From: Oscillospiraceae bacterium | GTDB lineage: Bacteria > Bacillota > Clostridia > Oscillospirales > Oscillospiraceae | Reading direction: 5' to 3' | NCBI GenBank assembly: GCA_022795735.1 | Contig: JAAWHG010000009.1 | Location: 1-64,000 of the forward strand | DNA: 64,000 nucleotides | Part shown: in pieces, positions 1 through 64,000 of the stretch | Layout of the letters: each line of letters starts with the position of its first letter | How positions within the stretch are numbered: the first letter of the stretch is position 1 | Translations under genes and position numbers: made by a program | Notes under the pieces: generated by a model | The model's database searches: none | The model's input: only the letters and a program-made list of their open reading frames with translations | What the model was told of the DNA's origin: nothing

Positions 1-4
1 GCAT

Positions 5-43
5 AAAAAACTCACCGTTACCAGTTGATCTGGTAACGGTGAG
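5..43 (-). terminator. Intrinsic terminator of the VanW-domain gene
   Basis: A perfect 13-bp stem (11-23 with 31-43) around a 7-nt loop is followed on the minus strand by six T. It lies about 85 bases after the stop codon of the VanW-domain gene, so it most likely ends that transcript. A weaker T-run at 53-60 on the plus strand is not adjacent to the stem. Confidence 0.85.
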
Positions 44-128
44 CCAATAGAACTTTTTTTGTTTATTTCCCTGGTCTACCTTGACAGGGGCGGATCACAT
101 ACAGCTCAGGGGGTTTTTCATCATTCGA

Positions 129-2075
129 TCAGGACGTAACCTCGGTATCAAAGGGATTGGCCGGAAGGGCCGGGTCGTCAGAGGGCTCGGGCTCGGGATC
201 AGGTTCGGGATCAAGGGGCGTCCACGGGTCAATGGGCTCAACCGGTTCTGGGGGAACGGGGTCAACCGGTTCCGTAGGCAGGGTGGGATCGGTTGGCTCA
301 ATGGGAACCGTGGGATCGACCGGCGTGGTAGGATCAAGCGGATTGGAGGGTTCGCCCGGTTCTGTCGGGTCAACCGGCGCGTTGGGATCGGTTCCCTCGG
401 GCGGCTCTTCCTCCTCCGGCTTACCGGTACCGACGATGGTGATCCGGTCGCGCTTGCTGTAACGGCTGTAGGGGTACTGGGCGGGTTCCCGCTCGCCGAT
501 CTTATTGCCGTCGGCGTCATAGCGCTGGATATAGAGGGTGACGGCATAACCGGTATAGGGACTCTGGGTGGTTTCCCGGTAGCCCTCGGGCTTGGTCTCA
601 TCCTCTTTTTCGACCTCGCTCCAGGGAATAGTGGCGGTGGTAACCGACTCAACTTGGATGGTTTCGTCGTTCTCCTTGGTGCCGATCAGGCGGATGTGGA
701 CATAGCCGTCGGAGACCGAAGCTTCGATCCGCAGGGGGTATGGGGTGGAGTTCTCAAATTTAAAGTCGAGGGAGCCCCAGTAGATGGTGGCGTCGGCGCC
801 CATGGGAACGTAACTGACCAAGAACATGTGCTCGGTGCGCTCCACCACGTTCAGGTCGGCGAGAACACAGCAGAGGTAGATGGTGGAGGCAACCTGGCAG
901 ACGCCGCCGCCCAGCTCGGGCTTGGATTCGCCGGAGACATAGACCGTGGCGGGCTGGTAGCCCTTGGCGGCGGTGCGCTCACCTACAATGTCGTTGAAGG
1001 AAAAGATATCGCCGGAGTTGAGGACGGTGCCGTTGATGGCCTTACAGGCGAGATCAAGGTTGTTGGTCCGGGACCAGTTGGTGACGTGGGGACTGTCGTA
1101 GGAGGCCAACACGTCGTGGAACAGCTTTTCCTGAAGGGTCTCCCGGGTGACGGCGGGCTGTACAGCGGAAAGGCTGATGGTAAAGGTGCTGCCCTCCTCG
1201 GCCATGGCCTGCTTCTGCTTGGCGGCGGCCAGGTCAAAGCCATAGCCCTCCTGGGCGTCAATGATTTCCTTGCGCTCGTTGTCGTAATAGGCGTCCTTCA
1301 TGTCGGTGCACAGCTCATCGTAGAGGGAATCGAGGTCCACCGGGGCATAGGTACTCTCGTCGTAATCAAACTCGAGGGGGGTGAAGTCGTTGCTCATAAA
1401 GGCGGCGACCACCGCGTCATAGAGACTGTCGGCGTCCAGACTGCGCTGGCTGCGGCCAACCTGGACGGTCAGTTCGGTGGGAATGGTTTCGCCCTCCGCA
1501 TTGGCGCCGGTGACAATCTCGTAGCTGGAGTCCTGCTTCTCTGAATAAACCTCCTCCGCCGTCTGGTCGATGGTGGAACGGATGAGGGCCTCGTCAAGGG
1601 TCAGGGATTGCTCAATATTGATCTCCTGGACGCTGGACCCGGGGCTCAGACGGTTGCGCAGGGCATTGAAGATGCCTTTGTCGCGGCCATAGCTCCAGGC
1701 CTCGTCAATGGCGCCCTCGACGTCGAGGCTGATTTTGGTGACCTCGGGGTCAAAGCTCAGCGTTCGGTCGGGAAGCTTGACGATCAGGGTGGAGGTGCCG
1801 TAGGTGCTGTCCACCGCGTTGCGTACCGCCTCGGTGGCAGCCTCGCGAGACATACCGCCGACGTCTACCCCCGCCACAAGGACGTTGGGGAAGATGGTGT
1901 CCGATTTGGCGACAGCCGCCGCGTACCCGACGACGCCGACTACCGCCGCGACGACCAGGGTGCCCGCAATAACGAGTCCGGCAATCAGACCCTTGCCGCC
2001 GCCGCCGCCCGATTCCTTCCGCTGCGCGGTGGAACGGGGCTCTCTTTTTCTTTTTGGTTGTTCGTATTTTCCCAT
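129..2075 (-). CDS. VanW-domain membrane-anchored cell-wall protein
   Basis: The 648-residue product has a basic, glycine-rich N-terminus and one membrane segment at about residues 29-53. A peptidoglycan-binding-type region of the YoaR/VanW class follows, then a VanW domain at roughly 330-480 with the motif GGGVCQVASTIY. It is probably an extracytoplasmic protein acting on or binding the cell wall; the biochemical role of VanW is not established. The last ~90 residues are a low-complexity Pro/Asp/Glu/Thr tail built from PxxP-type units, which could span the wall. The ATG at 2075 is chosen over an upstream in-frame ATG because AGGGGAG sits 7 nt before it. The gene has its own promoter and terminator, so it is likely monocistronic. 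Confidence 0.85.
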   Translation of the reverse strand: MGKYEQPKRKREPRSTAQRKESGGGGGKGLIAGLVIAGTLVVAAVVGVVGYAAAVAKSDTIFPNVLVAGVDVGGMSREAATEAVRNAVDSTYGTSTLIVKLPDRTLSFDPEVTKISLDVEGAIDEAWSYGRDKGIFNALRNRLSPGSSVQEINIEQSLTLDEALIRSTIDQTAEEVYSEKQDSSYEIVTGANAEGETIPTELTVQVGRSQRSLDADSLYDAVVAAFMSNDFTPLEFDYDESTYAPVDLDSLYDELCTDMKDAYYDNERKEIIDAQEGYGFDLAAAKQKQAMAEEGSTFTISLSAVQPAVTRETLQEKLFHDVLASYDSPHVTNWSRTNNLDLACKAINGTVLNSGDIFSFNDIVGERTAAKGYQPATVYVSGESKPELGGGVCQVASTIYLCCVLADLNVVERTEHMFLVSYVPMGADATIYWGSLDFKFENSTPYPLRIEASVSDGYVHIRLIGTKENDETIQVESVTTATIPWSEVEKEDETKPEGYRETTQSPYTGYAVTLYIQRYDADGNKIGEREPAQYPYSRYSKRDRITIVGTGKPEEEEPPEGTDPNAPVDPTEPGEPSNPLDPTTPVDPTVPIEPTDPTLPTEPVDPVPPEPVEPIDPWTPLDPEPDPEPEPSDDPALPANPFDTEVTS

Positions 2076-2146
2076 GCTCTTCTCCCCTAAAATCATCGTC
2101 CGAAAACGGGATGAGAGTCCGGACAAAGTAAAATTCTCTCCATATC

Positions 2147-2175
2147 ATTATAGCCCGGAGACAAACAATAATCAA
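2147..2175 (-). promoter_or_regulatory. Sigma-A promoter of the VanW-domain gene
   Basis: On the minus strand, TTGATT (2170-2175) and TATAAT (2147-2152) are separated by 17 bases, about 70 bases before the start codon. Confidence 0.7.
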
Positions 2176-2227
2176 GGTTATTTTCGTTACTTTTGCGTTA
2201 CAGGAATGCCGGAAAAAGTGACAAGTA

Positions 2228-5200
2228 TTACAAAGAAGGACCTTGCCCTGGTTTGAGGGCGGCGTAGGCGTCGACAAATCCCTGGGCTGCCTTGAGCGGC
2301 TGCTCCTGCCGGCCCAGGACGCGGCGCAGGGCGGGAATCTTGCCGGCGGAGAAAAAGACCTTGCCGCGGAAGGCGGGTTCGGCGCAGATGGCGCTGATAA
2401 GTGAAAAGTCAAAATTCGCGAGGGTAAAGTGAAGGTCGGTCCCGTTTTGCTTGATGGAGTCGATGCCGGCGGCGGCGGCCCTGGCGCGGAGAAGGGCTAC
2501 GTCGATCAAATTGAGCACCGGCTTCGGCGGGTCGCCGAAGCGGTCGACCAGCTCGTCGATGACATCGTCGGCATCCTCCTTGGAACGGATGGCAGCCATG
2601 CGGCGGTAGAGGTCCATCCGCTGCTCGGAGGAGGGAACGTAACTCTTGTCGATATTGGCCTGGACGGCGAGATCACAGAGGCATTCGGGCTCCTTGATCC
2701 GCTCCTCGCCCTTGGCCTCCAGTACGGCGTCCTCCAGGAGCTGGAGATACATGTCATAGCCGACGCTGAGCATATGGCCCGACTGTTCGGCGCCCAGCAG
2801 GTCGCCCGCCCCCCGGATTTCCAGGTCGCGCATGGCGATTTTGAAGCCCGAGCCGAACTCGGCAAAGTCCCGAATGGCGCTGAGGCGTTTGTCCGCCACC
2901 TCGGAGAGCACCTTGCCGGGGCGGAAGGTGAGGTAACAGAAGGCGTGCCGGTTGGAGCGTCCGACGCGGCCCCGGAGCTGGTGGAGCTGGCTGAGGCCAA
3001 AGCGGTCGGCGTCCTCGATGATGAGGGTGTTGGCGCCGGGAATGTCCACGCCGGTTTCGATGATGGTGGTACAGACCAGAATCTGAATCTCACCCTCGTC
3101 CATCCGCTGCATCACGTCGCTCAGCGCTTCCTCGCCCATCTTTCCATGGGCGGCCGCGATGACCGCGTCGGGAAAGCGTTCCTTGATGCGGGCGGCGGCA
3201 CGGTCAATGGTTTCAACCCGGTTGTGGAGATAGTAGACCTGCCCGCCCCGTTCCAGCTCGCGGCGGATGGCGTCGTTGACCACGGCGTCGCTGTACTCGA
3301 GGACGAAGGTCTGGACGGGATAGCGGTTGTGGGGCGGTTCCTCAATGGTGGACATGTCCCGAATGCCCGAGAGGGCCATATTGAGGGTGCGGGGGATGGG
3401 GGTTGCGGAGAGGGTGAGGACGTCCACGCCACGGGAGAACTCCTTGAGCCGCTCCTTGTGGGTGACGCCGAAGCGCTGCTCCTCGTCCACGATGAGCAGG
3501 CCGAGGTCTTTAAAAGAGACGTTTTTTTGCAGCAGCTTGTGGGTTCCGATGACCAGATCAACCCCGCCTTCGGCCATGCGGCGGATGGTATCCTTCTGCT
3601 GCGCCGCCGTGCGGAAGCGGGAGAGCACTTCCACATTGACCGGGAAACCGGAAAAACGTTTCATGGCGGTGACGTAGTGCTGTCGAGCCAGGACAGTGGT
3701 GGGGACCAGAATGGCGCACTGTTTGCCGTCAAGCATGCACTTCATGGCGGCGCGGAGGGCCACCTCGGTCTTGCCGAAGCCCACGTCGCCGCAAAGCAGG
3801 CGGTCCATGGGGCGCGGGGTTTCCATATCGCGCTTGATTTCGGAGACGCAGCGGAGCTGGTCGTCGGTCTCGGTATACTCGAAGGACTCCTCAAACTCGA
3901 TCTGCCAGGGGGGGTCGGCGGGGAAGGCGTACCCCGGGAGGCGCTGGCGCTCGGCGTAGAGCTGAATCAATCCGGCGGCCAGGTCCTGGACCGCCTTTTT
4001 GGCGCGGGCCTTGGACTTTTTCCACTGCTCGCCTCCCAGCTTGTTGAGCCGGACCGACGCGTCCTCGCCGCCGCCGATATACTTGCTGACCTGGTCGAGC
4101 TGGGTGACCGGGATATAGAGTACGTCGGAGCCCTGATAGTTGATTTTGATATAGTCCTTGATTACGCCGTCCGACTTGATGGGCTCAATGCCCGCGTAGC
4201 GTCCGATGCCGTGATAGGTGTGAACCACCAGGTCGCCCGGGTTCAGGTCGGTGAAGGCGTTGAGCTTTTGCCGGTTGGTGACCGTTTTGGGCGCGGCGCG
4301 GCGGCGGGCCGGCTTGGGGGCGGTCTGTCCCTCGGTCAGGATGGCGAGCTGCAGCTCGGGATACTCAATGCCGGCCGGGAGGGAGCCGCCGGTGAGAAGA
4401 AGCTGGTCCTTTTGGGGAAGGCGCTGCTCGGTGTAGCAGAGAAAAGAGGAGAGATTGCTTTCCCGAAGGAGGTCCTGCAAAATCTCGCCCCGCCGCCGGT
4501 TGCCGGTGAGGACCAGGACGCCGTAGCCTGATTTCTGGTAATAGGACAGGTCCTGCACGGCGGTTTGGAGGCTGGCCCCGTAGGGCGGGAGCTGCTTGGC
4601 GGAGATGGAGAGCAGCTGCTTGGGGGGACGGGCTTTGGGATAGGAGGCGGCCAGAAAGTTATCCAGATAGAGGACGGAGCGGCCCGGAAGGTGGTCGAAT
4701 AGGTCCTCGTACTCAGCGGAGAAGTCGCACAGCTCTCCCACGAGAAGACCCGATTCCAGCATGCCGTCCAGCTCCATGGCCAGCGTTTCCTGCCGCTGCT
4801 TGGCGGCGCGGAGGAGGCTGCCATGGTCGCAGAAAATTACCAGGGCGTTTTCTGGAATATAGGAAACAGCGGTGGCTCCCTGGGGATAGATCAGACTGAG
4901 ATAGCGGTCGGCGGCGGGGAGGGAGGCACCGTTTTCCAGGAGTTCCCGGTCTCGCTCGAGGGTTTGGAGCAGGGGTTCGTTGCGGTGCTTGCGCCGCTTT
5001 TGCCGGGCAATGAGAGCGGAAATGTCCTGACAGAGGCCGGAGAGGCCGTCCGGGTGGAGGCCGGGCTGGGTCTCCGCCATGGGGAGAAGCACCGCTTCGC
5101 CGGCATTTTCAGTCCGGCGCTGGGTCAGGGGGTCGAAAAAGCCCATCGCGTCCAAATCATCGCCAAAAAATTCCATACGAAGAGGGTGGTCGTGGGCTGG

Positions 5201-5749
5201 GGAGAAGACGTCCAGAATGCCGCCGCGCAAGGCGTATTGGCCGGGACCCTCCACCAGGGCACAGCGGGAATAACCGGCCCGTTCCAGACGGGCGGTCAAT
5301 TCCGGCAGGGGGAAGGAATCGCCGGGGCGAAGGGTTGCGGTGGCGGCGCGGAGGAGGTCGGGGGGCATGGTGCGCAGGCACAACGCCTCCAAGGAAGCGA
5401 TCAGGAGGGGCGTTTTCCCGCCGGCGAGGGCGGCGAGCTGGCGAAGACGCTGCTGCTCCCAGCCGCGGGAGACGGCGGAGACGTCGTAAAAGGTCAGCTC
5501 CCGGGTGGGGAGGATGGGCGCGGTCTCGCCGAGGAAGGCTGCCAGCTCCGACTGGAGGCGGCGGGCGGCGGTATCGTCCTGGCAGACGACGACGGCGGGA
5601 CGGCCGGACTCTTGGGCGAGGGCGGCGATGAGGTGGCTCCGCGCAATCTGGCCCGCGCCTGAGACGGCGGCGGTGCCGCCCGACGCGGCGGCGCTTTTCA
5701 GGGCTTGATAGGCGGGCAGGGGGTTCAGTGCCTTTAAAAGGATGTTCAT
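2228..5749 (-). CDS. mfd: Transcription-repair coupling factor Mfd
   Basis: Full-length Mfd of 1173 residues. Mfd releases RNA polymerase stalled at DNA lesions and recruits the UvrABC excision system. The N-terminal third is the UvrB-like region. The RNA-polymerase-interacting CarD-like domain begins near residue 490 (LNPGDLVVHTYHGIGRYAG). The helicase core has Walker A GDVGFGKTE, the DEEQ box in LLIVDEEQRFG and the later motif QLRGRVGRS. The C-terminal TRCF domain contains DELVDRFGDPP. The ATG is preceded by AAGGTGA. The gene follows glmU-prs-pth in the order common in Firmicutes, with a DUF3786 gene inserted. Its repair partner uvrA lies at 54.6-57.4 kb. Confidence 0.97.
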   Translation of the reverse strand: MNILLKALNPLPAYQALKSAAASGGTAAVSGAGQIARSHLIAALAQESGRPAVVVCQDDTAARRLQSELAAFLGETAPILPTRELTFYDVSAVSRGWEQQRLRQLAALAGGKTPLLIASLEALCLRTMPPDLLRAATATLRPGDSFPLPELTARLERAGYSRCALVEGPGQYALRGGILDVFSPAHDHPLRMEFFGDDLDAMGFFDPLTQRRTENAGEAVLLPMAETQPGLHPDGLSGLCQDISALIARQKRRKHRNEPLLQTLERDRELLENGASLPAADRYLSLIYPQGATAVSYIPENALVIFCDHGSLLRAAKQRQETLAMELDGMLESGLLVGELCDFSAEYEDLFDHLPGRSVLYLDNFLAASYPKARPPKQLLSISAKQLPPYGASLQTAVQDLSYYQKSGYGVLVLTGNRRRGEILQDLLRESNLSSFLCYTEQRLPQKDQLLLTGGSLPAGIEYPELQLAILTEGQTAPKPARRRAAPKTVTNRQKLNAFTDLNPGDLVVHTYHGIGRYAGIEPIKSDGVIKDYIKINYQGSDVLYIPVTQLDQVSKYIGGGEDASVRLNKLGGEQWKKSKARAKKAVQDLAAGLIQLYAERQRLPGYAFPADPPWQIEFEESFEYTETDDQLRCVSEIKRDMETPRPMDRLLCGDVGFGKTEVALRAAMKCMLDGKQCAILVPTTVLARQHYVTAMKRFSGFPVNVEVLSRFRTAAQQKDTIRRMAEGGVDLVIGTHKLLQKNVSFKDLGLLIVDEEQRFGVTHKERLKEFSRGVDVLTLSATPIPRTLNMALSGIRDMSTIEEPPHNRYPVQTFVLEYSDAVVNDAIRRELERGGQVYYLHNRVETIDRAAARIKERFPDAVIAAAHGKMGEEALSDVMQRMDEGEIQILVCTTIIETGVDIPGANTLIIEDADRFGLSQLHQLRGRVGRSNRHAFCYLTFRPGKVLSEVADKRLSAIRDFAEFGSGFKIAMRDLEIRGAGDLLGAEQSGHMLSVGYDMYLQLLEDAVLEAKGEERIKEPECLCDLAVQANIDKSYVPSSEQRMDLYRRMAAIRSKEDADDVIDELVDRFGDPPKPVLNLIDVALLRARAAAAGIDSIKQNGTDLHFTLANFDFSLISAICAEPAFRGKVFFSAGKIPALRRVLGRQEQPLKAAQGFVDAYAALKPGQGPSL

Positions 5750-5902
5750 GGCTTCACCTTAGCGAATGGTCTTTTTTAGAACGGAGATATATTGCGCTTG
5801 CTGCTTTTGAAAAATGCTTTGGCAGAGAAACGCAGGCGGAATTTTTCCGGCGTGACGTCTGTCAGAGAAGGGACGGTTTTCCAAGCCGTTTGCAATACGG
5901 CC

Positions 5903-6541
5903 TTAACACAGGAGATGGCCATGCTGGCTCTCCTTGAACTGTGAAATCTCTTCCTCCAGACGGTTTATAACATGTATCATGATATAAAATATGGTTTCAT
6001 AGTGCACAAACGACAGCGCGTTCTGGTCCCAGAGAAATTGAAGCTGGGCGGGGAACTCGTCGTCGGGGAGCCAGAGGCGCAGAAGGGTGGAAAAGGAACC
6101 GAATACCGGAATCACAAAGGCCAGGTCCCCGCCCGGACCGTCGATTCCGCCAAGGGCGCGGCAAGCGGCTGGAATGCGGTCCAGATTTTTGGCCAGCCAC
6201 GCCGCCCGCTCGGGCGATTCCAGCGCCGACGGCCCCGACGCCGCGCCGCGCAGGCTGCCTGTCAACAGCCATTCGCCGGTCAGAACAGGCGGCTTGCCGC
6301 TGTGGCAGAGGATGTCGTAGACCGATAGGACCTCCTCAAAACCGGCCCGCGTCCAGACGGGGCCCCGTTCCAACGCGCCGGTCCGGCGGGTGATTCGGTA
6401 GGGCTTTGCCACAAAGTCCAGATAGATATAATCTGCGTCGGCCTCCAGGGAAAAGCTTTGGATAACGGCCTGCTGGTCGTAGTTCAAAAATAGCGTTTCC
6501 GCCTGCCGGGCGGCGAGCTCATAGTTGTTTCTGCGTTCCAT
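5903..6541 (-). CDS. DUF3786 domain protein
   Basis: A 212-residue soluble protein with no signal or membrane segment. The body resembles DUF3786 proteins of Clostridia: an N-terminal helix-rich part, a DFVAKPYRITRRTG strand region, a VLSVYDILCHSG helix and a PVFGSFSTLLRLWLPDDEFP segment. The function of this family is unknown. The ATG at 6541 is used, not the upstream in-frame one, because AGAGGG lies 5 nt before it. It sits between pth and mfd on the same strand, about 80 bases after pth, so it may be co-transcribed with these housekeeping genes. Confidence 0.75.
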   Translation of the reverse strand: MERRNNYELAARQAETLFLNYDQQAVIQSFSLEADADYIYLDFVAKPYRITRRTGALERGPVWTRAGFEEVLSVYDILCHSGKPPVLTGEWLLTGSLRGAASGPSALESPERAAWLAKNLDRIPAACRALGGIDGPGGDLAFVIPVFGSFSTLLRLWLPDDEFPAQLQFLWDQNALSFVHYETIFYIMIHVINRLEEEISQFKESQHGHLLC

Positions 6542-6565
6542 ACGAACCCTCTTTTCCGCGCCAAA

Positions 6566-6601
6566 TGGGGGCAAAAAGGGAACCCGGCCCCCTTTGCCCC
6601 A
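6566..6601. other. GC-rich hairpin between pth and the DUF3786 gene
   Basis: An imperfect stem (GGGGCAAA paired with TTTGCCCC, extended by G-runs against C-runs) lies between the two minus-strand genes. There is no T-run on either side, so it is not a convincing terminator and could be a processing or attenuation element. Confidence 0.4.
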
Positions 6602-6618
6602 AATTCAGCGTGTATCTA

Positions 6619-7209
6619 TTATTTTCCGTTAAAAAGCGACGAGGCGCGTTCCAGACCCTCCCGCAGGATGACCTGGGCGGCGCTGGCCGCCCGTTCAATG
6701 GCCGGGTCCAGCAGCTCCAGCTCTCTGGCCGAAAAGCGGGAGAGCACCCAATCGGCCAGGTCGTAGTCGGGGTGCGGTTTGGCACCAACCCCGATTTTGA
6801 TGCGGGGAAAGGCCTGACTGCCCATGCAGGAGATGATCGACTTGACGCCGTTGTGCCCGCCGGCGGAGCCATCCCGCCGGATGCGCAGACGGCCCACGTC
6901 CAGGTCCACGTCGTCGAACAGCACCAGCACCCGCTCGGGGGGCAGCTTGTAGTAGTCGGCGGCCTGACGGACGGCAAGGCCGCTGTTGTTCATAAAGGTC
7001 TGGGGCTTGAGCAGCAGCGCCCGAAGCCCGCCCACGTCGCAAAGACAGGTCAGCGCCTGAAATTTGGCCCGGTCCGGCTTGGCTCCGGCCTCCCGGGCCA
7101 GGGCGTCGAGGGCGCGGAAGCCCACGTTGTGCCGGGTCTTCTCATACTGCGCGCCCGGGTTTCCCAGGCCTACGATCAGATAGTCGCAGGACGATCTCCG
7201 AAACAGCAT
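6619..7209 (-). CDS. pth: Peptidyl-tRNA hydrolase
   Basis: Hydrolyses peptidyl-tRNA released from ribosomes and so recycles tRNA; it acts in the cytoplasm. The 196-residue length is normal for the family. Visible signatures are LGNPGAQYEKTRHNVGF with the catalytic His, NNSGLAVRQ, and DDVDLDVGRLRIR followed by GSAGGHNG. The start lies two bases after the prs stop codon, and no clear ribosome binding site is seen. Translation is therefore probably coupled to prs. Confidence 0.96.
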   Translation of the reverse strand: MLFRRSSCDYLIVGLGNPGAQYEKTRHNVGFRALDALAREAGAKPDRAKFQALTCLCDVGGLRALLLKPQTFMNNSGLAVRQAADYYKLPPERVLVLFDDVDLDVGRLRIRRDGSAGGHNGVKSIISCMGSQAFPRIKIGVGAKPHPDYDLADWVLSRFSARELELLDPAIERAASAAQVILREGLERASSLFNGK

Positions 7210-7211
7210 GG

Positions 7212-8165
<954 letters not shown>

Positions 8166-8243
8166 ATGTTCAATCCCTCTCCATCTTTCGTATGACATAT
8201 AATTTCGGAACTTCGTACTTCTGATCGGGAAACCGCTAGGCGG

Positions 8244-9422
8244 CTACCTTTTGTTGAGACGGCGCTTGACCCAATCCCGCTTGTTGGCCTGACGGGCGCG
8301 GGCGATGCCAAGGGCCTGGGGGGGTACGTTGTCGGTGATGGTGGACCCGGCGGCGGTGAAGGCCCGGTCGCCCACCTGAACCGGGGCGACAAGATTGGTG
8401 TTGCAGCCGAGGAAGACGCCGTCGCCAATGGTGGTGCGGTGTTTTTTGACGCCGTCGTAGTTGCAGATGGCGGTGCCGCAGCCAAAATTGACCGACTTGC
8501 CCACGTCGCTGTCCCCGACGTAGGTGAGGTGGGGGACCTTGGTGCCGTCGCCGATGGTAGAGTTTTTGATTTCCACGAAGTCGCCGATTTTGACGTTGTC
8601 GCCGATGACGGTGCCGGGCCGGACGTAGGCGAAGGGGCCGACAATTGCGCCGCCGCCCACCTTGGCGTCGTAGAGCTGGGAGGCGTTGACGGTACAGCCG
8701 TCTCCCAAAGTGACGTTTTCAAGCAGGGCGTTGGGTCCAATGACGCAGTTCTCGCCGACGGCGGTATCCCCCCGGAGGATGACGCCCGGCATGAGGACCG
8801 AACCTCTGCCCACGCGGACGGTGGGATCAACGTAGCAGTTTTGATAGTCCCAAATCTCCACCCCGGCGCGGACCAGGTCATGGAGGTGCTGGCGGTTCAG
8901 AATGGGCTGCCAGGCCGCCAGCTCCTCGGGGCCGCGGAGAGAATAGACCCCCTCGCGGTCGGTGAAGGGCTTGCCCCGCTGGCGGAGAAAGTCCAGGAAG
9001 ACGCACCGCTCGTCCAGCGCGTCCATCAGAGCCTGACGGCCCACGTGGTAGACGCAGCTGGGAGCGGGGATGACGTCGGCCTGGGCGGCCATGTCGGGGG
9101 CGACCAGCACGGCGGGGCCGGTGACGACGACGGTTTCCCCGTCGGTTTCCTCAGCGGTGGAGAGGAAGACGTGGAGAAGGTCGGGGACGTCCATGCTGTT
9201 GGCGGCGGTGAGCTCGACGCCGCTGGGGAAGCAGGCTCTGGCCTCTTCGAGCCAGCGGTCATGGCAGATCAGGAAGAAACGCGCCACGCCCCGGGCGGCC
9301 AGGGAGGAGACCAGCCAGGACAATAGCGGGCTGCCCATAATCCGTGAGAGCATCAGGGGCCGGGCGGACCCGGTTTTGGAGGAATCGTCGGGCAGGAATA
9401 TGACGGCGGAGGAACCGGCCAT
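8244..9422 (-). CDS. glmU: GlmU-like protein: active-looking acetyltransferase, degenerate uridylyltransferase
   Basis: The C-terminal two thirds (about residues 185-392) is a left-handed beta-helix acetyltransferase typical of GlmU. It has RPGTVIG, VKIGDFVEIKNS, VPHLTYVGDS with the catalytic-type His, and CNYDGVKKHRT. It should acetylate glucosamine 1-phosphate for UDP-GlcNAc synthesis. The N-terminal ~180 residues occupy the nucleotidyltransferase position but lack the LAAGxGTRM loop; the start reads VIFLPDDSSKTG. The protein is 392 residues, against about 450-460 for bifunctional GlmU. The uridylyltransferase activity is therefore doubtful. ATG at 9422 is chosen; an in-frame TTG four codons upstream abuts the AAAGG ribosome binding site. 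It is first in the glmU-prs-pth-mfd run. Confidence 0.85.
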   Translation of the reverse strand: MAGSSAVIFLPDDSSKTGSARPLMLSRIMGSPLLSWLVSSLAARGVARFFLICHDRWLEEARACFPSGVELTAANSMDVPDLLHVFLSTAEETDGETVVVTGPAVLVAPDMAAQADVIPAPSCVYHVGRQALMDALDERCVFLDFLRQRGKPFTDREGVYSLRGPEELAAWQPILNRQHLHDLVRAGVEIWDYQNCYVDPTVRVGRGSVLMPGVILRGDTAVGENCVIGPNALLENVTLGDGCTVNASQLYDAKVGGGAIVGPFAYVRPGTVIGDNVKIGDFVEIKNSTIGDGTKVPHLTYVGDSDVGKSVNFGCGTAICNYDGVKKHRTTIGDGVFLGCNTNLVAPVQVGDRAFTAAGSTITDNVPPQALGIARARQANKRDWVKRRLNKR

Positions 9423-9478
9423 TGCAAATCGCAACCTTTCTGAGCCGCGCGGAGGCGGTGGGATAATTCAACTACTCT

Positions 9479-9507
9479 AGTATAGCAGATAAAACCAGAT
9501 TTGTATA
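9479..9507 (-). promoter_or_regulatory. Probable promoter of the glmU-prs-pth operon
   Basis: On the minus strand, TATACA (9502-9507), a 17-base spacer and TATACT (9479-9484). The -35 matches the consensus at four of six positions, so this is a moderate call. Confidence 0.5.
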
Positions 9508-9589
9508 GAACAAACGGGGAAAAATTACGGGACGGCGGCATGTTTTTATCTTGCCTTGGGTGACAATTGTTAAATTGGGACGAAAAGAC

Positions 9590-9626
9590 GGGGTTTGGAG
9601 ACGGGGTTCGCCCGTTTCCAAACCCC
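9590..9626. other. Strong 16-bp hairpin in the glmU-miaB intergenic region
   Basis: The arms at 9590-9605 and 9611-9626 pair over 16 positions with one G-T wobble and a 5-nt loop. Neither side has a long T-run; the minus side reads GTCTTTTCG. The surrounding ~435-base divergent gap holds the glmU and miaB promoters. It also holds a second imperfect hairpin at about 9664-9685 followed by TTTTTT (9690-9695), and an AT-rich tract at 9705-9755. No gene is seen in it. Confidence 0.6.
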
Positions 9627-9797
9627 GCGCTTGTGTGAACTGGTGCCCCCGTCCCCCGAAAGCATACACCTTTGGCGTGCGCAGAGCTTTTTTGGTTTTC
9701 GATGTGTAACTATAAAAAGTATAGCTATATAAAAAATATATATCATGATATATTAAATTTTCACCAGATTGATTTCCGCGCATGGCGGGGGTTTTGG

Positions 9798-9827
9798 TTG
9801 CAAAAGCGGCGGCTTTTGTGCTATAAT
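9798..9827 (+). promoter_or_regulatory. Promoter of miaB-mutS
   Basis: TTGCAA (9798-9803) and a perfect TATAAT (9822-9827) are separated by 18 bases, about 33 bases before the miaB start. Confidence 0.7.
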
Positions 9828-9859
9828 ACCCCTGCAAATTCAGGAGAGGGGGCGGGCCT

Positions 9860-11269
9860 TTGGAAGCCAAAACGACGGCGGTTACGCCGGAGCAATGGAG
9901 GGCGCAGGAGGACTGCTGCGCCCGTCTGCGGGCATATTGGCAGGAGCGGGGCACGGTTCCGGCGGCCTACGTGGAGACCTACGGCTGCCAGCAGAACGAG
10001 GCCGATTCGGAGCGTATCGCCGGAATGTTGGAGCGCTGCGGCTATATCCTCCAGGAGGAGGCCGAGGGAGCGGACGCGGTGGTGGTCAACACCTGCGCCG
10101 TCCGGGAGCACGCCGAGCAGCGTGTGTTCGGCAACGTGGGGGCGATGGTACACGGAAAACGCCGCCATCCGGGGCAGAAGATTTTCCTCTGCGGGTGCAT
10201 GATGGGACAGCCCCATGTGGCGCGCAAGATTCAGGACAGCTACCGTCACGTGGACGGCGTGTTCTCCACCCATCATCTGTGGCGGTTCCCGGAGCTGCTG
10301 TGGGAGACGGTGACAACCGGCAAACGGGTCTTCGCCACCGAGGACGCGGCGGGCTCCATTGCCGAGGGACTTCCCGTCCGGCGTGCCCCGGGTCCACGGG
10401 CGTGGGTGTCGGTGATGTACGGGTGCAACAATTTTTGCAGCTATTGTATTGTTCCCTACGTCCGGGGCCGGGAGCGCAGCCGGAAACCGGAGGCGGTCAT
10501 CGACGAAGTGCGGGCGCTGGCGGAACAGGGGTACAGAGACATCACCCTGCTGGGACAAAACGTCAACTCCTACGGCAAGGATTTGGGCGGTGGGATAGAC
10601 TTTTCCGGTCTATTAGAAGAGCTGGCGGCAATCCCCGGCGACTTCTGGCTCCATTTTCTGACCAGCCACCCCAAGGACGCCTCGGCCAGACTCTTTGACA
10701 CGATGGGCCGCCATGAAAGGCTGGCGGGCCAGTTACACCTGCCCTTCCAGTCGGGCAGCGACCGGGTGCTCCAGGCGATGAACCGGCGTTATACGGCGGC
10801 GGAATATCTGGCGCTGGTGGAGTACGCCCGCGCGGCCAAACCGGGCCTGGTGCTCACCGCCGACGTCATCGTGGGCTTCCCCGGCGAGACCGAGGCGGAG
10901 TTCGAGGACACCATGCGGTTGGTAGAGCGGGTGCGCTTCGACGCGCTGTTCACCTTTATTTACTCGCCGCGCAAGGGTACCCCCGCCGCCGGGCTGCCCG
11001 ACCCGGTCCCCCGGGCGGAGAAAATCGCCTGGTTTGACCGGCTGTGCGCCCTGCAAAACCGGATTTCGGGGGAAAAGCACGCGGAATACGTCGGGAAGAC
11101 CGTCCGGGTGCTGGTAGACGGACGGGAGGAAAACGGTCCGCTGACGGCCCGGACCGAAGGGGGCCGTCTGGTGCGGCTGACGGGGCCGGACAGCCTGATC
11201 GGGAATTTTGCCCAGGCGAAAATCACCGGCTCGAGCACTTGGTCGCTGCTCGGAGAGGCGGCGGAATGA
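9860..11269 (+). CDS. miaB: tRNA-2-methylthio-N6-dimethylallyladenosine synthase MiaB
   Basis: A radical-SAM methylthiotransferase that modifies A37 of tRNAs reading UNN codons. The 469-residue product has the N-terminal UPF0004 cluster-binding cysteines (YVETYGCQQNEADSERI, NTCAVREHAEQ, CGCMMGQP). The radical SAM motif CNNFCSYC supplies the CxxxCxxC cysteines. A TRAM domain closes the protein. The start is a TTG at 9860, with GGAGAGGG about 9 nt upstream. It is followed after 13 bases by mutS, so the two are probably one operon. Confidence 0.96.
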   Translation: MEAKTTAVTPEQWRAQEDCCARLRAYWQERGTVPAAYVETYGCQQNEADSERIAGMLERCGYILQEEAEGADAVVVNTCAVREHAEQRVFGNVGAMVHGKRRHPGQKIFLCGCMMGQPHVARKIQDSYRHVDGVFSTHHLWRFPELLWETVTTGKRVFATEDAAGSIAEGLPVRRAPGPRAWVSVMYGCNNFCSYCIVPYVRGRERSRKPEAVIDEVRALAEQGYRDITLLGQNVNSYGKDLGGGIDFSGLLEELAAIPGDFWLHFLTSHPKDASARLFDTMGRHERLAGQLHLPFQSGSDRVLQAMNRRYTAAEYLALVEYARAAKPGLVLTADVIVGFPGETEAEFEDTMRLVERVRFDALFTFIYSPRKGTPAAGLPDPVPRAEKIAWFDRLCALQNRISGEKHAEYVGKTVRVLVDGREENGPLTARTEGGRLVRLTGPDSLIGNFAQAKITGSSTWSLLGEAAE

Positions 11270-11282
11270 CAGGGAGGCGTTT

Positions 11283-13871
11283 ATGGAAGAACTGACCCCC
11301 ATGATGCGGCAATACAGCAATATCAAGGCGGAAAATCCCGACTGTATCCTCTTTTTCCGCCTGGGCGACTTCTACGAGATGTTCGCCGAGGACGCCAAGG
11401 TCGCCGCCGCCGAGCTGAATTTAACCCTCACCACCCGGGACCGGTCCAAGGACAAGGAGGACAAGGTCCCCATGTGCGGCGTACCCTACCATTCCTGCGA
11501 GGGATATATCGCCCGTCTGGTGGCCAAGGGATACAAGGTCGCCATCTGCGAGCAGATCGAGGACCCCGCCCAGGCAAAGGGGCTGGTCAAGCGGGACATC
11601 ACCCGCATCGTCACCCCCGGGGCGCTGACCGAGAGCGCCATGCTGGACGAACGGCGCAACAACTATTTTGCCTGCGTCTTCGAGGAGGACGGGGTGTATG
11701 GGGTGTGCTTCTGCGACATCTCCACCGGCGCGTTTTACGCCACCTCGGCTTCGGGTTCCAGCGCGGCGGAGCGGGTGATTAATGAGCTGGCCTGCTTTTC
11801 CCCCTCCGAGCTGTTGCTGGGAGGCGGCGCGGACCGGGAGGTGCTGCTGCCGCAGGCTCTGCGGGAGCGGTTTCACTGCTGCGTGGACGCGGGGGCGGCG
11901 GAACGCTTCGAGCTGGAAGCGGCGCGCGCTGAGGTTACGGCCCAGTTTGGGGCGGGGGCGGCGGAGCTGGAGCCGGTTCCCGCGACCCTTCGGGCGGCGG
12001 GCGCACTGCTTCAAACCCTGAAGCGGCTGCAAAAGTCCGCCCTCGGCAATGTGCGCAGTGTGGAATACTATGTGTCGGGCCGGTTTATGGACCTGGACCC
12101 GACGGCGCGGCGGAATTTGGAGCTGACTGAAACGCTGCGCAGCAAGGAGAAGCGGGGGAGCCTTCTGGGGGTGCTGGACAAGACCCGCACCGCCATGGGG
12201 AGCCGTCTGCTCCGGAGCTGGCTGGAGCGGCCGCTGCTCAACCCCGCCCTGATTGGCAAGCGGTTGGACGCGGTGGCGGAGCTGGCGGGGGACACCGTGG
12301 CGCGGGAGGAGTTGATCGAGCTGCTCCGCCAGGTGTCCGACCTGGAACGCCTGATGGCGCGGATTGTCAACGGCACCGCCAACGGGCGCGACCTCGCCGC
12401 CCTGTCGGCGGGCTGTGAGAACCTCCCGGCGCTGAAGGAGGCCGCGAGCCGCCTGCAATCGGGATTGCTGGCGACGATCGCCGGGAGCCTGGACCCGCTG
12501 GACGATCTCAAGTCGCGAATTGACCGCTGTCTGGTGGACGAGCCGCCGTTCAGCGTGCGGGAGGGCGGGTTAATTCGCGAGGGTTATCATGAAGAGGTGG
12601 ACCGCCTGCGCTCGGTCATGGACGGCGGTACCGGCGCGCTGGCCGCCATTCAGGCGCGGGAGCGGGAGAAGACCGGTATTCGGACCCTGCGGGTGGGCTA
12701 CAACAAGGTCTTCGGGTATTACATAGAGGTGTCCAAAGGGCAGGCCGGTCAGGTGCCCGACAGCTACGTCCGCAAGCAGACGCTGGCGAACGGGGAGCGC
12801 TACATCACATCGGAGCTCAAGGAGCTGGAAAACACCATCCTGACGGCGCGGGAACGGATTGCGTCGCTGGAATACGAGCTGTTCACCGAGGTCCGAACCT
12901 GGCTGGCCGGGCAGACCGAACGGGTCCGCCAGACCGCCGGGGCGGTGGCGGCGCTGGACGCGCTGAGCTGCTTTGCCCATGTGGCGGTCAAAAACCGGTA
13001 TTGCCGCCCCGAGGTGGACCTCTCAGACGGCATCGTGATCCGGGAGGGACGGCATCCGGTTGTTGAGCAGATGCTGAAGGACGCCCTCTTTGTCCCCAAC
13101 GATACGGTGCTCGGCGCGGAGGGGACCGGCGCCGCCATTATCACCGGTCCCAATATGGCGGGCAAGTCCACCTATATGCGCCAGGTGGCTTTGATTGCGC
13201 TGATGGCCCAGTGCGGCAGCTTTGTGCCGGCGGCGGAGGCGCGGATTGGCGTCGTGGACCGGATTTTTACCCGCATTGGGGCGTCGGACGATCTGGCCTC
13301 GGGCAAATCCACTTTCATGGTGGAGATGAGCGAGGTAGCTGAAATGCTCCGTAGCGCGACGCCGCGTTCCCTGCTGATCCTCGACGAGATTGGACGGGGC
13401 ACCTCCACTTTTGACGGCATGGCGATTGCCAGGGCGGTGCTGGAATACGCCGCCGACAAAAAACGCCTGGGGGCGCGGACCCTCTTCGCCACCCATTATC
13501 ACGAGCTGACCGCCCTGGAGGGAGAGACGGCGGGGGTGCGCAACTTCAACATCGCCGTCAAACGGCGGCAGGGGGAAATCGTCTTTCTGCGCAAGATTGT
13601 CCCCGGCCCGGCGGACGGCTCCTTCGGCGTGGACGTGGCGCGGCTGGCCGGACTTCCCGAGCGGGTGGTCGCCCGGGCGCGGCAGCTTTTGAAGGAGTTG
13701 GAGGCTGGGGAGGGTAAAACCGTCCCGCGTTCTGTACCCCAGGACGATCAAATCAGCATGACCGATCTGCGGGGGGACGAGGTGCGCAGGCGGCTGGAAG
13801 GAATCCATGTGGAAACCCTGACGCCAATCGAGGCGCTCAATACCCTCTATGAGCTGAAAAAGCTGCTGTAA
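11283..13871 (+). CDS. mutS: DNA mismatch repair protein MutS
   Basis: Recognises base mismatches and small loops. The 862-residue length is usual for MutS1. The N-terminal mismatch-binding motif is GDFYEMF. The ATPase domain has Walker A GPNMAGKST, Walker B LLILDEIGRGTSTFDG and ATHYHELT. The ATG at 11283 has GGGAGG 5 nt before it; upstream in-frame codons run into the 3' end of miaB. A mutL gene, often downstream in Firmicutes, is not present in this window. Confidence 0.97.
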   Translation: MEELTPMMRQYSNIKAENPDCILFFRLGDFYEMFAEDAKVAAAELNLTLTTRDRSKDKEDKVPMCGVPYHSCEGYIARLVAKGYKVAICEQIEDPAQAKGLVKRDITRIVTPGALTESAMLDERRNNYFACVFEEDGVYGVCFCDISTGAFYATSASGSSAAERVINELACFSPSELLLGGGADREVLLPQALRERFHCCVDAGAAERFELEAARAEVTAQFGAGAAELEPVPATLRAAGALLQTLKRLQKSALGNVRSVEYYVSGRFMDLDPTARRNLELTETLRSKEKRGSLLGVLDKTRTAMGSRLLRSWLERPLLNPALIGKRLDAVAELAGDTVAREELIELLRQVSDLERLMARIVNGTANGRDLAALSAGCENLPALKEAASRLQSGLLATIAGSLDPLDDLKSRIDRCLVDEPPFSVREGGLIREGYHEEVDRLRSVMDGGTGALAAIQAREREKTGIRTLRVGYNKVFGYYIEVSKGQAGQVPDSYVRKQTLANGERYITSELKELENTILTARERIASLEYELFTEVRTWLAGQTERVRQTAGAVAALDALSCFAHVAVKNRYCRPEVDLSDGIVIREGRHPVVEQMLKDALFVPNDTVLGAEGTGAAIITGPNMAGKSTYMRQVALIALMAQCGSFVPAAEARIGVVDRIFTRIGASDDLASGKSTFMVEMSEVAEMLRSATPRSLLILDEIGRGTSTFDGMAIARAVLEYAADKKRLGARTLFATHYHELTALEGETAGVRNFNIAVKRRQGEIVFLRKIVPGPADGSFGVDVARLAGLPERVVARARQLLKELEAGEGKTVPRSVPQDDQISMTDLRGDEVRRRLEGIHVETLTPIEALNTLYELKKLL

Positions 13872-13887
13872 TAGCGGGCGGACCGAC

Positions 13888-13934
13888 AAAAAGCCGCGCC
13901 GTGAAACGGTACCGTTTCGCGGCGCGGCTTTTCG
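13888..13934 (+). terminator. Terminator after mutS
   Basis: A long, nearly perfect palindrome (AAAAGCCGCGCCG pairing with CGGCGCGGCTTTT, plus inner GAAACGGT/ACCGTTTC) begins about 17 bases after the mutS stop. It is flanked by A-runs and T-runs, so it could also serve the minus-strand small gene that ends at 13938. Confidence 0.8.
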
Positions 13935-13937
13935 TAT

Positions 13938-14099
13938 TCAGTCAACGTCGGCGTAGTCGTCGTACTCCGAGGGACGGAACCTGCGCTTGCAGCAGCGCTG
14001 GGCCGTGAGGACGTCCCAATATCCGATAATCAGGCAGACGGCGCCGGCCAGCGCCAGACTGCTGCCCACAATCTTCAATACAAACCGGGCAATTTTCAT
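13938..14099 (-). CDS. Small single-pass membrane protein, 53 residues
   Basis: The reading frame begins with ATG at 14099 (MKIARFVLKIVGSSLALAG) and ends with TGA at 13938-13940. It has one hydrophobic helix at about residues 6-27, then a short basic Cys-containing patch (RCCKRR) and an acidic tail (EYDDYADVD). AAAGGCGG lies 9 nt before the ATG and a good promoter lies about 75 bases upstream. I do not recognise the family. The short length makes the call less certain, but promoter, ribosome binding site and terminator all fit. Confidence 0.72.
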   Translation of the reverse strand: MKIARFVLKIVGSSLALAGAVCLIIGYWDVLTAQRCCKRRFRPSEYDDYADVD

Positions 14100-14171
14100 G
14101 CTCTTCAACCGCCTTTCCCGCGAAAGACGCCGGCGGCCCTTTCGCTTCCAATGGTTATTTTTACAAAACCT

Positions 14172-14200
14172 AGTATACCCAGTTTCAGGGAAAATGGCAA
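14172..14200 (-). promoter_or_regulatory. Promoter of the 53-residue membrane protein gene
   Basis: On the minus strand, TTGCCA (14195-14200), a 17-base spacer and TATACT (14172-14177). Confidence 0.65.
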
Positions 14201-14262
14201 GCTCTTTTTGCGGCGGGGCGGAAAATTTCGGTTTGGAAGGGCGGATGCGGTTCGATTGAGTG

Positions 14263-14291
14263 TGGACAAGACCGGCGAAATATGCTATAAT
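14263..14291 (+). promoter_or_regulatory. Promoter of the aminotransferase-NUDIX pair
   Basis: TGGACA (14263-14268), a 17-base spacer and a perfect TATAAT (14286-14291), about 64 bases before the start codon. Confidence 0.7.
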
Positions 14292-14354
14292 GAAACCTCA
14301 TTAAGCTGTATCTTAACTTTACATAACGCGCCAAAGCGCGGGAAGGGGTGCTCT

Positions 14355-15551
14355 ATGCAGATATCAGAACGGGTCAAGCTGTGCCAACAGTCTCCCATGC
14401 GGAAATTTTATCCGTATTCGGTGGAGGCGGTACGGCAGGGAAAGAAAATCTATCATCTGAACATCGGCCAGCCCGACATCCCGACGCCGCCCGCCTTTTT
14501 TGACGCGGTGAGCGCTTACGCGTCCGATGTGCTGTCCTACGCGCCCTCGCCCGGCGCCCCCGAGCTTTTGGACGCGGTGCGGGATTACTACGCCAAGCTG
14601 AACGTTCCGCTGGATTCGTCCGACATTCTGATTACCACCGGCGGCAGCGAAGCGTTGATGATGGTGATGCTGTCCATTTTAAACCCGGGAGACGAGGTCA
14701 TCATTCCAGAGCCCTTTTACCCCAACTATGCCGCCTTTATCCATGCCGCCGGCGGCGTGATTCGCCCGATGGACACCAACCCGGCGGTGGGATACTGGTA
14801 TGCCGACCGCGCCCGCTTCGAGGCGTTGATTAACGAGCGCACAAAGGCGCTGCTCATCACCAATCCCGGCAATCCCACTGGCGTGATCCTCAGCGAGGAC
14901 GAGATGGCGATGATTAAGGACGTGGCAAAGGAGCACGATCTCTACCTCATTTCCGACGAGGTGTACCGGGAGTTTTATTACGCCGGAGAGGGCTTGCGGA
15001 CCATGCTGGAGTTCGAAGACGCGGCGGATCACGTGCTGGTGGTGGACTCGGCGTCCAAACGCTTCTCTGCCTGCGGCGCGCGGGTGGGCGCGCTGATCTC
15101 CCGCAACAAGGAGCTGTTGGGGCAGTGCTTGAAGTTCTGCCAGGGCCGTCTGGCGGTGGCGTCGCTGGACCAGGCGGGGGCGGTCGCCCTTTACGGTCTG
15201 GAGCCGGCGTACTTCGACCAGAACCGGGCCGAATACAAGCTGCGGCGGGACACCGTGGTGGGCAAGCTCCGCGAGATCCCCGGCGTGATCTGCGAGGAGC
15301 CCAAGGGAGCCTTTTATCTGATGGCGACGCTGCCGGTGGACGACGCCGACAAATTTCAGAAGTGGCTGCTGACCGATTTTCAGGACAAGGGTGAGACCGT
15401 CATGTTTGCGCCCGGCGAGGGCTTTTACGCCACGCCTGGGAAGGGGAAAAACGAAATCCGCATCGCTTACGTCCTAAAACAAGAGGATTTGGCCCGTGCT
15501 ATAGATTTGCTGGCGCTGGGCATCCGGGAGTATAACCGCGAAAATGCCTGA
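14355..15551 (+). CDS. PLP-dependent class I/II aminotransferase, aspartate-aminotransferase type
   Basis: The 398-residue product is a fold-type I pyridoxal-phosphate aminotransferase. It begins the fold with YHLNIGQPDIPTP and has the substrate-contact motif TNPGNPTG. The PLP lysine lies in DSASKRFSACGARVG, and a conserved arginine-containing segment, NEIRIAYV, is near the C-terminus. It probably transfers amino groups between aspartate or another amino acid and 2-oxoglutarate; the exact substrate cannot be read from sequence. The ATG at 14355 follows GGAAGGGG. The NUDIX gene begins 32 bases after its stop. Confidence 0.9.
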   Translation: MQISERVKLCQQSPMRKFYPYSVEAVRQGKKIYHLNIGQPDIPTPPAFFDAVSAYASDVLSYAPSPGAPELLDAVRDYYAKLNVPLDSSDILITTGGSEALMMVMLSILNPGDEVIIPEPFYPNYAAFIHAAGGVIRPMDTNPAVGYWYADRARFEALINERTKALLITNPGNPTGVILSEDEMAMIKDVAKEHDLYLISDEVYREFYYAGEGLRTMLEFEDAADHVLVVDSASKRFSACGARVGALISRNKELLGQCLKFCQGRLAVASLDQAGAVALYGLEPAYFDQNRAEYKLRRDTVVGKLREIPGVICEEPKGAFYLMATLPVDDADKFQKWLLTDFQDKGETVMFAPGEGFYATPGKGKNEIRIAYVLKQEDLARAIDLLALGIREYNRENA

Positions 15552-15583
15552 GTGCGGGCAACATTGCCAAGGGGGAAGCGCGT

Positions 15584-16120
15584 ATGGATTTGACGGAACG
15601 CCGGCTGTCCGGCGAGACCATTTTTGAGGGAAATATTATTAAGGTGGGGCTGGATCAGGCCCAACTGCCCAACGGAAAAATTGTGTCCCGCGAGGTGGTG
15701 TACCACCCCGGCGGCGTGGCGGTGCTGGCGCTGGACGAGGATGAGACGGTGACGCTGGTGCGGCAGTTCCGCTATCCCGTCGGGCAGGTGATCCTGGAAT
15801 TGCCCGCAGGCAAGATTGACCCCGGCGAGGATACCCTTTTGGCCGCGAAAAGGGAGCTGAGCGAGGAAACGGGCGTGGAGGCCGGGGACTGGACTTATCT
15901 AGGCTATGCTTTGGCCTCGCCCGGCTTTTGCGACGAAGCCCTGCATATGTATCTGGCCCGGGATTTGCGCCGGGTAGAGTGCCATCCGGATGTGGACGAG
16001 TTCTTAGAGGTGACAGCTTTACCCTTTCAGGAGTTGGTCAGGATGGTGATGGCAGGCTCCATCATCGACGCCAAAACGGTAGCGATGACGCTCAAGGTAA
16101 AGACGCTGCTCGGAATGTAG
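15584..16120 (+). CDS. NUDIX hydrolase, ADP-ribose pyrophosphatase type
   Basis: The 178-residue protein contains a complete Nudix box: GKIDPGE, then seven residues, then RELSEETGV. The upstream LVRQFRYPVGQVILELPAG is typical of ADP-ribose pyrophosphatases, which split ADP-ribose into AMP and ribose 5-phosphate. A GGGGGA-type site precedes the ATG. It lies just after the aminotransferase on the same strand and is probably co-transcribed. Confidence 0.9.
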   Translation: MDLTERRLSGETIFEGNIIKVGLDQAQLPNGKIVSREVVYHPGGVAVLALDEDETVTLVRQFRYPVGQVILELPAGKIDPGEDTLLAAKRELSEETGVEAGDWTYLGYALASPGFCDEALHMYLARDLRRVECHPDVDEFLEVTALPFQELVRMVMAGSIIDAKTVAMTLKVKTLLGM

Positions 16121-16151
16121 CATCAAAAAGAGGCTTTAACAAACAGACGAC

Positions 16152-16200
16152 AACCAGCAGAAGCTGCCCTCCTGGGGGCAGCTTCTGCTGGTTGTGTGTT
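16152..16200. terminator. Bidirectional terminator-like hairpin after the NUDIX gene
   Basis: An 18-bp perfect stem (16152-16169 with 16175-16192) stands between the convergent NUDIX and XRE genes. The plus side continues GTGTGTTT, only a weak T-run. Confidence 0.65.
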
Positions 16201-16304
16201 TAAGGATAGATCACGGCCCGTTTCTGTAAAAGCTCCAGAACAATCAGCTTCACTATCATGCTGGATTCTTCCTGAATCAATTTCTCGCGAAAAGAGGACT
16301 TCTC

Positions 16305-16553
16305 TCATATTTCCTCAAATTCAAGCAATTTTGCAGGAGGTATTTGTAATGCCTCGGCAATAGAAAGCAGCTTTTCTAAGGATATGGCAACAGCCATACC
16401 GGGTGCCTCCACTTGCGACAAAAATCCAGAACTCATGTTCGCCTTTTCCGCAAGCTGCGCCTGGCTGTAGCCGCGTAGTTTTCTATAGTAACTGATCTTG
16501 ATACCGATCTGAATGTAGACATCCGTAAATCGGTTTGAACTGGATTTCGACAT
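16305..16553 (-). CDS. XRE-family helix-turn-helix regulator, small
   Basis: An 82-residue Cro/CI-type DNA-binding protein consisting almost only of the HTH domain: IGIKISYYRKLRGYSQAQLA, KANMSSGFLSQVE, then EALQIPPAKLLEFEE. GAGGTGG lies 7 nt before the ATG at 16553. It is in an AT-rich patch unlike its neighbours and may be acquired. Its target is unknown. An imperfect palindrome at about 16573-16583 (GATATGGTATC) in its own upstream region could be an operator, but this is weak. Confidence 0.85.
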   Translation of the reverse strand: MSKSSSNRFTDVYIQIGIKISYYRKLRGYSQAQLAEKANMSSGFLSQVEAPGMAVAISLEKLLSIAEALQIPPAKLLEFEEI

Positions 16554-16899
16554 CAACGCACCACCTCATGGTAGATATGGTATCATTTTTTGAACAATGC
16601 GAATACGTTGCAAAAACTAGTAAATTATAGTTATATACTAAAGTACATGGGAGAAGCGCTTTTACCCAAAATAAAAACCACGGAAGGTATCATTTAGAGA
16701 ACCTTCTGTGGGATTTTATTGCCCTGGATTTTCATATTTTTGAGTTTTTCCACCCCTTTCTCACACTGGCGCGGGACCGGCCTCTCTCTGTTTTCTGTAT
16801 TTTTTTGGTAAATTTTGTGATTTTTAACAATAAAAAGCAAGGCGACATTTGTGATATAATATAAAAATAAAATTTTAATAGTAGAAAGAGTTATGAAAA
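16554..16899. other. AT-rich divergent intergenic stretch
   Basis: About 345 bases between the XRE gene (minus) and the 156-residue unknown gene (plus). It holds a terminator-like hairpin at 16677-16710 and a TATAAT at 16855-16860 before the plus-strand gene, without a clear -35 box. No convincing coding region is seen. Confidence 0.5.
16677..16717. terminator. Terminator-like hairpin in the AT-rich gap
   Basis: An 11-bp stem (16678-16688 with 16700-16710, one G-T pair) has A-rich sequence on its left and GATTTTATT on its right. It could end transcripts on either strand, but no gene ends at it. Confidence 0.5.
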
Positions 16900-17370
16900 A
16901 TGTACACAGAAATTCCGATAACCGAGCTCGTGAAATTCCAGCCAAAGGAACTGAAGGATTATGCCGTCAGCGATTCCGATTATATGGATTACTGTTATGA
17001 AACTGGCTGCACCTTGTCAGGCGGCTTCATCGTCTTTGGCGGCTGGCTGAAGGTTTTTCCGGGGGATATTCTCGGAGACGGCATAAAGCGCGAGGCGTAC
17101 TGCGCGATGGGCGGCCTTGGCATTTCTGTTTATCACGACACGGGAAGATTTATGTGCTCTAATGGCGGATGCCCAAGTAGAAAGTGGTGGACGCCGCATT
17201 ATGTCTATTATCATACCGCGTCTGTGATGGCCTATGCGGCAAGCGAGGCGAACCCGGAGGGAGCGATTATCTTTTTTGATAAACACTCCAACATTATTGC
17301 CGCAGTGAAGCCGGATACGTCAAGATCGCCGTTCATTGGAGGCGGAACCGTAAACTGGGAGAAGGCGTAA
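16900..17370 (+). CDS. Hypothetical protein, 156 residues
   Basis: I do not recognise this protein. It is soluble, with no signal peptide or membrane helix, and rich in aromatic residues and cysteines (DYMDYCYETGC, FMCSNGGCPSRKWW, HYVYYH). The repeated Tyr/Trp and glycine-rich turns suggest a compact beta fold. It is preceded by GAAAGAG and followed directly by a terminator, so it is monocistronic. It lies in a patch of lower GC with an XRE regulator, a pattern seen with transferred cargo genes. An immunity, toxin or stress role cannot be separated from sequence alone. Confidence 0.7.
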   Translation: MYTEIPITELVKFQPKELKDYAVSDSDYMDYCYETGCTLSGGFIVFGGWLKVFPGDILGDGIKREAYCAMGGLGISVYHDTGRFMCSNGGCPSRKWWTPHYVYYHTASVMAYAASEANPEGAIIFFDKHSNIIAAVKPDTSRSPFIGGGTVNWEKA

Positions 17371-17378
17371 CTGCAACA

Positions 17379-17415
17379 AAAGACGTCCCGCTGCGCACAG
17401 CGGGGCGTCTTTTTT
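17379..17415. terminator. Terminator between the hypothetical gene and the convergent HTH gene
   Basis: Stem AAGACGTCCCGCTG/CAGCGGGGCGTCTT with a CGCA loop and T-run (17408-17415) on the plus side. It begins about 9 bases after the plus-strand stop. The A-run on its left makes it possibly bidirectional, serving the end of the cobalamin-kinase run. Confidence 0.8.
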
Positions 17416-18472
17416 AGAGCAGCGGCAGGAGTCCGTCCGCTTCCTCCAAATCCATGTGTTCGAGGAGGACGCGCACGTAACGCGCCACGCTGTCCACGTC
17501 GTCCGGCCCGCTGCGGTAGCCGTTGCGCCAATATTCCTCCGCCAGGGCGGCGCAGCGGCGGCGCGTCCCGGCGTCCCGCGTGACGGCGAGCAGCCCTGTC
17601 GCGTTTCCCAGCGCCAGCTCCGGATGGGTCAGGGCGAGCTGTTGCAGGGCGTAAATCACAACGCTCTCCAACCGGTCCCGGACCGACAGCGGCTCCATTC
17701 CGGCGTATTCCAGCAGCGTGTCGGTCTCCGCGAGGGTCATGCCCAGATGGAGGCCCAGCGCGATCAGGTCCCGGCGGCGGGGGACCACGCCGTGCTGCTT
17801 GAGCAGGGAAAGCTGCTTTTCTACCCGCGCGGGGAGTTGCAGACTGTGTAGGCTTCCCCCGCCGTCCCGCGTGGCCTCCAACCGCCGCATGGTCAAAAAG
17901 TCGCCCAAAAACCGTTCCAGCTTGAGCTTTCGTGCGCACAGCTCGGCCCCAAACTCCCGAAAAAAGTCGGAGAACGCCGCTTCAGTGTCAATCAAGGCCA
18001 GACGGGCGGCCAGCATCGTTGTGGAGATGGCCGAATCACCAGCCGGGAGCTGCTCCGGCAGCAGACGGCGGTACAGCGCGGCGGCGTCTGCGTAACGGTA
18101 CCCCGCGCCGCCCCCTGCGCGGCGGCGCAGGCAGAAGATACAGGCGGCGTCGAACGGGTCGCGGGGATTGAGGCCGCAGTAGCCGCCGTAACGGGAGAGC
18201 ATGCCGCTGACCGCCTCGGGCGGCATGGACGCGCCGAAACCAACCTTGAGAAAGCTGTCCCGGCTTCGCGGTGCGCTCCCCTCGAGCCGCCATGCCTTGA
18301 CGGTGTTGCGGCTCAGCCCGGACAGGGCCGCGAAGCGGCTGTAGCTGAGGCCCGACCCGTCCAAGAGGGCGGTGAAAAAGTCTTGCCACGGCTCGTTCCA
18401 ACCCTCCGTCCCGCCCAACAGAGTCAGCACGTCGGCCACGGTCTCGCAGCGGTCAATGGGCCGGTTATCCAT
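17414..18472 (-). CDS. HTH-containing regulator coupled to the lectin-kinase gene
   Basis: A 352-residue soluble protein. Near residues 41-65 is a helix-turn-helix (SRFAALSGLSRNTVKAWRLEG). The rest is mostly helical, with a conserved-looking NPRDPFDAACIFCLRR segment and a later helical block (VEKQLSLLKQHGVVPRRRDL) that resembles a second DNA-binding or dimerisation unit. The ATG at 18472 overlaps the kinase stop codon (ATGGATAA), so the two are translationally coupled. The natural inference is that this protein is a target or output partner of the kinase. An earlier in-frame start inside the kinase gene has no ribosome binding site. Confidence 0.75.
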   Translation of the reverse strand: MDNRPIDRCETVADVLTLLGGTEGWNEPWQDFFTALLDGSGLSYSRFAALSGLSRNTVKAWRLEGSAPRSRDSFLKVGFGASMPPEAVSGMLSRYGGYCGLNPRDPFDAACIFCLRRRAGGGAGYRYADAAALYRRLLPEQLPAGDSAISTTMLAARLALIDTEAAFSDFFREFGAELCARKLKLERFLGDFLTMRRLEATRDGGGSLHSLQLPARVEKQLSLLKQHGVVPRRRDLIALGLHLGMTLAETDTLLEYAGMEPLSVRDRLESVVIYALQQLALTHPELALGNATGLLAVTRDAGTRRRCAALAEEYWRNGYRSGPDDVDSVARYVRVLLEHMDLEEADGLLPLL

Positions 18473-19928
18473 CGTCCCACTGGCAGACAAAGCCGCATCG
18501 GGACTGTTCAAACAGTTCCATGCCCCGGTCGCGGGAATCGTTCCAGACCCATTCCCGCCCGTCCTTCCGGTAGAGCATCAGGAAATGTTCTTCCCCGCCC
18601 TCGTTGTTGGGTTCCCCAATGGCCCAGGCGGCGAACGAGAAGGGCTCTCCCGTTACCCACTGAAAGCCGCTGCTGCTGTTGCGGTTGTCCGCGCCGAGCC
18701 AGGCAGTATCGACCCCTTGTTCCTCGAGCATCGCGGTTACCTCGTCCATCTGGGACTGATCGAGAATGGTTGCCAGATGCCCGCCCCGGGCCTCGCAATA
18801 AATCCGGGCTTCTTCCCAGGTCATGGCCGCCTTGACCACGGTATAACGCCGGATGGGCGCTTCATTTTCTGCGCCGGATTGGAGCGGCTGTCCGTCCGCC
18901 TCGGGGTCCGCCGCCTCCTCCGGCGCAGGCTCGGACAGAACAGGATCGGGAGGCGCGGGAAGAGGCGGCGGCACGGGCGCGGCCAACCGCGTGAACAGGG
19001 CGGTCAGCGCCGCCGCGGCGCAGAGCCAGCCCAAAATCGCGGCGGCGGGCCAGAAGGGGTCAGGTGGATGCAGCGCCTTGATAAAGGCCTCCGCCGAATC
19101 GAAGCGGCGGCGCGGGTCGCTGTGGCAGAGCTTCAAGACCGCCTTTTTCAGCCGCCGGTCCCCTGCTGGCGGCGGCGGAAGACGGGCGCCGTCCCACCGG
19201 CGGCGGATGGCGGCTTCCCGCTGGGCATAGGTGGCGTCCTCGCCGCTGAGCGGGAGCTGGCCCTGGTTGAGGAGCTGGTAGAGCACAACGCCCAGCGAAT
19301 AGAGGTCAGCGCGGCTGTCATAGGCCCCGCCCCGCGCCACCTCGGGCGCGAGATAGGCCGCCGTCCCAGCCATGGTCTCCAGCAACCCCGCGCGGCTCCG
19401 GCGGGCGATGCCGAAGTCGCCAAGCTGAAAGCGCCCGTCAGGGGTGCGGTACAGGTTGGCGGGCTTGACATCCCGATGAATCAGTCCCGCCCGGTGGACA
19501 GCGGACAGGGCGGCGGCGGCGTCCTTCGCCAGGGTTCGTATCTGTGCGGCGGAGATGACCTCCCCTTCACGCAAAAGCTCGGCAAGGCAGTCCAGCCGCT
19601 CCATGCGGAGGAGAATGTCCCAGCCGGACAGCGTTCCGTCCTCATAGAGAGGAAAGCGGTCCTCATCGTAGAGCGTGACGACGTTGGCGCAGGCGCGGAG
19701 GCGGCGCAGGGCGGCGATCTCCTCTTGTGCCTCGTCCAATTGGCGCGACAGGCCATCACCCTGCCCGAGCAGAGTGATGGCCTTGACCACGCAGGGCAGA
19801 CCGGTCCCGTCCTGCCCATCGGAGAGGGCGTATACGCTGCAACCGCCGCTCCGGTAGAGTCTTGCCCCGAGCTGCCAGCGTCCCCAAAGCGGGGCGTAGG
19901 CGCGCAGGCGTTTTTCCAGAGGGTCCAC
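18465..19928 (-). CDS. Membrane Ser/Thr protein kinase with extracellular C-type lectin domain
   Basis: A 487-residue Hanks-type kinase. Residues ~15-285 form the kinase: a Gly-rich loop of variant form (RSGGCSVY), VVK Lys near 49, catalytic HRDVKPANL near 151, LGDFG near 170 and APEV near 195. A membrane helix at ~293-315 is followed by a Pro-rich linker. A C-type-lectin fold spans ~360-487, with EPNN (~439), WND (~462) and terminal cysteines CGFVC. EPN plus WND is the Ca2+/sugar site of mannose-type lectins. The start is the second GTG, 7 nt after AGGAGG; the first GTG is one base from it. It follows the ABC-2 permease gene by 35 bases and overlaps the HTH gene. It is likely a surface glycan or wall sensor. 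Confidence 0.9.
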   Translation of the reverse strand: MDPLEKRLRAYAPLWGRWQLGARLYRSGGCSVYALSDGQDGTGLPCVVKAITLLGQGDGLSRQLDEAQEEIAALRRLRACANVVTLYDEDRFPLYEDGTLSGWDILLRMERLDCLAELLREGEVISAAQIRTLAKDAAAALSAVHRAGLIHRDVKPANLYRTPDGRFQLGDFGIARRSRAGLLETMAGTAAYLAPEVARGGAYDSRADLYSLGVVLYQLLNQGQLPLSGEDATYAQREAAIRRRWDGARLPPPPAGDRRLKKAVLKLCHSDPRRRFDSAEAFIKALHPPDPFWPAAAILGWLCAAAALTALFTRLAAPVPPPLPAPPDPVLSEPAPEEAADPEADGQPLQSGAENEAPIRRYTVVKAAMTWEEARIYCEARGGHLATILDQSQMDEVTAMLEEQGVDTAWLGADNRNSSSGFQWVTGEPFSFAAWAIGEPNNEGGEEHFLMLYRKDGREWVWNDSRDRGMELFEQSRCGFVCQWDDG

Positions 19929-19963
19929 AGCCACACCTCCTAGATTTCAGGCGCGAAAACCGG

Positions 19964-20695
19964 CTACAAATTTTTCTTCTTGTACACAAACCACAGCCCC
20001 GCCGCGCCGAGCACGGCGAGATAGGCCAGCAGCACCCCGATGCCCCACAGCCCCGCCGGCTGGCCGTAAGCGATGGCGCGGACCATGCGGCTGGCCTGGG
20101 ACAGGGGCAGAGCGGCGATGAACTCCCGCAGGCCATGGGGAATGGTGTCGGAGGAGAAAAAGGTGTTGCAGAGATAGGCCATCGGCATGATAAAGTAGTT
20201 GGAAAACCGGGGCACGTCGGCGTGGCTGCGCGCCAAGAAGGAGATAACCACCCCCAGCGCCGCGAAAACCGCTCCGTTTAAAAACAGCACCACTAGAGAC
20301 AGGAGGTTGAAGGTCAAACCGGTCTTTGCGGGAAGGGTCAGCAGCAGGACGATGCCGCCGGCGTACAATCCCCGCAGTCCGCCCGCGAGAATCTGCCCCG
20401 CCACAAACTGCCACAGTGGCGTCGGCGAGATGATGACCTGGTCAAATGCCTTTTCGTAGAGCCGCTGCACGTTGAGATTTTGGGCAATGGCGTTGAAGCT
20501 GCCGTTCATGGTGGTGAGGGCGACCACGCCGGGGATGAGGAAGTAGAGATAGGGCTGGCCGTTCATCTCAGTGCGGATGCCCCAGCCGAAGACGATCAAA
20601 TACATGGCCGGCGCGATCATGGCGGCCAAGGTAATCCGGACAAAGTCCCGGCGAAACTCCCGCCACTTTTCCCACAAAATCGTGATAATTCCCAT
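19964..20695 (-). CDS. ABC-2 type transporter permease
   Basis: The 243-residue product has about six membrane helices and the ABC-2 layout, with PLWQFVAGQILAGG and the FSNYFIMPMAYLCNTFFSS segment. It is the membrane half of an exporter with the ATPase encoded 12 bases upstream. The exported substrate is unknown (drug, lipid or polysaccharide are the usual classes). It belongs to the run that begins at the cobalamin riboswitch and is followed by the kinase. Confidence 0.9.
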   Translation of the reverse strand: MGIITILWEKWREFRRDFVRITLAAMIAPAMYLIVFGWGIRTEMNGQPYLYFLIPGVVALTTMNGSFNAIAQNLNVQRLYEKAFDQVIISPTPLWQFVAGQILAGGLRGLYAGGIVLLLTLPAKTGLTFNLLSLVVLFLNGAVFAALGVVISFLARSHADVPRFSNYFIMPMAYLCNTFFSSDTIPHGLREFIAALPLSQASRMVRAIAYGQPAGLWGIGVLLAYLAVLGAAGLWFVYKKKNL

Positions 20696-20707
20696 ACTGG
20701 CCGCCCC

Positions 20708-21544
20708 CTATGAAAGCTTCTTGCCCACCCGTTCGACGAAAACGTCCTCCAGAGTGGTATCCCGCAGGGCACAGCGCCCGTCCAGGCCGGAGAGCCAGTC
20801 AATGGCGTCTTCCCGCCGCTGGAAGTACCGGCTTTGTACCCCGTCCTCCGACAGCTCGTCCACGGCGAAAGCCCCCAGCCCCTCGATGAGGGCGGCTGGG
20901 GTATCCACCTCGGTGAGCCGCCCGCCGTCCATCAGGGCCACCCTGCCGCAGAGGGATTGCGCCTCTTCCATGTAATGGGTGGTCAGCAGAATGGTCAGGC
21001 CCTGCCGGTTGAGGCGGCGGAGCAGGTTCCACATCTGGCGGCGGGAAATGGCGTCCATGCCGGCGGTGGGCTCGTCGAGCAGCAGCAGCTCGGGATTGGT
21101 CAGCAGGGCGCGGCAGACCATCAGCTTGCGCTTCATGCCGCCCGACAGCTTGCGCACCGTCTTGCCCCGGTGGGCGGACAGCCCCGCAAATTCAAACAAC
21201 TCCTCCGTCCGGGCGCGGATATCCCGGACGGGCATATAGTAGAGACGGCCCTGATACTCCATAATTTCGTCCATATTCATGTCTTGGCGCATGGAATACT
21301 CCTGGGTGACGACGCTGACCTTGCGCTTGATCTCTTTGCGCTGGCGGGTGAGGGGCTCGCCGTCGATGCGGATTTCACCGGCGGTGGGCAGGAGCAGGGT
21401 GGAGAGCATGCCGATGGTGGTGGTCTTCCCGGCGCCGTTGGGGCCGAGGAGGCCAAAAAACTCACCGCTGCCGATGGTAAGATCAATGCCGTCCACCGCT
21501 GTAAAGGAACCGAAGCGCTTGGTCAGACCGGACAGCGCAATCAC
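20708..21544 (-). CDS. ABC-2 type transporter ATP-binding protein
   Basis: A 278-residue DrrA/NodI-type ATPase with Walker A GPNGAGKTT, signature LSGGMKRKL, Walker B LLLLDEPTAGMD and the H-loop in LLTTHYMEEA. The last ~60 residues (YFQRREDAIDWLSGL and TLEDVFVERVG) are the usual regulatory C-terminus of this class. The GTG start overlaps the cobI stop codon by GTGA, so it is coupled to cobI and lies in the cobalamin-riboswitch run. Confidence 0.93.
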   Translation of the reverse strand: MIALSGLTKRFGSFTAVDGIDLTIGSGEFFGLLGPNGAGKTTTIGMLSTLLLPTAGEIRIDGEPLTRQRKEIKRKVSVVTQEYSMRQDMNMDEIMEYQGRLYYMPVRDIRARTEELFEFAGLSAHRGKTVRKLSGGMKRKLMVCRALLTNPELLLLDEPTAGMDAISRRQMWNLLRRLNRQGLTILLTTHYMEEAQSLCGRVALMDGGRLTEVDTPAALIEGLGAFAVDELSEDGVQSRYFQRREDAIDWLSGLDGRCALRDTTLEDVFVERVGKKLS

Positions 21545-22230
21545 TTTTTCGGCTCCTTGGCGATGATGAGGGAGTAGTATCCCGCGTCGTCGGGGATTTC
21601 ATCCACGCTGCGGTAGACGTGCTCGTCGGGCATCCCGCAGTTCTCCACCATGACGACATCCTTGCCGCTGCGGCGAAGCTGCTCCTTGACCTCTTTCATC
21701 CGCCGGCCCGACTTCATCAGGACGTAGTTGTCGGGCAGATCCAGCTCCCGGTCCAGCCGGTGGACGGCGGGGACGATGTGGAGCTGCTCCTCCCACTCGG
21801 CCAGCGAGACGTTGGCCCGGGCGGCGGCGGCGCAGAAGGAGGTCACGCCCGGAACCAGCTCGGTCGCGTATCCGTGGGCGGCGACCCGTTTCTGCACATA
21901 GAGATAGGTGGAATAAATACTCGGGTCGCCCAGGGTGAGGAAGACGACGTTCCGGCCCTCCCGGAGATGGGCCTCGACGGCGTTGGTGGCCTCCTGATGG
22001 CCCCGTTCCAACGCCTCGGGGTCGTGGGTCATGGGCATCTCCACCGAGAGGAGGGTTTTTTCCTGTAGCGCGGGCTCGGCCTGGAGGGCGATCTGATAGG
22101 CCACCGTCTCCTTGGCGGCTTTGCCGGGGCAGGCGATAACCTCATTGTCGCGAATCAGACGGGTGGCTTTGAGGGTCATCAGTTCGGGGTCGCCGGGGCC
22201 CACCCCGACGCCGTATAGCGTACCTTTCAT
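21541..22230 (-). CDS. cobI: Precorrin-2/cobalt-factor II C20-methyltransferase
   Basis: A SAM-dependent tetrapyrrole methyltransferase of the CobI/CbiL family, 229 residues, which adds the C20 methyl group in corrin-ring synthesis. Signatures are GVGVGPGDPELMTLKA at the N-terminus, GDPSIYSTYLYVQ and PGVTSFCAAAARANVSLA. It is an isolated corrin-synthesis gene among uptake genes; the other cob/cbi genes are not in this window. It lies 18 bases after the BtuD-type gene and overlaps the next exporter gene by four bases. Confidence 0.92.
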   Translation of the reverse strand: MKGTLYGVGVGPGDPELMTLKATRLIRDNEVIACPGKAAKETVAYQIALQAEPALQEKTLLSVEMPMTHDPEALERGHQEATNAVEAHLREGRNVVFLTLGDPSIYSTYLYVQKRVAAHGYATELVPGVTSFCAAAARANVSLAEWEEQLHIVPAVHRLDRELDLPDNYVLMKSGRRMKEVKEQLRRSGKDVVMVENCGMPDEHVYRSVDEIPDDAGYYSLIIAKEPKK

Positions 22231-22248
22231 ATAACAGTCTCCTTTTCT

Positions 22249-23352
22249 TTATATTTGTTGAATCAGCCAGCCCTTTTGCTCGGCCAGCTTGCGTAATTCC
22301 AGATTTTTTTCGTTCATCGGGCCGGTATCCTCCAACGGGCAGACCGCCTTGCCGCAGGACGCCATCAGCGCCTGGGCCCGTTCGAAGGTCTCGTCCGAAA
22401 TGGGGCAGAACGGACGCTCCGCCACCAATCCGGCGGCCAACGCTTCGGCTACGGGGAAATCCAAATCGTTTCGGTGCAGAACGCCCGCCGCGAAGGGAAT
22501 GCCCCGCCGCTGCAGCCGGCGGTAGACCGAAATTCCGCTGCCGCCGCCGCCAATGACAAAGACCTCAGGCGTTCCGTCCACCCGTTCCAGCTCCACACTG
22601 CCGGAACCGGCGTGATAGCTCCCCCGCGCCACGCCGAACAGCTCGGCGATGCTCCCGGCGGTGAAGATTTCCTCCGGCGGGCCGCAGCGTCCGATTCGGT
22701 TTCCCTGCACGCACACCACGTAGTCAGAGGCCTTTTGGGCCAAATCCAGCTCGTGGAGCGACATCAGCACCGCGAGGTCCTTTTTGCGGACCATGTCCTT
22801 TAAAATGGCCAGCAATTCCAGCTTGTGCCGGATGTCGAGGAAGGAGGTCGGCTCGTCGAGCACGATGACCTCCGGCTCCTGACAGACCGCCCGGGCCAGC
22901 AGCACCCGCTGGCGCTGCCCGTCGCTGACGCGGGAAAAGTCCTGCTTGGCAAGCTCCGCCGCGTGGACCAGCTCCATGGATTCGTGGACCTTGTCCCAGT
23001 CGGCCGCACTCAGGATGCCGAGCCGCCCGGTATAGGGGTAACGGCCGGTGGCGACCACGTCCTCACAGCGCATCAGCTCCGGCTTCACCCGGTCGGTCAT
23101 CAGCACGGACAGCCGCTTCGCCACGTCGATCTCGGTCATGCCGGCCATGGCGCGTCCGTCCAGATAGACCGTCCCCCCGATGAGGCGGAGTTGGCGGATG
23201 ATGCTGCGCAGAATGGTCGATTTCCCCGAACCGTTGGGGCCGATGAGGGTCATGATTTCCCCGCGCTGGAGGGATAGGGCGATGTGTTCAATCAGCGCCT
23301 TGCCCTGATAGCCGACCGACAGGTCGTCGGTACGCAGATATGCCCCGCTCAT
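22249..23352 (-). CDS. btuD: Cobalamin-type ABC transporter ATPase with C-terminal extension
   Basis: The 367-residue product has a ~255-residue FecE/BtuD ATPase: Walker A GPNGSGKST, a variant signature VSDGQRQRV, Walker B VIVLDEPTSFLD and SLHELDLA. A ~110-residue extra domain follows. It begins VFVIGGGGSGISVYRRLQRRG, which looks like a nucleotide-binding Rossmann start, and includes two cysteines (ASCGKAVCPL). The ATG at 23352 follows GGAGGT and overlaps the permease stop (ATGA). Reading frame upstream of this ATG is the shadow of the permease gene. It energises corrinoid import with the two genes before it. Confidence 0.92.
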   Translation of the reverse strand: MSGAYLRTDDLSVGYQGKALIEHIALSLQRGEIMTLIGPNGSGKSTILRSIIRQLRLIGGTVYLDGRAMAGMTEIDVAKRLSVLMTDRVKPELMRCEDVVATGRYPYTGRLGILSAADWDKVHESMELVHAAELAKQDFSRVSDGQRQRVLLARAVCQEPEVIVLDEPTSFLDIRHKLELLAILKDMVRKKDLAVLMSLHELDLAQKASDYVVCVQGNRIGRCGPPEEIFTAGSIAELFGVARGSYHAGSGSVELERVDGTPEVFVIGGGGSGISVYRRLQRRGIPFAAGVLHRNDLDFPVAEALAAGLVAERPFCPISDETFERAQALMASCGKAVCPLEDTGPMNEKNLELRKLAEQKGWLIQQI

Positions 23353-24326
23353 TTGGCAGACCTCCGTTTGGCTAGGATGTAAATGACAATGGGCGCGCCG
23401 AAAAGGGCGGTCACCGAGCTGATGCTCAGCTCGGTCGGGGAGAAAGCGGTCCGCGCGATGAAGTCGCAGAGCAGGCAGAACACCGCGCCGCCCAGGAAAC
23501 AGGCGGGGAGTATGACCAGCGGCTTGGCCGTTCCAAACATCGCCTTCATCAAATGGGGCGCGGCGATGCCCACGAAGGACACCGGCCCCGCGAAAGCGGT
23601 GACGCAGGCGGAGAGGATGCTGGAGAGCAGAATCAGCCAAATACGCAGGGCGCGGATGTTGACCCCCATGTTTTGGGCGTAAACCTCCCCCATCTGATAG
23701 GCCCCGATGGGCTTGGACAGGAAGAAGGTCAGAAATAGGGCCGCGCCGGCGACGATGGCAATCACCCGCAGATTGTCCCAGGAAATACCGGAGAAGCTGC
23801 CCAGAGACCAGTTGTGGAGGTTGACAATGTTGGCGTCGTCGGCGAAGGTGACCACGAAGTCGGTAACCGCCGAACAGATATACCCGATCATAACGCCGCC
23901 CACAACCAAGAGGGAGGGCTGGTGTATATAACGGGAGATCAGCAGAATAAAGCCCATAGAGACCATCGCCCCGGCAAAGGCGGCCAGAATCATAAAGATG
24001 GACCCGATGGCCCGGCCTCCGCTCATGAGGAAAATCATGACCAGCGCGACGGTCAGCTTGGCCCCCGAGGAGATGCCCAGAATGAAGGGACCGGCGATGG
24101 GGTTCGCGAAAAAGGTCTGAAGCAGAAAACCGGACACCGCCAGCGCCCCGCCCAAGATCAGCGCCGCCAGGGCGCGGGGGACGCGGATGCCCCATACAAT
24201 CCGGTCCCCCGCCAGAATGCCGGCAAGGGAAACGTTCACGCTTCCGGCGGCGATGTTGGCCAGCAGCAGCAGCGCAAGGGCCACCCCCAGCAGGGCGTAA
24301 CAAAGGCCGTATCGCGTTCGGGTCAT
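23349..24326 (-). CDS. btuC: FecCD/BtuC family ABC transporter permease
   Basis: A 325-residue inner-membrane protein with about nine or ten helices of the FecCD type. Family segments visible include FLLQTFFANPIAGPFILGIS, SGAKLTVALVMIFL and the coupling region GPVSFVGIAAPHLMK. It forms the channel of the corrinoid importer. It starts 13 bases after the binding-protein gene and overlaps the ATPase gene by four bases. Substrate assignment rests on the cobalamin riboswitch upstream. Confidence 0.92.
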   Translation of the reverse strand: MTRTRYGLCYALLGVALALLLLANIAAGSVNVSLAGILAGDRIVWGIRVPRALAALILGGALAVSGFLLQTFFANPIAGPFILGISSGAKLTVALVMIFLMSGGRAIGSIFMILAAFAGAMVSMGFILLISRYIHQPSLLVVGGVMIGYICSAVTDFVVTFADDANIVNLHNWSLGSFSGISWDNLRVIAIVAGAALFLTFFLSKPIGAYQMGEVYAQNMGVNIRALRIWLILLSSILSACVTAFAGPVSFVGIAAPHLMKAMFGTAKPLVILPACFLGGAVFCLLCDFIARTAFSPTELSISSVTALFGAPIVIYILAKRRSAK

Positions 24327-24339
24327 AAACTCACTTCCA

Positions 24340-25500
24340 TTATGTCAGTCTGTGCAGATAGGTCAGTTCCAGATTCTTCGGGTCGGGGGCGTTGAGGATT
24401 TGGTTCAGGTCGGCGATGAAGTCGCCAAGGCCCAGGCTTTCCTGAAATAGGTTTTTGCCGGTGCACCAGACATGGCCGTTTTGCACCGCCTTGAAATCGG
24501 CCAATACGCCGCTTTTGTCCACAAGCTGGGCAATGGTGGTCAATTCGGCGTCGATGGAGCTGTTGTAGATCAGCACGTCGGCGTCCTTCGCCCCGGCGTA
24601 AAAGGCCTCCATCTGCATCACCATAGTGGAAAGGGCGTTGCCCGCCTCGTCTTCCAAGCTGTCAAAGGCATATTGTCCCCCTGCCAGGGCAATGGATTTG
24701 GCGATGTAATCGCCGCTCTTGCGGACGTTCACCGCGCCGTTGGAGGTCACGTAGAAAAAAGCTACCGTTTTGCCGGTCTCCGGCTGGTCCAGAATGGGGG
24801 CCAGCCGCTCCATCTGGCCCTGGAAGAAGGCTTCCCCCTGGTCCTCAAGGTTCAGCAGGGCGGCGTAGAGCTTGATCCACTCCATCCGGCCCAGCGGGTG
24901 ACTCTCGTAGCTGGACCGCTCCACCAGCACCGGAATGCCGAACCGTTCCAACTGTTCCCGAACCTCCGGGTCGTGGTAGATCATGGTGGACTCCACCGCC
25001 AGGTCGCAGCCGCCGTCCACGATGGCCTCATAGTCGGGGGCGCTGTATTTGCCCGCGTATTGCATGTCTCCGCGCTCCAGCGCTTCTTTGGCCTCCGGGA
25101 TGTACCAGCCTTTGGCGTCCAGGGCGGAAAAGCGCACCCGGTCTATCGCGTCCAGCTCCCGGAAGAGGTCCATGGAGGAGGTGGCCGCCAGGTAGATGCG
25201 GTCCAACGGCTGTTGGAGCACCGCCACATCCGCCGGCGTTCCGGCGGGAATACCCGCCCCTTCGGGGACGATCAGATAGCGTTCCTCCCCGGCGACAGTC
25301 AGCAGCTTATAGCCGTCCTGGAAATAGTCCACCGTGAATTGGTCGGCGTATTGCAGCGGCATGCTGCCCTCGGCGGCCAGAGCGTCCCAAGCAAGGGCGG
25401 CCGCCGGAACGGACGCTTCCGGCGCGGGGGGCTCATGAGCGGCCTCCCGTCCGCAGGCGGTCAGCAGGAGAAGGGATAGAAAAATGAGACAGCGTTTCAT
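24340..25500 (-). CDS. btuF: Corrinoid ABC transporter substrate-binding lipoprotein
   Basis: A 386-residue lipoprotein with signal peptide and lipobox LLTAC. The body is the class III two-lobe binding protein fold of BtuF/FepB. It has DYEAIVDGGCDLAVES, GIPVLVERSSYESHPLGRME and a late AVQNGHVWCTGKNL segment before the last helix. It is anchored outside the membrane and delivers cobalamin or another corrinoid to the permease. The ATG overlaps the stop of the preceding lipoprotein gene (ATGA). Confidence 0.9.
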   Translation of the reverse strand: MKRCLIFLSLLLLTACGREAAHEPPAPEASVPAAALAWDALAAEGSMPLQYADQFTVDYFQDGYKLLTVAGEERYLIVPEGAGIPAGTPADVAVLQQPLDRIYLAATSSMDLFRELDAIDRVRFSALDAKGWYIPEAKEALERGDMQYAGKYSAPDYEAIVDGGCDLAVESTMIYHDPEVREQLERFGIPVLVERSSYESHPLGRMEWIKLYAALLNLEDQGEAFFQGQMERLAPILDQPETGKTVAFFYVTSNGAVNVRKSGDYIAKSIALAGGQYAFDSLEDEAGNALSTMVMQMEAFYAGAKDADVLIYNSSIDAELTTIAQLVDKSGVLADFKAVQNGHVWCTGKNLFQESLGLGDFIADLNQILNAPDPKNLELTYLHRLT

Positions 25501-26447
25501 TGGATTGACGTTGAGGCAAAGGTGAGGGTATATTCGATCTCGTGGGGTTCGCTCATGGCGGTGGTGTCGGCAAAGGCGGTAAAGGGGCGGTCAAAGAAGG
25601 GGACGGGGATTTCAAAGGTTGCGTTCCCCTCGGTCTGGATGGGGAGATACTTGTCCTCGCCCACGCGCATGTAGTCATAGTTGGGGCTGCCCCAGACCAG
25701 CGTGGCGACGGCCTTTCCGCCGGTGACGGTCAGCTTGGCGGGGCTTTCGACCTTGGCCTTGCCCGAGCCGCCGGACAGGCTTACTTCTGTGATATATTCC
25801 CCGTCGGCCAGTCCAAGGCTTTCCGCCGTCACCAGGTTGGCAAAGGCCTCGGCAGGCAGGGAATCGGCGCGGAAGACCAGGGTGCGGTCATACCAGATTT
25901 CCTTGTTTTTGCTGAAGGCGGCGCAGTCAAGCGCCTGATCCAGAACCGCCACGGGGACGGTAAAGGTGTGGGTCCCGTCTGGCTCCTCGTGGAAGGGGAT
26001 GCAGTCGGACTCGGGCGCCGCGCCGGCTTCCTCGCCGGTCCCCATATAGACCCGCAGATAGCCTTGGCCGCCCATGTGCATTACGGCGGTCATCGTTCCG
26101 TCCGCGACGGTCAACTCGCAGGCCGTAATGCGAAACTTGTCCGAGCTGGAATCCACCTGCACCGGATAGGTTCCCTCGATCAAATCGTCCGCCGTCACGG
26201 CGGTCATGTCCGGCGCGGTGCCATCCGGCTTGGTTTCAGGAGCGGGTTCCGGCGTTTGCTCCAGTTCGGGGGCGGACGGAGTCTCCGGCTGCTGCGCGGG
26301 AACGGGCTCCGAAGAAGCGGGGGTGGACACAATGACGGAGGTGGGGCCGTCCGCGCCGCCGATGACGCCCACCGACGCGGCCTCCTTGGCGCAGGCGGAC
26401 AGCAGCAGCGAAAGGGCCGCTGTGAGGATAAACGCTCTTTTTTTCAT
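25497..26447 (-). CDS. Lipoprotein with two tandem beta-rich domains, cobalamin operon
   Basis: A 316-residue lipoprotein with lipobox LLLSAC. Right after the lipid cysteine comes AKEAASVGVIGGADGPTSV, then a Pro/Glu linker to about residue 80. Two related domains follow (about 85-200 and 215-316). Each has a GxY opening, a tyrosine-rich strand (YLRVYMG and YDYMRVGEDKY) and a closing TFTVPVAVLD / TFEIPVPFFD strand. This suggests an internal duplication. It is first in the riboswitch-controlled run and ATGA-overlaps btuF, so a surface corrinoid- or metal-binding role is a reasonable inference. The ATG has AGGAGTT upstream. I do not recognise the domain with certainty; it is NEAT-like in general look. 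Confidence 0.8.
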   Translation of the reverse strand: MKKRAFILTAALSLLLSACAKEAASVGVIGGADGPTSVIVSTPASSEPVPAQQPETPSAPELEQTPEPAPETKPDGTAPDMTAVTADDLIEGTYPVQVDSSSDKFRITACELTVADGTMTAVMHMGGQGYLRVYMGTGEEAGAAPESDCIPFHEEPDGTHTFTVPVAVLDQALDCAAFSKNKEIWYDRTLVFRADSLPAEAFANLVTAESLGLADGEYITEVSLSGGSGKAKVESPAKLTVTGGKAVATLVWGSPNYDYMRVGEDKYLPIQTEGNATFEIPVPFFDRPFTAFADTTAMSEPHEIEYTLTFASTSIQ

Positions 26448-26479
26448 GTTTGGTCACAACTCCTTTGATAAAAACGGTC

Positions 26480-26511
26480 AAAAAATAAGGCCACCATATC
26501 ACATGATGACC
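26480..26511 (-). terminator. Riboswitch-controlled terminator
   Basis: On the minus strand a 9-bp stem with two G-T pairs (26503-26511 with 26489-26497) and a 5-nt loop is followed by TTATTTTTT. It lies between the cobalamin riboswitch and the first gene, so it is probably the expression platform that stops transcription when cobalamin is bound. Confidence 0.75.
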
Positions 26512-26582
26512 ACGACGAAACAATCAGGGCATACGGACCAATTCCTCGTGATCCGGAGCGCAGGGCGCTCCCCGTACCGGCT

Positions 26583-26748
26583 CTGGCAGGTTTCCTGACT
26601 CGCGGCTCGGACGCGCGGGCGCTGTCTTCCCGGCCGCAATGGCCAGTGACATGTTAGCGCCGCGCTCGCCGCATACAGTGACGAGATCGTACAGGCCTCA
26701 CACCTGTTTCCCTATTCTCCGCCCTTTGGGGCGGCACCAGAACGCTTA
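26583..26748 (-). promoter_or_regulatory. Cobalamin riboswitch
   Basis: On the minus strand the conserved elements occur in order: GGTGCC, AATAGGGAA, a GGTG-containing arm, GTATGCGGCGAGCG, GTCACTGG, GGGAAG, and the B12-box-type end GAGTCAGGAAACCTGCC. Spacing fits the cobalamin family. It precedes the lipoprotein-btuFCD-cobI run and implies repression by adenosylcobalamin or a related corrinoid. Confidence 0.95.
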
Positions 26749-26765
26749 TACAATTGAATATTCAT

Positions 26766-26794
26766 ATCATAGCATATTTCCCTTGTGATTGCAA
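26766..26794 (-). promoter_or_regulatory. Promoter of the cobalamin-regulated operon
   Basis: On the minus strand TTGCAA (26789-26794), a 17-base spacer and TATGAT (26766-26771) place the transcript start just before the riboswitch. Confidence 0.75.
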
Positions 26795-26870
26795 GTCCCT
26801 TCCCAGTTCCCAAACGGAAATCAATTTCCGCATCCAAGGAATTGCGCTTCGTGGTAATTTTCGACACGAA

Positions 26871-26899
26871 TTGACAGGCGTGGTTGAAGCTGGTAAAAT
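26871..26899 (+). promoter_or_regulatory. Promoter of the candidate toxin mRNA
   Basis: A perfect TTGACA (26871-26876), a 17-base spacer and TAAAAT (26894-26899). The transcript would start near 26906 and lead into the 28-codon reading frame at 26980. Confidence 0.75.
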
Positions 26900-26951
26900 A
26901 AGACCGCCCCCAAAGCGGGGGCGGTAAGGCACTGTGGAAAAGGCGGTCAGC

Positions 26952-26973
26952 CACTCCCTTGCGAAAGGGGGTG
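26952..26973 (+). promoter_or_regulatory. Hairpin masking the toxin ribosome binding site
   Basis: CACTCCCTT (26952-26960) pairs with AAGGGGGTG (26965-26973) over nine positions around a GCGA loop. The right arm is the Shine-Dalgarno sequence of the 28-codon frame, so the fold would block translation, as known in type I toxin mRNAs. Confidence 0.65.
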
Positions 26974-26979
26974 AGGCTT

Positions 26980-27066
26980 ATGTGGCGTTCGCGCGTTTTG
27001 CGCTGGACGATGCGGGGTGTCTGGATTCTTGTAATTCTGGAAGTCTGCTCCATAAAAGCGCGTTGA
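26980..27066 (+). CDS. Candidate type I toxin peptide, 28 residues
   Basis: ATG at 26980 to TGA at 27064-27066 encodes a short peptide with a basic start (MWRSRVLRWTMRG), a hydrophobic core (VWILVILEV) and a basic end (IKAR). The very strong GGGGGTGAGG site ends 5 nt before the ATG. The leader resembles those of putative holin-like toxin loci common in Firmicutes, but the peptide itself does not clearly match that family from memory. The hydrophobic stretch is short. A decayed toxin is possible. Confidence 0.5.
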   Translation: MWRSRVLRWTMRGVWILVILEVCSIKAR

Positions 27067-27153
27067 CCGCCAGGCTGCAACCCTGACGGTCAACTAACCA
27101 TGTTTTAGTTGAACCACAAGGGCTGACCGCCTGCACAGCTGCCCTCTACCGGT

Positions 27154-27183
27154 ATTATACCAGCGGGAATCCGCCTGTGTCAA
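27154..27183 (-). promoter_or_regulatory. Promoter of the candidate antitoxin RNA
   Basis: Consensus TTGACA (27178-27183) and TATAAT (27154-27159) on the minus strand with an 18-base spacer. No coding region lies directly downstream on that strand. Confidence 0.75.
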
Positions 27184-27210
27184 GAGACATGGGCGGTTTT
27201 CTGCGGAAAT

Positions 27211-27247
27211 CAAGAGGGGGAATCTGACAACCAGATTCCCCCTCTTG
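27211..27247 (-). terminator. Terminator of the amino acid ABC transporter operon
   Basis: A perfect 16-bp stem (27211-27226 with 27232-27247) with a 5-nt loop, about 20 bases after the ATPase stop. The minus-side tail ATTTCC is a weak T-run. Confidence 0.7.
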
Positions 27248-27267
27248 TGTGGAGCATTTCACACCAT

Positions 27268-28023
27268 TTATAAAATCTTTGCCAAAAAACTTTGAAGGCG
27301 TTCGCTCTGGGGGCGGTCAAAAATGTCAGCGGGGCTGCCCTGTTCGACGATTTTCCCGCCGTCCATGAAAATGACATGGTTGGCGACCTCCCGCGCGAAG
27401 CCCATTTCATGGGTCACGCAGGCCATGGTCATGCCCTCCTTGGCGAGGCTCTTCATCACGTCCAGCACCTCGCCCACCATTTCCGGGTCCAATGCGGAGG
27501 TCGGCTCGTCGAAGAGCAGAATTTCGGGCGACATGCACAGCGCCCGCACAATGGCGACCCGCTGCTTCTGCCCGCCGGAGAGCTGGCTGGGATAGGCGTT
27601 GGCCCGGTCCTCCAGGCCCACCCGCTTGAGCAGCTCCATGGCCCGCGCCTCGGCCTGCTCCCGGTCCATCTTCAGCAGCTTGACGGGGGCGAGGGTCATG
27701 TTGCGCAGGACGGTCATATGGGGGAAGAGGTTAAAGTGTTGAAACACCATGCCCATCTTCTGACGGAATTTATCAATATCCGCCCCCGGCTTGGTGATGT
27801 CCACGCCGTCTACCGCGACGGAGCCGCCGGTCGGAACCTCCAACAGATTGAGACAGCGCAGGAGGGTGGACTTGCCCGAGCCGGAGGGGCCGATGATGAC
27901 CACCGTCTTGCCCCGGTAAATGTCCAGGTCTACCCCGTCCAGGGCGTGAATCTGGGCCTTGCCGCCGCGGCCCTTGAAGTGCTTGGTCAGGCTGGTGACG
28001 GCGATGAGGGTCTCAGTGCTCAC
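27268..28023 (-). CDS. Polar amino acid ABC transporter ATP-binding protein
   Basis: A 251-residue GlnQ/HisP-type ATPase: Walker [11 protein letters not shown]-loop [10 protein letters not shown], signature LSGGQKQRV, Walker [15 protein letters not shown] and H-loop VTHEMGFA. It powers uptake of an amino acid with the permease and binding protein encoded upstream. The GTG at 28023 is chosen because AAAGGAGG lies 10 nt before it. It overlaps the permease stop by a few bases, which implies coupled translation. Confidence 0.94.
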
Positions 28024-28750
28024 TGTCGCGCAGCCTCCTTTCCAGCCGGCCAACCAGCCAGGTGAAGAAGATCACCATAATCAGATAAATCACCGCCGCC
28101 GCCATCAGGGGCAGGAAACTCTGATAGGTCACGCCGCGAATGATGTTGACCCCGCGGGTCAAGTCGGTGAGTCCCACGTAGCCGGCCACGGCGGTCTCCT
28201 TGAGCAGGACGATAAACTCGTTGGCCAGGGCGGGAAGCACGTTTTTAAGAGCTTGGGGCAGCACGATATACCACATGGTCTGGGCATAGTTGAAGCCCAG
28301 GCTCCGTCCTGCCTCGGTCTGCCCAACGTCGATGGACATGATGCCCGAGCGGATGATCTCCGCCACGTAGGCCGCCGAGTTGAGGCCGAAAGCGATGACG
28401 CCAACCAAAATTTTGTTGTTGGAGCTGACCATGATGACAAAAAACAAAATCATGATCTGCACCACCACCGGGGTGCCCCGAATGATGGTCAGATAGACCT
28501 TAGAGACCGCGTTGAACAGCCACAAAAGCGCCTTGCCGGGGCCGGGGCGCATGGTTTCGCGGTTTTTATCCCACGTGGAACGGATGATAGCGATGACCGC
28601 CCCCACCGCAATGCCCAGCAGGACGGCGAAGAAGGTGACGATCAGGGTGTTTTTCAGGCCGGTTGTAATATAGGTCCAGCGGTCGTCCTTGATAAAGGCT
28701 ATGTAGAATTGCTGCTGGAAGTTTTTCCACCAGGTTACCAACCATTGCAA
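28013..28750 (-). CDS. Polar amino acid ABC transporter permease
   Basis: A 245-residue HisM-type permease with five or so membrane helices and the ATPase-docking loop [40 protein letters not shown] is typical of this family. Between residues ~60 and 75 is a short soluble insert ([15 protein letters not shown]). It is encoded between the binding protein and the ATPase, with a stable stem-loop in the gap before it. Confidence 0.94.
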
Positions 28751-28777
28751 GGGCGGAACCTCCTCTCTCAGACGGAG

Positions 28778-28800
28778 GGAGGACGGCGGGGCCGTCCTCC
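28778..28800 (-). other. Stable intercistronic stem-loop between binding protein and permease genes
   Basis: Perfect 10-bp GC-rich stem (28778-28787 with 28791-28800) with a 3-nt loop and no T-run. Such structures after binding-protein genes usually protect the upstream mRNA from 3' decay and lower downstream expression. Confidence 0.6.
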
Positions 28801-28807
28801 GGTCCTG

Positions 28808-29566
28808 TTATTCAGCGGTGATATACTTATCGACGATGCTCTGGACCGTCCCGTCGGCGATCAGCTCTTCCAGGGCCTTGTTGACGGCCTCGGTGAGGGG
28901 AGTGTTGGACTTGCTGGTGGCGATTGCGTAGTCCTCGGTGATATACTCGGTTTCCAGAATCTTCAATCCGGGGTTGGCCTGGACGAAGGCCTTGGCCGGT
29001 TCATTGTCGATGACGACACAGTCGATTTTGTTCGCGACGAGGGCCATGACGGCGTCCGCGCCCTTGGGATAGCGTTCCACATTCTCCTCGCCCAAGTCCT
29101 CGCTGCAATAGATGTCGCCGGTGGTGGTGAGCTGAACGCCCACGTGGTAGGTCCCGACGTTGTTAAACAGATCGTCGGCGGAGGCGATGGGCGAGTTCTC
29201 GGGGACGATGATGGCCTGGACGCCGGTGGCGTAAGAGGTGGAGAAATCCACGACGGCCTGCCGGTCCGGCGTGACGGTCAGGCCAGCCATGCCGATGTCA
29301 GCCTTGCCGGTCTGGACGGCGGCGATGACGGAGTCAAACTCCATATCCTCGATTTTGAGCTCGAGGCCCAGCTTTTTGGCGATGGCGGCGGCCACTTCCG
29401 CGTCGATGCCCACGATGAAACCGCCGTCGTGGTACTCGTAGGGCGGGAACTCAGCGTTGGTGGCCATGGTCAGATAGCCTTCGTTGGCGTAGGTTGCCTT
29501 CTTGCCGCAGGCGGGCAGCGCCAGCAGGGTGAGGGCCGCCAGCAGAAAGCATAGGATTTTTTTCAT
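28808..29566 (-). CDS. Amino acid ABC transporter substrate-binding lipoprotein
   Basis: A 252-residue class 3 binding protein with a lipobox in LLALPAC. It has the family pattern LTMATNAEFPPYEYHDGG at the first lobe, DMEFDSVIAAVQTGKADIG and the second-lobe signature DFSTSYATGVQAI. It captures a polar amino acid outside the membrane; which one cannot be told. It is first in a three-gene operon with its own promoter. Confidence 0.93.
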   Translation of the reverse strand: MKKILCFLLAALTLLALPACGKKATYANEGYLTMATNAEFPPYEYHDGGFIVGIDAEVAAAIAKKLGLELKIEDMEFDSVIAAVQTGKADIGMAGLTVTPDRQAVVDFSTSYATGVQAIIVPENSPIASADDLFNNVGTYHVGVQLTTTGDIYCSEDLGEENVERYPKGADAVMALVANKIDCVVIDNEPAKAFVQANPGLKILETEYITEDYAIATSKSNTPLTEAVNKALEELIADGTVQSIVDKYITAE

Positions 29567-29606
29567 AATTGCATTCCCCTTTTCTTTGCTTTTTTAATAT
29601 GTGTGA

Positions 29607-29635
29607 ATTATACAGCTTTTGTGAATATAATGCAA
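29607..29635 (-). promoter_or_regulatory. Promoter of the amino acid transporter operon
   Basis: On the minus strand TTGCAT (29630-29635), a 17-base spacer and a perfect TATAAT (29607-29612). Confidence 0.7.
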
Positions 29636-29800
29636 GCCTTTTCCTACGCTGCGGAGCTATAAAATACGAAGCTTCGCCGGTGCTGCGTATTTACAGGGCG
29701 CCGCCCCGCTTCGGCAATGATGCAATTGGCCGCTTACTGCCCCATATGTGCTGGGGTAAGCGCCGCATTACAAGAACCGCCGCCAAAGACAAGATGCGTA

Positions 29801-29829
29801 TTGAATGTTTTGCGGCTTCATGCTAAAAT
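29801..29829 (+). promoter_or_regulatory. Probable promoter of the chemoreceptor gene
   Basis: TTGAAT (29801-29806), a 17-base spacer and TAAAAT (29824-29829), about 95 bases before the start. The rest of the ~355-base divergent gap shows no gene; a weak 7-bp hairpin flanks 29658-29693. Confidence 0.55.
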
Positions 29830-29924
29830 ATCACTGGATGAGCGTGCAATCATAAAATCGCATATATTGTAGAGAAACGTACGCTATTGCCAAAATAAAA
29901 ACAGGTGAAAGGGGAAGGTCGTGT

Positions 29925-31871
29925 ATGAAGTCGATCAAATCAAAAATCCAAATCAGTATGCTGTCGGTAGTGCTGGTTGGCGCAGTGCTGATCGGTGTGA
30001 TTACAGCCCTATTGAACGCCAACGGAATTGATGATGTTATGACAAAGACCTTGGGTCCCGCTACACAGATGGCCGCAGATGCGGTGGAGTGGAAAATGGG
30101 AAACTACTGGACGGCGCTTCAAGAGGCCGCCGCCTCTGATATTTTCCGGGAATCCGACCCTGCCGCCCCGGAACTGATTCCGCTTCGAGAAGATATCGCC
30201 CAGCGCAATGGCTTTTTATACACCGGAAAAATGGATAGCAGCGGTCTCTCGTCCACGGGATATAACTACGCGGAAGAAGATTATTTTCAACAGTGCAAGG
30301 CTACAATGAAACCCTATATCTCGGATATTATGAACGATGGGCAGCAGATGGTTTTCCTGCTAGAGGTGCCTATCATCACCGACGGCCGTTTTGATGGTGT
30401 AGTCTATGGCGGAATCAGCGCTGATTTTCTGTCAGACATCGTAAGTAATTTGTCTATGGGCAACGACGGCGTAGCCTATGTGCTGGACAATAGGGGAAAT
30501 GTCATTGGCCATCGGGAGGCCTCTATCGTAAAGGAAGGCTCCAACATGATTGAAGCCGCAAAAACGGACCCCAGTGTAGCGGATGTAGCTGCTGTGAATC
30601 AGCGAATGATCCAAAGAGAAACCGGTTTCGGAACATATAACTTTTATGGTGACAACAAATTTGTAGGGTTCGCTCCCATTGACGGCAATCAGGAATGGAG
30701 TATCGCCATTGAGGCCAGCCAGCGGGAATTTAAATCCACTTTGGACCGGAGCATTATGCTGACAGTTCTGGTGATAGTTCTTGTTGTACTCGCCACATTC
30801 CCTGTGGCAGTCAACGTAGGCAGGTCTATCTCCGGCCCAATTCGATCCTGTGTTGCCCGGCTTGAGAAGATGGCCGACGGAGATTTACACACACCGTCCC
30901 CGCAAGTCAAGTCCAAGGATGAAACCGCCCAGCTGGCAAAAGCTCTGGAAACTATGCTGTTCCGTCTGAACGATGTGGCGCAGGATGTGTCCCAGCACCT
31001 GGGCAAAATGGCGCAGGGGGACTTTCAAGAAACGATCACTCGTACATATTGGGGCGACTTTGTAGCCATGGAGCAGTCCATCAAGACAATCCACAATTCT
31101 TTGAAAGATACGCTTTCCCAAATCAGCCAGTCCGCCGGAACCGTGGCCAGTAGTGCCGTTCAGGTATCCAACGGCGCGCAATCTATAAGCCAGGGGGCCA
31201 CGGAGCAGGCCAGCGCAATCCATGAACTCTCCGCCACGGCCGACAGCATTGCGGAGAACGCCAGACAGACTGCGGCCACGGCAGAGGAGGCTGGGCACTT
31301 TGTGGCCCAAGCAGGCGCGCAACTTGGAGTCAGCGTGGATTATGTCCAAGAGTTAAACGCCGCGATGGAGAAAATCTCCGGTTCCTCCACGAAAATTAGC
31401 AAAATTATTGATACCATTGAAAATATTGCGTTCCAGACCAATATCCTGGCCCTAAACGCCGCTGTGGAGGCCGCCCGAGCGGGCAGTACGGGAAAGGGCT
31501 TTGCCGTGGTGGCCGATGAGGTGCGCAACCTGGCCTCTAAATCGAATGAGGCGGCCAAAGCCACTAAGGAGTTAATAGAGAGGTCTATCACTGCTGTTGC
31601 AGAGGGGGGTCAAGTGGTTACTAAAGTAACGGAATCACTGGATAAGACCAGCTCCATTGCGGAAAATGTAACGATTAAAGTAGACGCGGTTGTAGGAGCC
31701 GTAAAAAGCCAAACTGCCGCGATCTCCCAAGTTACCGAGGGAATTGACCAAATATCTTCCATTATCCAAAGTACCTCTGCCACTTCGGAGCAGAGTGCGG
31801 CTGCTGCGCAGGAGTTGTCGGGCCAATCCCTGCTGATGAATAAATTGGTGCGCAAGTTCCGGCTCAGCTAA
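29925..31871 (+). CDS. Methyl-accepting chemotaxis protein
   Basis: A 648-residue chemoreceptor. A membrane helix at ~9-30 is followed by a dCache-type extracellular sensor (~33-280, with [16 protein letters not shown] and [15 protein letters not shown]). A second membrane helix lies at ~283-303. HAMP-like units follow ([11 protein letters not shown] and [12 protein letters not shown]), then the signalling hairpin with the tip [20 protein letters not shown]. The sensor class usually binds small ligands such as amino acids. There is no C-terminal CheR-docking pentapeptide. It is an orphan, with no che genes nearby. Codon use appears more AT-rich than the neighbours. AAGGGGAAGG precedes the ATG. 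Confidence 0.93.
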
Positions 31872-32027
31872 TCGTGAACCCGAACGATAACCGAACCTGT
31901 ACCAGTAGAGACACCGCGAGGCTTTTTCTGCGTTCGAGTCTAAAATATATTGGGAGATGTTTTTTGACCTACATTTTTTCAGCCTGTTGTGCTATGATAT
32001 AGAAGTGAAAAAGGAGGAAAATGCAAT

Positions 32028-33470
32028 ATGTCTGCAAACGTACTCGCCGGCCTGGAACCGCAAGCGGTGTTCGGCTGGTTTGAAAAGCTCTGCGCGATCC
32101 CCCACGGCTCGGGCAACGTAACCGCGATTGGCGATTTCTGCGTCCAATTCGCGCGGGAGCGCGGCCTCCGATGCCGGAAGGACGAGATTGGCAACGTCGT
32201 CATCTGGAAGGACCCCTCGCCCGGCTATGAGGACCATCCCGCCGTCATCATACAGGGCCATCTGGACATGGTGTGTGAAAAGGACCCGGACTGCGATTTG
32301 GATTTCAAGCGAGATGGCCTCCGCTTGGCCGTGGACGGAGACCGGCTCTACGCCAAGGGAACCACGCTAGGGGGCGACGACGGCTTTGCGGTGGCCTGCG
32401 CCTTGGCGGTGCTGGACGGCGAAACCCTCCGCCATCCGCCGCTGGAGGTGCTTCTGACCGCCGACGAGGAAATCGGCCTGCTTGGCGCGACGGCGCTGGA
32501 CCCCTCCGATCTCAAAGGCCGCGTTCTGCTCAACCTGGACTCGGAGGAGGAGGGCATCTTAACGGTGAGCTGCGCCGGGGGCGCGACGGCGCAGATGACC
32601 CTGCCCGTGAAATGCGTGCCGGCGGAGGGAACCCGCTACCGGCTGGAGGTTTCCGGCCTGGAGGGCGGACACTCCGGCTCGGAGATTCACAAGGGCGGCG
32701 GCAACGCCAACAAGCTGCTGGCCGAGGCCCTCGCCGTCCTGGACTGCGCGTCGCCGCTCCGGCTGGCCGGCCTTGCGGGCGGGTCCAAGGACAACGCCAT
32801 TCCCCGCGCCGCGTCCGCCCGCTTTATCTCCAGGGCGCCGGACGGGCTGCTGCAAACGCTGACAGCCAATTTTGAGGCCGGGGCGCGGGAACGCTTCCCC
32901 AACGAGCCGGGCCTTGCTGTCACCTGCGCGGCGGAGGGAGAGGCCGCCGAAGGATGGGACCGGGAGAGCACCGTCAGGGCGCTGCGGCTGCTGCGGGAGC
33001 TGCCGAACGGGGTACAGGCCATGAGCCGGGACATTGCCGGGCTGGTGGAGACGTCGCTGAACCTGGGCATTCTGCGCGCGGACGGCGGCACGATGGAGCT
33101 GGGACTGTCGGTGCGCAGCAGCCTGGGGCAGGACAAGCGGTTCCTGCTGGCGGCGCTGGAGGACTTGTCCGCCCGCTGCGGCGCGTCGTATTCGGTCCAT
33201 GGCGAGTATCCGGCCTGGGAGTATCGGAAGGACTCCCCGCTGCGCGAGCGGATGGTCGAGGTCTTTGAAGCCCAATATGGAAGAAAACCGCAGGTGGAGG
33301 CCATCCATGCCGGATTGGAGTGCGGCATCCTTGCGGGCAAGCTGCCCGGCCTGGACAGCGTCAGCTTCGGGCCGGACATGAGCGGGGTACACACCTCGAA
33401 CGAAACCCTGTCCATCTCCTCCTCGGCACGGGTGTGGCAATATCTCTGCGCCGTGCTGGAGCGGCTATAG
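32028..33470 (+). CDS. pepD: Aminoacyl-histidine dipeptidase / beta-Ala-His dipeptidase (M20)
   Basis: A 480-residue M20 metallopeptidase of the PepD type. Metal-site motifs are VIIQGHLDMVCEKDPD, LGGDDGFAVACALAVLD and LLTADEEIGLLGA. A dimerisation-type insert and a final catalytic His segment (AIHAGLECGILAGKLP) follow. It splits a broad range of dipeptides, classically Xaa-His, in the cytoplasm. AAGGAGG lies 9 nt before the ATG. A terminator follows it, so it is likely monocistronic. Confidence 0.93.
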   Translation: MSANVLAGLEPQAVFGWFEKLCAIPHGSGNVTAIGDFCVQFARERGLRCRKDEIGNVVIWKDPSPGYEDHPAVIIQGHLDMVCEKDPDCDLDFKRDGLRLAVDGDRLYAKGTTLGGDDGFAVACALAVLDGETLRHPPLEVLLTADEEIGLLGATALDPSDLKGRVLLNLDSEEEGILTVSCAGGATAQMTLPVKCVPAEGTRYRLEVSGLEGGHSGSEIHKGGGNANKLLAEALAVLDCASPLRLAGLAGGSKDNAIPRAASARFISRAPDGLLQTLTANFEAGARERFPNEPGLAVTCAAEGEAAEGWDRESTVRALRLLRELPNGVQAMSRDIAGLVETSLNLGILRADGGTMELGLSVRSSLGQDKRFLLAALEDLSARCGASYSVHGEYPAWEYRKDSPLRERMVEVFEAQYGRKPQVEAIHAGLECGILAGKLPGLDSVSFGPDMSGVHTSNETLSISSSARVWQYLCAVLERL

Positions 33471-33483
33471 AGACTGAAAAAAT

Positions 33484-33525
33484 AAGGAGGGCTCGCCCGT
33501 CGGGGGCGGGCCCTCCCCTTTTTTC
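33484..33525 (+). terminator. Terminator after pepD
   Basis: Stem GGAGGGC...GCCC against GGGC...GGGCCCTCC followed by TTTTTT, about 14 bases after the pepD stop. Confidence 0.85.
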
Positions 33526-33726
33526 GACATTCCCCGTTATTTCCCAACATCTAGTGCGTATGACATAATATCATCACAAAATATTGTGGTCTAACCGACA
33601 GATTTCACGGGATTTTACCAGCCCATGTGCTACAATGGAGTCAGACGGCCGACAGGGGCGGGAAGAGGCGTCCCGGGGAATGGGACAGGCCGTTGCCCAA
33701 GGGAAACAAGGAGAGGAGGAGCGATC

Positions 33727-34542
33727 ATGCAAGCGCTGAAAAACAGGGGGTTTCTTGACCGGCCCCGGGTGAGCTTCCTGCCGATTGGGGCCCTGCGGCC
33801 CAACCCCTCGCAGCCTCGGAAGGTGTTTGACCAGGACGGGCTGCGGGAGCTGGCCGACAGCATCACCCAGTATGGCATTTTACAGCCCCTGACGGTACGC
33901 CGGAAGCCGGACGGCTACGAGCTGGTGGCGGGAGAGCGCCGCCTGCGCGCCGCGAGGCTGGCGGGATTAAAGGAGGTGCCTTGCATTCTGCTGTCGGTGG
34001 GAGAGGAGGAATCGGGCATGCTGGCCCTGGTGGAAAATCTGCAGCGGCGGGACCTGGACTTTATAGAGGAAGCCGAGGGGTTGGCGCGGCTGATGCGGCT
34101 CTACGGCCTGAGTCAGGAGCAGGCCGCGGCCCGCATTGGAAAGAGCCAGCCGGCGGTGGCGAACAAGTTGCGGCTGCTGCGCCATTCCCCTCGCGTGCTG
34201 GCCGCCATCCGGGAGAACGGCTTGTCCGAACGCCACGCGCGAGCGCTGCTGAAGCTGCCCGAGGAGCAGAGCTGCCTGAACGCCATTGCCGTCATCGTGG
34301 AGAAGGGATTCAACGTCGCCAAGACAGAGCAGTACATAGATTACCTTCTTCAACCGCCGTCCCCACCAGCCCGGAGGAGGGGGCTGGGGCAGTTTGTGCT
34401 GCGGGACGTGAAGGTCTTCCTCAACACGGTGGAGCACAGTCTGGACCTGATTAAAAACGCCGGCATCCGCGCCGACAAGACCCAGGAGGAGACCGAGGAA
34501 GAAATTGTCGTAACCATTCGCATACCAAAGAAAGCGGGGTGA
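33727..34542 (+). CDS. noc: ParB-family protein, nucleoid-occlusion Noc type
   Basis: A 271-residue ParB/Spo0J-family protein. It has the N-terminal CTP-binding domain (IGALRPNPSQPRKVFD, AGERRLRAARLAG), the ParB box ALVENLQRRDLDFIEEAEG, and an HTH (LSQEQAAARIGKSQPAVANK). It binds short centromere-like sites and spreads on DNA. No parA lies next to it, which fits Noc rather than ParB, but this cannot be decided without its DNA target. The ATG at 33727 is preceded by AGGAGAGGAGGAG. An upstream in-frame start lacks such a site. Confidence 0.85.
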   Translation: MQALKNRGFLDRPRVSFLPIGALRPNPSQPRKVFDQDGLRELADSITQYGILQPLTVRRKPDGYELVAGERRLRAARLAGLKEVPCILLSVGEEESGMLALVENLQRRDLDFIEEAEGLARLMRLYGLSQEQAAARIGKSQPAVANKLRLLRHSPRVLAAIRENGLSERHARALLKLPEEQSCLNAIAVIVEKGFNVAKTEQYIDYLLQPPSPPARRRGLGQFVLRDVKVFLNTVEHSLDLIKNAGIRADKTQEETEEEIVVTIRIPKKAG

Positions 34543-34565
34543 AATATTTGCCGCCGGGCGGGCCG

Positions 34566-34595
34566 TTGACAGCGGACCGCCCGGCGTGGTACTAT
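34566..34595 (+). promoter_or_regulatory. Promoter of the 361-residue membrane protein gene
   Basis: TTGACA (34566-34571), an 18-base spacer and TACTAT (34590-34595), 30 bases before the ATG. Confidence 0.65.
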
Positions 34596-34625
34596 GTAGC
34601 CACCTAGAGAGAGGGGGGTGGCGGC

Positions 34626-35711
34626 ATGGGATTTTTTAACCGCCTGCATCGGGATTATCTGTGGCGCAAACTTTTGCCGGTCCCTTTTTTGGCGGCGGCG
34701 ACGGTCGCGCTGTTTTTCCTGTTCTCCGGACCGGAGGCGCTGCGCTCCCTCCGCCCGGTTCCCCTCGCGTCACTGTCCCCCGCGAAATGGGAGGGAACCT
34801 GCGTCGTCTATGACGTTCCCTATATCTATGCCCAGTATATGCGGGAGCTGGAGTACCGAGGCGGGGTCAACACCGGCCGGTGCGTCGGCGGCGGCTACCT
34901 GATCGACCTGGAGCGGGACGGCACGGCGTCCTTTCGCCTGCTGGGGCTTTACATCCACGGCGACCGGGCGCTGCTGGAGCAGGCCGAAGAACTGGCCCGC
35001 AGAAGCCGCGAAACCGACGCGCCCGCCCCCATGCGGGTTTGGGGCACGGTGCGGATGATGGAGGCGGAGGAGCGGGCCCAATACAATGAGACCATCAAGC
35101 GGGTGTCGGACGCCTACGGCGGTAGCGGGCGGGCCGAGGGATTGGAGGACCGGGCGCTCCCGCTCTACATCGACGCCGGGCGCATCGACGGAAAACCGGC
35201 CTGGCTGGCGCGCGGGCTGCTGGTGCTGAGCCTGATTCCCCTTTTGTTGGCGGTGTGGCGGGTGGTTCAGGCCCTGCGAATCCGCCCGCTGCGCCCCCTC
35301 CAGAGGAAGCTGGAGGAACTGGGAGGCGGCGAGACCCTCGACGCCCTCTTGGAATCCTTTTATGAGGAGACCGAACCCATCGGGGGCGTCCGGGTGGGGC
35401 GGGACTTTGTGCTGCTGCCCGGTTACCTGCTGCTGCGGCCCTGGGAAATCGTTTGGGCCTACCGGGAGGGCGGGCTGTGCGTTCTGCGGACGCTGGACGG
35501 ACAGCGGTATGAGCTGCCGCTGCGGTCGGAAGAGGCGCAGGCGGTTTTGGATGAGATTCTACAGCTGCTTCCGGGTACGGCGGTGGGCTATACCGACCAA
35601 CTGGCCCGGCGCTACCAGGAGGACCGGGCGTCCTTCGCCGGCTGGTGGGACCAGTGCCGTCCCGGATGCTATCAGGAGGTCATTGAGGAGAGAAAGGGCC
35701 GCTTCTTCTGA
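34626..35711 (+). CDS. Two-helix membrane protein of unknown function
   Basis: A 361-residue protein not recognised with certainty. It has a membrane helix at ~14-33 and a second at ~195-215. The ~160-residue region between them (WEGTCVVYDVPYIYAQYMRE and a later LLGLYIHGDRALLEQ) would lie outside the membrane. The C-terminal ~140 residues (GRDFVLLPGYLLLRPWEIVW, LRTLDGQRYELPL) look like a cytoplasmic beta-rich domain. It follows noc but has its own promoter. GGGGGTGG precedes the ATG. The stop codon lies inside a stem-loop. Confidence 0.8.
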   Translation: MGFFNRLHRDYLWRKLLPVPFLAAATVALFFLFSGPEALRSLRPVPLASLSPAKWEGTCVVYDVPYIYAQYMRELEYRGGVNTGRCVGGGYLIDLERDGTASFRLLGLYIHGDRALLEQAEELARRSRETDAPAPMRVWGTVRMMEAEERAQYNETIKRVSDAYGGSGRAEGLEDRALPLYIDAGRIDGKPAWLARGLLVLSLIPLLLAVWRVVQALRIRPLRPLQRKLEELGGGETLDALLESFYEETEPIGGVRVGRDFVLLPGYLLLRPWEIVWAYREGGLCVLRTLDGQRYELPLRSEEAQAVLDEILQLLPGTAVGYTDQLARRYQEDRASFAGWWDQCRPGCYQEVIEERKGRFF

Positions 35712-35720
35712 AGCGGCCCT
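35695..35720 (+). terminator. Hairpin overlapping the end of the membrane protein gene
   Basis: An 11-bp stem (AGGGCCGCTTC/GAAGCGGCCCT) spans the stop codon. The tail is GATTCCCC, so termination would be weak; it may protect the mRNA end. Confidence 0.55.
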
Positions 35721-35727
35721 GATTCCC

Positions 35728-35761
35728 CAAAAAATGGGCCGTCTCACAGGAGACGGCCCAT
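35728..35761 (-). terminator. Terminator of gapA
   Basis: A perfect 12-bp stem (35734-35745 with 35750-35761), followed on the minus strand by six T, 15 bases after the gapA stop codon. Confidence 0.85.
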
Positions 35762-35776
35762 TCCATTTCAGGAAAC

Positions 35777-36796
<1,020 letters not shown>

Positions 36797-36866
36797 TCAA
36801 ACCTCCAGTCAATATTTTCCCGCGAAAGGCTGGCCTTTCGCCGGATAAGCATTTTAAATCATGGTT

Positions 36867-36895
36867 ATTATAGCCCATTCCATCCCGAGTGTAAA
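36867..36895 (-). promoter_or_regulatory. Promoter of gapA
   Basis: On the minus strand TTTACA (36890-36895), a 17-base spacer and perfect TATAAT (36867-36872), 77 bases before the start codon. Confidence 0.75.
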
Positions 36896-36925
36896 GCTGT
36901 CAAATCATTAAAATTTTTCTCTCTC

Positions 36926-36954
36926 TTGTCTTTTCTTTTGGGGCATAGTATACT
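36926..36954 (+). promoter_or_regulatory. Promoter of the fused molybdenum hydroxylase gene
   Basis: TTGTCT (36926-36931), a 17-base spacer and TATACT (36949-36954). A TATAAT overlaps just downstream (36954-36959), giving an alternative -10 box. Confidence 0.5.
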
Positions 36955-37001
36955 ATAATAATCAAAAAGAATTGCGGCGTTTGGGAATGGGGGGAGCGAA
37001 A

Positions 37002-39551
37002 ATGCCGAGATTTTTTGTCAACGGAAAAGAGGTCGAGGCCCCGCCGGGGGAAAAGCTGATCCGCGTCCTGCGGGACCGGTTGCGGCTGACATCGGTCAAG
37101 GACGGGTGCAGCGAGGGGGCCTGCGGGACCTGTACCGTCCTCGCCGACGGCAAGCCGGTCAAGGCCTGCGTTCCCAAGACCGACAAGCTGGCGGGCAAGC
37201 ACATCCTGACGGTGGAGGGCTTGCGCGAGGAGGAGAAGGCGGTTTACGTCCGCGCCTTTGGCGAGGCGGGGGCGGTGCAGTGCGGTTTCTGTATCCCCGG
37301 CATGGTCATGAGCGCCAAAGCGCTGCTGGATCAAAATCCGGACCCCACCGAGGAGGAGGCCGCCTTTGCCATCCGCAATAACATCTGCCGCTGTACCGGC
37401 TATGTCAAGATCATTCGGGCCATTTTGCTCGCGGGCCAATATCTGCGCGAGGGCCTCCCCGACCGGCAGGCGGCGGAATGGCGCCCCGGCAGCCCGGTCC
37501 CACGGCTGGACGTGGAGGAAAAGGTGCTGGGCGGCGGCCAGTATCCGGACGACGTTTACATAGACGGGATGCTCTGCGCCAGCGCCGTCCGGAGCCAATA
37601 CCCCCGGGCGGTGGTCCGGGCCATCCATACCGAACGGGCCAGGGCGCTGCCCGGCGTCGTGGGGATCTTTACGGCGGCCGACATCCCCGGCATCAACAAG
37701 GTCGGGCATCTCATTAAGGATTGGGACACCCTGATTGCCGTCGGGGACACCACCCATTATCTCGGGGACGCGATTTGCCTCGTCGCCGCCGAGACCCGGG
37801 AGGCTTTGGAGGCGGCCAAGGCGCTGGTCGAGGTGGAATATGAGGTTCTCGAGCCGGTGCGCTCCCCCAGGGAGGCCATGCTGCCCGGCGCGCCGCTGGT
37901 CCACCCGGGCGGCAATCTTTTGGCCCACAAGCACATCCGGCGGGGTAACGCCGCATTCGCCATCGCCAAGTCCAAACACGTGCTGACCCGCACCTTTCAC
38001 ACCCCGTGGACCGAGCACGCCTTTTTGGAGCCCGAGTGCGCCGTGGCCTACCCGGACGGGGACGGCGTGATGGTGCTGAGCGCCGACCAGGGGGTGTACG
38101 ACACCCGGCAGGAGATCATGCCCATGCTGGGACTGGGGCCGGAACAGGTCAAGGTGCGCAATATGCTGGTGGGGGGCGGCTTCGGCGGCAAGGAGGACGT
38201 CACCGTCCAGCACCACGCCGCGCTGGTGGCCTATCTGACCAAACGCCCCGTCAAGGTCAAGCTGACCCGGGCGGAGAGCTTGCTGATTCATCCCAAGCGT
38301 CACCCGATGGAGATGGAATTTGCCCTCGGCTGCGACGAGAACGGAATCATTCAGGGGGTGGCCGCCAACGTCATTGCCGACACGGGGGCCTACGCCTCGC
38401 TGGGCGGGCCGGTGCTGGAGCGGGCCTGCACCCACGCGGCGGGGCCGTACAACTACCAGAACTTCCAGATTGACGGCTACGCCTACTATACCAACAACCC
38501 GCCCGCAGGGGCCTTCCGGGGCTTCGGCGTAACCCAGACCTGCTTTGCCATCGAGTCGCTGCTCAACGAAATGGCGGAACTCGTGGGCCTGTCCCCGTGG
38601 GAAATCCGTTACCGCAACGCCATCCGGCCCGGGCAGGAGCTGCCCAACGGACAAATCGCCGGTCCGTATACCGGCCTCGCCGAGACCTTGGAGGCGGTCC
38701 GCCCCTATTACGAGGGGGCCAAATACGCCGGCATCGCCTGCGCGATGAAAAACGCCGGCGTCGGCGTCGGTATTCCCGACATCGGCCGGGTGCGGCTGGA
38801 GGTTAAGACGGGCCGGGTTCATATCCGCGCAGGAGCGTCCTGCATCGGCCAAGGACTCGGGACGGTGCTCACCCAAATTCTCTGCGAGACGGCGGGCTTG
38901 GACCGCGAACAGGTGGTCTACGAGCGGTCGAGTACCGTTGACGCGCCCGACTCGGGCACCACCTCGGGCTCCCGCCAGACCTTGATTACCGGCGAGGCAT
39001 GCCGCCGCGCCGCCACTGCGCTGAAAGAGGCGATGGACAACGCCAGCCTCGCGGAATTGGAGGGAAGGTCCTTTTCCGGTCAATACCTCGCCAAGACCGA
39101 CCCGCTGGGGGCCGACGTGCCCAACCCGGTGAGCCACGTGGCCTACGGTTTCGCCACACAGGTCTGCGTTTTACAGGAGGACGGAACTTTAAAAGAGGTC
39201 ATCGCCGCCCACGACGTCGGGCGGGCGGTCAACCCCCTCTCCTGCGAGGGACAGATTGAGGGCGGGGTGGTCATGTCGCTGGGCTTTGCCCTGACCGAGC
39301 GTTACCCGCTGGAGGACTGCCGCCCAACGGCAAAATTCGGGACGCTGGGCCTGTTCCGGGCCAACCAGATCCCCGCCCTTCGGCCCATTGTGGTGGAAAA
39401 GGCGGGGCTGGACGTCGCCGGCGGCGCAATCGGTTTGGGGGAGATCACCTCGATCCCAACCGCCCCGGCGGTTGCCGAAGCCTATTATAGGCTGGATGGA
39501 AAACGGCGCTACGACCTGCCCTTGGCGGGAACGCCATACGAAAGAAAGTAG
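37002..39551 (+). CDS. Molybdenum hydroxylase, selenium-dependent xanthine dehydrogenase type
   Basis: An 849-residue protein fusing a ~150-residue [2Fe-2S] domain to a xanthine-dehydrogenase molybdopterin domain. The FeS cysteines are in CSEGACGTC and in CGFCIPG plus CRCTGY. The Mo domain has LVGGGFGGKED, GAFRGFGVTQ, CIGQGLGTVL and the final catalytic GLGEITS. There is no FAD domain. This layout matches the selenium-dependent Mo hydroxylases of anaerobes, where labile selenium sits at the Mo site; no selenocysteine is needed. It probably acts on purines. The ATG at 37002 has GGGGGGAG before it. The convergent mocA gene just downstream supports the cofactor assignment. Confidence 0.85.
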   Translation: MPRFFVNGKEVEAPPGEKLIRVLRDRLRLTSVKDGCSEGACGTCTVLADGKPVKACVPKTDKLAGKHILTVEGLREEEKAVYVRAFGEAGAVQCGFCIPGMVMSAKALLDQNPDPTEEEAAFAIRNNICRCTGYVKIIRAILLAGQYLREGLPDRQAAEWRPGSPVPRLDVEEKVLGGGQYPDDVYIDGMLCASAVRSQYPRAVVRAIHTERARALPGVVGIFTAADIPGINKVGHLIKDWDTLIAVGDTTHYLGDAICLVAAETREALEAAKALVEVEYEVLEPVRSPREAMLPGAPLVHPGGNLLAHKHIRRGNAAFAIAKSKHVLTRTFHTPWTEHAFLEPECAVAYPDGDGVMVLSADQGVYDTRQEIMPMLGLGPEQVKVRNMLVGGGFGGKEDVTVQHHAALVAYLTKRPVKVKLTRAESLLIHPKRHPMEMEFALGCDENGIIQGVAANVIADTGAYASLGGPVLERACTHAAGPYNYQNFQIDGYAYYTNNPPAGAFRGFGVTQTCFAIESLLNEMAELVGLSPWEIRYRNAIRPGQELPNGQIAGPYTGLAETLEAVRPYYEGAKYAGIACAMKNAGVGVGIPDIGRVRLEVKTGRVHIRAGASCIGQGLGTVLTQILCETAGLDREQVVYERSSTVDAPDSGTTSGSRQTLITGEACRRAATALKEAMDNASLAELEGRSFSGQYLAKTDPLGADVPNPVSHVAYGFATQVCVLQEDGTLKEVIAAHDVGRAVNPLSCEGQIEGGVVMSLGFALTERYPLEDCRPTAKFGTLGLFRANQIPALRPIVVEKAGLDVAGGAIGLGEITSIPTAPAVAEAYYRLDGKRRYDLPLAGTPYERK

Positions 39552-39561
39552 CCCCGCCGCT

Positions 39562-40146
39562 TCACAGCCCCCGCCGCAGCGCCTGTAGTCCCTCCGGGGT
39601 GTCCACATCGGCCAGCTCGGGCTCCGGCGTTTCGGACAGAACCAGCAGATCGGGGTGGGCCCGGATGACCACCGTTCCCCCCTGGTCGCCCTCTAAGGCG
39701 GCCAGCTCGGGAAACAACGCGCTGGGAAACAGGCAGGGATTGCCCCGCCGCCCGTTATGGCCCGCGCCGACGATGCGGCTCGGGTCCTCCCGCCACCGCG
39801 CCACCACCCGTTCCACGCTCCGGCGGGTCAACAGGGGCTGGTCGCAGACCAGATAGAGGATGCCGTCGCAGTCGCGCAGCGCTTCGGTGCCCAGCCGGAT
39901 GGTGTGGCTGAGGCCCCAGTCGGGATGCCGGTTGCGCAGGGACAGGAATCCCCGCGCCGCTGCCAGGGCCTCCACCTCGGGATACTGGCTTACGACCGCC
40001 ACCCGGTCAAATTCCGGCCCCGCCGCCGCGTCGAGAGCCCGTTCAATCAGGCTTCGCCCGTCCAATCGCGCCGCGAGCTTGTTGCCGCCGAACCGCGCGG
40101 CGTTGCCGGCGGCCATCGCCACACAGCCGACCCGCTTTTTTTCCAT
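39562..40146 (-). CDS. mocA: Molybdenum cofactor cytidylyltransferase-like protein, MocA/YgfJ type
   Basis: A 194-residue nucleotidyltransferase-fold protein with the variant loop VAMAAGNAARFGGNKL, ILYLVCDQPLLT, GRRGNPCLFP and GDQGGTVVIR. MocA converts molybdopterin to its cytosine dinucleotide form for xanthine-dehydrogenase-type enzymes; YgfJ relatives accompany selenium-dependent hydroxylases. It lies between the fused hydroxylase (convergent) and the three-subunit set (divergent), which fits this role. Confidence 0.88.
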   Translation of the reverse strand: MEKKRVGCVAMAAGNAARFGGNKLAARLDGRSLIERALDAAAGPEFDRVAVVSQYPEVEALAAARGFLSLRNRHPDWGLSHTIRLGTEALRDCDGILYLVCDQPLLTRRSVERVVARWREDPSRIVGAGHNGRRGNPCLFPSALFPELAALEGDQGGTVVIRAHPDLLVLSETPEPELADVDTPEGLQALRRGL

Positions 40147-40162
40147 ACAGTTTCGCCTCTTC

Positions 40163-40183
40163 CAGACAGTTATAATCTGTCTG
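40163..40183. promoter_or_regulatory. Inverted-repeat operator between mocA and xdhA
   Basis: CAGACAG and CTGTCTG (40163-40169, 40177-40183) form a perfect 7-bp inverted repeat around TTATAAT. It overlaps the start region of the mocA promoter, and its centre is a plus-strand TATAAT. A repressor site controlling both divergent units is likely; the protein is unknown. Confidence 0.6.
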
Positions 40184-40184
40184 T

Positions 40185-40214
40185 AGTATACCCGAAACCG
40201 GTTTTTTCTGTCAA
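40185..40214 (-). promoter_or_regulatory. Promoter of mocA
   Basis: On the minus strand perfect TTGACA (40209-40214), an 18-base spacer and TATACT (40185-40190). Confidence 0.75.
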
Positions 40215-40259
40215 TCCAGCGGATTTGTTCCGCGCCGCCAAATTTTAGGAGGGGTTTCC

Positions 40260-42542
40260 ATGTCCGTGGGCAAAAGCATCCCCCGCGTCGACGCCTACGA
40301 TAAGGCGGCGGGGCGGGCCAAATACACCGCCGACCTCTGTCCCCCGCGCGCCCTGGTCGCCAGGGTAAAACACGCGGAAACCGGCAACGGCGTTGTCAAG
40401 TCCATCGACGTGTCCAAGGCCCGCGCTGTGGACGGGGTGACGGCGGTGTTCACCTGCTTCGACGTCCCGAACCGCCCCTTTCCCACGGCGGGACACCCCT
40501 GGTCGCTCGACCCGGGCCATCAGGACGTGGCCGACCGGCTGCTGCTGACCAGCCGGGTCCGCTACTACGGGGACGACATCGCCGTCGTGGTGGCCGACAA
40601 CGAGACGGCGGCCGGGCAGGCCCTGCGCCTCATCGAGGTGGAATACGAGGCGTATCCGGTGATTCTGGACGTGGACGAGGCCATGGCCGAGGGGGCCAGC
40701 CAGCTCCACGACGCCTACCCCCGTAACATCCTGGCCCACACCCAGATTTACCGGGGCGACTATCAAAAGGCGATTCAGGAGCCGGGACTCATTAAGGTCG
40801 AGGGCTGGTATGAAACGCCGACCGTGCAGCACTGTCACATTGAAAATCACATCTGTACCGCCAAAATGGAGGGAGGCCGCGTCGTGGTCACCACCTCCAC
40901 CCAGATTCCCCATATTGTGCGCCGCGTGGTGGGGCAGGCTCTTGGCATCCCCTGGGGAATGGTCCGCGTGGTCAAGCCCTATGTCGGCGGCGGCTTTGGC
41001 AACAAGCAGGACGCCCTCTACGAGCCCCTCTGCGCCTGGCTGACCACCCAACTGGGCGGACGCCCGGTGACGATAGACTGTGCCCGAGAGGAGACCTTTG
41101 TCAACAACCGCGTCCGCCACGCCGAGCGCGCCCATATCATCTCGTGGGTCCGCCCCGACGGGACCTTCGCGGCGCGGAAGCTGGAGCTCTTTTCCAACCA
41201 GGGGGCCTACGCTTCCCATGGCCACAGCGTCTGCGCCAAGGGGTTGGGGGCCTTCCCCCAGCTCTACCCCTGCGACAACCTCGAGTGCGACGGCTACACC
41301 GTTTTCACAAACCGTCCTGCCGCCGGGGCCATGCGAGGCTACGGCATTCCGCAGGCCATGTTCCTCGGCGAGTGCCACATCGACGACGTCTGCCGCGCCC
41401 TGGACATGGACCCGGTGGACTTTCGCCGGGCACAGGTCATGCCGGTGGGATATCGCGATGAATTTTCCAAAAATGAAAACTATTTCGACACCTTCAACCA
41501 GGTGATGAACAAGGGAATGGAGGCCATTGACTACCGCCGCAAGCGGGAGCGCTACCGGTCGCAGACCGGCCCGGTGCGGCGGGGTGTGGGAATGGCCCTG
41601 TTTTGGTATAATACAGCGGTGTGGCCTATTTCCCTGGAAAGTTCCTCCTGCCGTATGGTCCTCAATCAGGACGGCTCGGTCCAGCTTCAGACCGGCGAAA
41701 CCGAGATCGGCCAGGGCTGCGATACGGTTTTCTCCCAGATGGCAGCCGAGGCGTTGGGCGTCCCGGTGGACAGCGTCCACGTGGTCTCCACCCAGGATAC
41801 CGATCTCACCCCCTTCGGCACGGGGGCCTACGCCTCCAGGCAAACCTATATTGGCGGATTTTCCATCGCCCAGACCGCCGCCCTCCTCCGGGAGCGCATT
41901 TTAAACTACGCCCAAGAGCTGACCCGCCAGCCGGTCCACAACCTTGACCTGCGCGGGGGCCGAATCGTCCGCCGGACGGACGGGCGGGGCTACATGTCTC
42001 TCGGCGAGCTGGCCACCCAGGCCCTTTACTCGGCCAGCCGCAGCGAGCACCTAACCGCCGAGAGTACCTATCAGATCAAGAACAACGCCTATTCCTTCGG
42101 CTGTTCCTTCGCCGAAGTAGAGGTTGATATCCCCCTGTGCAAGGTCAAGCTGCTGCGCATGGTCAACGTCCACGACTGCGGACGGCTCATCAACCCCGCC
42201 CTGGCCGAGGCGCAGGTACACGGCGGCATGTCCATGGCGGCGGGCTTCGGCCTCAGCGAGGAACTGCGGTTCGACCCCGCGACCGGAAAGCCGCTCAACA
42301 ACAACCTGCTCGACTATAAGCTGCCCACCTTCCCGGACCATCCGGCGCTGGACGCTTTCTTTGTGGAGAACCCCGAGCCGACCTCCCCCTTTGGGACAAA
42401 GGCGTTAGGCGAACCCCCGGCCTGCTCCGGCGCGCCCGCCATCCGCAACGCTATCCTGAACGCCACCGGCGTCGCGATAAACCGCTGTCCCATCACGGCG
42501 CACGTTCTCTTTGACCGCTTCCGGGCGGCGGGACTGCTTTGA
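40260..42542 (+). CDS. xdhA: Xanthine dehydrogenase-type molybdenum-binding subunit
   Basis: A 760-residue large subunit of the xanthine dehydrogenase family. Cofactor and catalytic motifs are YVGGGFGNKQD, AAGAMRGYGIPQ, ETEIGQGCDTVF and the catalytic Glu in TKALGEPP. It oxidises a purine or a related N-heterocycle; electrons pass to the FeS and FAD subunits encoded next. AGGAGGGG lies before the ATG. It is 18 bases from xdhB, clearly one operon. Substrate specificity is not readable here. Confidence 0.93.
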   Translation: MSVGKSIPRVDAYDKAAGRAKYTADLCPPRALVARVKHAETGNGVVKSIDVSKARAVDGVTAVFTCFDVPNRPFPTAGHPWSLDPGHQDVADRLLLTSRVRYYGDDIAVVVADNETAAGQALRLIEVEYEAYPVILDVDEAMAEGASQLHDAYPRNILAHTQIYRGDYQKAIQEPGLIKVEGWYETPTVQHCHIENHICTAKMEGGRVVVTTSTQIPHIVRRVVGQALGIPWGMVRVVKPYVGGGFGNKQDALYEPLCAWLTTQLGGRPVTIDCAREETFVNNRVRHAERAHIISWVRPDGTFAARKLELFSNQGAYASHGHSVCAKGLGAFPQLYPCDNLECDGYTVFTNRPAAGAMRGYGIPQAMFLGECHIDDVCRALDMDPVDFRRAQVMPVGYRDEFSKNENYFDTFNQVMNKGMEAIDYRRKRERYRSQTGPVRRGVGMALFWYNTAVWPISLESSSCRMVLNQDGSVQLQTGETEIGQGCDTVFSQMAAEALGVPVDSVHVVSTQDTDLTPFGTGAYASRQTYIGGFSIAQTAALLRERILNYAQELTRQPVHNLDLRGGRIVRRTDGRGYMSLGELATQALYSASRSEHLTAESTYQIKNNAYSFGCSFAEVEVDIPLCKVKLLRMVNVHDCGRLINPALAEAQVHGGMSMAAGFGLSEELRFDPATGKPLNNNLLDYKLPTFPDHPALDAFFVENPEPTSPFGTKALGEPPACSGAPAIRNAILNATGVAINRCPITAHVLFDRFRAAGLL

Positions 42543-42560
42543 TAAAGGAGATGGAACACT

Positions 42561-43442
42561 ATGTATGATATCAAGGCCCTATACGAGGCCGAAAGCGTCC
42601 AGGACGCCATCCGTCTCCGGCTGGCCCATCCCGAGGCGCAGTTGATTGCGGGCGGCTCCGACGTGCTGGTGCAAATCCGGGAGGGCCGCCGGGCCGGCGC
42701 GGAACTAATCAGCATCTATACCCTCGACGAGCTGCGGGGGGTGACCATGGAGCCGGACGGGACCCTCCGGATCGGCCCCCTGACCAGCTTTTCCCACCTC
42801 GCCCGTGACCCGCTGATTCAACAGCATATCCAGGTGCTGGGCGAGGCGGCGGATCAGGTGGGCGGGCCGCAGATTCGCAACATTGCCTCCATCGGCGGCA
42901 ACGTCTGCAACGGCGCGACCTCCGCCGACTCGGCCTCCACCCTCTTCGCCTGGGACGCCGTCGTCGAGCTGACCGGCCAGGCGGGAATCCGCCGCCTGCC
43001 CATCCAGGCGTTTTACCGCCGGGCGGGGGTGGTGGATCTCCAGCCAGACGAGCTGTTGACCGGCATCCTGATTCCCCGGGCCGCCTACGAGGGCTACCGG
43101 GGGCATTATATCAAGTACGCCATGCGCAATGCGATGGATATCGCCATCTGCGCCTGCTCGGTCAATGTGAAGCTGTCGGACGATCAGGAGACGATTGTGG
43201 ACGCGCGCATCACCTTCGGTGTTGCAGGCCCCGTTCCGCTGCGCTGTCCCGCCGCCGAAGCCATTGCCAGAGGGGCGGCGGTTTCAGAGGAAACAGTCAG
43301 GGCGTTCGCCGCGGCGGTGCTGGAGGATATCCATCCCCGGGACAGCTGGCGGGCGTCGAAGGACTTCCGCGAGCACATCGCGGTGGAGCTGGCGCGGCGG
43401 GCCCTCAGGCGGGCGGTAGAATTGGAAGGAGGGACGCTCTGA
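42561..43442 (+). CDS. xdhB: Xanthine dehydrogenase-type FAD-binding subunit
   Basis: A 293-residue medium subunit. The FAD-binding motifs are LIAGGSDVLVQIREG and NIASIGGNVCNGATSADS. A CO-dehydrogenase-flavoprotein C-terminal domain ends it. It passes electrons from the FeS clusters to NAD or another acceptor. AAGGAGATGG precedes the ATG. Its TGA overlaps the ATG of the FeS subunit (TGATG), so the two are translationally coupled. Confidence 0.95.
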   Translation: MYDIKALYEAESVQDAIRLRLAHPEAQLIAGGSDVLVQIREGRRAGAELISIYTLDELRGVTMEPDGTLRIGPLTSFSHLARDPLIQQHIQVLGEAADQVGGPQIRNIASIGGNVCNGATSADSASTLFAWDAVVELTGQAGIRRLPIQAFYRRAGVVDLQPDELLTGILIPRAAYEGYRGHYIKYAMRNAMDIAICACSVNVKLSDDQETIVDARITFGVAGPVPLRCPAAEAIARGAAVSEETVRAFAAAVLEDIHPRDSWRASKDFREHIAVELARRALRRAVELEGGTL

Positions 43443-43960
43443 TGGCGCAGTATAAGCTGGTTCGCTGCCGGATCAACGGCAGGGACACCGAAACCATGGT
43501 GGACGTCCGGGCCTCGCTGACCGACCTCCTGCGCAACGATTTCAGCCTGACGTCGGTGAAAAAAGGCTGCGAGGTTGGGGAGTGCGGCGCGTGCGCCGTC
43601 CTCATCGACGGGGAGTGCTTCAATTCCTGCATCTATCTCGCCGTCTGGGCCGACGGCAAGGAAATCCGCACGTTGGAAAGTCTGCTCGGTCCCGGTGGCG
43701 AGCTGAGTGATATTCAGCAGGCCTTCGTGGACGAGGCGGCCATCCAGTGCGGTTTCTGCACCCCCGGCGTACTCATGACGGCGACCGAGATTCTCGAGTC
43801 GGGCAAGCTGTATACCGACGAGGAGCTTCGCAAGCTGCTCTCGGGCCACCTGTGCCGCTGCACGGGATATCAGAACATCCTGCGGGCGGTAAAAAAGACT
43901 ATGTACCAGCGGCTGGGGCTTCCCCTGCCCGGCGCGGCGGAAGCATCCGCCATTTCATGA
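43442..43960 (+). CDS. xdhC: Xanthine dehydrogenase-type [2Fe-2S] subunit
   Basis: A 172-residue small subunit with two [2Fe-2S] sites: the ferredoxin-type CEVGECGACAVL plus a later Cys, and the helical site CGFCTPGV with CRCTGYQ. It links the Mo and FAD subunits. The symbol follows the E. coli XdhABC naming, in which C is the FeS subunit. It ends 12 bases before trkA. Confidence 0.95.
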   Translation: MAQYKLVRCRINGRDTETMVDVRASLTDLLRNDFSLTSVKKGCEVGECGACAVLIDGECFNSCIYLAVWADGKEIRTLESLLGPGGELSDIQQAFVDEAAIQCGFCTPGVLMTATEILESGKLYTDEELRKLLSGHLCRCTGYQNILRAVKKTMYQRLGLPLPGAAEASAIS

Positions 43961-43972
43961 GGGCAGGACGAT

Positions 43973-45355
43973 ATGCGCGCGAAAAAGATCAACATCAATA
44001 TCGTCGGGGCCGGGGAGATCGGCGTGGCCCTCGCCGGGCAGCTTACCGCCGACGGCTGTTCGGTCACCGTCATTGACACCGACCCGGCGGTGCTGTCGGG
44101 GGTGGCCAACACCCTGGATGTCTTCTGCTACCAGGGCAACGGCGCGTCCCACGCCACCCTCCAGGAGGCCGGAGCGGGCGACGCCGACGTGTTTATCGCC
44201 GTCACCGAGTCGGACGAGCTCAATATTCTGGCCTGCCTGACCGCCCACCTGTTGGGAGCCAAGCACACCATCGCCCGGGTGCGCAACGTCAATTATGCCC
44301 GTCAGACCGATTTCTACCGGGACCGCCTGGGCCTGTCCATGACCATCAACCCCGAGCTGGCCGTGGCGCGGGAGATCAGCCGCCTGCTCCGCTTCCCCTC
44401 CGCCACCCGCGTCGAGGTCTTCGCCGAGGGTCGGGCCGAACTGGTGGAGATGCGGCTGCAGCCGGATTCCCCCTTCTGCGACAAGAGTCTGATGGACATC
44501 GTCCGCCGGACCGACTTTGACCTGCTCATCTGCGCCGTCGTCCGGGGCGATTCCATTTTTATCCCCAAAGGAGGCTTTGTTCTCCGGGCCAACGATATTC
44601 TCTACCTGACCGGCGCGGCCGCCGCCTTCCGCAAGTCCTTTAAGGCGATGGAGATTCCTCTCCGTCCCCTGCACAGCGCCCTGCTGACCGGTACGGGGCG
44701 GATCGCCTATTACCTGGCCGAGCTGCTTGCCCATGAGGGGGTCCGCCCCACCGTCATTGAACGGAGCCATGAAAAGGCTGCCGCCTTCGGCCACTCCCTT
44801 CCCAAGTGCGCCGTGATGAACGACGACACCATCGGCTATTTCAACGCCCTGTCCGCCGCCGACTTGCGCAAGGTGGACGCCTACATCTCGCTGACCGACA
44901 GCGACGAGTACAACATGCTCGCCGGGATGTACGCCGATTCGCTGGGCATTGGGCGGGTGATCTGCCGGGTGAGCAGCTATTCCCGCCTCAAGGCCCTCGA
45001 CCAGGGGCGGCGGCTTTCGACGGTGTCCCGGGAGGACACGGCGGTGGACTTGATTGTGGGATATGCCCGCTCGCTGATGAACGCCGACGGCAAAGACGCG
45101 GTGGAATCCCTCTACCGCCTGATGGACGGGCGGCTGGAGTTCACCCAGTTCCATGTCACCGCCTCCAGCTCCCACCTGGGCCAGCCCTTGAAGGAATGGC
45201 AGCTCAAGCCGGATATGCTGGTGGCCTGTATCCTCCGGGCCGGGCGGCCCATCCTCCCCCGGGGCGACGACGTGATCCAGCCGGGAGACAGCGTCCTGAT
45301 GGTCAGCATCGGCAAACAATTGGTACGGCTGGAGGACATTTTTGTCAGCGGATAA
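43973..45355 (+). CDS. trkA: Trk potassium transporter peripheral subunit TrkA
   Basis: A 460-residue cytoplasmic gating subunit made of two RCK repeats, each with a Rossmann NAD-binding start: INIVGAGEIGVALAGQL near residue 8 and LLTGTGRIAYYLAELL near 235, each followed by a TrkA-C domain. It controls K+ flow through TrkH. It lies directly upstream of trkH with a 15-base gap. It starts 12 bases after xdhC, so it could also be read from the xdh promoter. Confidence 0.95.
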   Translation: MRAKKININIVGAGEIGVALAGQLTADGCSVTVIDTDPAVLSGVANTLDVFCYQGNGASHATLQEAGAGDADVFIAVTESDELNILACLTAHLLGAKHTIARVRNVNYARQTDFYRDRLGLSMTINPELAVAREISRLLRFPSATRVEVFAEGRAELVEMRLQPDSPFCDKSLMDIVRRTDFDLLICAVVRGDSIFIPKGGFVLRANDILYLTGAAAAFRKSFKAMEIPLRPLHSALLTGTGRIAYYLAELLAHEGVRPTVIERSHEKAAAFGHSLPKCAVMNDDTIGYFNALSAADLRKVDAYISLTDSDEYNMLAGMYADSLGIGRVICRVSSYSRLKALDQGRRLSTVSREDTAVDLIVGYARSLMNADGKDAVESLYRLMDGRLEFTQFHVTASSSHLGQPLKEWQLKPDMLVACILRAGRPILPRGDDVIQPGDSVLMVSIGKQLVRLEDIFVSG

Positions 45356-45370
45356 GGCGGGAAAGGGATT

Positions 45371-46810
45371 ATGAACAAGAGAAGGGTTTTAAACGTTCTG
45401 GGCCGAATTGTCCTGACCGAGGCCTTGCTGATGATTCCGTCCCTGGCGGTGTCGCTGTACTATGGCGACGGCGACGCGGGTTACCTGGCCGCCACCATTT
45501 TCCCGGCGGCCCTCCTGGGCATCCTGTGCTCCCGCATCCCGACGCCCGACGCCCGGCTCACCAGCCGGGACGGCTACTGTATCGTGGCCTACGCCTGGAT
45601 TGTCATCTCTCTCATCGGGGCGGTTCCGCTGTTTTTGACCGGACAGTTCCGCTCCTATTGGTCGGCCCTCTTCGAAGTGGTGTCCGGCTTCACCACCACC
45701 GGTGCGTCGGTGCTGGCCGCGCCCGAGAGGCTGCCACACGGCGTCCTCTTCTGGCGGAGCTTTACCCACTGGGTTGGCGGCATGGGGGTGCTGGTCTTTG
45801 TGCTGATGATTATCCCCATGAAAAACGACAACTCCATGCACCTCATCCGCGCCGAGGTGCCCGGCCCCACCGCCGGTAAGCTGGTCCCACGGATGAAACG
45901 CACCTCAGCCATTCTCTACGGCATCTACGCCGCCATGACCGTCGTGCTGGTGATTCTCCTCCTCTTCGGCGGGGTTGGCCTGTTTGACAGCCTCTGCCTT
46001 GCCTTCGGTACGGCGGGGACCGGCGGTTTCGCCACCTCCGCCGCCGGGATTGCCGGCTATAACAGCCCCTATGTGGAGGTGCTGCTGAGCGTTTTCATGC
46101 TTCTGTTTGGCGTCAACTTCAACGTCTATTATCTGATTCTCCTGGGACGGATCAAGGACGCCCTCAAATCGGAGGAGGTTCGCTGCTATCTGGGCATTGT
46201 GGCGGCGGCCACCATCGCCATCACCCTCAACCTGTTTCACGGCCTTGCCAATCTTGGACTGACGCTCCGGCAGGCCTTTTTCCAGGTGTCCAGCATCATT
46301 ACCACCACCGGGTTCGCAACGGTGGACTTTGACCTGTGGCCAGAATTTTCCAAGCACACGTTGGTGCTGCTGATGCTGGTCGGGGCCTGCGCAGGTTCCA
46401 CCGGCGGCGGGCTCAAGGTTTCGCGGGTGATTATTCTGGTCAAGTCCTTTTTCGCCGAGATTCGTTATATCATCAGTCCTAAGTCCATCCAGACCGTCCG
46501 GCTGGAGTACAAGACGGTGGACAAGGCGACCCTCAACTCCACCCGCACCTACGCCGCCGCCTATCTGATGCTGGTGTCCCTGTCCACCCTGCTCATCTCG
46601 CTGAACGGCTACGATTTGACCACTAACCTCACCGCCGTCCTCTCCTGCATCAACAACATCGGGCCAGGATTGGCCAGGGTTGGCCCGACGGCCAATTTCA
46701 GCGTGTACAGCGACGCCGCCCAGGCCCTGCTGTCGGTGGTGATGCTGATTGGACGGCTGGAAATTTTCCCGATCTTCACCATTTTCTCCCGCTCGGCCCA
46801 CGACCGCTGA
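45371..46810 (+). CDS. trkH: Trk/Ktr-type potassium channel subunit TrkH
   Basis: A 479-residue membrane protein with the four-repeat P-loop architecture. The selectivity-filter segments SGFTTTGASVL, GTAGTGGFAT, SIITTTGFATVD and the last loop in INNIGPGLARVGP are visible, with the STGGGLKVSR connector. It imports K+ driven by the membrane gradient. AAAGGG-type site before the ATG. A terminator follows. Confidence 0.95.
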   Translation: MNKRRVLNVLGRIVLTEALLMIPSLAVSLYYGDGDAGYLAATIFPAALLGILCSRIPTPDARLTSRDGYCIVAYAWIVISLIGAVPLFLTGQFRSYWSALFEVVSGFTTTGASVLAAPERLPHGVLFWRSFTHWVGGMGVLVFVLMIIPMKNDNSMHLIRAEVPGPTAGKLVPRMKRTSAILYGIYAAMTVVLVILLLFGGVGLFDSLCLAFGTAGTGGFATSAAGIAGYNSPYVEVLLSVFMLLFGVNFNVYYLILLGRIKDALKSEEVRCYLGIVAAATIAITLNLFHGLANLGLTLRQAFFQVSSIITTTGFATVDFDLWPEFSKHTLVLLMLVGACAGSTGGGLKVSRVIILVKSFFAEIRYIISPKSIQTVRLEYKTVDKATLNSTRTYAAAYLMLVSLSTLLISLNGYDLTTNLTAVLSCINNIGPGLARVGPTANFSVYSDAAQALLSVVMLIGRLEIFPIFTIFSRSAHDR

Positions 46811-46821
46811 GCCGGAGATCG

Positions 46822-46867
46822 AAACCCAGCCAAGGCCGCCGTTGGGGCCGGCTTTGGCTGGGTTTGT
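46822..46867 (+). terminator. Terminator after trkH
   Basis: Stem AACCCAGCCAAGGCCG/CGGCTTTGGCTGGGTT with a G-rich loop and a short TTTG tail, 11 bases after the trkH stop. Confidence 0.75.
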
Positions 46868-46880
46868 ATGATTTCTCCGC

Positions 46881-46909
46881 TTGACAAACATGCCCGCCCA
46901 TATTAGAAT
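46881..46909 (+). promoter_or_regulatory. Promoter of the rubrerythrin gene
   Basis: Perfect TTGACA (46881-46886), a 17-base spacer and TAGAAT (46904-46909), 42 bases before the ATG. Confidence 0.75.
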
Positions 46910-46951
46910 GATTGAAATAAAAGAATGACGCGATGAAAGGATGGATTTGTC

Positions 46952-47488
46952 ATGAGCAAATACGCAGGAACGCAGACCGAGAAGAATTTGGAGGCGGCGT
47001 TTGCGGGAGAGTCCCAGGCCCGGAACAAGTATACATACTTCGCCTCCAAGGCTAAGAAGGAGGGCTTCGAGCAGATTGCGGCGCTGTTCCTCAAGACGGC
47101 GGACAATGAGAAGGAGCACGCCAAGATGTGGTTCAAGGAGCTGGAAGGCATCGGCTCCACCGCCGAAAATTTGGGTGCCGCCGCCGGCGGGGAAAACTAC
47201 GAGTGGACCGACATGTACGAGGGCTTTGCCAAGACCGCCGAGGCGGAGGGCTTCCCGGAGCTGGCGGCCAAGTTCCGTTTGGTGGGCGAGATTGAAAAGC
47301 ACCATGAGGAGCGCTACCGCGCGCTGCTGCGCAACGTCGAGGCCCAGGCGGTCTTTCAAAAGAGCGAGGTCAAGGTGTGGGAGTGCCGCAACTGCGGGCA
47401 CATTGTCGTGGGCGAGAAGGCCCCGGAAATCTGCCCCACCTGCGCCCATCCGCAGGCTTATTTTGAGGTACACGCCGACAATTACTGA
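46952..47488 (+). CDS. rbr: Rubrerythrin
   Basis: A 178-residue non-heme iron peroxidase that removes hydrogen peroxide in anaerobes. The ferritin-like diiron domain is seen in [26 protein letters not shown] and [10 protein letters not shown]. The C-terminal rubredoxin-like iron site uses CRNCG and CPTCA. Its own promoter suggests independent oxidative-stress control, though no PerR-like box is evident. Confidence 0.97.
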
Positions 47489-47554
47489 GTGCGGCAAAGG
47501 GAGGAGATCCGGATGGACCTCCTCCCTTTCGATTTTCCAAATGCCGGCCGGCGG

Positions 47555-47904
47555 TCAGTTTCCAACTCTGGTAAAGAGCATACTGCCATCCGAAAAGAAC
47601 AATTCGAGCATATCGCCCGCCACATAATAATCGCATCCCGCCTGGAGGCTGATACGTCGTCTCCTGTGAAATATTTCCAGCGCGGCGTGCCAAAGAAAGC
47701 GGAGAAGGCGGTTTCATAGGTCAAGTCAGGATTATCCTCTCGATAGCCGCCCTTGACCATCTGAACATATTCATTTTCCGCATCGGACAGATTCGCTACG
47801 GCATCTTCCAGTTCCGTGCCGGCTCCATCCAGCGTAGCATGGGAACAAGCTGATAAGAGCAGAATCATGGCTAGCATGATTGAGACGACTTTCTTCATGG
47901 GCAT
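47555..47904 (-). pseudogene. Small lipoprotein gene with probable frameshift
   Basis: From ATG at 47904 the frame encodes a lipoprotein signal with lipobox LLLSAC, then a coding-like domain ending FFGTPRWKYFTGDD at about residue 85. After that the same frame becomes Arg/Cys-rich and unlike protein. The minus-one frame instead continues SLQAGCDYYVAGDMLELFFS and on to a TGA at 47555-47557. A one-base change near 47645-47665 would join them. The intact protein would be about 115 residues. Either the gene is broken or the assembly has an error there. AAAGAG lies 7 nt before the ATG. Confidence 0.6.
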
Positions 47905-47941
47905 ATACCAGCTCTTTTCTCTAAATTTTAGGAAAACCACA

Positions 47942-47969
47942 CGGCTGCCCCCGGGTGCGGGGACAGCCG
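47942..47969 (-). terminator. Terminator of the folate-operon end
   Basis: Stem CGGCTG.CCCC/GGGG.CAGCCG with a CACCC-type loop, followed on the minus strand by TGTGGTTTTCC, 8 bases after the stop of the helical protein gene. Confidence 0.65.
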
Positions 47970-47977
47970 CTTCTTTA

Positions 47978-48868
47978 TTATCCCGGTTGGAAGACGTCCA
48001 GCGCCTTGTACGCGTCAATCCGCTGGGCCGCCTGGGTCCAGTCAATGCCGGAGCGGGCCCATTCGTAGTCGTTCCAGATGCGGTCCAATTCCGCCCTTAC
48101 CTGGGGAATGGAGGCGATGTCTTCGCCGGCGGTGCGCGCCCAATAGTCGGGCAGCAGGGCGCAGGGGATTACGGCGCCGTCGTCCGGGTTGGGGTAGCCG
48201 GTGAGGGCGCGGAGCTGGCCGTCGATAAAGCCCTCTATGTTGAGCAGCGTCGTCAGGGCGTTGAGGTCGAAGACCTGCAGCGGCGCGCCCGCCGCGCAGG
48301 GAACCTCGCCGCCGGCGAAAAACGCCTCCGCGTCGCTCAGTTCGTACAGGCCGCCGCACACGCGGCGGAGAAAATCCAGTTCCGCCGGGGAGACGGGCTC
48401 CTGAAAGGATTTCAGCACCAGGTCCACACACTGTCCCAACGCGCCCAATACGCGGCAGCCGGGCAGCGCGGCCAGCTTTTCACCGACGGGGACCAGCCGT
48501 GCCAGGGTGAGGAGGGACCACACCCGTACCTGTATGTCCTCCAATTCCTCCGCCTTTTCCTCGATCTGCTCCACGATCTGGTTGGACAGCAGCGGGGCGT
48601 CCTCCAGTTCGCCGATACGGTCGGAACAGTCGGTGACGATTTCGTCATGAAAAAGCCGGTTTTTACTCGTCTTTTTGTAGACCTTGTCGCTCGCGCTGTA
48701 GACCGTGTCCGCCCGGCTCAGCCAGAGGACGGCCCGGCTGAGGTCGCCCTGTTCCATGGCGGCGACGCCCAGGTCGTAATAAGCCCGGGACAGGCCGTCC
48801 CAGTTTTTCTTTCGGAGGCTCTCCAGCAGGCGTTCCTCCGGACTTTTTTTCTCAAATAGACCAAACAT
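47978..48868 (-). CDS. Hypothetical helical protein at the end of the folate operon
   Basis: A 296-residue soluble, largely helical protein that I do not recognise. Near the N-terminus LSRAYYDLGVAAMEQGDLSR and VLWLSRADTVYSAS look like one TPR-type helix pair. The middle has a Leu-rich helical region (EQIEEKAEELEDIQVRVWSL). The end is rich in Trp/Asp (DYWARTAGEDIAS, WNDYEWARSGIDW). The ATG at 48868 is preferred because GGAG lies 9 nt before it. It begins 28 bases after folA on the same strand and probably shares its transcript, but no folate function is implied. Confidence 0.75.
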   Translation of the reverse strand: MFGLFEKKSPEERLLESLRKKNWDGLSRAYYDLGVAAMEQGDLSRAVLWLSRADTVYSASDKVYKKTSKNRLFHDEIVTDCSDRIGELEDAPLLSNQIVEQIEEKAEELEDIQVRVWSLLTLARLVPVGEKLAALPGCRVLGALGQCVDLVLKSFQEPVSPAELDFLRRVCGGLYELSDAEAFFAGGEVPCAAGAPLQVFDLNALTTLLNIEGFIDGQLRALTGYPNPDDGAVIPCALLPDYWARTAGEDIASIPQVRAELDRIWNDYEWARSGIDWTQAAQRIDAYKALDVFQPG

Positions 48869-48895
48869 AGCATTCATCTCCAACATAAAAAGAAA

Positions 48896-49378
48896 TTAGG
48901 CGTGACGCTTTCTCGTGTAGGTGAGGTAGGTGTAGGGAATGCCGCCGGGGCAGCGGCGGACGATTTCCCGGGTATACAAGGTTTCGTCAAAGGGCGGGAA
49001 GAAGGTATCCCCCGCTACCGGGCAGTCGATTTCGGTGATATAGAGCTTGTCTGCCAGGGGCAGCGCCTCCTGATAGACGCGGGCGCCGCCCGAGACATAG
49101 AGGTCAAGGCCCTCGGCTTCAGCCAGCGAGACGGCTTCGGCCAGCGAACCCGCCCGCAGGCAGCCCGGGGCTTGGAAGTCTGGGTCGCGGGAGAGAATGA
49201 TGTTGCGGCGGTTGGGCAGAGGACGCCCGATTTCGGCATAGGTGCGGCGGCCCATGACCACGGCTTGGCCGGTGGTCAGGTCCCGGAACCGGTGTTTTTC
49301 GTCGGGGAGGTCCCAGGGTATTTTGCCGTCCCGGCCGATCACGCGGTTATGCGCGTAGGCAACGACGATGGCGATCAT
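48896..49378 (-). CDS. folA: Dihydrofolate reductase
   Basis: Reduces dihydrofolate to tetrahydrofolate with NADPH. The 160-residue product is of normal length. Visible are IVVAYAHNRVIGRDGKIPWD with the catalytic acidic residue in DLPDEKHRFR, the NADPH-binding VVMGRRTYAEIGRPLPNRRN and LYVSGGARVY. It ATGA-overlaps the preceding folB-folK gene. It is the last pathway step in the cluster. Confidence 0.96.
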   Translation of the reverse strand: MIAIVVAYAHNRVIGRDGKIPWDLPDEKHRFRDLTTGQAVVMGRRTYAEIGRPLPNRRNIILSRDPDFQAPGCLRAGSLAEAVSLAEAEGLDLYVSGGARVYQEALPLADKLYITEIDCPVAGDTFFPPFDETLYTREIVRRCPGGIPYTYLTYTRKRHA

Positions 49379-50202
49379 AGATTTTCCTCCAAATCCCGCG
49401 CCAGCTCGTCGATGGTCTTTTTCAAAATGGGATGGCGCACGTTGGGCGCGATTTGGCGCAGCGGCTCGAGGACGAATGTACGCTTGTGCATCTCGACATG
49501 GGGAACGACGAGATCGCTGGTCTCAAAAACGGCGTCGTCGTAGAGCAGCAGATCGAGGTCCAGCGTGCGCGGACCCCAGCGGACGGCGCGCTCCCGGTGG
49601 GCGTCCTGCTCAATCCGGTGCAGCGCGTCGAGCAGCGCCTGCGGCGTGAGCCAGGTGCGCAGGGAGAGGCAGGCGTTGAGAAAGTCGTCCTGCTCCACGC
49701 CGCCATAGGGCGCGGTCACAAGGTAGGGGGAGACCTGCTTCACCCGGCAGCCCCGGACGCGGCCCAGCGCCGCGACCGCCCCGTCGAGATAGCCTTTCTT
49801 GTCGCCCAGGTTGGAGCCGAGGGCGATATAGGCGGTGTGCCAGCGGCGGGTGATTTGAAAGGATACGGTTTCCAGCGGCAGGCCCACCGGCGCCCACGGC
49901 TTTTTCAGCGTCAGGCCGACCCCGGCGAGCTTGGGCCATTGGTCGAGCAGCGCCGCCGCCAAATCCTCCGACGCGGCCTCAATGGTCTTGCGGGGATGCT
50001 CTTTTGTATAGGCGGTGGCGAAGGCGCAGACGGCTCCATAGTCCACCGAGTCGTCCAGCTCGTCCCGCGCGCCGGCCGTCCCCGCCGGCAGGTACAGGGT
50101 CAGGCTGAGCAGAAACTTCTGGCCGAGCTTGGTCTCCTCCGGCAGAACGCCGTGGTTGGCAAAGACGGTGAGGTCCTCGATATGAATCCGATCAAAGTCC
50201 AT
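49375..50202 (-). CDS. folBK: Fused dihydroneopterin aldolase and HPPK (FolB-FolK)
   Basis: A 275-residue bifunctional enzyme. Residues ~1-117 are dihydroneopterin aldolase (IEDLTVFANHGVLPEE, DDSVDYGAVC, IEAASEDLAAALL). Residues ~122-275 are 6-hydroxymethyl-dihydropterin pyrophosphokinase (AYIALGSNLGDKKGYLD, QDDFLNACL, RWGPRTLDLDLLLYDD). The two make 6-hydroxymethyldihydropterin and then its diphosphate for FolP. It overlaps folP at its start and folA at its end. Confidence 0.95.
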   Translation of the reverse strand: MDFDRIHIEDLTVFANHGVLPEETKLGQKFLLSLTLYLPAGTAGARDELDDSVDYGAVCAFATAYTKEHPRKTIEAASEDLAAALLDQWPKLAGVGLTLKKPWAPVGLPLETVSFQITRRWHTAYIALGSNLGDKKGYLDGAVAALGRVRGCRVKQVSPYLVTAPYGGVEQDDFLNACLSLRTWLTPQALLDALHRIEQDAHRERAVRWGPRTLDLDLLLYDDAVFETSDLVVPHVEMHKRTFVLEPLRQIAPNVRHPILKKTIDELARDLEENL

Positions 50203-51022
50203 GTTCGCCGTCTCCTTCCCGCACTACCGCCTGCGCCATCCGGACGGCGCGGACGTTTTCCTTGACATCGTGGACGCGCACAAAGGACGCGCCGTGCAGC
50301 ACGGCGAAGACCGTCGTGACCAGCGTGCCCTCAACCCGCTCCGAGGCGGGGAGGTCGAGGGTGAGGCCGATGCACGATTTGCGTGAGGTGCCCAGCAGCA
50401 CTGGATAGCCGAGCCGGGCCACCTGGTCTAGGCGGTGGATCACGGCCAGATTTTGCTGGTAGGACTTCGCGAAGCCGACGCCTGGGTCGAGGATGATGGC
50501 GTCATCGGGGATTCCGGCGGCCTTCGCGATGGAGACGCTTTGCAGAAGGTCGCGGCACAGCTCGACGGGGAAGTCCTGATAGACGGCTTCTTTTCTGTTG
50601 TGCATCAGGCAGCAGGGGACGCGGTGGGCGGCGATCAGGGCCGCCATGTCCGGGTCGTATTGCAGGCCCCAGATGTCGTTGACCATATCGGCCCCCGCCC
50701 GCAGCGCCGCCGCGGCGACGCCGCTTTTATAGGTGTCCACCGAGACGGGGATATCAAAGCGGGCCTTGACCGCCTCGATGACCGGCACGACCCGGTCGAT
50801 TTCCTCCTGCACGCTGATCTGGGTGTAGCCGGGGCGGGTGGACTCGCCGCCGAGGTCCAGAATGGCCGCGCCGTCCCGAATCATCTCCTCGGCGTGGGAC
50901 AGGGCGCGGTCGCGCTCGGTCCAGCGCCCGCCGTCGGAAAAGGAGTCGGGGGTGCAGTTCAGGATGCCCATCACATAGCAGTCCTGGGCGGTGTTAAACT
51001 CGTGATTGCCGATTTTCATCAT
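50192..51022 (-). CDS. folP: Dihydropteroate synthase
   Basis: Joins 4-aminobenzoate to hydroxymethyldihydropterin diphosphate; the sulfonamide target. The 276-residue TIM-barrel protein shows MGILNCTPDSFSDGG, LDLGGESTRPG, ADMVNDIWGLQ, DPGVGFAKSYQQN and LLGTSRKSCIG. Start codon choice is uncertain: ATG at 51022 is used, since an upstream GTG begins only two bases after the HD-gene stop. It overlaps folB-folK by 11 bases. Confidence 0.95.
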   Translation of the reverse strand: MMKIGNHEFNTAQDCYVMGILNCTPDSFSDGGRWTERDRALSHAEEMIRDGAAILDLGGESTRPGYTQISVQEEIDRVVPVIEAVKARFDIPVSVDTYKSGVAAAALRAGADMVNDIWGLQYDPDMAALIAAHRVPCCLMHNRKEAVYQDFPVELCRDLLQSVSIAKAAGIPDDAIILDPGVGFAKSYQQNLAVIHRLDQVARLGYPVLLGTSRKSCIGLTLDLPASERVEGTLVTTVFAVLHGASFVRVHDVKENVRAVRMAQAVVREGDGEHGL

Positions 51023-51045
51023 GTTATCGCTCGCTTTCTCCACGG

Positions 51046-51522
51046 TCAGCCGCGGAAGACCAGGTTTTTCTTTTCCGCCGCCCAGTTGCAGCCGGGCTCC
51101 GACGGACAGAACAGACAGAGCCGCGAGGCCTTGTCCGCGCGGTAGAGCAGTCCGGCGAGGCCGTCGCGCCGCGCCGTCTCCGGGTTCCGGTGGCAGGAGA
51201 CGGCCTCTAAGACCGCGTCCCGCTCGGCGGCGGTGAAGCCGCAGCCGTCCAGAATTTCCCGCGCGGGGGTCAGGCCGGCCCGCTCGTGGGGGACTCCGTC
51301 CGGTCCGGCGCGGCCAAGGTCGTGGACCAGCGCCGCCGCGTAGATCAGGGCCTTGGGGACGCCGAGGCCGCGTTCGAGATTTTCAATCCAGGCCAGACGG
51401 GCCACGTCGGTCAGGTGGGCGATACCGTGCCGGCAAAAGGGCCGGTCCCGCTCCCGCTCCGCGATGGCGGCGAGACGCGCCCGCCACAGGGGGTGGCGGC
51501 AAATCCGGTCGGCGCGCTCCAT
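51046..51522 (-). CDS. HD-domain phosphohydrolase in the folate operon
   Basis: A 158-residue HD-superfamily protein with H...HD...D metal ligands in CRHGIAHLTDVARLAW and AALVHDLGRAG. The C-terminus has a Cys cluster (LCLFCPSEPGC) ahead of a basic end. The family hydrolyses phosphomonoesters, cyclic phosphates or nucleotides. It sits between folE and folP, three bases after folE. The operon otherwise lacks an enzyme to remove phosphates from dihydroneopterin triphosphate, so it is a candidate for that step. That function is inference only. Confidence 0.82.
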   Translation of the reverse strand: MERADRICRHPLWRARLAAIAERERDRPFCRHGIAHLTDVARLAWIENLERGLGVPKALIYAAALVHDLGRAGPDGVPHERAGLTPAREILDGCGFTAAERDAVLEAVSCHRNPETARRDGLAGLLYRADKASRLCLFCPSEPGCNWAAEKKNLVFRG

Positions 51523-51524
51523 CC

Positions 51525-52082
51525 TCAGTGCCGCTCCAGCATCCGGTAGAACTGCTCGCGCAGCGCCGGGTCGGTTTCAAACACACCCCGCATGGAGACC
51601 GTGGTGGTGCGGGTTCCAGGGCGCTGGACGCCGCGCATAGTCATACACATGTGCTCCGCCTCCAGCAGCACCATGACCCCCTGGGGGGCCAGCTCACGCA
51701 TCATCGCGTCGGCGATCTGGGCGGTCATGCGCTCCTGAATCTGTAAGCGCTTGGCGTAGACCTCCACGGTGCGGGCCAGCTTGCTCAGGCCGGCGACCGC
51801 GCCGTTGGGGAGGTAGGCCACGGCGGCGGTGCCGTAAAAGGGGAGCATATGGTGCTCGCAGAGGGAATAGAAGGGAATGTCCTTTTCCAGTACCAGATCG
51901 TTTCGTTCGACAGAAAAGCGCTTGTGCAGATGGACCGCCGCGTCGTCGGTATAGCCGGCGGCCAGCTCCGCATACATTCTGGCGATCCGCTCGGGGGTCT
52001 CGCGCAGGCCCTCGCGCGCCGGGTCCTCGCCGATGCCCTCCAGGATCAGCCGGACGCCCTGTTCAATCTTTGACTTGTCCAT
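51525..52082 (-). CDS. folE: GTP cyclohydrolase I
   Basis: Converts GTP to 7,8-dihydroneopterin triphosphate, the first step of folate synthesis. The 185-residue product has the zinc motif [20 protein letters not shown] and [14 protein letters not shown], plus [16 protein letters not shown] weak GGTGAGA-type site precedes the ATG. It is first of the folate run and has its own promoter. Similarity to type IA enzymes is clear. Confidence 0.97.
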
Positions 52083-52129
52083 TTATCTCACCTGCTCTGC
52101 GCCGGCAACTTGTCCGGCGTGTTTTGCCC

Positions 52130-52157
52130 ATTGTACCATATTTGACGTGAAACGCAA
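52130..52157 (-). promoter_or_regulatory. Promoter of the folate operon
   Basis: On the minus strand TTGCGT (52152-52157), a 16-base spacer and TACAAT (52130-52135). The ~45-base leader contains a short GCCGG/CCGGC hairpin but no tetrahydrofolate riboswitch. Confidence 0.5.
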
Positions 52158-52245
52158 GGCGGTCTTGCAAAAATTCGAAAAAAAACGCGCGGCGGAATTT
52201 GCCCAAGCCGTGGGGAATATAGTACGAAAAGAAAGGCGGTGGATT

Positions 52246-52875
52246 ATGAGACCCCGAATTCTACTCTCCATGCCAATCGACACCCTCGACAACTATGTCG
52301 CAGCGCTGGCGCTGGCCGGGGCGGAGGCCGCCGGCGGCGAGACCGGCTGCAGCGGCCTCCTGCTGCCCGGCGGCGGCGACCTGGATCCGGCGCTGTACGG
52401 GCAGGCCCCCCAGGGGTGCGACCCGCCCGATCCGGAGCGGGACCGGCGGGAAATCGCGCTGTGCCGGAAGTTTTTGGCCGAGGGAAAGCCCATTCTTGGA
52501 ATTTGCAGGGGGGCGCAGGTCATCGCGGCGGCCCTGGGGGGATCGCTCCTCCAACACGTCGAGGGCCACGACAGGCTGGACGGCGTGGACCGGCTCCATG
52601 AAACCCGTACCGCCGGGCTTCTCCTTCGCCTCTACGGCCCGGAGGCGGTGGTCAACAGCGCCCACCATCAGGCGATTGACTGTCTGCCGCCCGACTGCCG
52701 GTTGCTCCAGATTTCCGTGGACGGCGTCGTCGAGGCATTCTGCCACAATACGCTGCCGGTGCTGGGCGTCCAGTGGCACCCGGAGCGGCTGTGCGGTCAG
52801 TTCGCCAGACCGGACGCGGTCAACGGCCTCCCGCTGCTGCGGGCCTTTCTGGGCCTGTGCGGAGGGTGCGCGTGA
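52246..52875 (+). CDS. Gamma-glutamyl-gamma-aminobutyrate hydrolase-like protein (peptidase C26)
   Basis: A 209-residue class I glutamine-amidotransferase-fold hydrolase. The catalytic Cys is in LGICRGAQVIAAALGG and the His-Glu pair in GVQWHPERL. LLLPGGGDLDPALYG is the family's first loop. Relatives cleave gamma-glutamyl amide bonds, such as in gamma-glutamyl-GABA or gamma-glutamyl peptides. It is shorter than the usual ~240 residues because the N-terminal lobe is trimmed. Its stop overlaps the GTG start of the next gene (GTGA). Confidence 0.88.
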   Translation: MRPRILLSMPIDTLDNYVAALALAGAEAAGGETGCSGLLLPGGGDLDPALYGQAPQGCDPPDPERDRREIALCRKFLAEGKPILGICRGAQVIAAALGGSLLQHVEGHDRLDGVDRLHETRTAGLLLRLYGPEAVVNSAHHQAIDCLPPDCRLLQISVDGVVEAFCHNTLPVLGVQWHPERLCGQFARPDAVNGLPLLRAFLGLCGGCA

Positions 52876-53891
52876 GCAGCCTGGAGCGGGCCCGCCGCCT
52901 CCACCTTGAGCAGCCGTTGGTGGTGGCCCATGTGGATTTGCCCGCCGAATTGCAGCTTCGCCGCCAATACGGGGAGCCGGGGGCGCTGCTGCGGGACTAT
53001 TTGCCCCGGTGCCGGAAGGCGGGAATCGGCGTGCTCATCGGCGCCGTCTTCGTCCACCCCGCCTATCTGCCCGACATGGCCCTTTCCATGGGGTTGGAGC
53101 AGATTGCCGCCCTCCTGGCCGAAATCGAGGAGAGCGGCGGCGCGTTCCGCCTGGCGCGGACGGCGCGGGAGCTGGACGCCTGTCTGGAGGCGGGGAAGGT
53201 TGCCGTCCTGCTGTCGATGGAGGGCTGCGAGCCCTTGGGGCGGAGCCCCTCGCTGCTGCGGGTCTTTTATGAGCTGGGGGTCCGCCTGCTGGGGCTGACC
53301 TGGAATCACCGCACCGCCGCAGCCGACGGGTGCGGCGAACAGGGGGGCGGTCTCACCCGGATGGGCCGGGAGCTGGTGGAGGCCGCCTGGGGGCTGGGCA
53401 TGGCGCTGGACGTCAGCCACCTCAACGACGCCGGGTTTGACGGCCTCCTGGCGTTGGGGGACGGTCCGGTCCTCGCCTCTCATTCCAACTGCCGCGCCCT
53501 CTGCCCCCACCCGCGCAACCTGACCGACGGCCAGCTCCGGCGGCTGGCGGCGCGCGGCGGCGTGGTGGGGGTCAACCAGACCCGATTTTTGGTAAAGGAA
53601 AAGGACGCCGCGTTGGAGGACCTCCTCGCGCACGTCCTGTATGTCGAAAAATATGCTGGGCCGGGGGTGGCCGGCTTGGGGCTGGACCTGGCCCGGCCCT
53701 ATATGGAGGCGCTGCCCCGTCCCCACGCCGTCTGGCGCGGATGGGACCCCAGGGAAGAGGACCTGCTGCCCGATTACGGCGCGCTCGAACAGCTGACCGC
53801 CGCCATGCTGGACGCGGGGCTCGGCAGGGAGGCCGTCAAGGGGGTGCTGGGCGGGAATTTCCAGCGCTTTCTCCGCGGGGCGCTGCCCTAA
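52872..53891 (+). CDS. Membrane dipeptidase family zinc peptidase (M19)
   Basis: A 339-residue TIM-barrel metallopeptidase of the renal dipeptidase family. The metal-site motifs are AHVDLPAE near the start, LSMEGCEPLG with the bridging Glu, LDVSHLNDAGF and ASHSNCRALCPHPRNLTD. There is no signal peptide, so it is likely cytoplasmic. GTG at 52872 follows GGAGGG and overlaps the C26 gene, which suggests a coupled pair acting on the same gamma-glutamyl or wall-derived peptides. Its stop overlaps that of the convergent radC by three bases. Confidence 0.9.
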   Translation: MSSLERARRLHLEQPLVVAHVDLPAELQLRRQYGEPGALLRDYLPRCRKAGIGVLIGAVFVHPAYLPDMALSMGLEQIAALLAEIEESGGAFRLARTARELDACLEAGKVAVLLSMEGCEPLGRSPSLLRVFYELGVRLLGLTWNHRTAAADGCGEQGGGLTRMGRELVEAAWGLGMALDVSHLNDAGFDGLLALGDGPVLASHSNCRALCPHPRNLTDGQLRRLAARGGVVGVNQTRFLVKEKDAALEDLLAHVLYVEKYAGPGVAGLGLDLARPYMEALPRPHAVWRGWDPREEDLLPDYGALEQLTAAMLDAGLGREAVKGVLGGNFQRFLRGALP

Positions 53892-54562
53892 AATGCAAAG
53901 CCGCTCTCCGCCATGGAGACAAAGTCGTCGTTGGCGACCACGATATGGTCGATGAGTTGGATGCCCACGCCGCTGAGCGCGTCCCGGATGCGGCGGGTGG
54001 CGGTCTCGTCATCCTGGGAGGGGAGGGCGATGCCGCTGGTGTGGTTGTGGGCCAGGACGACGTAGGTCGCCCCGCAGGCGAGAGCGGTCTCGGCCAGCCG
54101 CCGTGCCGATATCAGGACGTTGTTGACGCTGCCCCGGTACATGAGCTGGCAGTTGCGCACCTTGAGCTTGCCGTCCAGGCAGAGGAGATAGACCACCTCG
54201 TCCCGTTCGCCAAAGAAATAGGGAAGGAGGTAATAGCCGCACTTGGAAAAGGTGTCCAATATCTCCCCCGGGTTGTCCCGCTCGCGCAAGTGCCGCTTGG
54301 CGACCGCCGGAAACAGGCTCAGCAGCACGGCGGACAGGACGGTGACCCCCTCCACCTGCTGGAGCTCCTCTGGGGTTGCTTCCAGCACCGAGGCCAGCCC
54401 TCCAAAGTGTTCGAGAAGGCGGTGGGCAATCGGATTGGTGTCCTTCCGGGGAATGGTGAAAAAGAGAAGGAACTCCAACACCTGAATGTCGTCGAGGGCG
54501 TCCAGCCCGGCGGTGAGATAGCGCCGGCGGAGTCGCTCCCGGTGGCCGTCGTGCATCCCCAT
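53888..54562 (-). CDS. radC: RadC family protein (JAMM/MPN+ domain)
   Basis: A 224-residue RadC-like protein with an N-terminal helix-hairpin-helix region (LLEHFGGLASVLEATPEELQ) and a JAMM metal motif LAHNHTSG with the later Asp in PSQDD. The JAMM residues look intact, so it may be a metalloprotease or other hydrolase; its in vivo role is unsettled and not firmly DNA repair. It lies 53 bases downstream of uvrA on the same strand. Confidence 0.92.
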   Translation of the reverse strand: MGMHDGHRERLRRRYLTAGLDALDDIQVLEFLLFFTIPRKDTNPIAHRLLEHFGGLASVLEATPEELQQVEGVTVLSAVLLSLFPAVAKRHLRERDNPGEILDTFSKCGYYLLPYFFGERDEVVYLLCLDGKLKVRNCQLMYRGSVNNVLISARRLAETALACGATYVVLAHNHTSGIALPSQDDETATRRIRDALSGVGIQLIDHIVVANDDFVSMAESGFAF

Positions 54563-54615
54563 GGCTTCCGCTCCCTCCCCTTTTATGATGATTCCGCGCT
54601 TTCCCGGCGGGGCGG

Positions 54616-57438
<2,823 letters not shown>

Positions 57439-57500
57439 AGGTTCGCACTCCTGGGGGTTGGGTCCCGTTTCTTACCAAAACAGGGCCGGAATTTTTGGCT

Positions 57501-57529
57501 ATTATAACATAAAGCAATGGAAATCTCAA
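57501..57529 (-). promoter_or_regulatory. Promoter of uvrA
   Basis: On the minus strand TTGAGA (57524-57529), a 17-base spacer and perfect TATAAT (57501-57506). No LexA box of the Firmicute form was recognised. Confidence 0.7.
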
Positions 57530-57585
57530 CAGGAAAGCGGGGCGGAAACAGGGCAAAATTTTAGGTGGCGGCTGTAAAAAACACC

Positions 57586-57614
57586 TTGACTTTTCCGTGC
57601 GAATGCGCTATTGT
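57586..57614 (+). promoter_or_regulatory. Promoter of the 211-residue lipoprotein gene
   Basis: TTGACT (57586-57591), a 17-base spacer and TATTGT (57609-57614), 76 bases before the ATG. Confidence 0.65.
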
Positions 57615-57690
57615 ATGTCCTGGAGAAAAGAGGGAATCGCCTTGTTTTTTCCATATTTATTTTGTTTATAAAAGTAGGAGGAAAAAGAAC

Positions 57691-58326
57691 ATGAAAAAAA
57701 GAGTATCGTTGTTGCTGGCCCTGGGCTTGATCGCGGCCCTGGTTCTCGGCGGATGCGGCAAAAAGGATGATTCCGCTTCCTTGGTCGGCGAATGGCAGGC
57801 TACGCTGGAGATGGCCGACACCCTGAACGAGTCGCTCGCCAGTGATCCCGCCATGGCGGATTACATCAATATTGACAGCTTCGCGATGAAGATGGACCTG
57901 TCCCTCCGCGACGACGGTACGTTCACCCTCGCGCTGAACGAAGCTTCTGTCACCGAAGCCTTTGAAGGCATCAAGGCGCCGCTGAAGGACGGCATCACCG
58001 CTTATATGGAGGCCTCGCTCGAGGGCACCGGCATGTCGGTTGAGGACGCCTTGGCCGCCAGCGGCATGGATATCGACAGCATGATGGACTCGATGCTCAG
58101 CCCCGAGATGATTACCGCTTCCCTGGGTGAAGCCACCGAGAGCGGCAGCTTCGTTGCGAAGGACGGCAAGCTGTATTTCCTCGACGAGGGCGAGACCAAG
58201 CCCGGCGATGATTCCGCGGCTATGCCCTACACCCTCTCCGGCAGCAAGCTGACCTTGGATAAGCCCTCTAGCGGCGACGTCGGCGATCTGGCCGAGTTCT
58301 TCCCCATGGAGTTTGCCAAGAAGTAA
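57691..58326 (+). CDS. Hypothetical lipoprotein, 211 residues
   Basis: Signal peptide with lipobox LVLGGC, then an acidic, Met- and Asp-rich body. It opens with SLVGEWQATLEMAD and has a later strand pair (DLSLRDDGTFTLAL and FVAKDGKLYFLDEGE), then SGSKLTLDKPSSG. This strand pattern is typical of small lipocalin-like domains found in many Clostridia lipoproteins. The function is unknown. AGGAGG lies 9 nt before the ATG. It has its own promoter and terminator. Confidence 0.85.
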   Translation: MKKRVSLLLALGLIAALVLGGCGKKDDSASLVGEWQATLEMADTLNESLASDPAMADYINIDSFAMKMDLSLRDDGTFTLALNEASVTEAFEGIKAPLKDGITAYMEASLEGTGMSVEDALAASGMDIDSMMDSMLSPEMITASLGEATESGSFVAKDGKLYFLDEGETKPGDDSAAMPYTLSGSKLTLDKPSSGDVGDLAEFFPMEFAKK

Positions 58327-58342
58327 GGTTTTGTACATAAAT

Positions 58343-58385
58343 GAGCAAGCAGTTCACTCGTATGGGTGAACCGCTTGCTTTTTTG
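58343..58385 (+). terminator. Terminator of the lipoprotein gene
   Basis: Stem GAGCAAGC.GTTCAC/GTGAAC.GCTTGCTT with a T-run (58378-58384), 16 bases after the stop codon. Confidence 0.85.
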
Positions 58386-58386
58386 C

Positions 58387-58415
58387 TTGACTTTTGCGGG
58401 GAAAGCTGCTATGAT
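58387..58415 (+). promoter_or_regulatory. Promoter of the candidate structured RNA
   Basis: TTGACT (58387-58392), a 17-base spacer and TATGAT (58410-58415), just after the lipoprotein terminator. Confidence 0.7.
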
Positions 58416-58421
58416 GATATC

Positions 58422-58586
58422 GGTGTAGTAAATCTGCTGTGTGGGAGGCTCGTACTCCTGCACGGGGGCGTGTGGTGCGTAAGCATTACACGCCCTGTCT
58501 ATTTTGCGCTGCCGCGCCCGGCATGGAGTGGAAAGATGGGAGACGGAATGGAGGAATCTTTTGCGGCTTCTCCCTACATTTTTCCA
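58422..58586 (+). ncRNA. Candidate structured non-coding RNA, 6S-like in outline
   Basis: A good promoter would start an RNA near 58422. The segment has a hairpin GGCGTGT...ACACGCC (58467-58494) enclosing TGC-GTAA-GCA, and another around CGTA (stem GGAG/CTCC near 58443-58459). A long-range pairing GTG-GGGAG near the 5' end with CTCCCTAC near 58569-58577 could form a closing stem. ATTTTTCC follows. No plausible protein is encoded. The outline, one long rod closed at its ends, resembles 6S RNA, but I cannot confirm the family. Confidence 0.45.
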
Positions 58587-58594
58587 TAAAACCC

Positions 58595-58623
58595 TTGCAA
58601 TTTGCGGGCTGCGGTGGTATAAT
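58595..58623 (+). promoter_or_regulatory. Promoter of the rimP-nusA-infB operon
   Basis: TTGCAA (58595-58600), a 17-base spacer and perfect TATAAT (58618-58623). Confidence 0.75.
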
Positions 58624-58650
58624 GCTCATGGATTAAGATTGGGATTGACG

Positions 58651-58676
58651 TTGAGGCTGGGGGTCCCCCAGTCTTT
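58651..58676 (+). other. Attenuator-like hairpin in the rimP leader
   Basis: GGCTGGGGG pairs with CCCCCAGTC and is followed by TTTCTT. It lies in the leader between the promoter and rimP, and could reduce read-through in this operon. Confidence 0.5.
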
Positions 58677-58699
58677 CTTGCTGAAAGGGCTGGTTTTGT

Positions 58700-59152
58700 A
58701 TGAAAGTGACCGACCAGGTCCGCGCCTTTTCCCAGCCCGTCGTGGAGGGGCTGGGCTGTACTCTGTGGGACGTGGAGTACGTCCGCGAGGGTGGCGAATG
58801 GTTCCTGCGGCTCTATATTGATAAAGAAGGCGGCGTGGGCATTGACGACTGCGAGGCGGTCTCCCGCGCGGTGGACCCGATCCTGGACCAGGAGGACCCC
58901 GTCCCCGGACGTTACCATTTTGAGGTTAGCTCCGCCGGGCTGGAACGGCCTCTGCGGCGGCCTGAGCATTTGGCCTGGTCGCTCGGCAAGACGGTCGCCG
59001 TCCGGCTCTACCGGCCCCGGGACGGCGCAAAGGAATTTACCGGCGTCCTGCGCGGCTACGCGGACGGGAAAATCGTCCTGGAGACCGCAACCGGCGAGAC
59101 GGCGTTTGAAAAGGACGAGATTGCCCTTGTGCGGCTCCATCTGGAAATATAG
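58700..59152 (+). CDS. rimP: Ribosome maturation factor RimP
   Basis: A 150-residue protein needed for late 30S subunit assembly. Signatures are LGCTLWDVEYVREGGEWFLR, IDKEGGVGIDDCEAVSRAVD and the PGRYHFEVSSAGLERPL strand. It is first in the operon with nusA 15 bases downstream. AAAGGG lies about 10 nt before the ATG. Confidence 0.95.
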   Translation: MKVTDQVRAFSQPVVEGLGCTLWDVEYVREGGEWFLRLYIDKEGGVGIDDCEAVSRAVDPILDQEDPVPGRYHFEVSSAGLERPLRRPEHLAWSLGKTVAVRLYRPRDGAKEFTGVLRGYADGKIVLETATGETAFEKDEIALVRLHLEI

Positions 59153-59167
59153 GGAGGAATTTGCGAC

Positions 59168-60433
59168 ATGAACCCCGAATTGTTCGAAGCGCTGGCCCAG
59201 CTCAAGCGGGAGCGCGGCATCGATTTGGATTATATGAGCGACAAAATCGCCGCGGCGCTCAGCGCCGCGTATAAGAAAAATAAAGAGGGCTACACCGGCA
59301 ACGTCGCGGTGACGCTGGACTGGGAAAACAAGATCATGCGGATGTACGTGCAGAAGGAGGTCGTGGAGGACGTGATCTCCCCGAGCGCCGAAATCACGCT
59401 GGAGGAGGCCCGGCGAATCAGCGCGGGGGCCGAGCTGGGCGATTTGGTGGATGTGGACATAGACGTCAAAAACTTCGGACGGATTGCCGCCCAGACCGCC
59501 AAGCAGGTTATCATTCAGGGAATCCGCGAGGCCGAACGGGGGGCCATCTTCGACAGCTTCTCCTCAAAGGAGCATGAGATTCTCACCGGAACCGTTCTTC
59601 GCATCGAGCCGCGCTCGGGCGACATGACCATCCGCATCGGCACCGGGTCGGACCGCACCGACGGCCTCCTGTCGGCGACCGAGCAGGTGCGCGGCGAGGC
59701 CTATGTCGAGGGAGACATCATTCACGTTTATGTCGTGGAGGTCCGGCGCTCCAGCCGGGGGCCGCAGATTTTGGTTTCCCGGACCCATCCGGGGCTGGTC
59801 AAACGGCTGTTTGAGCTGAACGTGCCCGAGATTGAGTCGGGCCAGGTGGAGATCAAGGCCATCTCCCGCGAGGCCGGGTCCCGTACCAAGCTGGCCGTCT
59901 GCGCCACCGAGCCGGACGTCGATCCGGTGGGCGCCTGCATCGGCCCGCGCCGGTCCAGAGTGGGCGCGGTGGTTGACGAGCTCCACGGCGAAAAGATGGA
60001 CATCGTGGCGTGGAGCGAGGACCCGGCGGTCTTTGTGGCGTCGGCCCTGGCTCCGGCGGATGTGATCTCGGTCCGGGTGCTTGCGGGTCAGAAGGCCTGC
60101 CGCGTGGTGGTGCCGGACGATCAGCTCTCCCTCGCCATCGGCCGGGAGGGACAGAACGCCCGTCTCGCCGCCAGACTGACCGGCTATAAGATTGACATTC
60201 GTCCCGCCTCCCAGGCGGAGGAGGAGCCGGAGGACGAGGCGGATTTGGAAGAGCTGGAGCTGGCCGGAGCGGATCTGGAAGAAATGGATTTGGCGGAGAC
60301 CGATTTCGAAGAATTGAATGGGGAAGAGGCCGGGGCGGAAGAACCGGCGGAAGAAGAGAACGATTTGGAAGAGACGGCGGCCTCTGAAGAGGACGCCGAA
60401 GCGGAAGCGGAGACCGGAGAGGTTACCGAATAA
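59168..60433 (+). CDS. nusA: Transcription termination/antitermination factor NusA
   Basis: A 421-residue RNA-polymerase-associated factor that controls pausing and termination. The N-terminal polymerase-binding domain is residues ~1-125. The S1 domain follows (TGTVLRIEPRSGDMTIRIG), then two KH domains (DPVGACIGPRRSRVGAVVDE and SLAIGREGQNARLAARLTG). The last ~70 residues are a very acidic Glu/Asp-rich tail, longer than in many Firmicute NusA proteins, which may act as a regulatory extension. Confidence 0.97.
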   Translation: MNPELFEALAQLKRERGIDLDYMSDKIAAALSAAYKKNKEGYTGNVAVTLDWENKIMRMYVQKEVVEDVISPSAEITLEEARRISAGAELGDLVDVDIDVKNFGRIAAQTAKQVIIQGIREAERGAIFDSFSSKEHEILTGTVLRIEPRSGDMTIRIGTGSDRTDGLLSATEQVRGEAYVEGDIIHVYVVEVRRSSRGPQILVSRTHPGLVKRLFELNVPEIESGQVEIKAISREAGSRTKLAVCATEPDVDPVGACIGPRRSRVGAVVDELHGEKMDIVAWSEDPAVFVASALAPADVISVRVLAGQKACRVVVPDDQLSLAIGREGQNARLAARLTGYKIDIRPASQAEEEPEDEADLEELELAGADLEEMDLAETDFEELNGEEAGAEEPAEEENDLEETAASEEDAEAEAETGEVTE

Positions 60434-60457
60434 GCAGCGGGAGGGGGAACGCCGCAG

Positions 60458-60733
60458 ATGCCGAAAAAAATACCGATGCGCCAATGCGTTGGCTGCCGGG
60501 AGATGAAGCCCAAGCGGGAATTGGTCCGGGTGGTGCGCAGCGCCGAAGGCGAAATCTCGGTGGACTTCCGGGGCAAGGCTCCGGGGCGCGGCGCTTACCT
60601 CTGCCCCGATCCGGCCTGCTTGAAACGGGCGATTCGCGCCAAGGCGCTTGAGCGGAATTTGGACACCGCGATTCCCCAGGCGGTGTACGAACGGCTGGTC
60701 GAAAGAATGGAGGCGGGCGACGATGGAACATGA
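60458..60733 (+). CDS. ylxR: YlxR family RNA-binding protein
   Basis: A 91-residue protein of the YlxR/DUF448 family with RQCVGCREMKPKRELVRVVR and GRGAYLCPDPACLKRAI. Family members bind RNA and, in B. subtilis, modulate RNase P. It is always found between nusA and infB in Firmicutes, as here. It overlaps the next gene by 11 bases. Confidence 0.93.
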   Translation: MPKKIPMRQCVGCREMKPKRELVRVVRSAEGEISVDFRGKAPGRGAYLCPDPACLKRAIRAKALERNLDTAIPQAVYERLVERMEAGDDGT

Positions 60734-61142
60734 CCGCGCACTGGGCCTCCTGTGCCTGGCGAAAAAAGGGGGCAACCTCCAATTGGGGGAGGAGGGCGCC
60801 GGGGCGGCCTGCCGGGCGGGGCACGCGCGGCTGCTTTTGCTGGCCTCGGACGCCGCAGGCAATACACAGCGCCGCGCCGGGAGCTTTTCCCAGGGGGGGA
60901 AGATCCCCATACGGTCTCTGCCCTACGACAAGGAGACGCTGGGGGGCGCGTTCGGAAGGGCGGTGTGCGCCATCGCCGCGCTGACCGACGTTTCCATGGC
61001 CCTGGCCTTTGTCAAGGCGTTGGGCCAGCCGGAACAGGACAGGCAGCTCCTGGAAGAGCTGGAGAGAAGAACCGAACGGGTCAGGCAGCGGCGGAAGGAA
61101 GAACAGGCCCACCGCAAAAACCTCAGACATGGTAAGAAGTAA
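60723..61142 (+). CDS. ylxQ: L7Ae/YlxQ-type ribosomal protein
   Basis: A 139-residue L7Ae-family RNA-binding protein: ALGLLCLAKKGGNLQLGEEG, HARLLLLASDAAGNTQRR and LPYDKETLGGAFGRAVCAIA. The final ~30 residues form a basic helical tail (RRKEEQAHRKNLRHGKK) longer than in the usual ~100-residue form. The ATG at 60723 overlaps the ylxR stop region. It lies 15 bases before infB. Confidence 0.9.
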   Translation: MEHDRALGLLCLAKKGGNLQLGEEGAGAACRAGHARLLLLASDAAGNTQRRAGSFSQGGKIPIRSLPYDKETLGGAFGRAVCAIAALTDVSMALAFVKALGQPEQDRQLLEELERRTERVRQRRKEEQAHRKNLRHGKK

Positions 61143-61157
61143 TTCGGAGGTGGCATC

Positions 61158-63593
61158 ATGAGTTTAGTGAAATATCGGATCCGCGAGGTCGCGAAGGATC
61201 TTGAAATGCCCCCCAAGGCCGTTATGGAGCTGTTCGCGCAGCACTTCGGGCCCGCGAAGAACCATATGCAGGTCCTGGAGGACGATCAATTGAATTTACT
61301 CTTCGACGTGATAACTCAGCAGAATCAGGTCGAGGATATGAAGCAGGCCCTGGACGCGGCCAAGCCTACGGCAAAGCAGCCGGCCAAAGCGGCGGCCCCC
61401 GAAAAGGCTCCCGCGGCCGAAAAGGCCCCGGCACCCGACCGGGCGGCGGCCGGCAAGGCGCCCACGCCCGATAGGCAGGAGAGGCCCGCCGCCAAGGCGG
61501 CGGCCCCCGCGCCCCGGCCGGAGACCCCCGAGGCGCAGAAGAGTCCCAAGCCGCAGCCGCGCCCGGCGGCCCAGCCGCCGAAGGACAAGGCCAAGGAGCC
61601 GGAGCGCAAGCGGGAGCGCCGGGTGGTGGATACCTCCGCCGTCACGGTCAACTCGGCCCGCTTCGACGATCACGCCGACTCGCTGGTGTCCGAGCGGCTG
61701 CAAAACGCCAAGGGCGGAAAGCAGCGCATCGGCGGCAAGCAAGGGGGCAATAATAAAAAGCGGGGCGGTCCCCAGGGCAGCAAGCGGCGCAACGAGGAAC
61801 AGGAGAAAATGCGCCGCCTCCAGCTCGAAATCGCCAAGAAGGCCCCGCTGGTGGTCCGCATTCCCGACGAGATTACCGTCGGCGAATTGGCGAGCCGGAT
61901 GAAGAAGACCGCCGCCGAGGTCATCAAGCAGCTCATCAAGCTGGGCGTCATGGCCGCGGTCAACCAGACCGTCGATTACGACACCGCCGCGCTGGTCACC
62001 ATGGAGCTGGGCTGCAAGGTGGAGCGGGAGGTGGTCGTCACCATTGAGGAGCGTTTGATCGACGCGCATGAGGACGCGCCCGAGGACCTCCAGCCGCGCA
62101 GCCCCGTCGTCGTGGTCATGGGCCACGTCGATCACGGCAAGACTTCCCTGCTCGACGCCATCCGCAAGACCAACGTTGTCGAGGGCGAGGCGGGCGGCAT
62201 CACCCAGCACATCGGCGCGTATCAGGTGGAAATCAACGGGCAGAATATCACCTTCCTGGACACCCCGGGTCACGCCGCCTTCACCGCTATGCGCGAGCGC
62301 GGCGCGATGTGTACCGACATCGCCATTCTGGTGGTTGCCGCCGACGACGGTATTATGCCCCAGACCGTCGAGGCCATCAACCACGCCAAGGCGGCCAACA
62401 TTCCCATTGTGGTGGCCATCAACAAGATGGATAAGCCGGGGGCCAACCCCGACAAGATCAAACAGCAGATCATGGAATACGACCTCGTCCCAGAGGAGTA
62501 CGGCGGAGAGACCATTATGGTGCCCATCTCGGCCAAAAAGGGCATGGGCATCGACAGTCTGCTCGAAATGGTGCTGCTGACCGCCGAGATTCAGGAGCTC
62601 AAGGCCAACCCCGACCGTCAGGCCCGCGGCACCGTCATTGAGGCCAGGCTGGACAAGGCGCGCGGCCCCATCGCCACCCTTCTGGTGCAGAACGGCACCC
62701 TCCATCAGGGCGACGTCATCATCGCCGGTACCGCCGTGGGGCGTGTCCGCGTGATGAGCAACGCCAAGGGCAAGGCGGTCAAGTCCGCCGGTCCGTCGGT
62801 GCCGGTGGAGATCACCGGCCTGGGCGAGGTGCCCGGCGCGGGCGACGTGTTCAACGCCGTCGAGGACGAGCGTATGGCCCGCCAGCTGGTGGTCAAGCGC
62901 AAGGACGATGAGAAGGCCAAGGCGGCCAAAAAGCTCACCAAGGTCACCCTCGACGATCTGTTCGCCCAGATTCAGGAGGGCAGCATGAAGGAGCTCAACA
63001 TCATCGTCAAGGCCGATGTGCAGGGCTCCGCCGAGGCGGTCAAGGCGAGCCTACTCAAGCTCAGCAACGAGGAAGTACGGGTCAAGGTCATCCACGCCGG
63101 CGTCGGCGCGATCAACGAGTCTGATGTCCTGTTGGCCTCCACCGCCAACGCCATTATCGTCGGCTTTAACGTCCGCCCCGACGCGGCGGCCACCGCCTCC
63201 GCCGCCAGAAGCAACGTGGACATGCGGATGTACCGGGTCATCTACGACTGCATTGGCGAGATCGAGGCGGCTATGAAGGGTATGCTTGATCCCAAATTCC
63301 GCGAGGCCGTCATCGGCCACGCCGAGGTCCGGCAGACCTACAAAGTGTCCAGTATCGGCACTGTGGCCGGTTGCTTCGTCAAGGACGGCAGGATCACCCG
63401 CGACGCGCAGGTCCGGGTGCTCCGGGACAACGTGGTCATCCACGAGGGCTCCCTGGGCTCCCTCCAGCGGTTTAAGGACTCGGTCAAGGAGGTCGCCGCC
63501 AACTACGAGTGCGGCATGACCATCGACAAGTTCAACGACATCAAAGAGGGCGACGTGTTTGAATGCTTCGTGATGGAGCAGATCAAAGAGTGA
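61158..63593 (+). CDS. infB: Translation initiation factor IF-2
   Basis: An 811-residue GTPase that places initiator fMet-tRNA on the 30S subunit. A first IF2-N helical domain ([19 protein letters not shown]) is followed by a ~160-residue Ala/Pro/Lys-rich linker. A second IF2-N unit ([20 protein letters not shown]) precedes the G domain with [25 protein letters not shown] and [10 protein letters not shown]. Domains II, III and the C2 initiator-tRNA domain end the protein. GGAGG precedes the ATG. Confidence 0.98.
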
Positions 63594-63597
63594 GAAA

Positions 63598-63628
63598 AGG
63601 GCGCGTTGTTCCGGCAACGCGCCCTTAC
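63598..63628 (+). other. Stable hairpin between infB and rbfA
   Basis: AAGGGCGCGTTG pairs perfectly with CAACGCGCCCTT around a TTCCGG loop, just after the infB stop. There is no T-run, so it is more likely an mRNA-stabilising or processing element than a terminator. Confidence 0.6.
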
Positions 63629-63664
63629 CAACGCCCCATCCTAATCTATCAAGGAGGCGTTTTT

Positions 63665-64000
63665 ATGCCATCCAACCGGATTGGCCGGATCAACGAGGAG
63701 ATTCAGCGCGAGCTCGCCGATTTGCTGCGCGGGCTTAAAGACCCCAGGGTTCAGACGCTGATCTCCATTACCCGCGTCGAGGCCACCAGCGACTTGCGGT
63801 ATGCCAAGGTGTTTGTCAGCGTTCTGGAAAAGGACAGGGGCCGCGACGTGCTCAAGGGCCTCAAATCGGCCGGGGGTTACCTGCGGCGGGAACTGGGAAG
63901 CCGGTTGCAGCTGCGGCACACCCCGGAGTTGGTTTTTGAGCTGGACGACTCCATCGAGCGCGGCGCGCACATCTCCGATTTGATTGGAAAGCTCCGCGAA
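63665..64000 (+). CDS. rbfA: Ribosome-binding factor A, partial
   Basis: The 112 residues seen match the N-terminus of RbfA: NRIGRINEEIQRELADLLRG, KDPRVQTLISITRVEATSDL, YAKVFVSVLEKDRG and LRRELGSRLQLRHTPELVFE. RbfA helps mature the 30S subunit in the cold. AAGGAGGC precedes the ATG. The gene runs off the window end, lacking only a short C-terminus. Confidence 0.95.
   Translation, partial: MPSNRIGRINEEIQRELADLLRGLKDPRVQTLISITRVEATSDLRYAKVFVSVLEKDRGRDVLKGLKSAGGYLRRELGSRLQLRHTPELVFELDDSIERGAHISDLIGKLRE

Follow-up and report, generated by a model that had tools for sequence, protein, structure and literature searches.

A membrane Ser/Thr kinase with a predicted C-type lectin ectodomain and its adjoining HTH protein: a candidate membrane-to-DNA signalling pair in Clostridia

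What might a bacterium do with a membrane kinase that appears to display a lectin on the outside, and whose gene runs directly into one for a helix-turn-helix (HTH) protein? This question is raised by two overlapping genes in a 64-kb stretch of Oscillospiraceae DNA (64,000 nt, referred to below as the window) from a 2.4-Mb draft genome that is 90% complete. Our preferred answer, which we hold with a probability of roughly 0.6, is that together these genes encode a membrane-to-DNA signalling pair, in which a ligand is perceived outside, the kinase is switched, the HTH partner is controlled and transcription is changed. The first-pass annotation of this DNA had proposed a one-signal pathway of this kind, and the analysis described here partly supports that interpretation. 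Gut Clostridia encounter both host and microbial glycans, and few glycan receptors are known beyond two-component and PTS systems. A mannose-type lectin kinase with one dedicated DNA-binding partner would link a sugar at the cell surface to a gene by a compact and testable route.

The locus and its two products

The pair is a two-gene unit on the minus strand, in which a 487-aa kinase-lectin gene (GTG start at 19928, stop at 18465-18467) is followed by a 352-aa HTH gene (ATG at 18472, stop at 17414). The coordinates given by the first-pass annotation, and its claim that the HTH gene overlaps the kinase stop codon, were right.

19964..21544, minus strand: ABC-2 permease and ATPase genes, directly upstream of the kinase gene, 35-nt gap
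18465..19928, minus strand: membrane Ser/Thr kinase with lectin ectodomain, 487 aa (ORF; Pfam Pkinase and Lectin_C)
18465..18472, minus strand: overlap of kinase stop and HTH start, 8 nt, ATGGATAA
17414..18472, minus strand: HTH partner protein, 352 aa (ORF)
17387..17404, minus strand: terminator-like hairpin directly 3' of the HTH gene

The neighbours of the pair in the window are metabolic and transport genes. No promoter-like site was found in the 35-nt gap between the ABC-2 genes and the kinase gene, and these genes are possibly co-transcribed in this genome; the ABC-2 neighbours are not kept at the other orthologue loci, and TATAAT-like boxes lie upstream of the kinase in four relatives. 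At the opposite end, an ORF on the plus strand (16900-17370) converges on the HTH gene, with a two-way terminator-like hairpin common to both. Its 156-aa product has no Pfam or NCBIfam match.

The kinase-lectin protein divides into the following parts.

19071..19892, minus strand: cytoplasmic kinase domain, residues 13-286 (Pfam and orthologue alignment)
18990..19046, minus strand: single membrane helix, residues 295-313 (hydropathy 1.93, 19-residue window)
18849..18989, minus strand: Pro- and acid-rich outside linker, residues 314-360
18477..18848, minus strand: C-type lectin ectodomain, residues 361-484 (Pfam, AlphaFold2 model, PDB matches)
18588..18614, minus strand: Ca2+-site motif EPNNEGGEE, residues 439-447, with ligands E439, N441 and E447
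18537..18545, minus strand: Ca2+-site motif WND, residues 462-464, with ligands N463 and D464

Residues 47-281 match Pfam Pkinase above the curated cut-off (E 4.8e-32), and K49, HRD (151-153), N158, DFG (171-173), APE and an activation-loop threonine are all present. None of the eight lectin-bearing orthologues has lost Lys49, the HRD Asp, Asn158, the DFG Asp, APE or the activation-loop Thr; in one of the eight DFG reads DFS, with the Asp retained, and in one orthologue the alignment places Gln at the alphaC Glu position. The glycine-rich loop reads LYRSGGCSVY against a consensus of LGxGxFGxVY, and its GxGxxG motif is degenerate in every orthologue. An intact GxGxxG loop is common among Hanks-type kinases, but not universal. 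The 'intact' core of the first-pass annotation therefore stands for the HRD and DFG catalytic motifs but not for the glycine-rich loop. We assign the protein to the Hanks-type fold on its profile score, and the loss of the loop makes us more guarded in predicting activity.

The one membrane helix expected from the first reading was recovered as a single hydrophobic segment, with an equivalent in all eight lectin-bearing orthologues. Given the basic residues that precede this helix and the acidic stretch that follows it, the lectin is predicted to lie outside. The intervening region is weakly conserved (29-36% identity across residues 287-360), and conservation of the lectin domain across species is 50-68%.

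The ectodomain matches Pfam Lectin_C (PF00059; E 3.2e-11, residues 368-464, 44.4 bits against a curated cut-off of 22.6) and is the only PF00059 match in the source genome. In an AlphaFold2 model built from seven sequences, with a mean pLDDT of 65.6 and a poorly predicted long loop, the elements follow the order of a C-type lectin-like domain (CTLD): strand-helix-helix-strand, loop, three strands. The best Foldseek match of this model was mannose receptor CRD-4 (1egg, E 2.7e-6), a VIA search gave Z scores of up to 11.3 over 102-103 residues (rmsd 3.2-3.3), and the top of both lists consisted exclusively of C-type lectin folds. The first-pass annotation had proposed exactly this fold, carrying both EPN and WND, and had suggested structure prediction and a fold search as a check; both the fold and the motifs were borne out. 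The five ligands of Ca2+ site 2 (E439, N441, E447, N463 and D464) are invariant in all eight orthologues, and the eight-residue spacing from E439 to E447 is that of mannose-binding protein. The outer disulphide pair (Cys378/Cys482) is kept, whereas the protein does not have the second, inner pair that is canonical for C-type lectins.

The ligands of many C-type lectin folds are proteins or ice, several of the top VIA matches are C-type lectin folds that do not bind sugar, and the motif alone does not give sugar specificity. It is conceivable, then, that Ca2+ only stabilises the lectin, with a protein or peptide as the ligand, or that the lectin is an adhesin. We regard this variant of the main model as unlikely, albeit with appreciable weight, since the full EPN, E and WND set is found in 8/8 orthologues and mannose receptor CRD-4 is among the close matches in both sequence and fold. 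The variant is compatible with the other readings, and its weight falls outside their sum.

The second gene encodes a protein for which a Pfam search returned no family above cut-off and no FHA match. Two regions of it could be delineated.

18182..18403, minus strand: XRE/lambda-repressor-type DNA-binding domain, residues 24-97, the first copy of the HTH unit (model)
17603..17803, minus strand: second copy of the post-HTH motif, residues 224-290, no recognisable recognition helix (profile i-E 1.7e-12)

In the structural model, pLDDT in the DNA-binding domain is mostly above 80 from residue 30, and a VIA comparison covering residues 24-119 matched C.Esp1396I, P22 c2, SinR and DdrO (Z about 8-9, rmsd 2.2-3.6). 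HipB is one of the more distant fold matches to the model. The HTH assignment made at first reading is thus refined to a modelled XRE/lambda-repressor fold at residues 24 to about 97. The C-terminal half of the model is of low confidence and its last quarter uncertain. Profile comparison identifies the 352-aa protein as a doubled version of a family of small HTH proteins, about 142 aa long, in which the HTH is followed by the motif PSR..L...G..L......LL...GY..LY.R...D...IY; this motif occurs twice in the 352-aa protein. A small relative matches Pfam HTH_31 and HTH_3.

Pairing in orthologues and across Clostridia

A scan of 84,980 species genomes returned seven HTH loci: two from Agathobaculum sp., one each from Candidatus Agathobaculum intestinipullorum and Candidatus Avoscillospira avistercoris, and three from an Oscillospiraceae MAG, a Ruminococcaceae MAG (the G123 contig) and an unplaced Bacillota MAG. 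A kinase gene lies directly upstream of the HTH gene in all seven, and likewise upstream of an additional full HTH homologue in genome G301. Six of the seven scan loci, together with G301 and the window, make up the eight lectin-bearing loci. In every one of these eight the HTH gene follows the active-type kinase-lectin gene directly, with an overlap or a gap of up to about 16 nt, and the eight loci sit in differing genomic surroundings. The bacterial family was sampled through 150 genomes, three of which contain strong HTH homologues, in each case adjoined by an active-type kinase-lectin gene. The survey of kinase and HTH co-occurrence suggested by the first-pass annotation consequently upholds the pairing, both for these orthologues and, as described below, for the HTH family at large. 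Presence of the pair is patchy, as G053, a genome of the same genus as the source, has neither gene.

The genes flanking the pair vary among lineages, and a shared operator-like palindrome upstream of the kinase was not found in the eight loci compared. With a gene neighbourhood that is not conserved and no such palindrome, no target gene is in view. Genes downstream of the HTH gene at the Agathobaculum-type loci (L042:7240-9541, L043:3208-4641, L044:6995-8581 and L079:5006-6484) include an AMP-ligase-like gene in three of the four and, in the fourth, genes for a PMT-like and a PgfS-like glycosyltransferase. We considered these neighbours as a clue to the target and dropped them, as they vary with lineage and are too little to build on.

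Two sets of relatives depart from the active lectin-bearing form. In the most distant pair, from the Bacillota MAG S16M_St_76, the HTH protein is kept at 33% identity and the kinase is without both lectin and membrane helix. This kinase reads HLD and GFD and is therefore probably inactive. The second set comprises 17 pseudokinase-lectins from the same bacterial family, in each of which a kinase-like C-lobe accompanies a related lectin domain and a membrane helix. They are without the HRD Asp and have no N-lobe match, with HGG.RPGN replacing HRD.KP.N; all 17 carry EPS or EPT in place of EPN, with the E, E, N and D of the Ca2+ site kept. No HTH gene was seen beside any of these 17 loci in the family sample. 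The catalytic residues, the full sugar-type Ca2+ site and the HTH gene thus co-vary in the sampled proteins.

The pseudokinase-lectin family with the EPS-type site is widespread (L014, L019, L021, L022, L024, L027-L030 and L032-L038), and some of its members (L035, L038) lie just upstream of the elongation factor P gene efp. Several genomes of the same family additionally encode proteins of about 630 aa that combine a vWA-like region with a C-terminal C-type lectin and have no kinase (L101-L103, L031).

A search with the HTH alignment only, covering 295 genomes of the order, returned full homologues and weak matches to small HTH proteins. At 17 of 20 loci recovered with the HTH as the only query, a kinase gene lay within 2.4 kb, and at all 20 one lay within about 4.2 kb, with the HTH and kinase genes arranged in tandem, divergently or convergently. 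Across all 30 loci of the order search, window included, a kinase was present within 1.5-kb flanks in 16. Pkinase matches average 3.7 per genome (82 in 22 genomes of 2-3 Mb), which puts chance proximity at about 1-2%. A profile of the small HTH matched 91 of 245 genomes of the class, with a kinase within 1.5 kb at 18 of 23 loci; this profile was built from kinase-adjacent members, so that 18/23 is partly biased and 17/20 is unbiased. The reverse association is weaker, with an HTH in five of 20 kinase-chosen regions, a count that led us to reject the notion that all accessory kinases come with an HTH of this kind.

The HTH family is common in Clostridia and stands mostly beside a Ser/Thr kinase. 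Its partner kinases range from soluble proteins of about 235 aa up to receptors, whose additional parts include LRR (three cases), a Big_3 Ig-like domain with a sub-threshold PASTA match, several membrane helices, and the lectin. The pair in the window is the lectin form of a more general clostridial scheme that couples a single HTH family to kinases with exchangeable sensors. More tentatively, and at odds that we place just short of even, the family may define a large undescribed phosphosignalling class of Clostridia, in which XRE-like HTH proteins are wired to Ser/Thr kinases and the sensor is freely exchanged; the lectin form would be a Ca2+-dependent glycan receptor kinase that acts on transcription without a two-component relay. 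The wider pairing joins one output to many inputs. Through it, a cognate partner can be predicted for many orphan Ser/Thr kinases of Clostridia, a group whose substrates are usually difficult to assign.

The source genome contains two further kinase-HTH pairs (G000:C34, L096; G000:C4, L128), each with the gene for a soluble kinase of about 240 aa divergent from a 141-aa HTH gene. Proteins of about 345 aa that carry a Macro domain and a C-terminal HTH matching the kinase-paired family occur in many Clostridia (L171, L174, L175 and probably L176 and L177). At a further locus (L080, G247:C78, 139-7210), one strand encodes a Sel1-like-repeat kinase, a PP2C, a vWA (TerY-like) protein, a 467-aa protein of unknown function, an HTH relative and a second PP2C.

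A proposed mechanism and its rivals

The preferred reading builds on the domain make-up, the predicted topology, the Ca2+-ligand set, most of the catalytic residues, the fixed pairing and the modelled DNA-binding fold. From here we infer the type of ligand, the mode of activation, phosphotransfer and the regulation of genes. The outside lectin would bind a ligand, probably a glycan held through bound Ca2+. Binding may cluster the receptors or shift their conformation, and so switch the kinase inside. The kinase would then govern the HTH protein translated alongside it, most likely by phosphorylating it on Ser/Thr, and this partner would in turn alter the transcription of its target genes.

What we doubt most is the need for catalysis, in view of the lost glycine loop and the one apparently dead relative. 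The S16M_St_76 kinase is probably dead, yet its HTH is kept, making a non-catalytic role possible. On such a scheme the kinase would be mainly a membrane anchor that holds or releases the HTH protein according to lectin occupancy, without phosphorylation, and the pseudokinase-lectins, as common relatives in the same bacterial family, also lend it some credit. Lys49, the HRD Asp, Asn158, the DFG Asp and the activation-loop Thr are nonetheless kept in 8/8 orthologues, a pattern unexpected without selection for catalysis, and the probably dead kinase has also lost the membrane helix and the lectin. We consider the anchor decidedly unlikely.

A further scheme, to which we give a slightly lower weight, has the kinase acting on other proteins, for instance cell-envelope enzymes, and the HTH protein merely regulating the operon. 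Many bacterial Hanks kinases act on more than one substrate, and a small HTH protein encoded nearby often regulates its own expression. However, the pairing persists amid unrelated surroundings and with very different sensors, and no conserved operator-like palindrome was found upstream of the kinase in the eight loci. A HipA-HipB-like toxin-antitoxin module, in which an XRE-type partner restrains a harmful kinase, would account for a kinase and an XRE-fold protein in an overlapping operon and for HipB among the fold matches, but is very improbable for a Hanks-type membrane kinase with a conserved outside lectin, whose gene comes first, whose Pfam matches are to Pkinase and PK_Tyr_Ser-Thr with none to HipA, and whose class includes many other kinases with membrane helices.

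Comparison with known systems

The first-pass annotation knew of no named system with this make-up. For the exact combination this holds in open-access papers, but each half has precedent (PMC4601284, PMC7517822). Our search of the open-access literature found no paper on the exact make-up or on clostridial kinase-HTH pairing, an absence that is weak evidence, and both the combination and the pairing are apparently undescribed.

PADLOC matches to the anti-phage kinases PD-T4-6 and MAD6 (best 3e-37) cover the kinase domain alone, as expected of any Hanks kinase. The protein resembles the PASTA kinases (PknB/PrkC/Stk1) in combining a Hanks kinase, one membrane helix and an outside ligand domain, but has no PASTA repeats in Pfam and scores 117 against the 450-bit cut-off of NF033483. 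A separate and better Pkinase match of about 696 aa is presumably the PASTA kinase of the source genome.

Pkn1 of Chlamydia is a kinase-FGE/CLec protein, whose kinase is fused to a member of the broader CLec superfamily; the domain described here is Lectin_C (PF00059) and not FGE-sulfatase. Chlamydial kinases with a NirV domain have also been described (PMC1262709).

A closer parallel to the fusion itself is offered by cyanobacterial kinase-CLec proteins, which likewise join a kinase to a C-terminal domain of C-type-lectin fold and have been linked to diversity-generating retroelements (DGRs) (PMC7517822). Their CLec domain, proposed to control the kinase, is mostly predicted to be cytosolic and is in many cases hypervariable (PMC7517822), whereas the domain in the present protein is predicted outside and is conserved, with EPN and WND kept. 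A Pkinase domain also figures among DGR-target domains (PMC10907252). No template-like repeat of the lectin DNA was found within the 64-kb window, and we dropped DGR diversification of the lectin on that ground.

The pairing with a regulator finds its counterpart in PknH-EmbR and PknL-Rv2175c of M. tuberculosis, in which a membrane Ser/Thr kinase has a DNA-binding substrate (PMC4601284). The regulators of those pairs are of the OmpR/SARP-FHA or winged-HTH type, whereas the HTH protein here has an XRE fold and no FHA domain, and the outside domains of PknH and PknL are not lectins. The underlying arrangement, a membrane Ser/Thr kinase together with a DNA-binding protein, is the same.

Follow-up and report, generated by a model that had tools for sequence, protein, structure and literature searches.

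A conserved HD-domain protein of a clostridial folate operon as a candidate dihydroneopterin triphosphate hydrolase of the FolQ2 family

In this study we analysed a window of 64,000 nucleotides (positions 1 to 64,000 of contig JAAWHG010000009.1) from an Oscillospiraceae bacterium, a gut-type anaerobe with a genome assembly of 2.40 Mb in 70 contigs (90% complete). The minus strand of the window carries a folate operon in the order folE-HD-folP-folBK-folA, in which the neighbours of the HD gene were named by their NCBIfam and Pfam matches. The first gene, folE (51525..52082, 185 aa), codes for GTP cyclohydrolase I, which makes dihydroneopterin triphosphate (TIGR00063 with 221.5 bits, cut-off 181.6; PF01227 with 251.8 bits). 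It is followed by the gene of an HD-domain phosphohydrolase, the FolQ2 candidate (51046..51522, 158 aa, ATG start; the plus-strand frame of 51046-51522 is interrupted by a stop), by folP for dihydropteroate synthase (50192..51043, 283 aa; TIGR01496 with 318.6 bits, cut-off 162.6), by a folB-folK fusion (49375..50202, 275 aa; TIGR00525 with 97 bits and TIGR01498 with 143 bits, each above cut-off) and by folA for dihydrofolate reductase (48896..49378, 160 aa; PF00186 with 160.6 bits). The genes are tightly packed: 2 nt separate folE from the HD gene and the HD gene from folP, folP and folBK overlap by 11 nt, and folBK and folA by 4 nt. A sigma-70 promoter scan returned a single weak site, against a mean of 0.5 (sd 0.8) in shuffled sequence. 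An earlier sequence-only reading of this DNA had placed an HD hydrolase between folE and folP and had listed folE, folP, folB-folK and folA as present. Open reading frame, Pfam HD match and same-strand neighbours bear out the former, and the NCBIfam and Pfam matches the latter.

That reading had also put the HD protein forward as a candidate for a missing dihydroneopterin phosphate hydrolase. This idea is not novel, since it has been in print since 2007, when the gene for dihydroneopterin triphosphate dephosphorylation was called still missing in most bacterial genomes and HDIG-type proteins in folate clusters were named FolQ2 and proposed, unverified, as FolQ alternatives (de Crecy-Lagard et al. 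2007, PMC1971073). A reconstruction of gut vitamin synthesis from 2019 also includes FolQ2 among its pathway roles. No experimental test of FolQ2 was recognised in the literature that we searched, which lay mostly outside the subscription journals. The window protein shares with FolQ2 proteins such as CPE1020 the HD type, the location in a clostridial folate gene cluster and the proposed step (PMC1971073), a likeness to CPE1020 by description and not by alignment. It belongs to the HD superfamily, with PF01966 above cut-off, and lies in a folate cluster, as FolQ2 proteins do. The candidate idea is supported by the operon, by co-occurrence and by the lack of NudB, and the co-occurrence data strengthen it. 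To the hydrolase prediction, which was already published, this study adds counts of co-occurrence that extend to genomes using FolE2, the fusion with FolC, carriers that lack a Nudix alternative, the motif of a dinuclear site and a nearly invariant set of four cysteines. The cysteine set, the FolC fusion and the co-occurrence with FolE2 go unmentioned in the accessible part of the 2007 paper.

The window protein matches the Pfam model HD (PF01966) with 33 bits (cut-off 22). The HDIG model TIGR00277 is matched by all 18 members of our set A1 (E up to 0.01), with the window protein under the model cut-off. Residue conservation was counted over 80 distinct sequences from the loci retrieved; the phylum-level carriers described below enter this alignment with 30 loci from 101 carriers, so that their diversity is sampled in part. 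The pattern H...HD...H...H...D is diagnostic of a dinuclear HD site (PMC8177086), and all six residues are present in every sequence covering them. The first His, H36 (codon 51415..51417, minus strand, as are all codons given here), whose role we take from this motif, is His in 79 of 79 covering sequences. The HD pair H67-D68 (51319..51324), the presumed second-metal ligands H79 (51286..51288) and H111 (51190..51192) and the last Asp of the motif, D130 (51133..51135), are found in 80/80. Overall, invariant positions are E24, R27, C30, H32, H36 and R42 (79/79 sequences covering them) and H67, D68, H79, H111, D130, R134, C136 and C139 (80/80). These residues fit a dinuclear HD metal site. Dinuclear HD phosphohydrolases typically have an Arg three residues ahead of the first His (PMC8177086). 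This Arg is missing here, the position being G33 in the window protein and mostly D in its relatives; in its place R27, R42 and R134 are invariant.

An AlphaFold2 model built from an 18-sequence alignment is confident (pLDDT 94.1, pTM 0.90). The best match with VIA-align was 2pq7, an uncharacterised HD protein (Z 13.0, rmsd 3.3, 138 aligned), and SAMHD1 (4bzc; Z 11.0, rmsd 3.2, 141 aligned) and YpgQ (5dqw; Z 10.7, rmsd 3.3, 132 aligned) matched as well. As judged from the model, the window protein has an HD fold; Z values of this size in helical folds single out no function. The statement on the fold rests on VIA-align, since Foldseek with the same model gave nothing at E up to 0.001. Structures of YfbR were among the weak Foldseek matches. 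YqeK was absent among the best 50 structural matches listed, which leaves room for a likeness to it. A sequence search of solved structures returned 2pq7 (E 0.073) and a chemokine (E 0.58), neither of them significant, and none of the structural or sequence matches of the window protein is to an enzyme with known activity on pterins.

Several known enzymes can be set beside the window protein. With the NudB/FolQ Nudix pyrophosphatases it would share the predicted reaction, but these form an unrelated family: the window protein has the HD motif, its only Pfam match (E up to 1) is HD, and no Nudix model of NCBIfam was matched (E up to 1). Among HD proteins YqeK is described as a dinuclear diphosphatase, YpgQ as a mononuclear dNTP diphosphatase and SAMHD1 as a triphosphatase (PMC8177086). 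YpgQ, which acts on (d)NTPs, has the HD fold in common with the window protein (5dqw) but differs in its mononuclear Mn site (H29/H58/D59/D124). YqeK, an Ap4A hydrolase, has the same six-residue dinuclear motif, but its model TIGR00488 is not matched by the window protein at E up to 1; seven of the 18 members of A1 match it weakly (best E 7.5e-5). The sequence-only reading had offered archaeal MptB as a useful precedent. MptB is an HD-type, Fe-dependent cyclic phosphodiesterase and, likened here by description alone, also has a phosphorylated dihydroneopterin as substrate. However, its substrate is the 2',3'-cyclic phosphate, and it opens a cyclic phosphodiester. We rejected it as the main model for this different chemistry. 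The precedent is thus weak, and in chemistry a nearer match is offered by two HD diphosphatases, YpgQ with its (d)NTP substrates and the dinuclear YqeK, which acts on Ap4A.

A cluster of cysteines near the C-terminus, which had been suggested as a possible site for a further metal, proved to be real and conserved, but it is only part of the set, which also includes the equally conserved N-terminal C30. The codon of C30 lies at 51433..51435 (79/79 covering sequences) and the codons of C136-x2-C139-x5-C145 at 51088..51117 (C136 and C139 80/80, C145 79/80). All four are aligned in 78/80 distinct relatives; one exception is cut off by Ns, and the other (L179) lacks C145 and has a substitute Cys further on. 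C30 is six residues outside H36 and C136 six residues outside D130. In HD proteins the first His and the last Asp of the motif bind the same metal. Since C30 and C136 each lie six residues outside ligands of one metal, C30 could well meet the C-terminal cysteines in space. The spacing C-x2-C-x5-C is that of AddB and Cas4. These two proteins also have an iron staple made of one N-terminal and three C-terminal conserved cysteines, and in a protein related to the iron-staple proteins a Zn ion can take the place of the cluster (PMC3466216). From its sequence the four-Cys set resembles a second metal site of this kind, an Fe-S/Zn staple in which Zn would be equally possible. AddB and Cas4 are RecB-type nucleases, unlike the window protein, which has an HD fold and Pfam HD as its only domain and whose staple is a prediction from sequence. 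To our knowledge an HD hydrolase with an Fe-S staple would be a new combination, and we know of no four-Cys set in YpgQ.

A scan of GTDB contigs gave 18 relatives of the window HD protein with 39-60% identity, and their loci were compared with the folE, folP and folBK proteins of the window. The order folE, HD, folP, folBK is kept at 12 of the 18 loci and also at L019, where the HD match is split by Ns. Three loci (L010, L014, L017) show HD-folP-folBK without folE, L010 beginning 58 bases ahead of the HD match. L016 has folE-HD and part of FolB, and L018 has the HD gene alone on a contig of 7.2 kb. The record of L016 is labelled Coriobacteriaceae, so the arrangement may reach past one phylum. 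Homologues are also present in the named species Eisenbergiella tayi (L005) and Pseudoflavonifractor phocaeensis (L002).

Linkage was then compared over 59 regions, from 38 carriers of the HD gene (37 and the window) and 21 non-carriers with FolK, with L017 and G169 counted as one genome. In 36/38 carriers the HD gene either is fused to a same-strand fol gene or has one within 800 bp. The nearest upstream fol gene is folE in 20 carriers (once at 706 bp), folC in five, folK in four and a fused folC in two, and seven have none within 800 bp; folP lies downstream in 30/38. In the remaining two carriers, G136 and G181, inspection showed that the HD gene adjoins genes of pABA synthesis, in G181 in the order HD-pabA-pabB-pabC-folE-folP-folB-folK. 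All 38 class-level copies therefore lie in folate or pABA clusters. Two carriers of one genus have FolC-HD fusion frames of 552 aa (G169; L087:4773-6431) and 560 aa (G041; L093:4794-6476). In the 552-aa frame, residues 22-385 match folC above cut-off, and residues from about 424 to 534 match HD-type models under their cut-offs. Other members of the family that bears the fusions have folC and HD genes that overlap or almost touch. A later role in folate synthesis would also agree with the linkage to folC and pab genes, which in this respect speaks against the triphosphate step.

A class-level census covered 196 genomes with a minimum completeness of 90%. At 1e-5 a profile of the family matched 125/196 genomes, but the scores are bimodal: they range over 168-238 bits in 38 genomes, and the remaining HD proteins score 58.9 bits or less. 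The 38 above the gap (at least 168 bits) were taken as the family. They span 17 family labels by our own count. FolE was found in 64 of the 196 genomes, FolK in 59 and both in 56. All 38 carriers have FolE and FolK, and none of the 140 genomes without that pair carries the HD gene (Fisher p ~4e-27, a value that ignores kinship). FolE2 and the HD gene are both absent from the three genomes with FolK but no FolE (G107, G178, G194). A phylum-level census of 398 genomes (threshold 1e-20) gave 101 carriers, 96 of them outside the class set, and 255 genomes with FolE; 98/101 carriers have FolE. FolE2 is an enzyme unrelated to FolE that yields the same product (PMC1971073), and the FolE-less carriers G416 and G476 both have it; in G476 it precedes the HD match by 80 bp. 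The third, G542, which lay outside the FolE2 search, is 90% complete but fragmented into 190 contigs, and its HD match begins at a contig end; other listed carriers with its genus label have FolE. The co-occurrence with FolE and FolE2 suggests that the HD gene tracks the supply of dihydroneopterin triphosphate from either enzyme family. The main weakness of the FolQ2 reading is that 18/56 genomes with FolE and FolK lack the HD gene. Some are congeners of carriers, as in the mixed genus g31 (G120 and G174 with, G022 and G051 without the gene), so another solution exists, and the triphosphate step does not have to rest on the HD gene.

We therefore looked at other enzymes that could act at this step. 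The claim that no enzyme removes the triphosphate has to be qualified: three Nudix proteins are present in the window genome, one of them inside the window (15584-16120). This one is NudE/ADP-sugar-like by NCBIfam, under every cut-off, and not NudB-like. Another, on contig C30, is NudC, an NAD+ diphosphatase (above cut-off), and the third is MutT-like, under every cut-off. The NudB model matched none of the three at E 1e-5 or better, and a scan of the whole genome for NudB gave a weak match of a protein on contig C9 (22.6 bits, cut-off 103). The sequence-only reading had named a NudB-like gene in every carrier as the pattern that would speak against the candidate. This pattern did not hold: the NudB cut-off was reached in 0/56 genomes with FolE and FolK (and in 1/14 control genomes), and in carriers G041 and G186 the sole Nudix protein is a NudF-type orthologue of the ADP-sugar-type Nudix of the window (phmmer 151.8 and 147.8 bits).

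Replacements in genomes without the HD gene were mostly rejected. Compensating numbers of Nudix proteins were not seen (medians 4 in carriers and 5 in non-carriers, p 0.12, not significant). A pattern search found no Nudix gene inside the fol operon in the 21 HD-less fol regions, and the sole Nudix-pattern match in all 59 regions was an 81-aa ORF about 5 kb from the cluster (L101). No replacement gene is common to all HD-less clusters, their recurrent neighbours being lineage-specific. The best NudB-like protein (L205:521-949; about 62 bits to NF006961, cut-off 103) belongs to G163, an HD-less genome whose family label is shared by five relatives that carry the gene. Present in 1/57 genomes, this protein was rejected as a general replacement. 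In 4/18 HD-less genomes, all of one family label (G075, G097, G156, G191), the position just upstream of folP, elsewhere that of the HD gene, is taken by a YfcE-type metallophosphoesterase (L131:9085-9585, L132:8771-9274, L136:5019-5507 and L140:8966-9529; family tested for two of the four). As far as sequence and position indicate, it may replace the HD enzyme there. Besides these four and the protein of G163, no replacement was found in the 18 genomes.

Taking gene, operon, conservation, co-occurrence, fusion and predicted fold as the observations, and substrate, products and metals as the predicted part, we consider the window protein to be an HD-superfamily metallo-phosphohydrolase of the FolQ2 family that probably acts as the main-line dihydroneopterin triphosphate hydrolase (a probability of roughly 0.7). 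In such an enzyme a dinuclear metal site of H36, H67, D68, H79, H111 and D130 would activate a water molecule, which would cleave the polyphosphate chain of dihydroneopterin triphosphate. Most likely pyrophosphate would be released, as by YpgQ with (d)NTPs; alternatively the whole triphosphate might leave in one step in the style of SAMHD1. R27, R42 and R134 would be candidate grips for phosphate or pterin. The four cysteines probably bind one structural site (Zn or an Fe-S cluster) that would tie the N-terminal loop to the C-terminal tail. A more speculative extension, which we hold only tentatively, is that FolQ2 is an enzyme with two metal sites, a dinuclear HD phosphohydrolase with a Cys4 Fe-S (or Zn) staple. 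Such an enzyme, widespread in a mostly anaerobic phylum, would need one or two steps to turn dihydroneopterin triphosphate into dihydroneopterin, and through it the start of folate synthesis might come to depend on iron-sulphur status or on oxygen.

The dihydroneopterin monophosphate step is usually ascribed to a non-specific phosphatase. Hence the HD protein might instead be a dihydroneopterin monophosphate phosphatase, with an unrecognised enzyme taking off pyrophosphate first. The genomic context would be identical, and HD monophosphatases exist, such as YfbR, whose structures were among the weak matches above. However, a mononuclear site is described for the HD monophosphatases YfbR and YGK1 and a dinuclear one for the diphosphatase YqeK (PMC8177086), and it is the dinuclear motif that the FolQ2 family has. 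Moreover, the triphosphate step would be left empty in G041 and G186, where the sole Nudix is the NudF-type orthologue. We regard this alternative as rather unlikely. Somewhat less likely still is a role in house-cleaning or regulation within the folate operon, with the hydrolase acting off the main line on damaged or surplus pterin or on GTP-derived phosphates. The 18 of 56 genomes that do without the gene, congeners of carriers included, would fit such a role, and the conserved cysteines could be a redox or oxygen sensor, but the strict dependence on FolE/FolE2 and FolK across 17 family labels is tighter than an accessory would show.

Least probable of all, and in our view very unlikely, is that the step is carried out by a generic enzyme of the Nudix or HAM1/RdgB type and that the HD protein is an unrelated passenger of the operon. 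At least one Nudix protein is present in 56/56 genomes with FolE and FolK, and HAM1/RdgB is present in the window genome, so a generic or promiscuous enzyme could perform the step. A Limosilactobacillus reuteri protein is, by the title of a report by Kachi et al. in 2024, a third family of such enzymes and is said to be of HAM1 type. Against a passenger stand the linkage and co-occurrence, which are too tight for one, the absence of HAM1 from all 59 fol regions and the existence of the FolC-HD fusion.

If verified, the main-line triphosphate hydrolase of HD type would close the gap of the missing step for many anaerobes, including folate-making gut bacteria. It would also firm up those reconstructions of vitamin B9 synthesis that already use the FolQ2 role, and it would be a case of convergent evolution of one metabolic step. 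The four-Cys set offers a concrete biochemical prediction that is open to testing. Two further observations concern neighbouring folate genes. At L131, L132, L136, L140, L123 and L090 the FolP protein is about 395 aa long and is extended at its N-terminus by about 115-130 aa, and similarly long FolP proteins are found at many phylum-level loci. In three genomes of one genus without FolK, FolE matches contain one internal TAA (G013:C38:9999-10559, G044:C2:193016-193576 and G092:C4:74217-74777), and these are possibly decaying folate genes.
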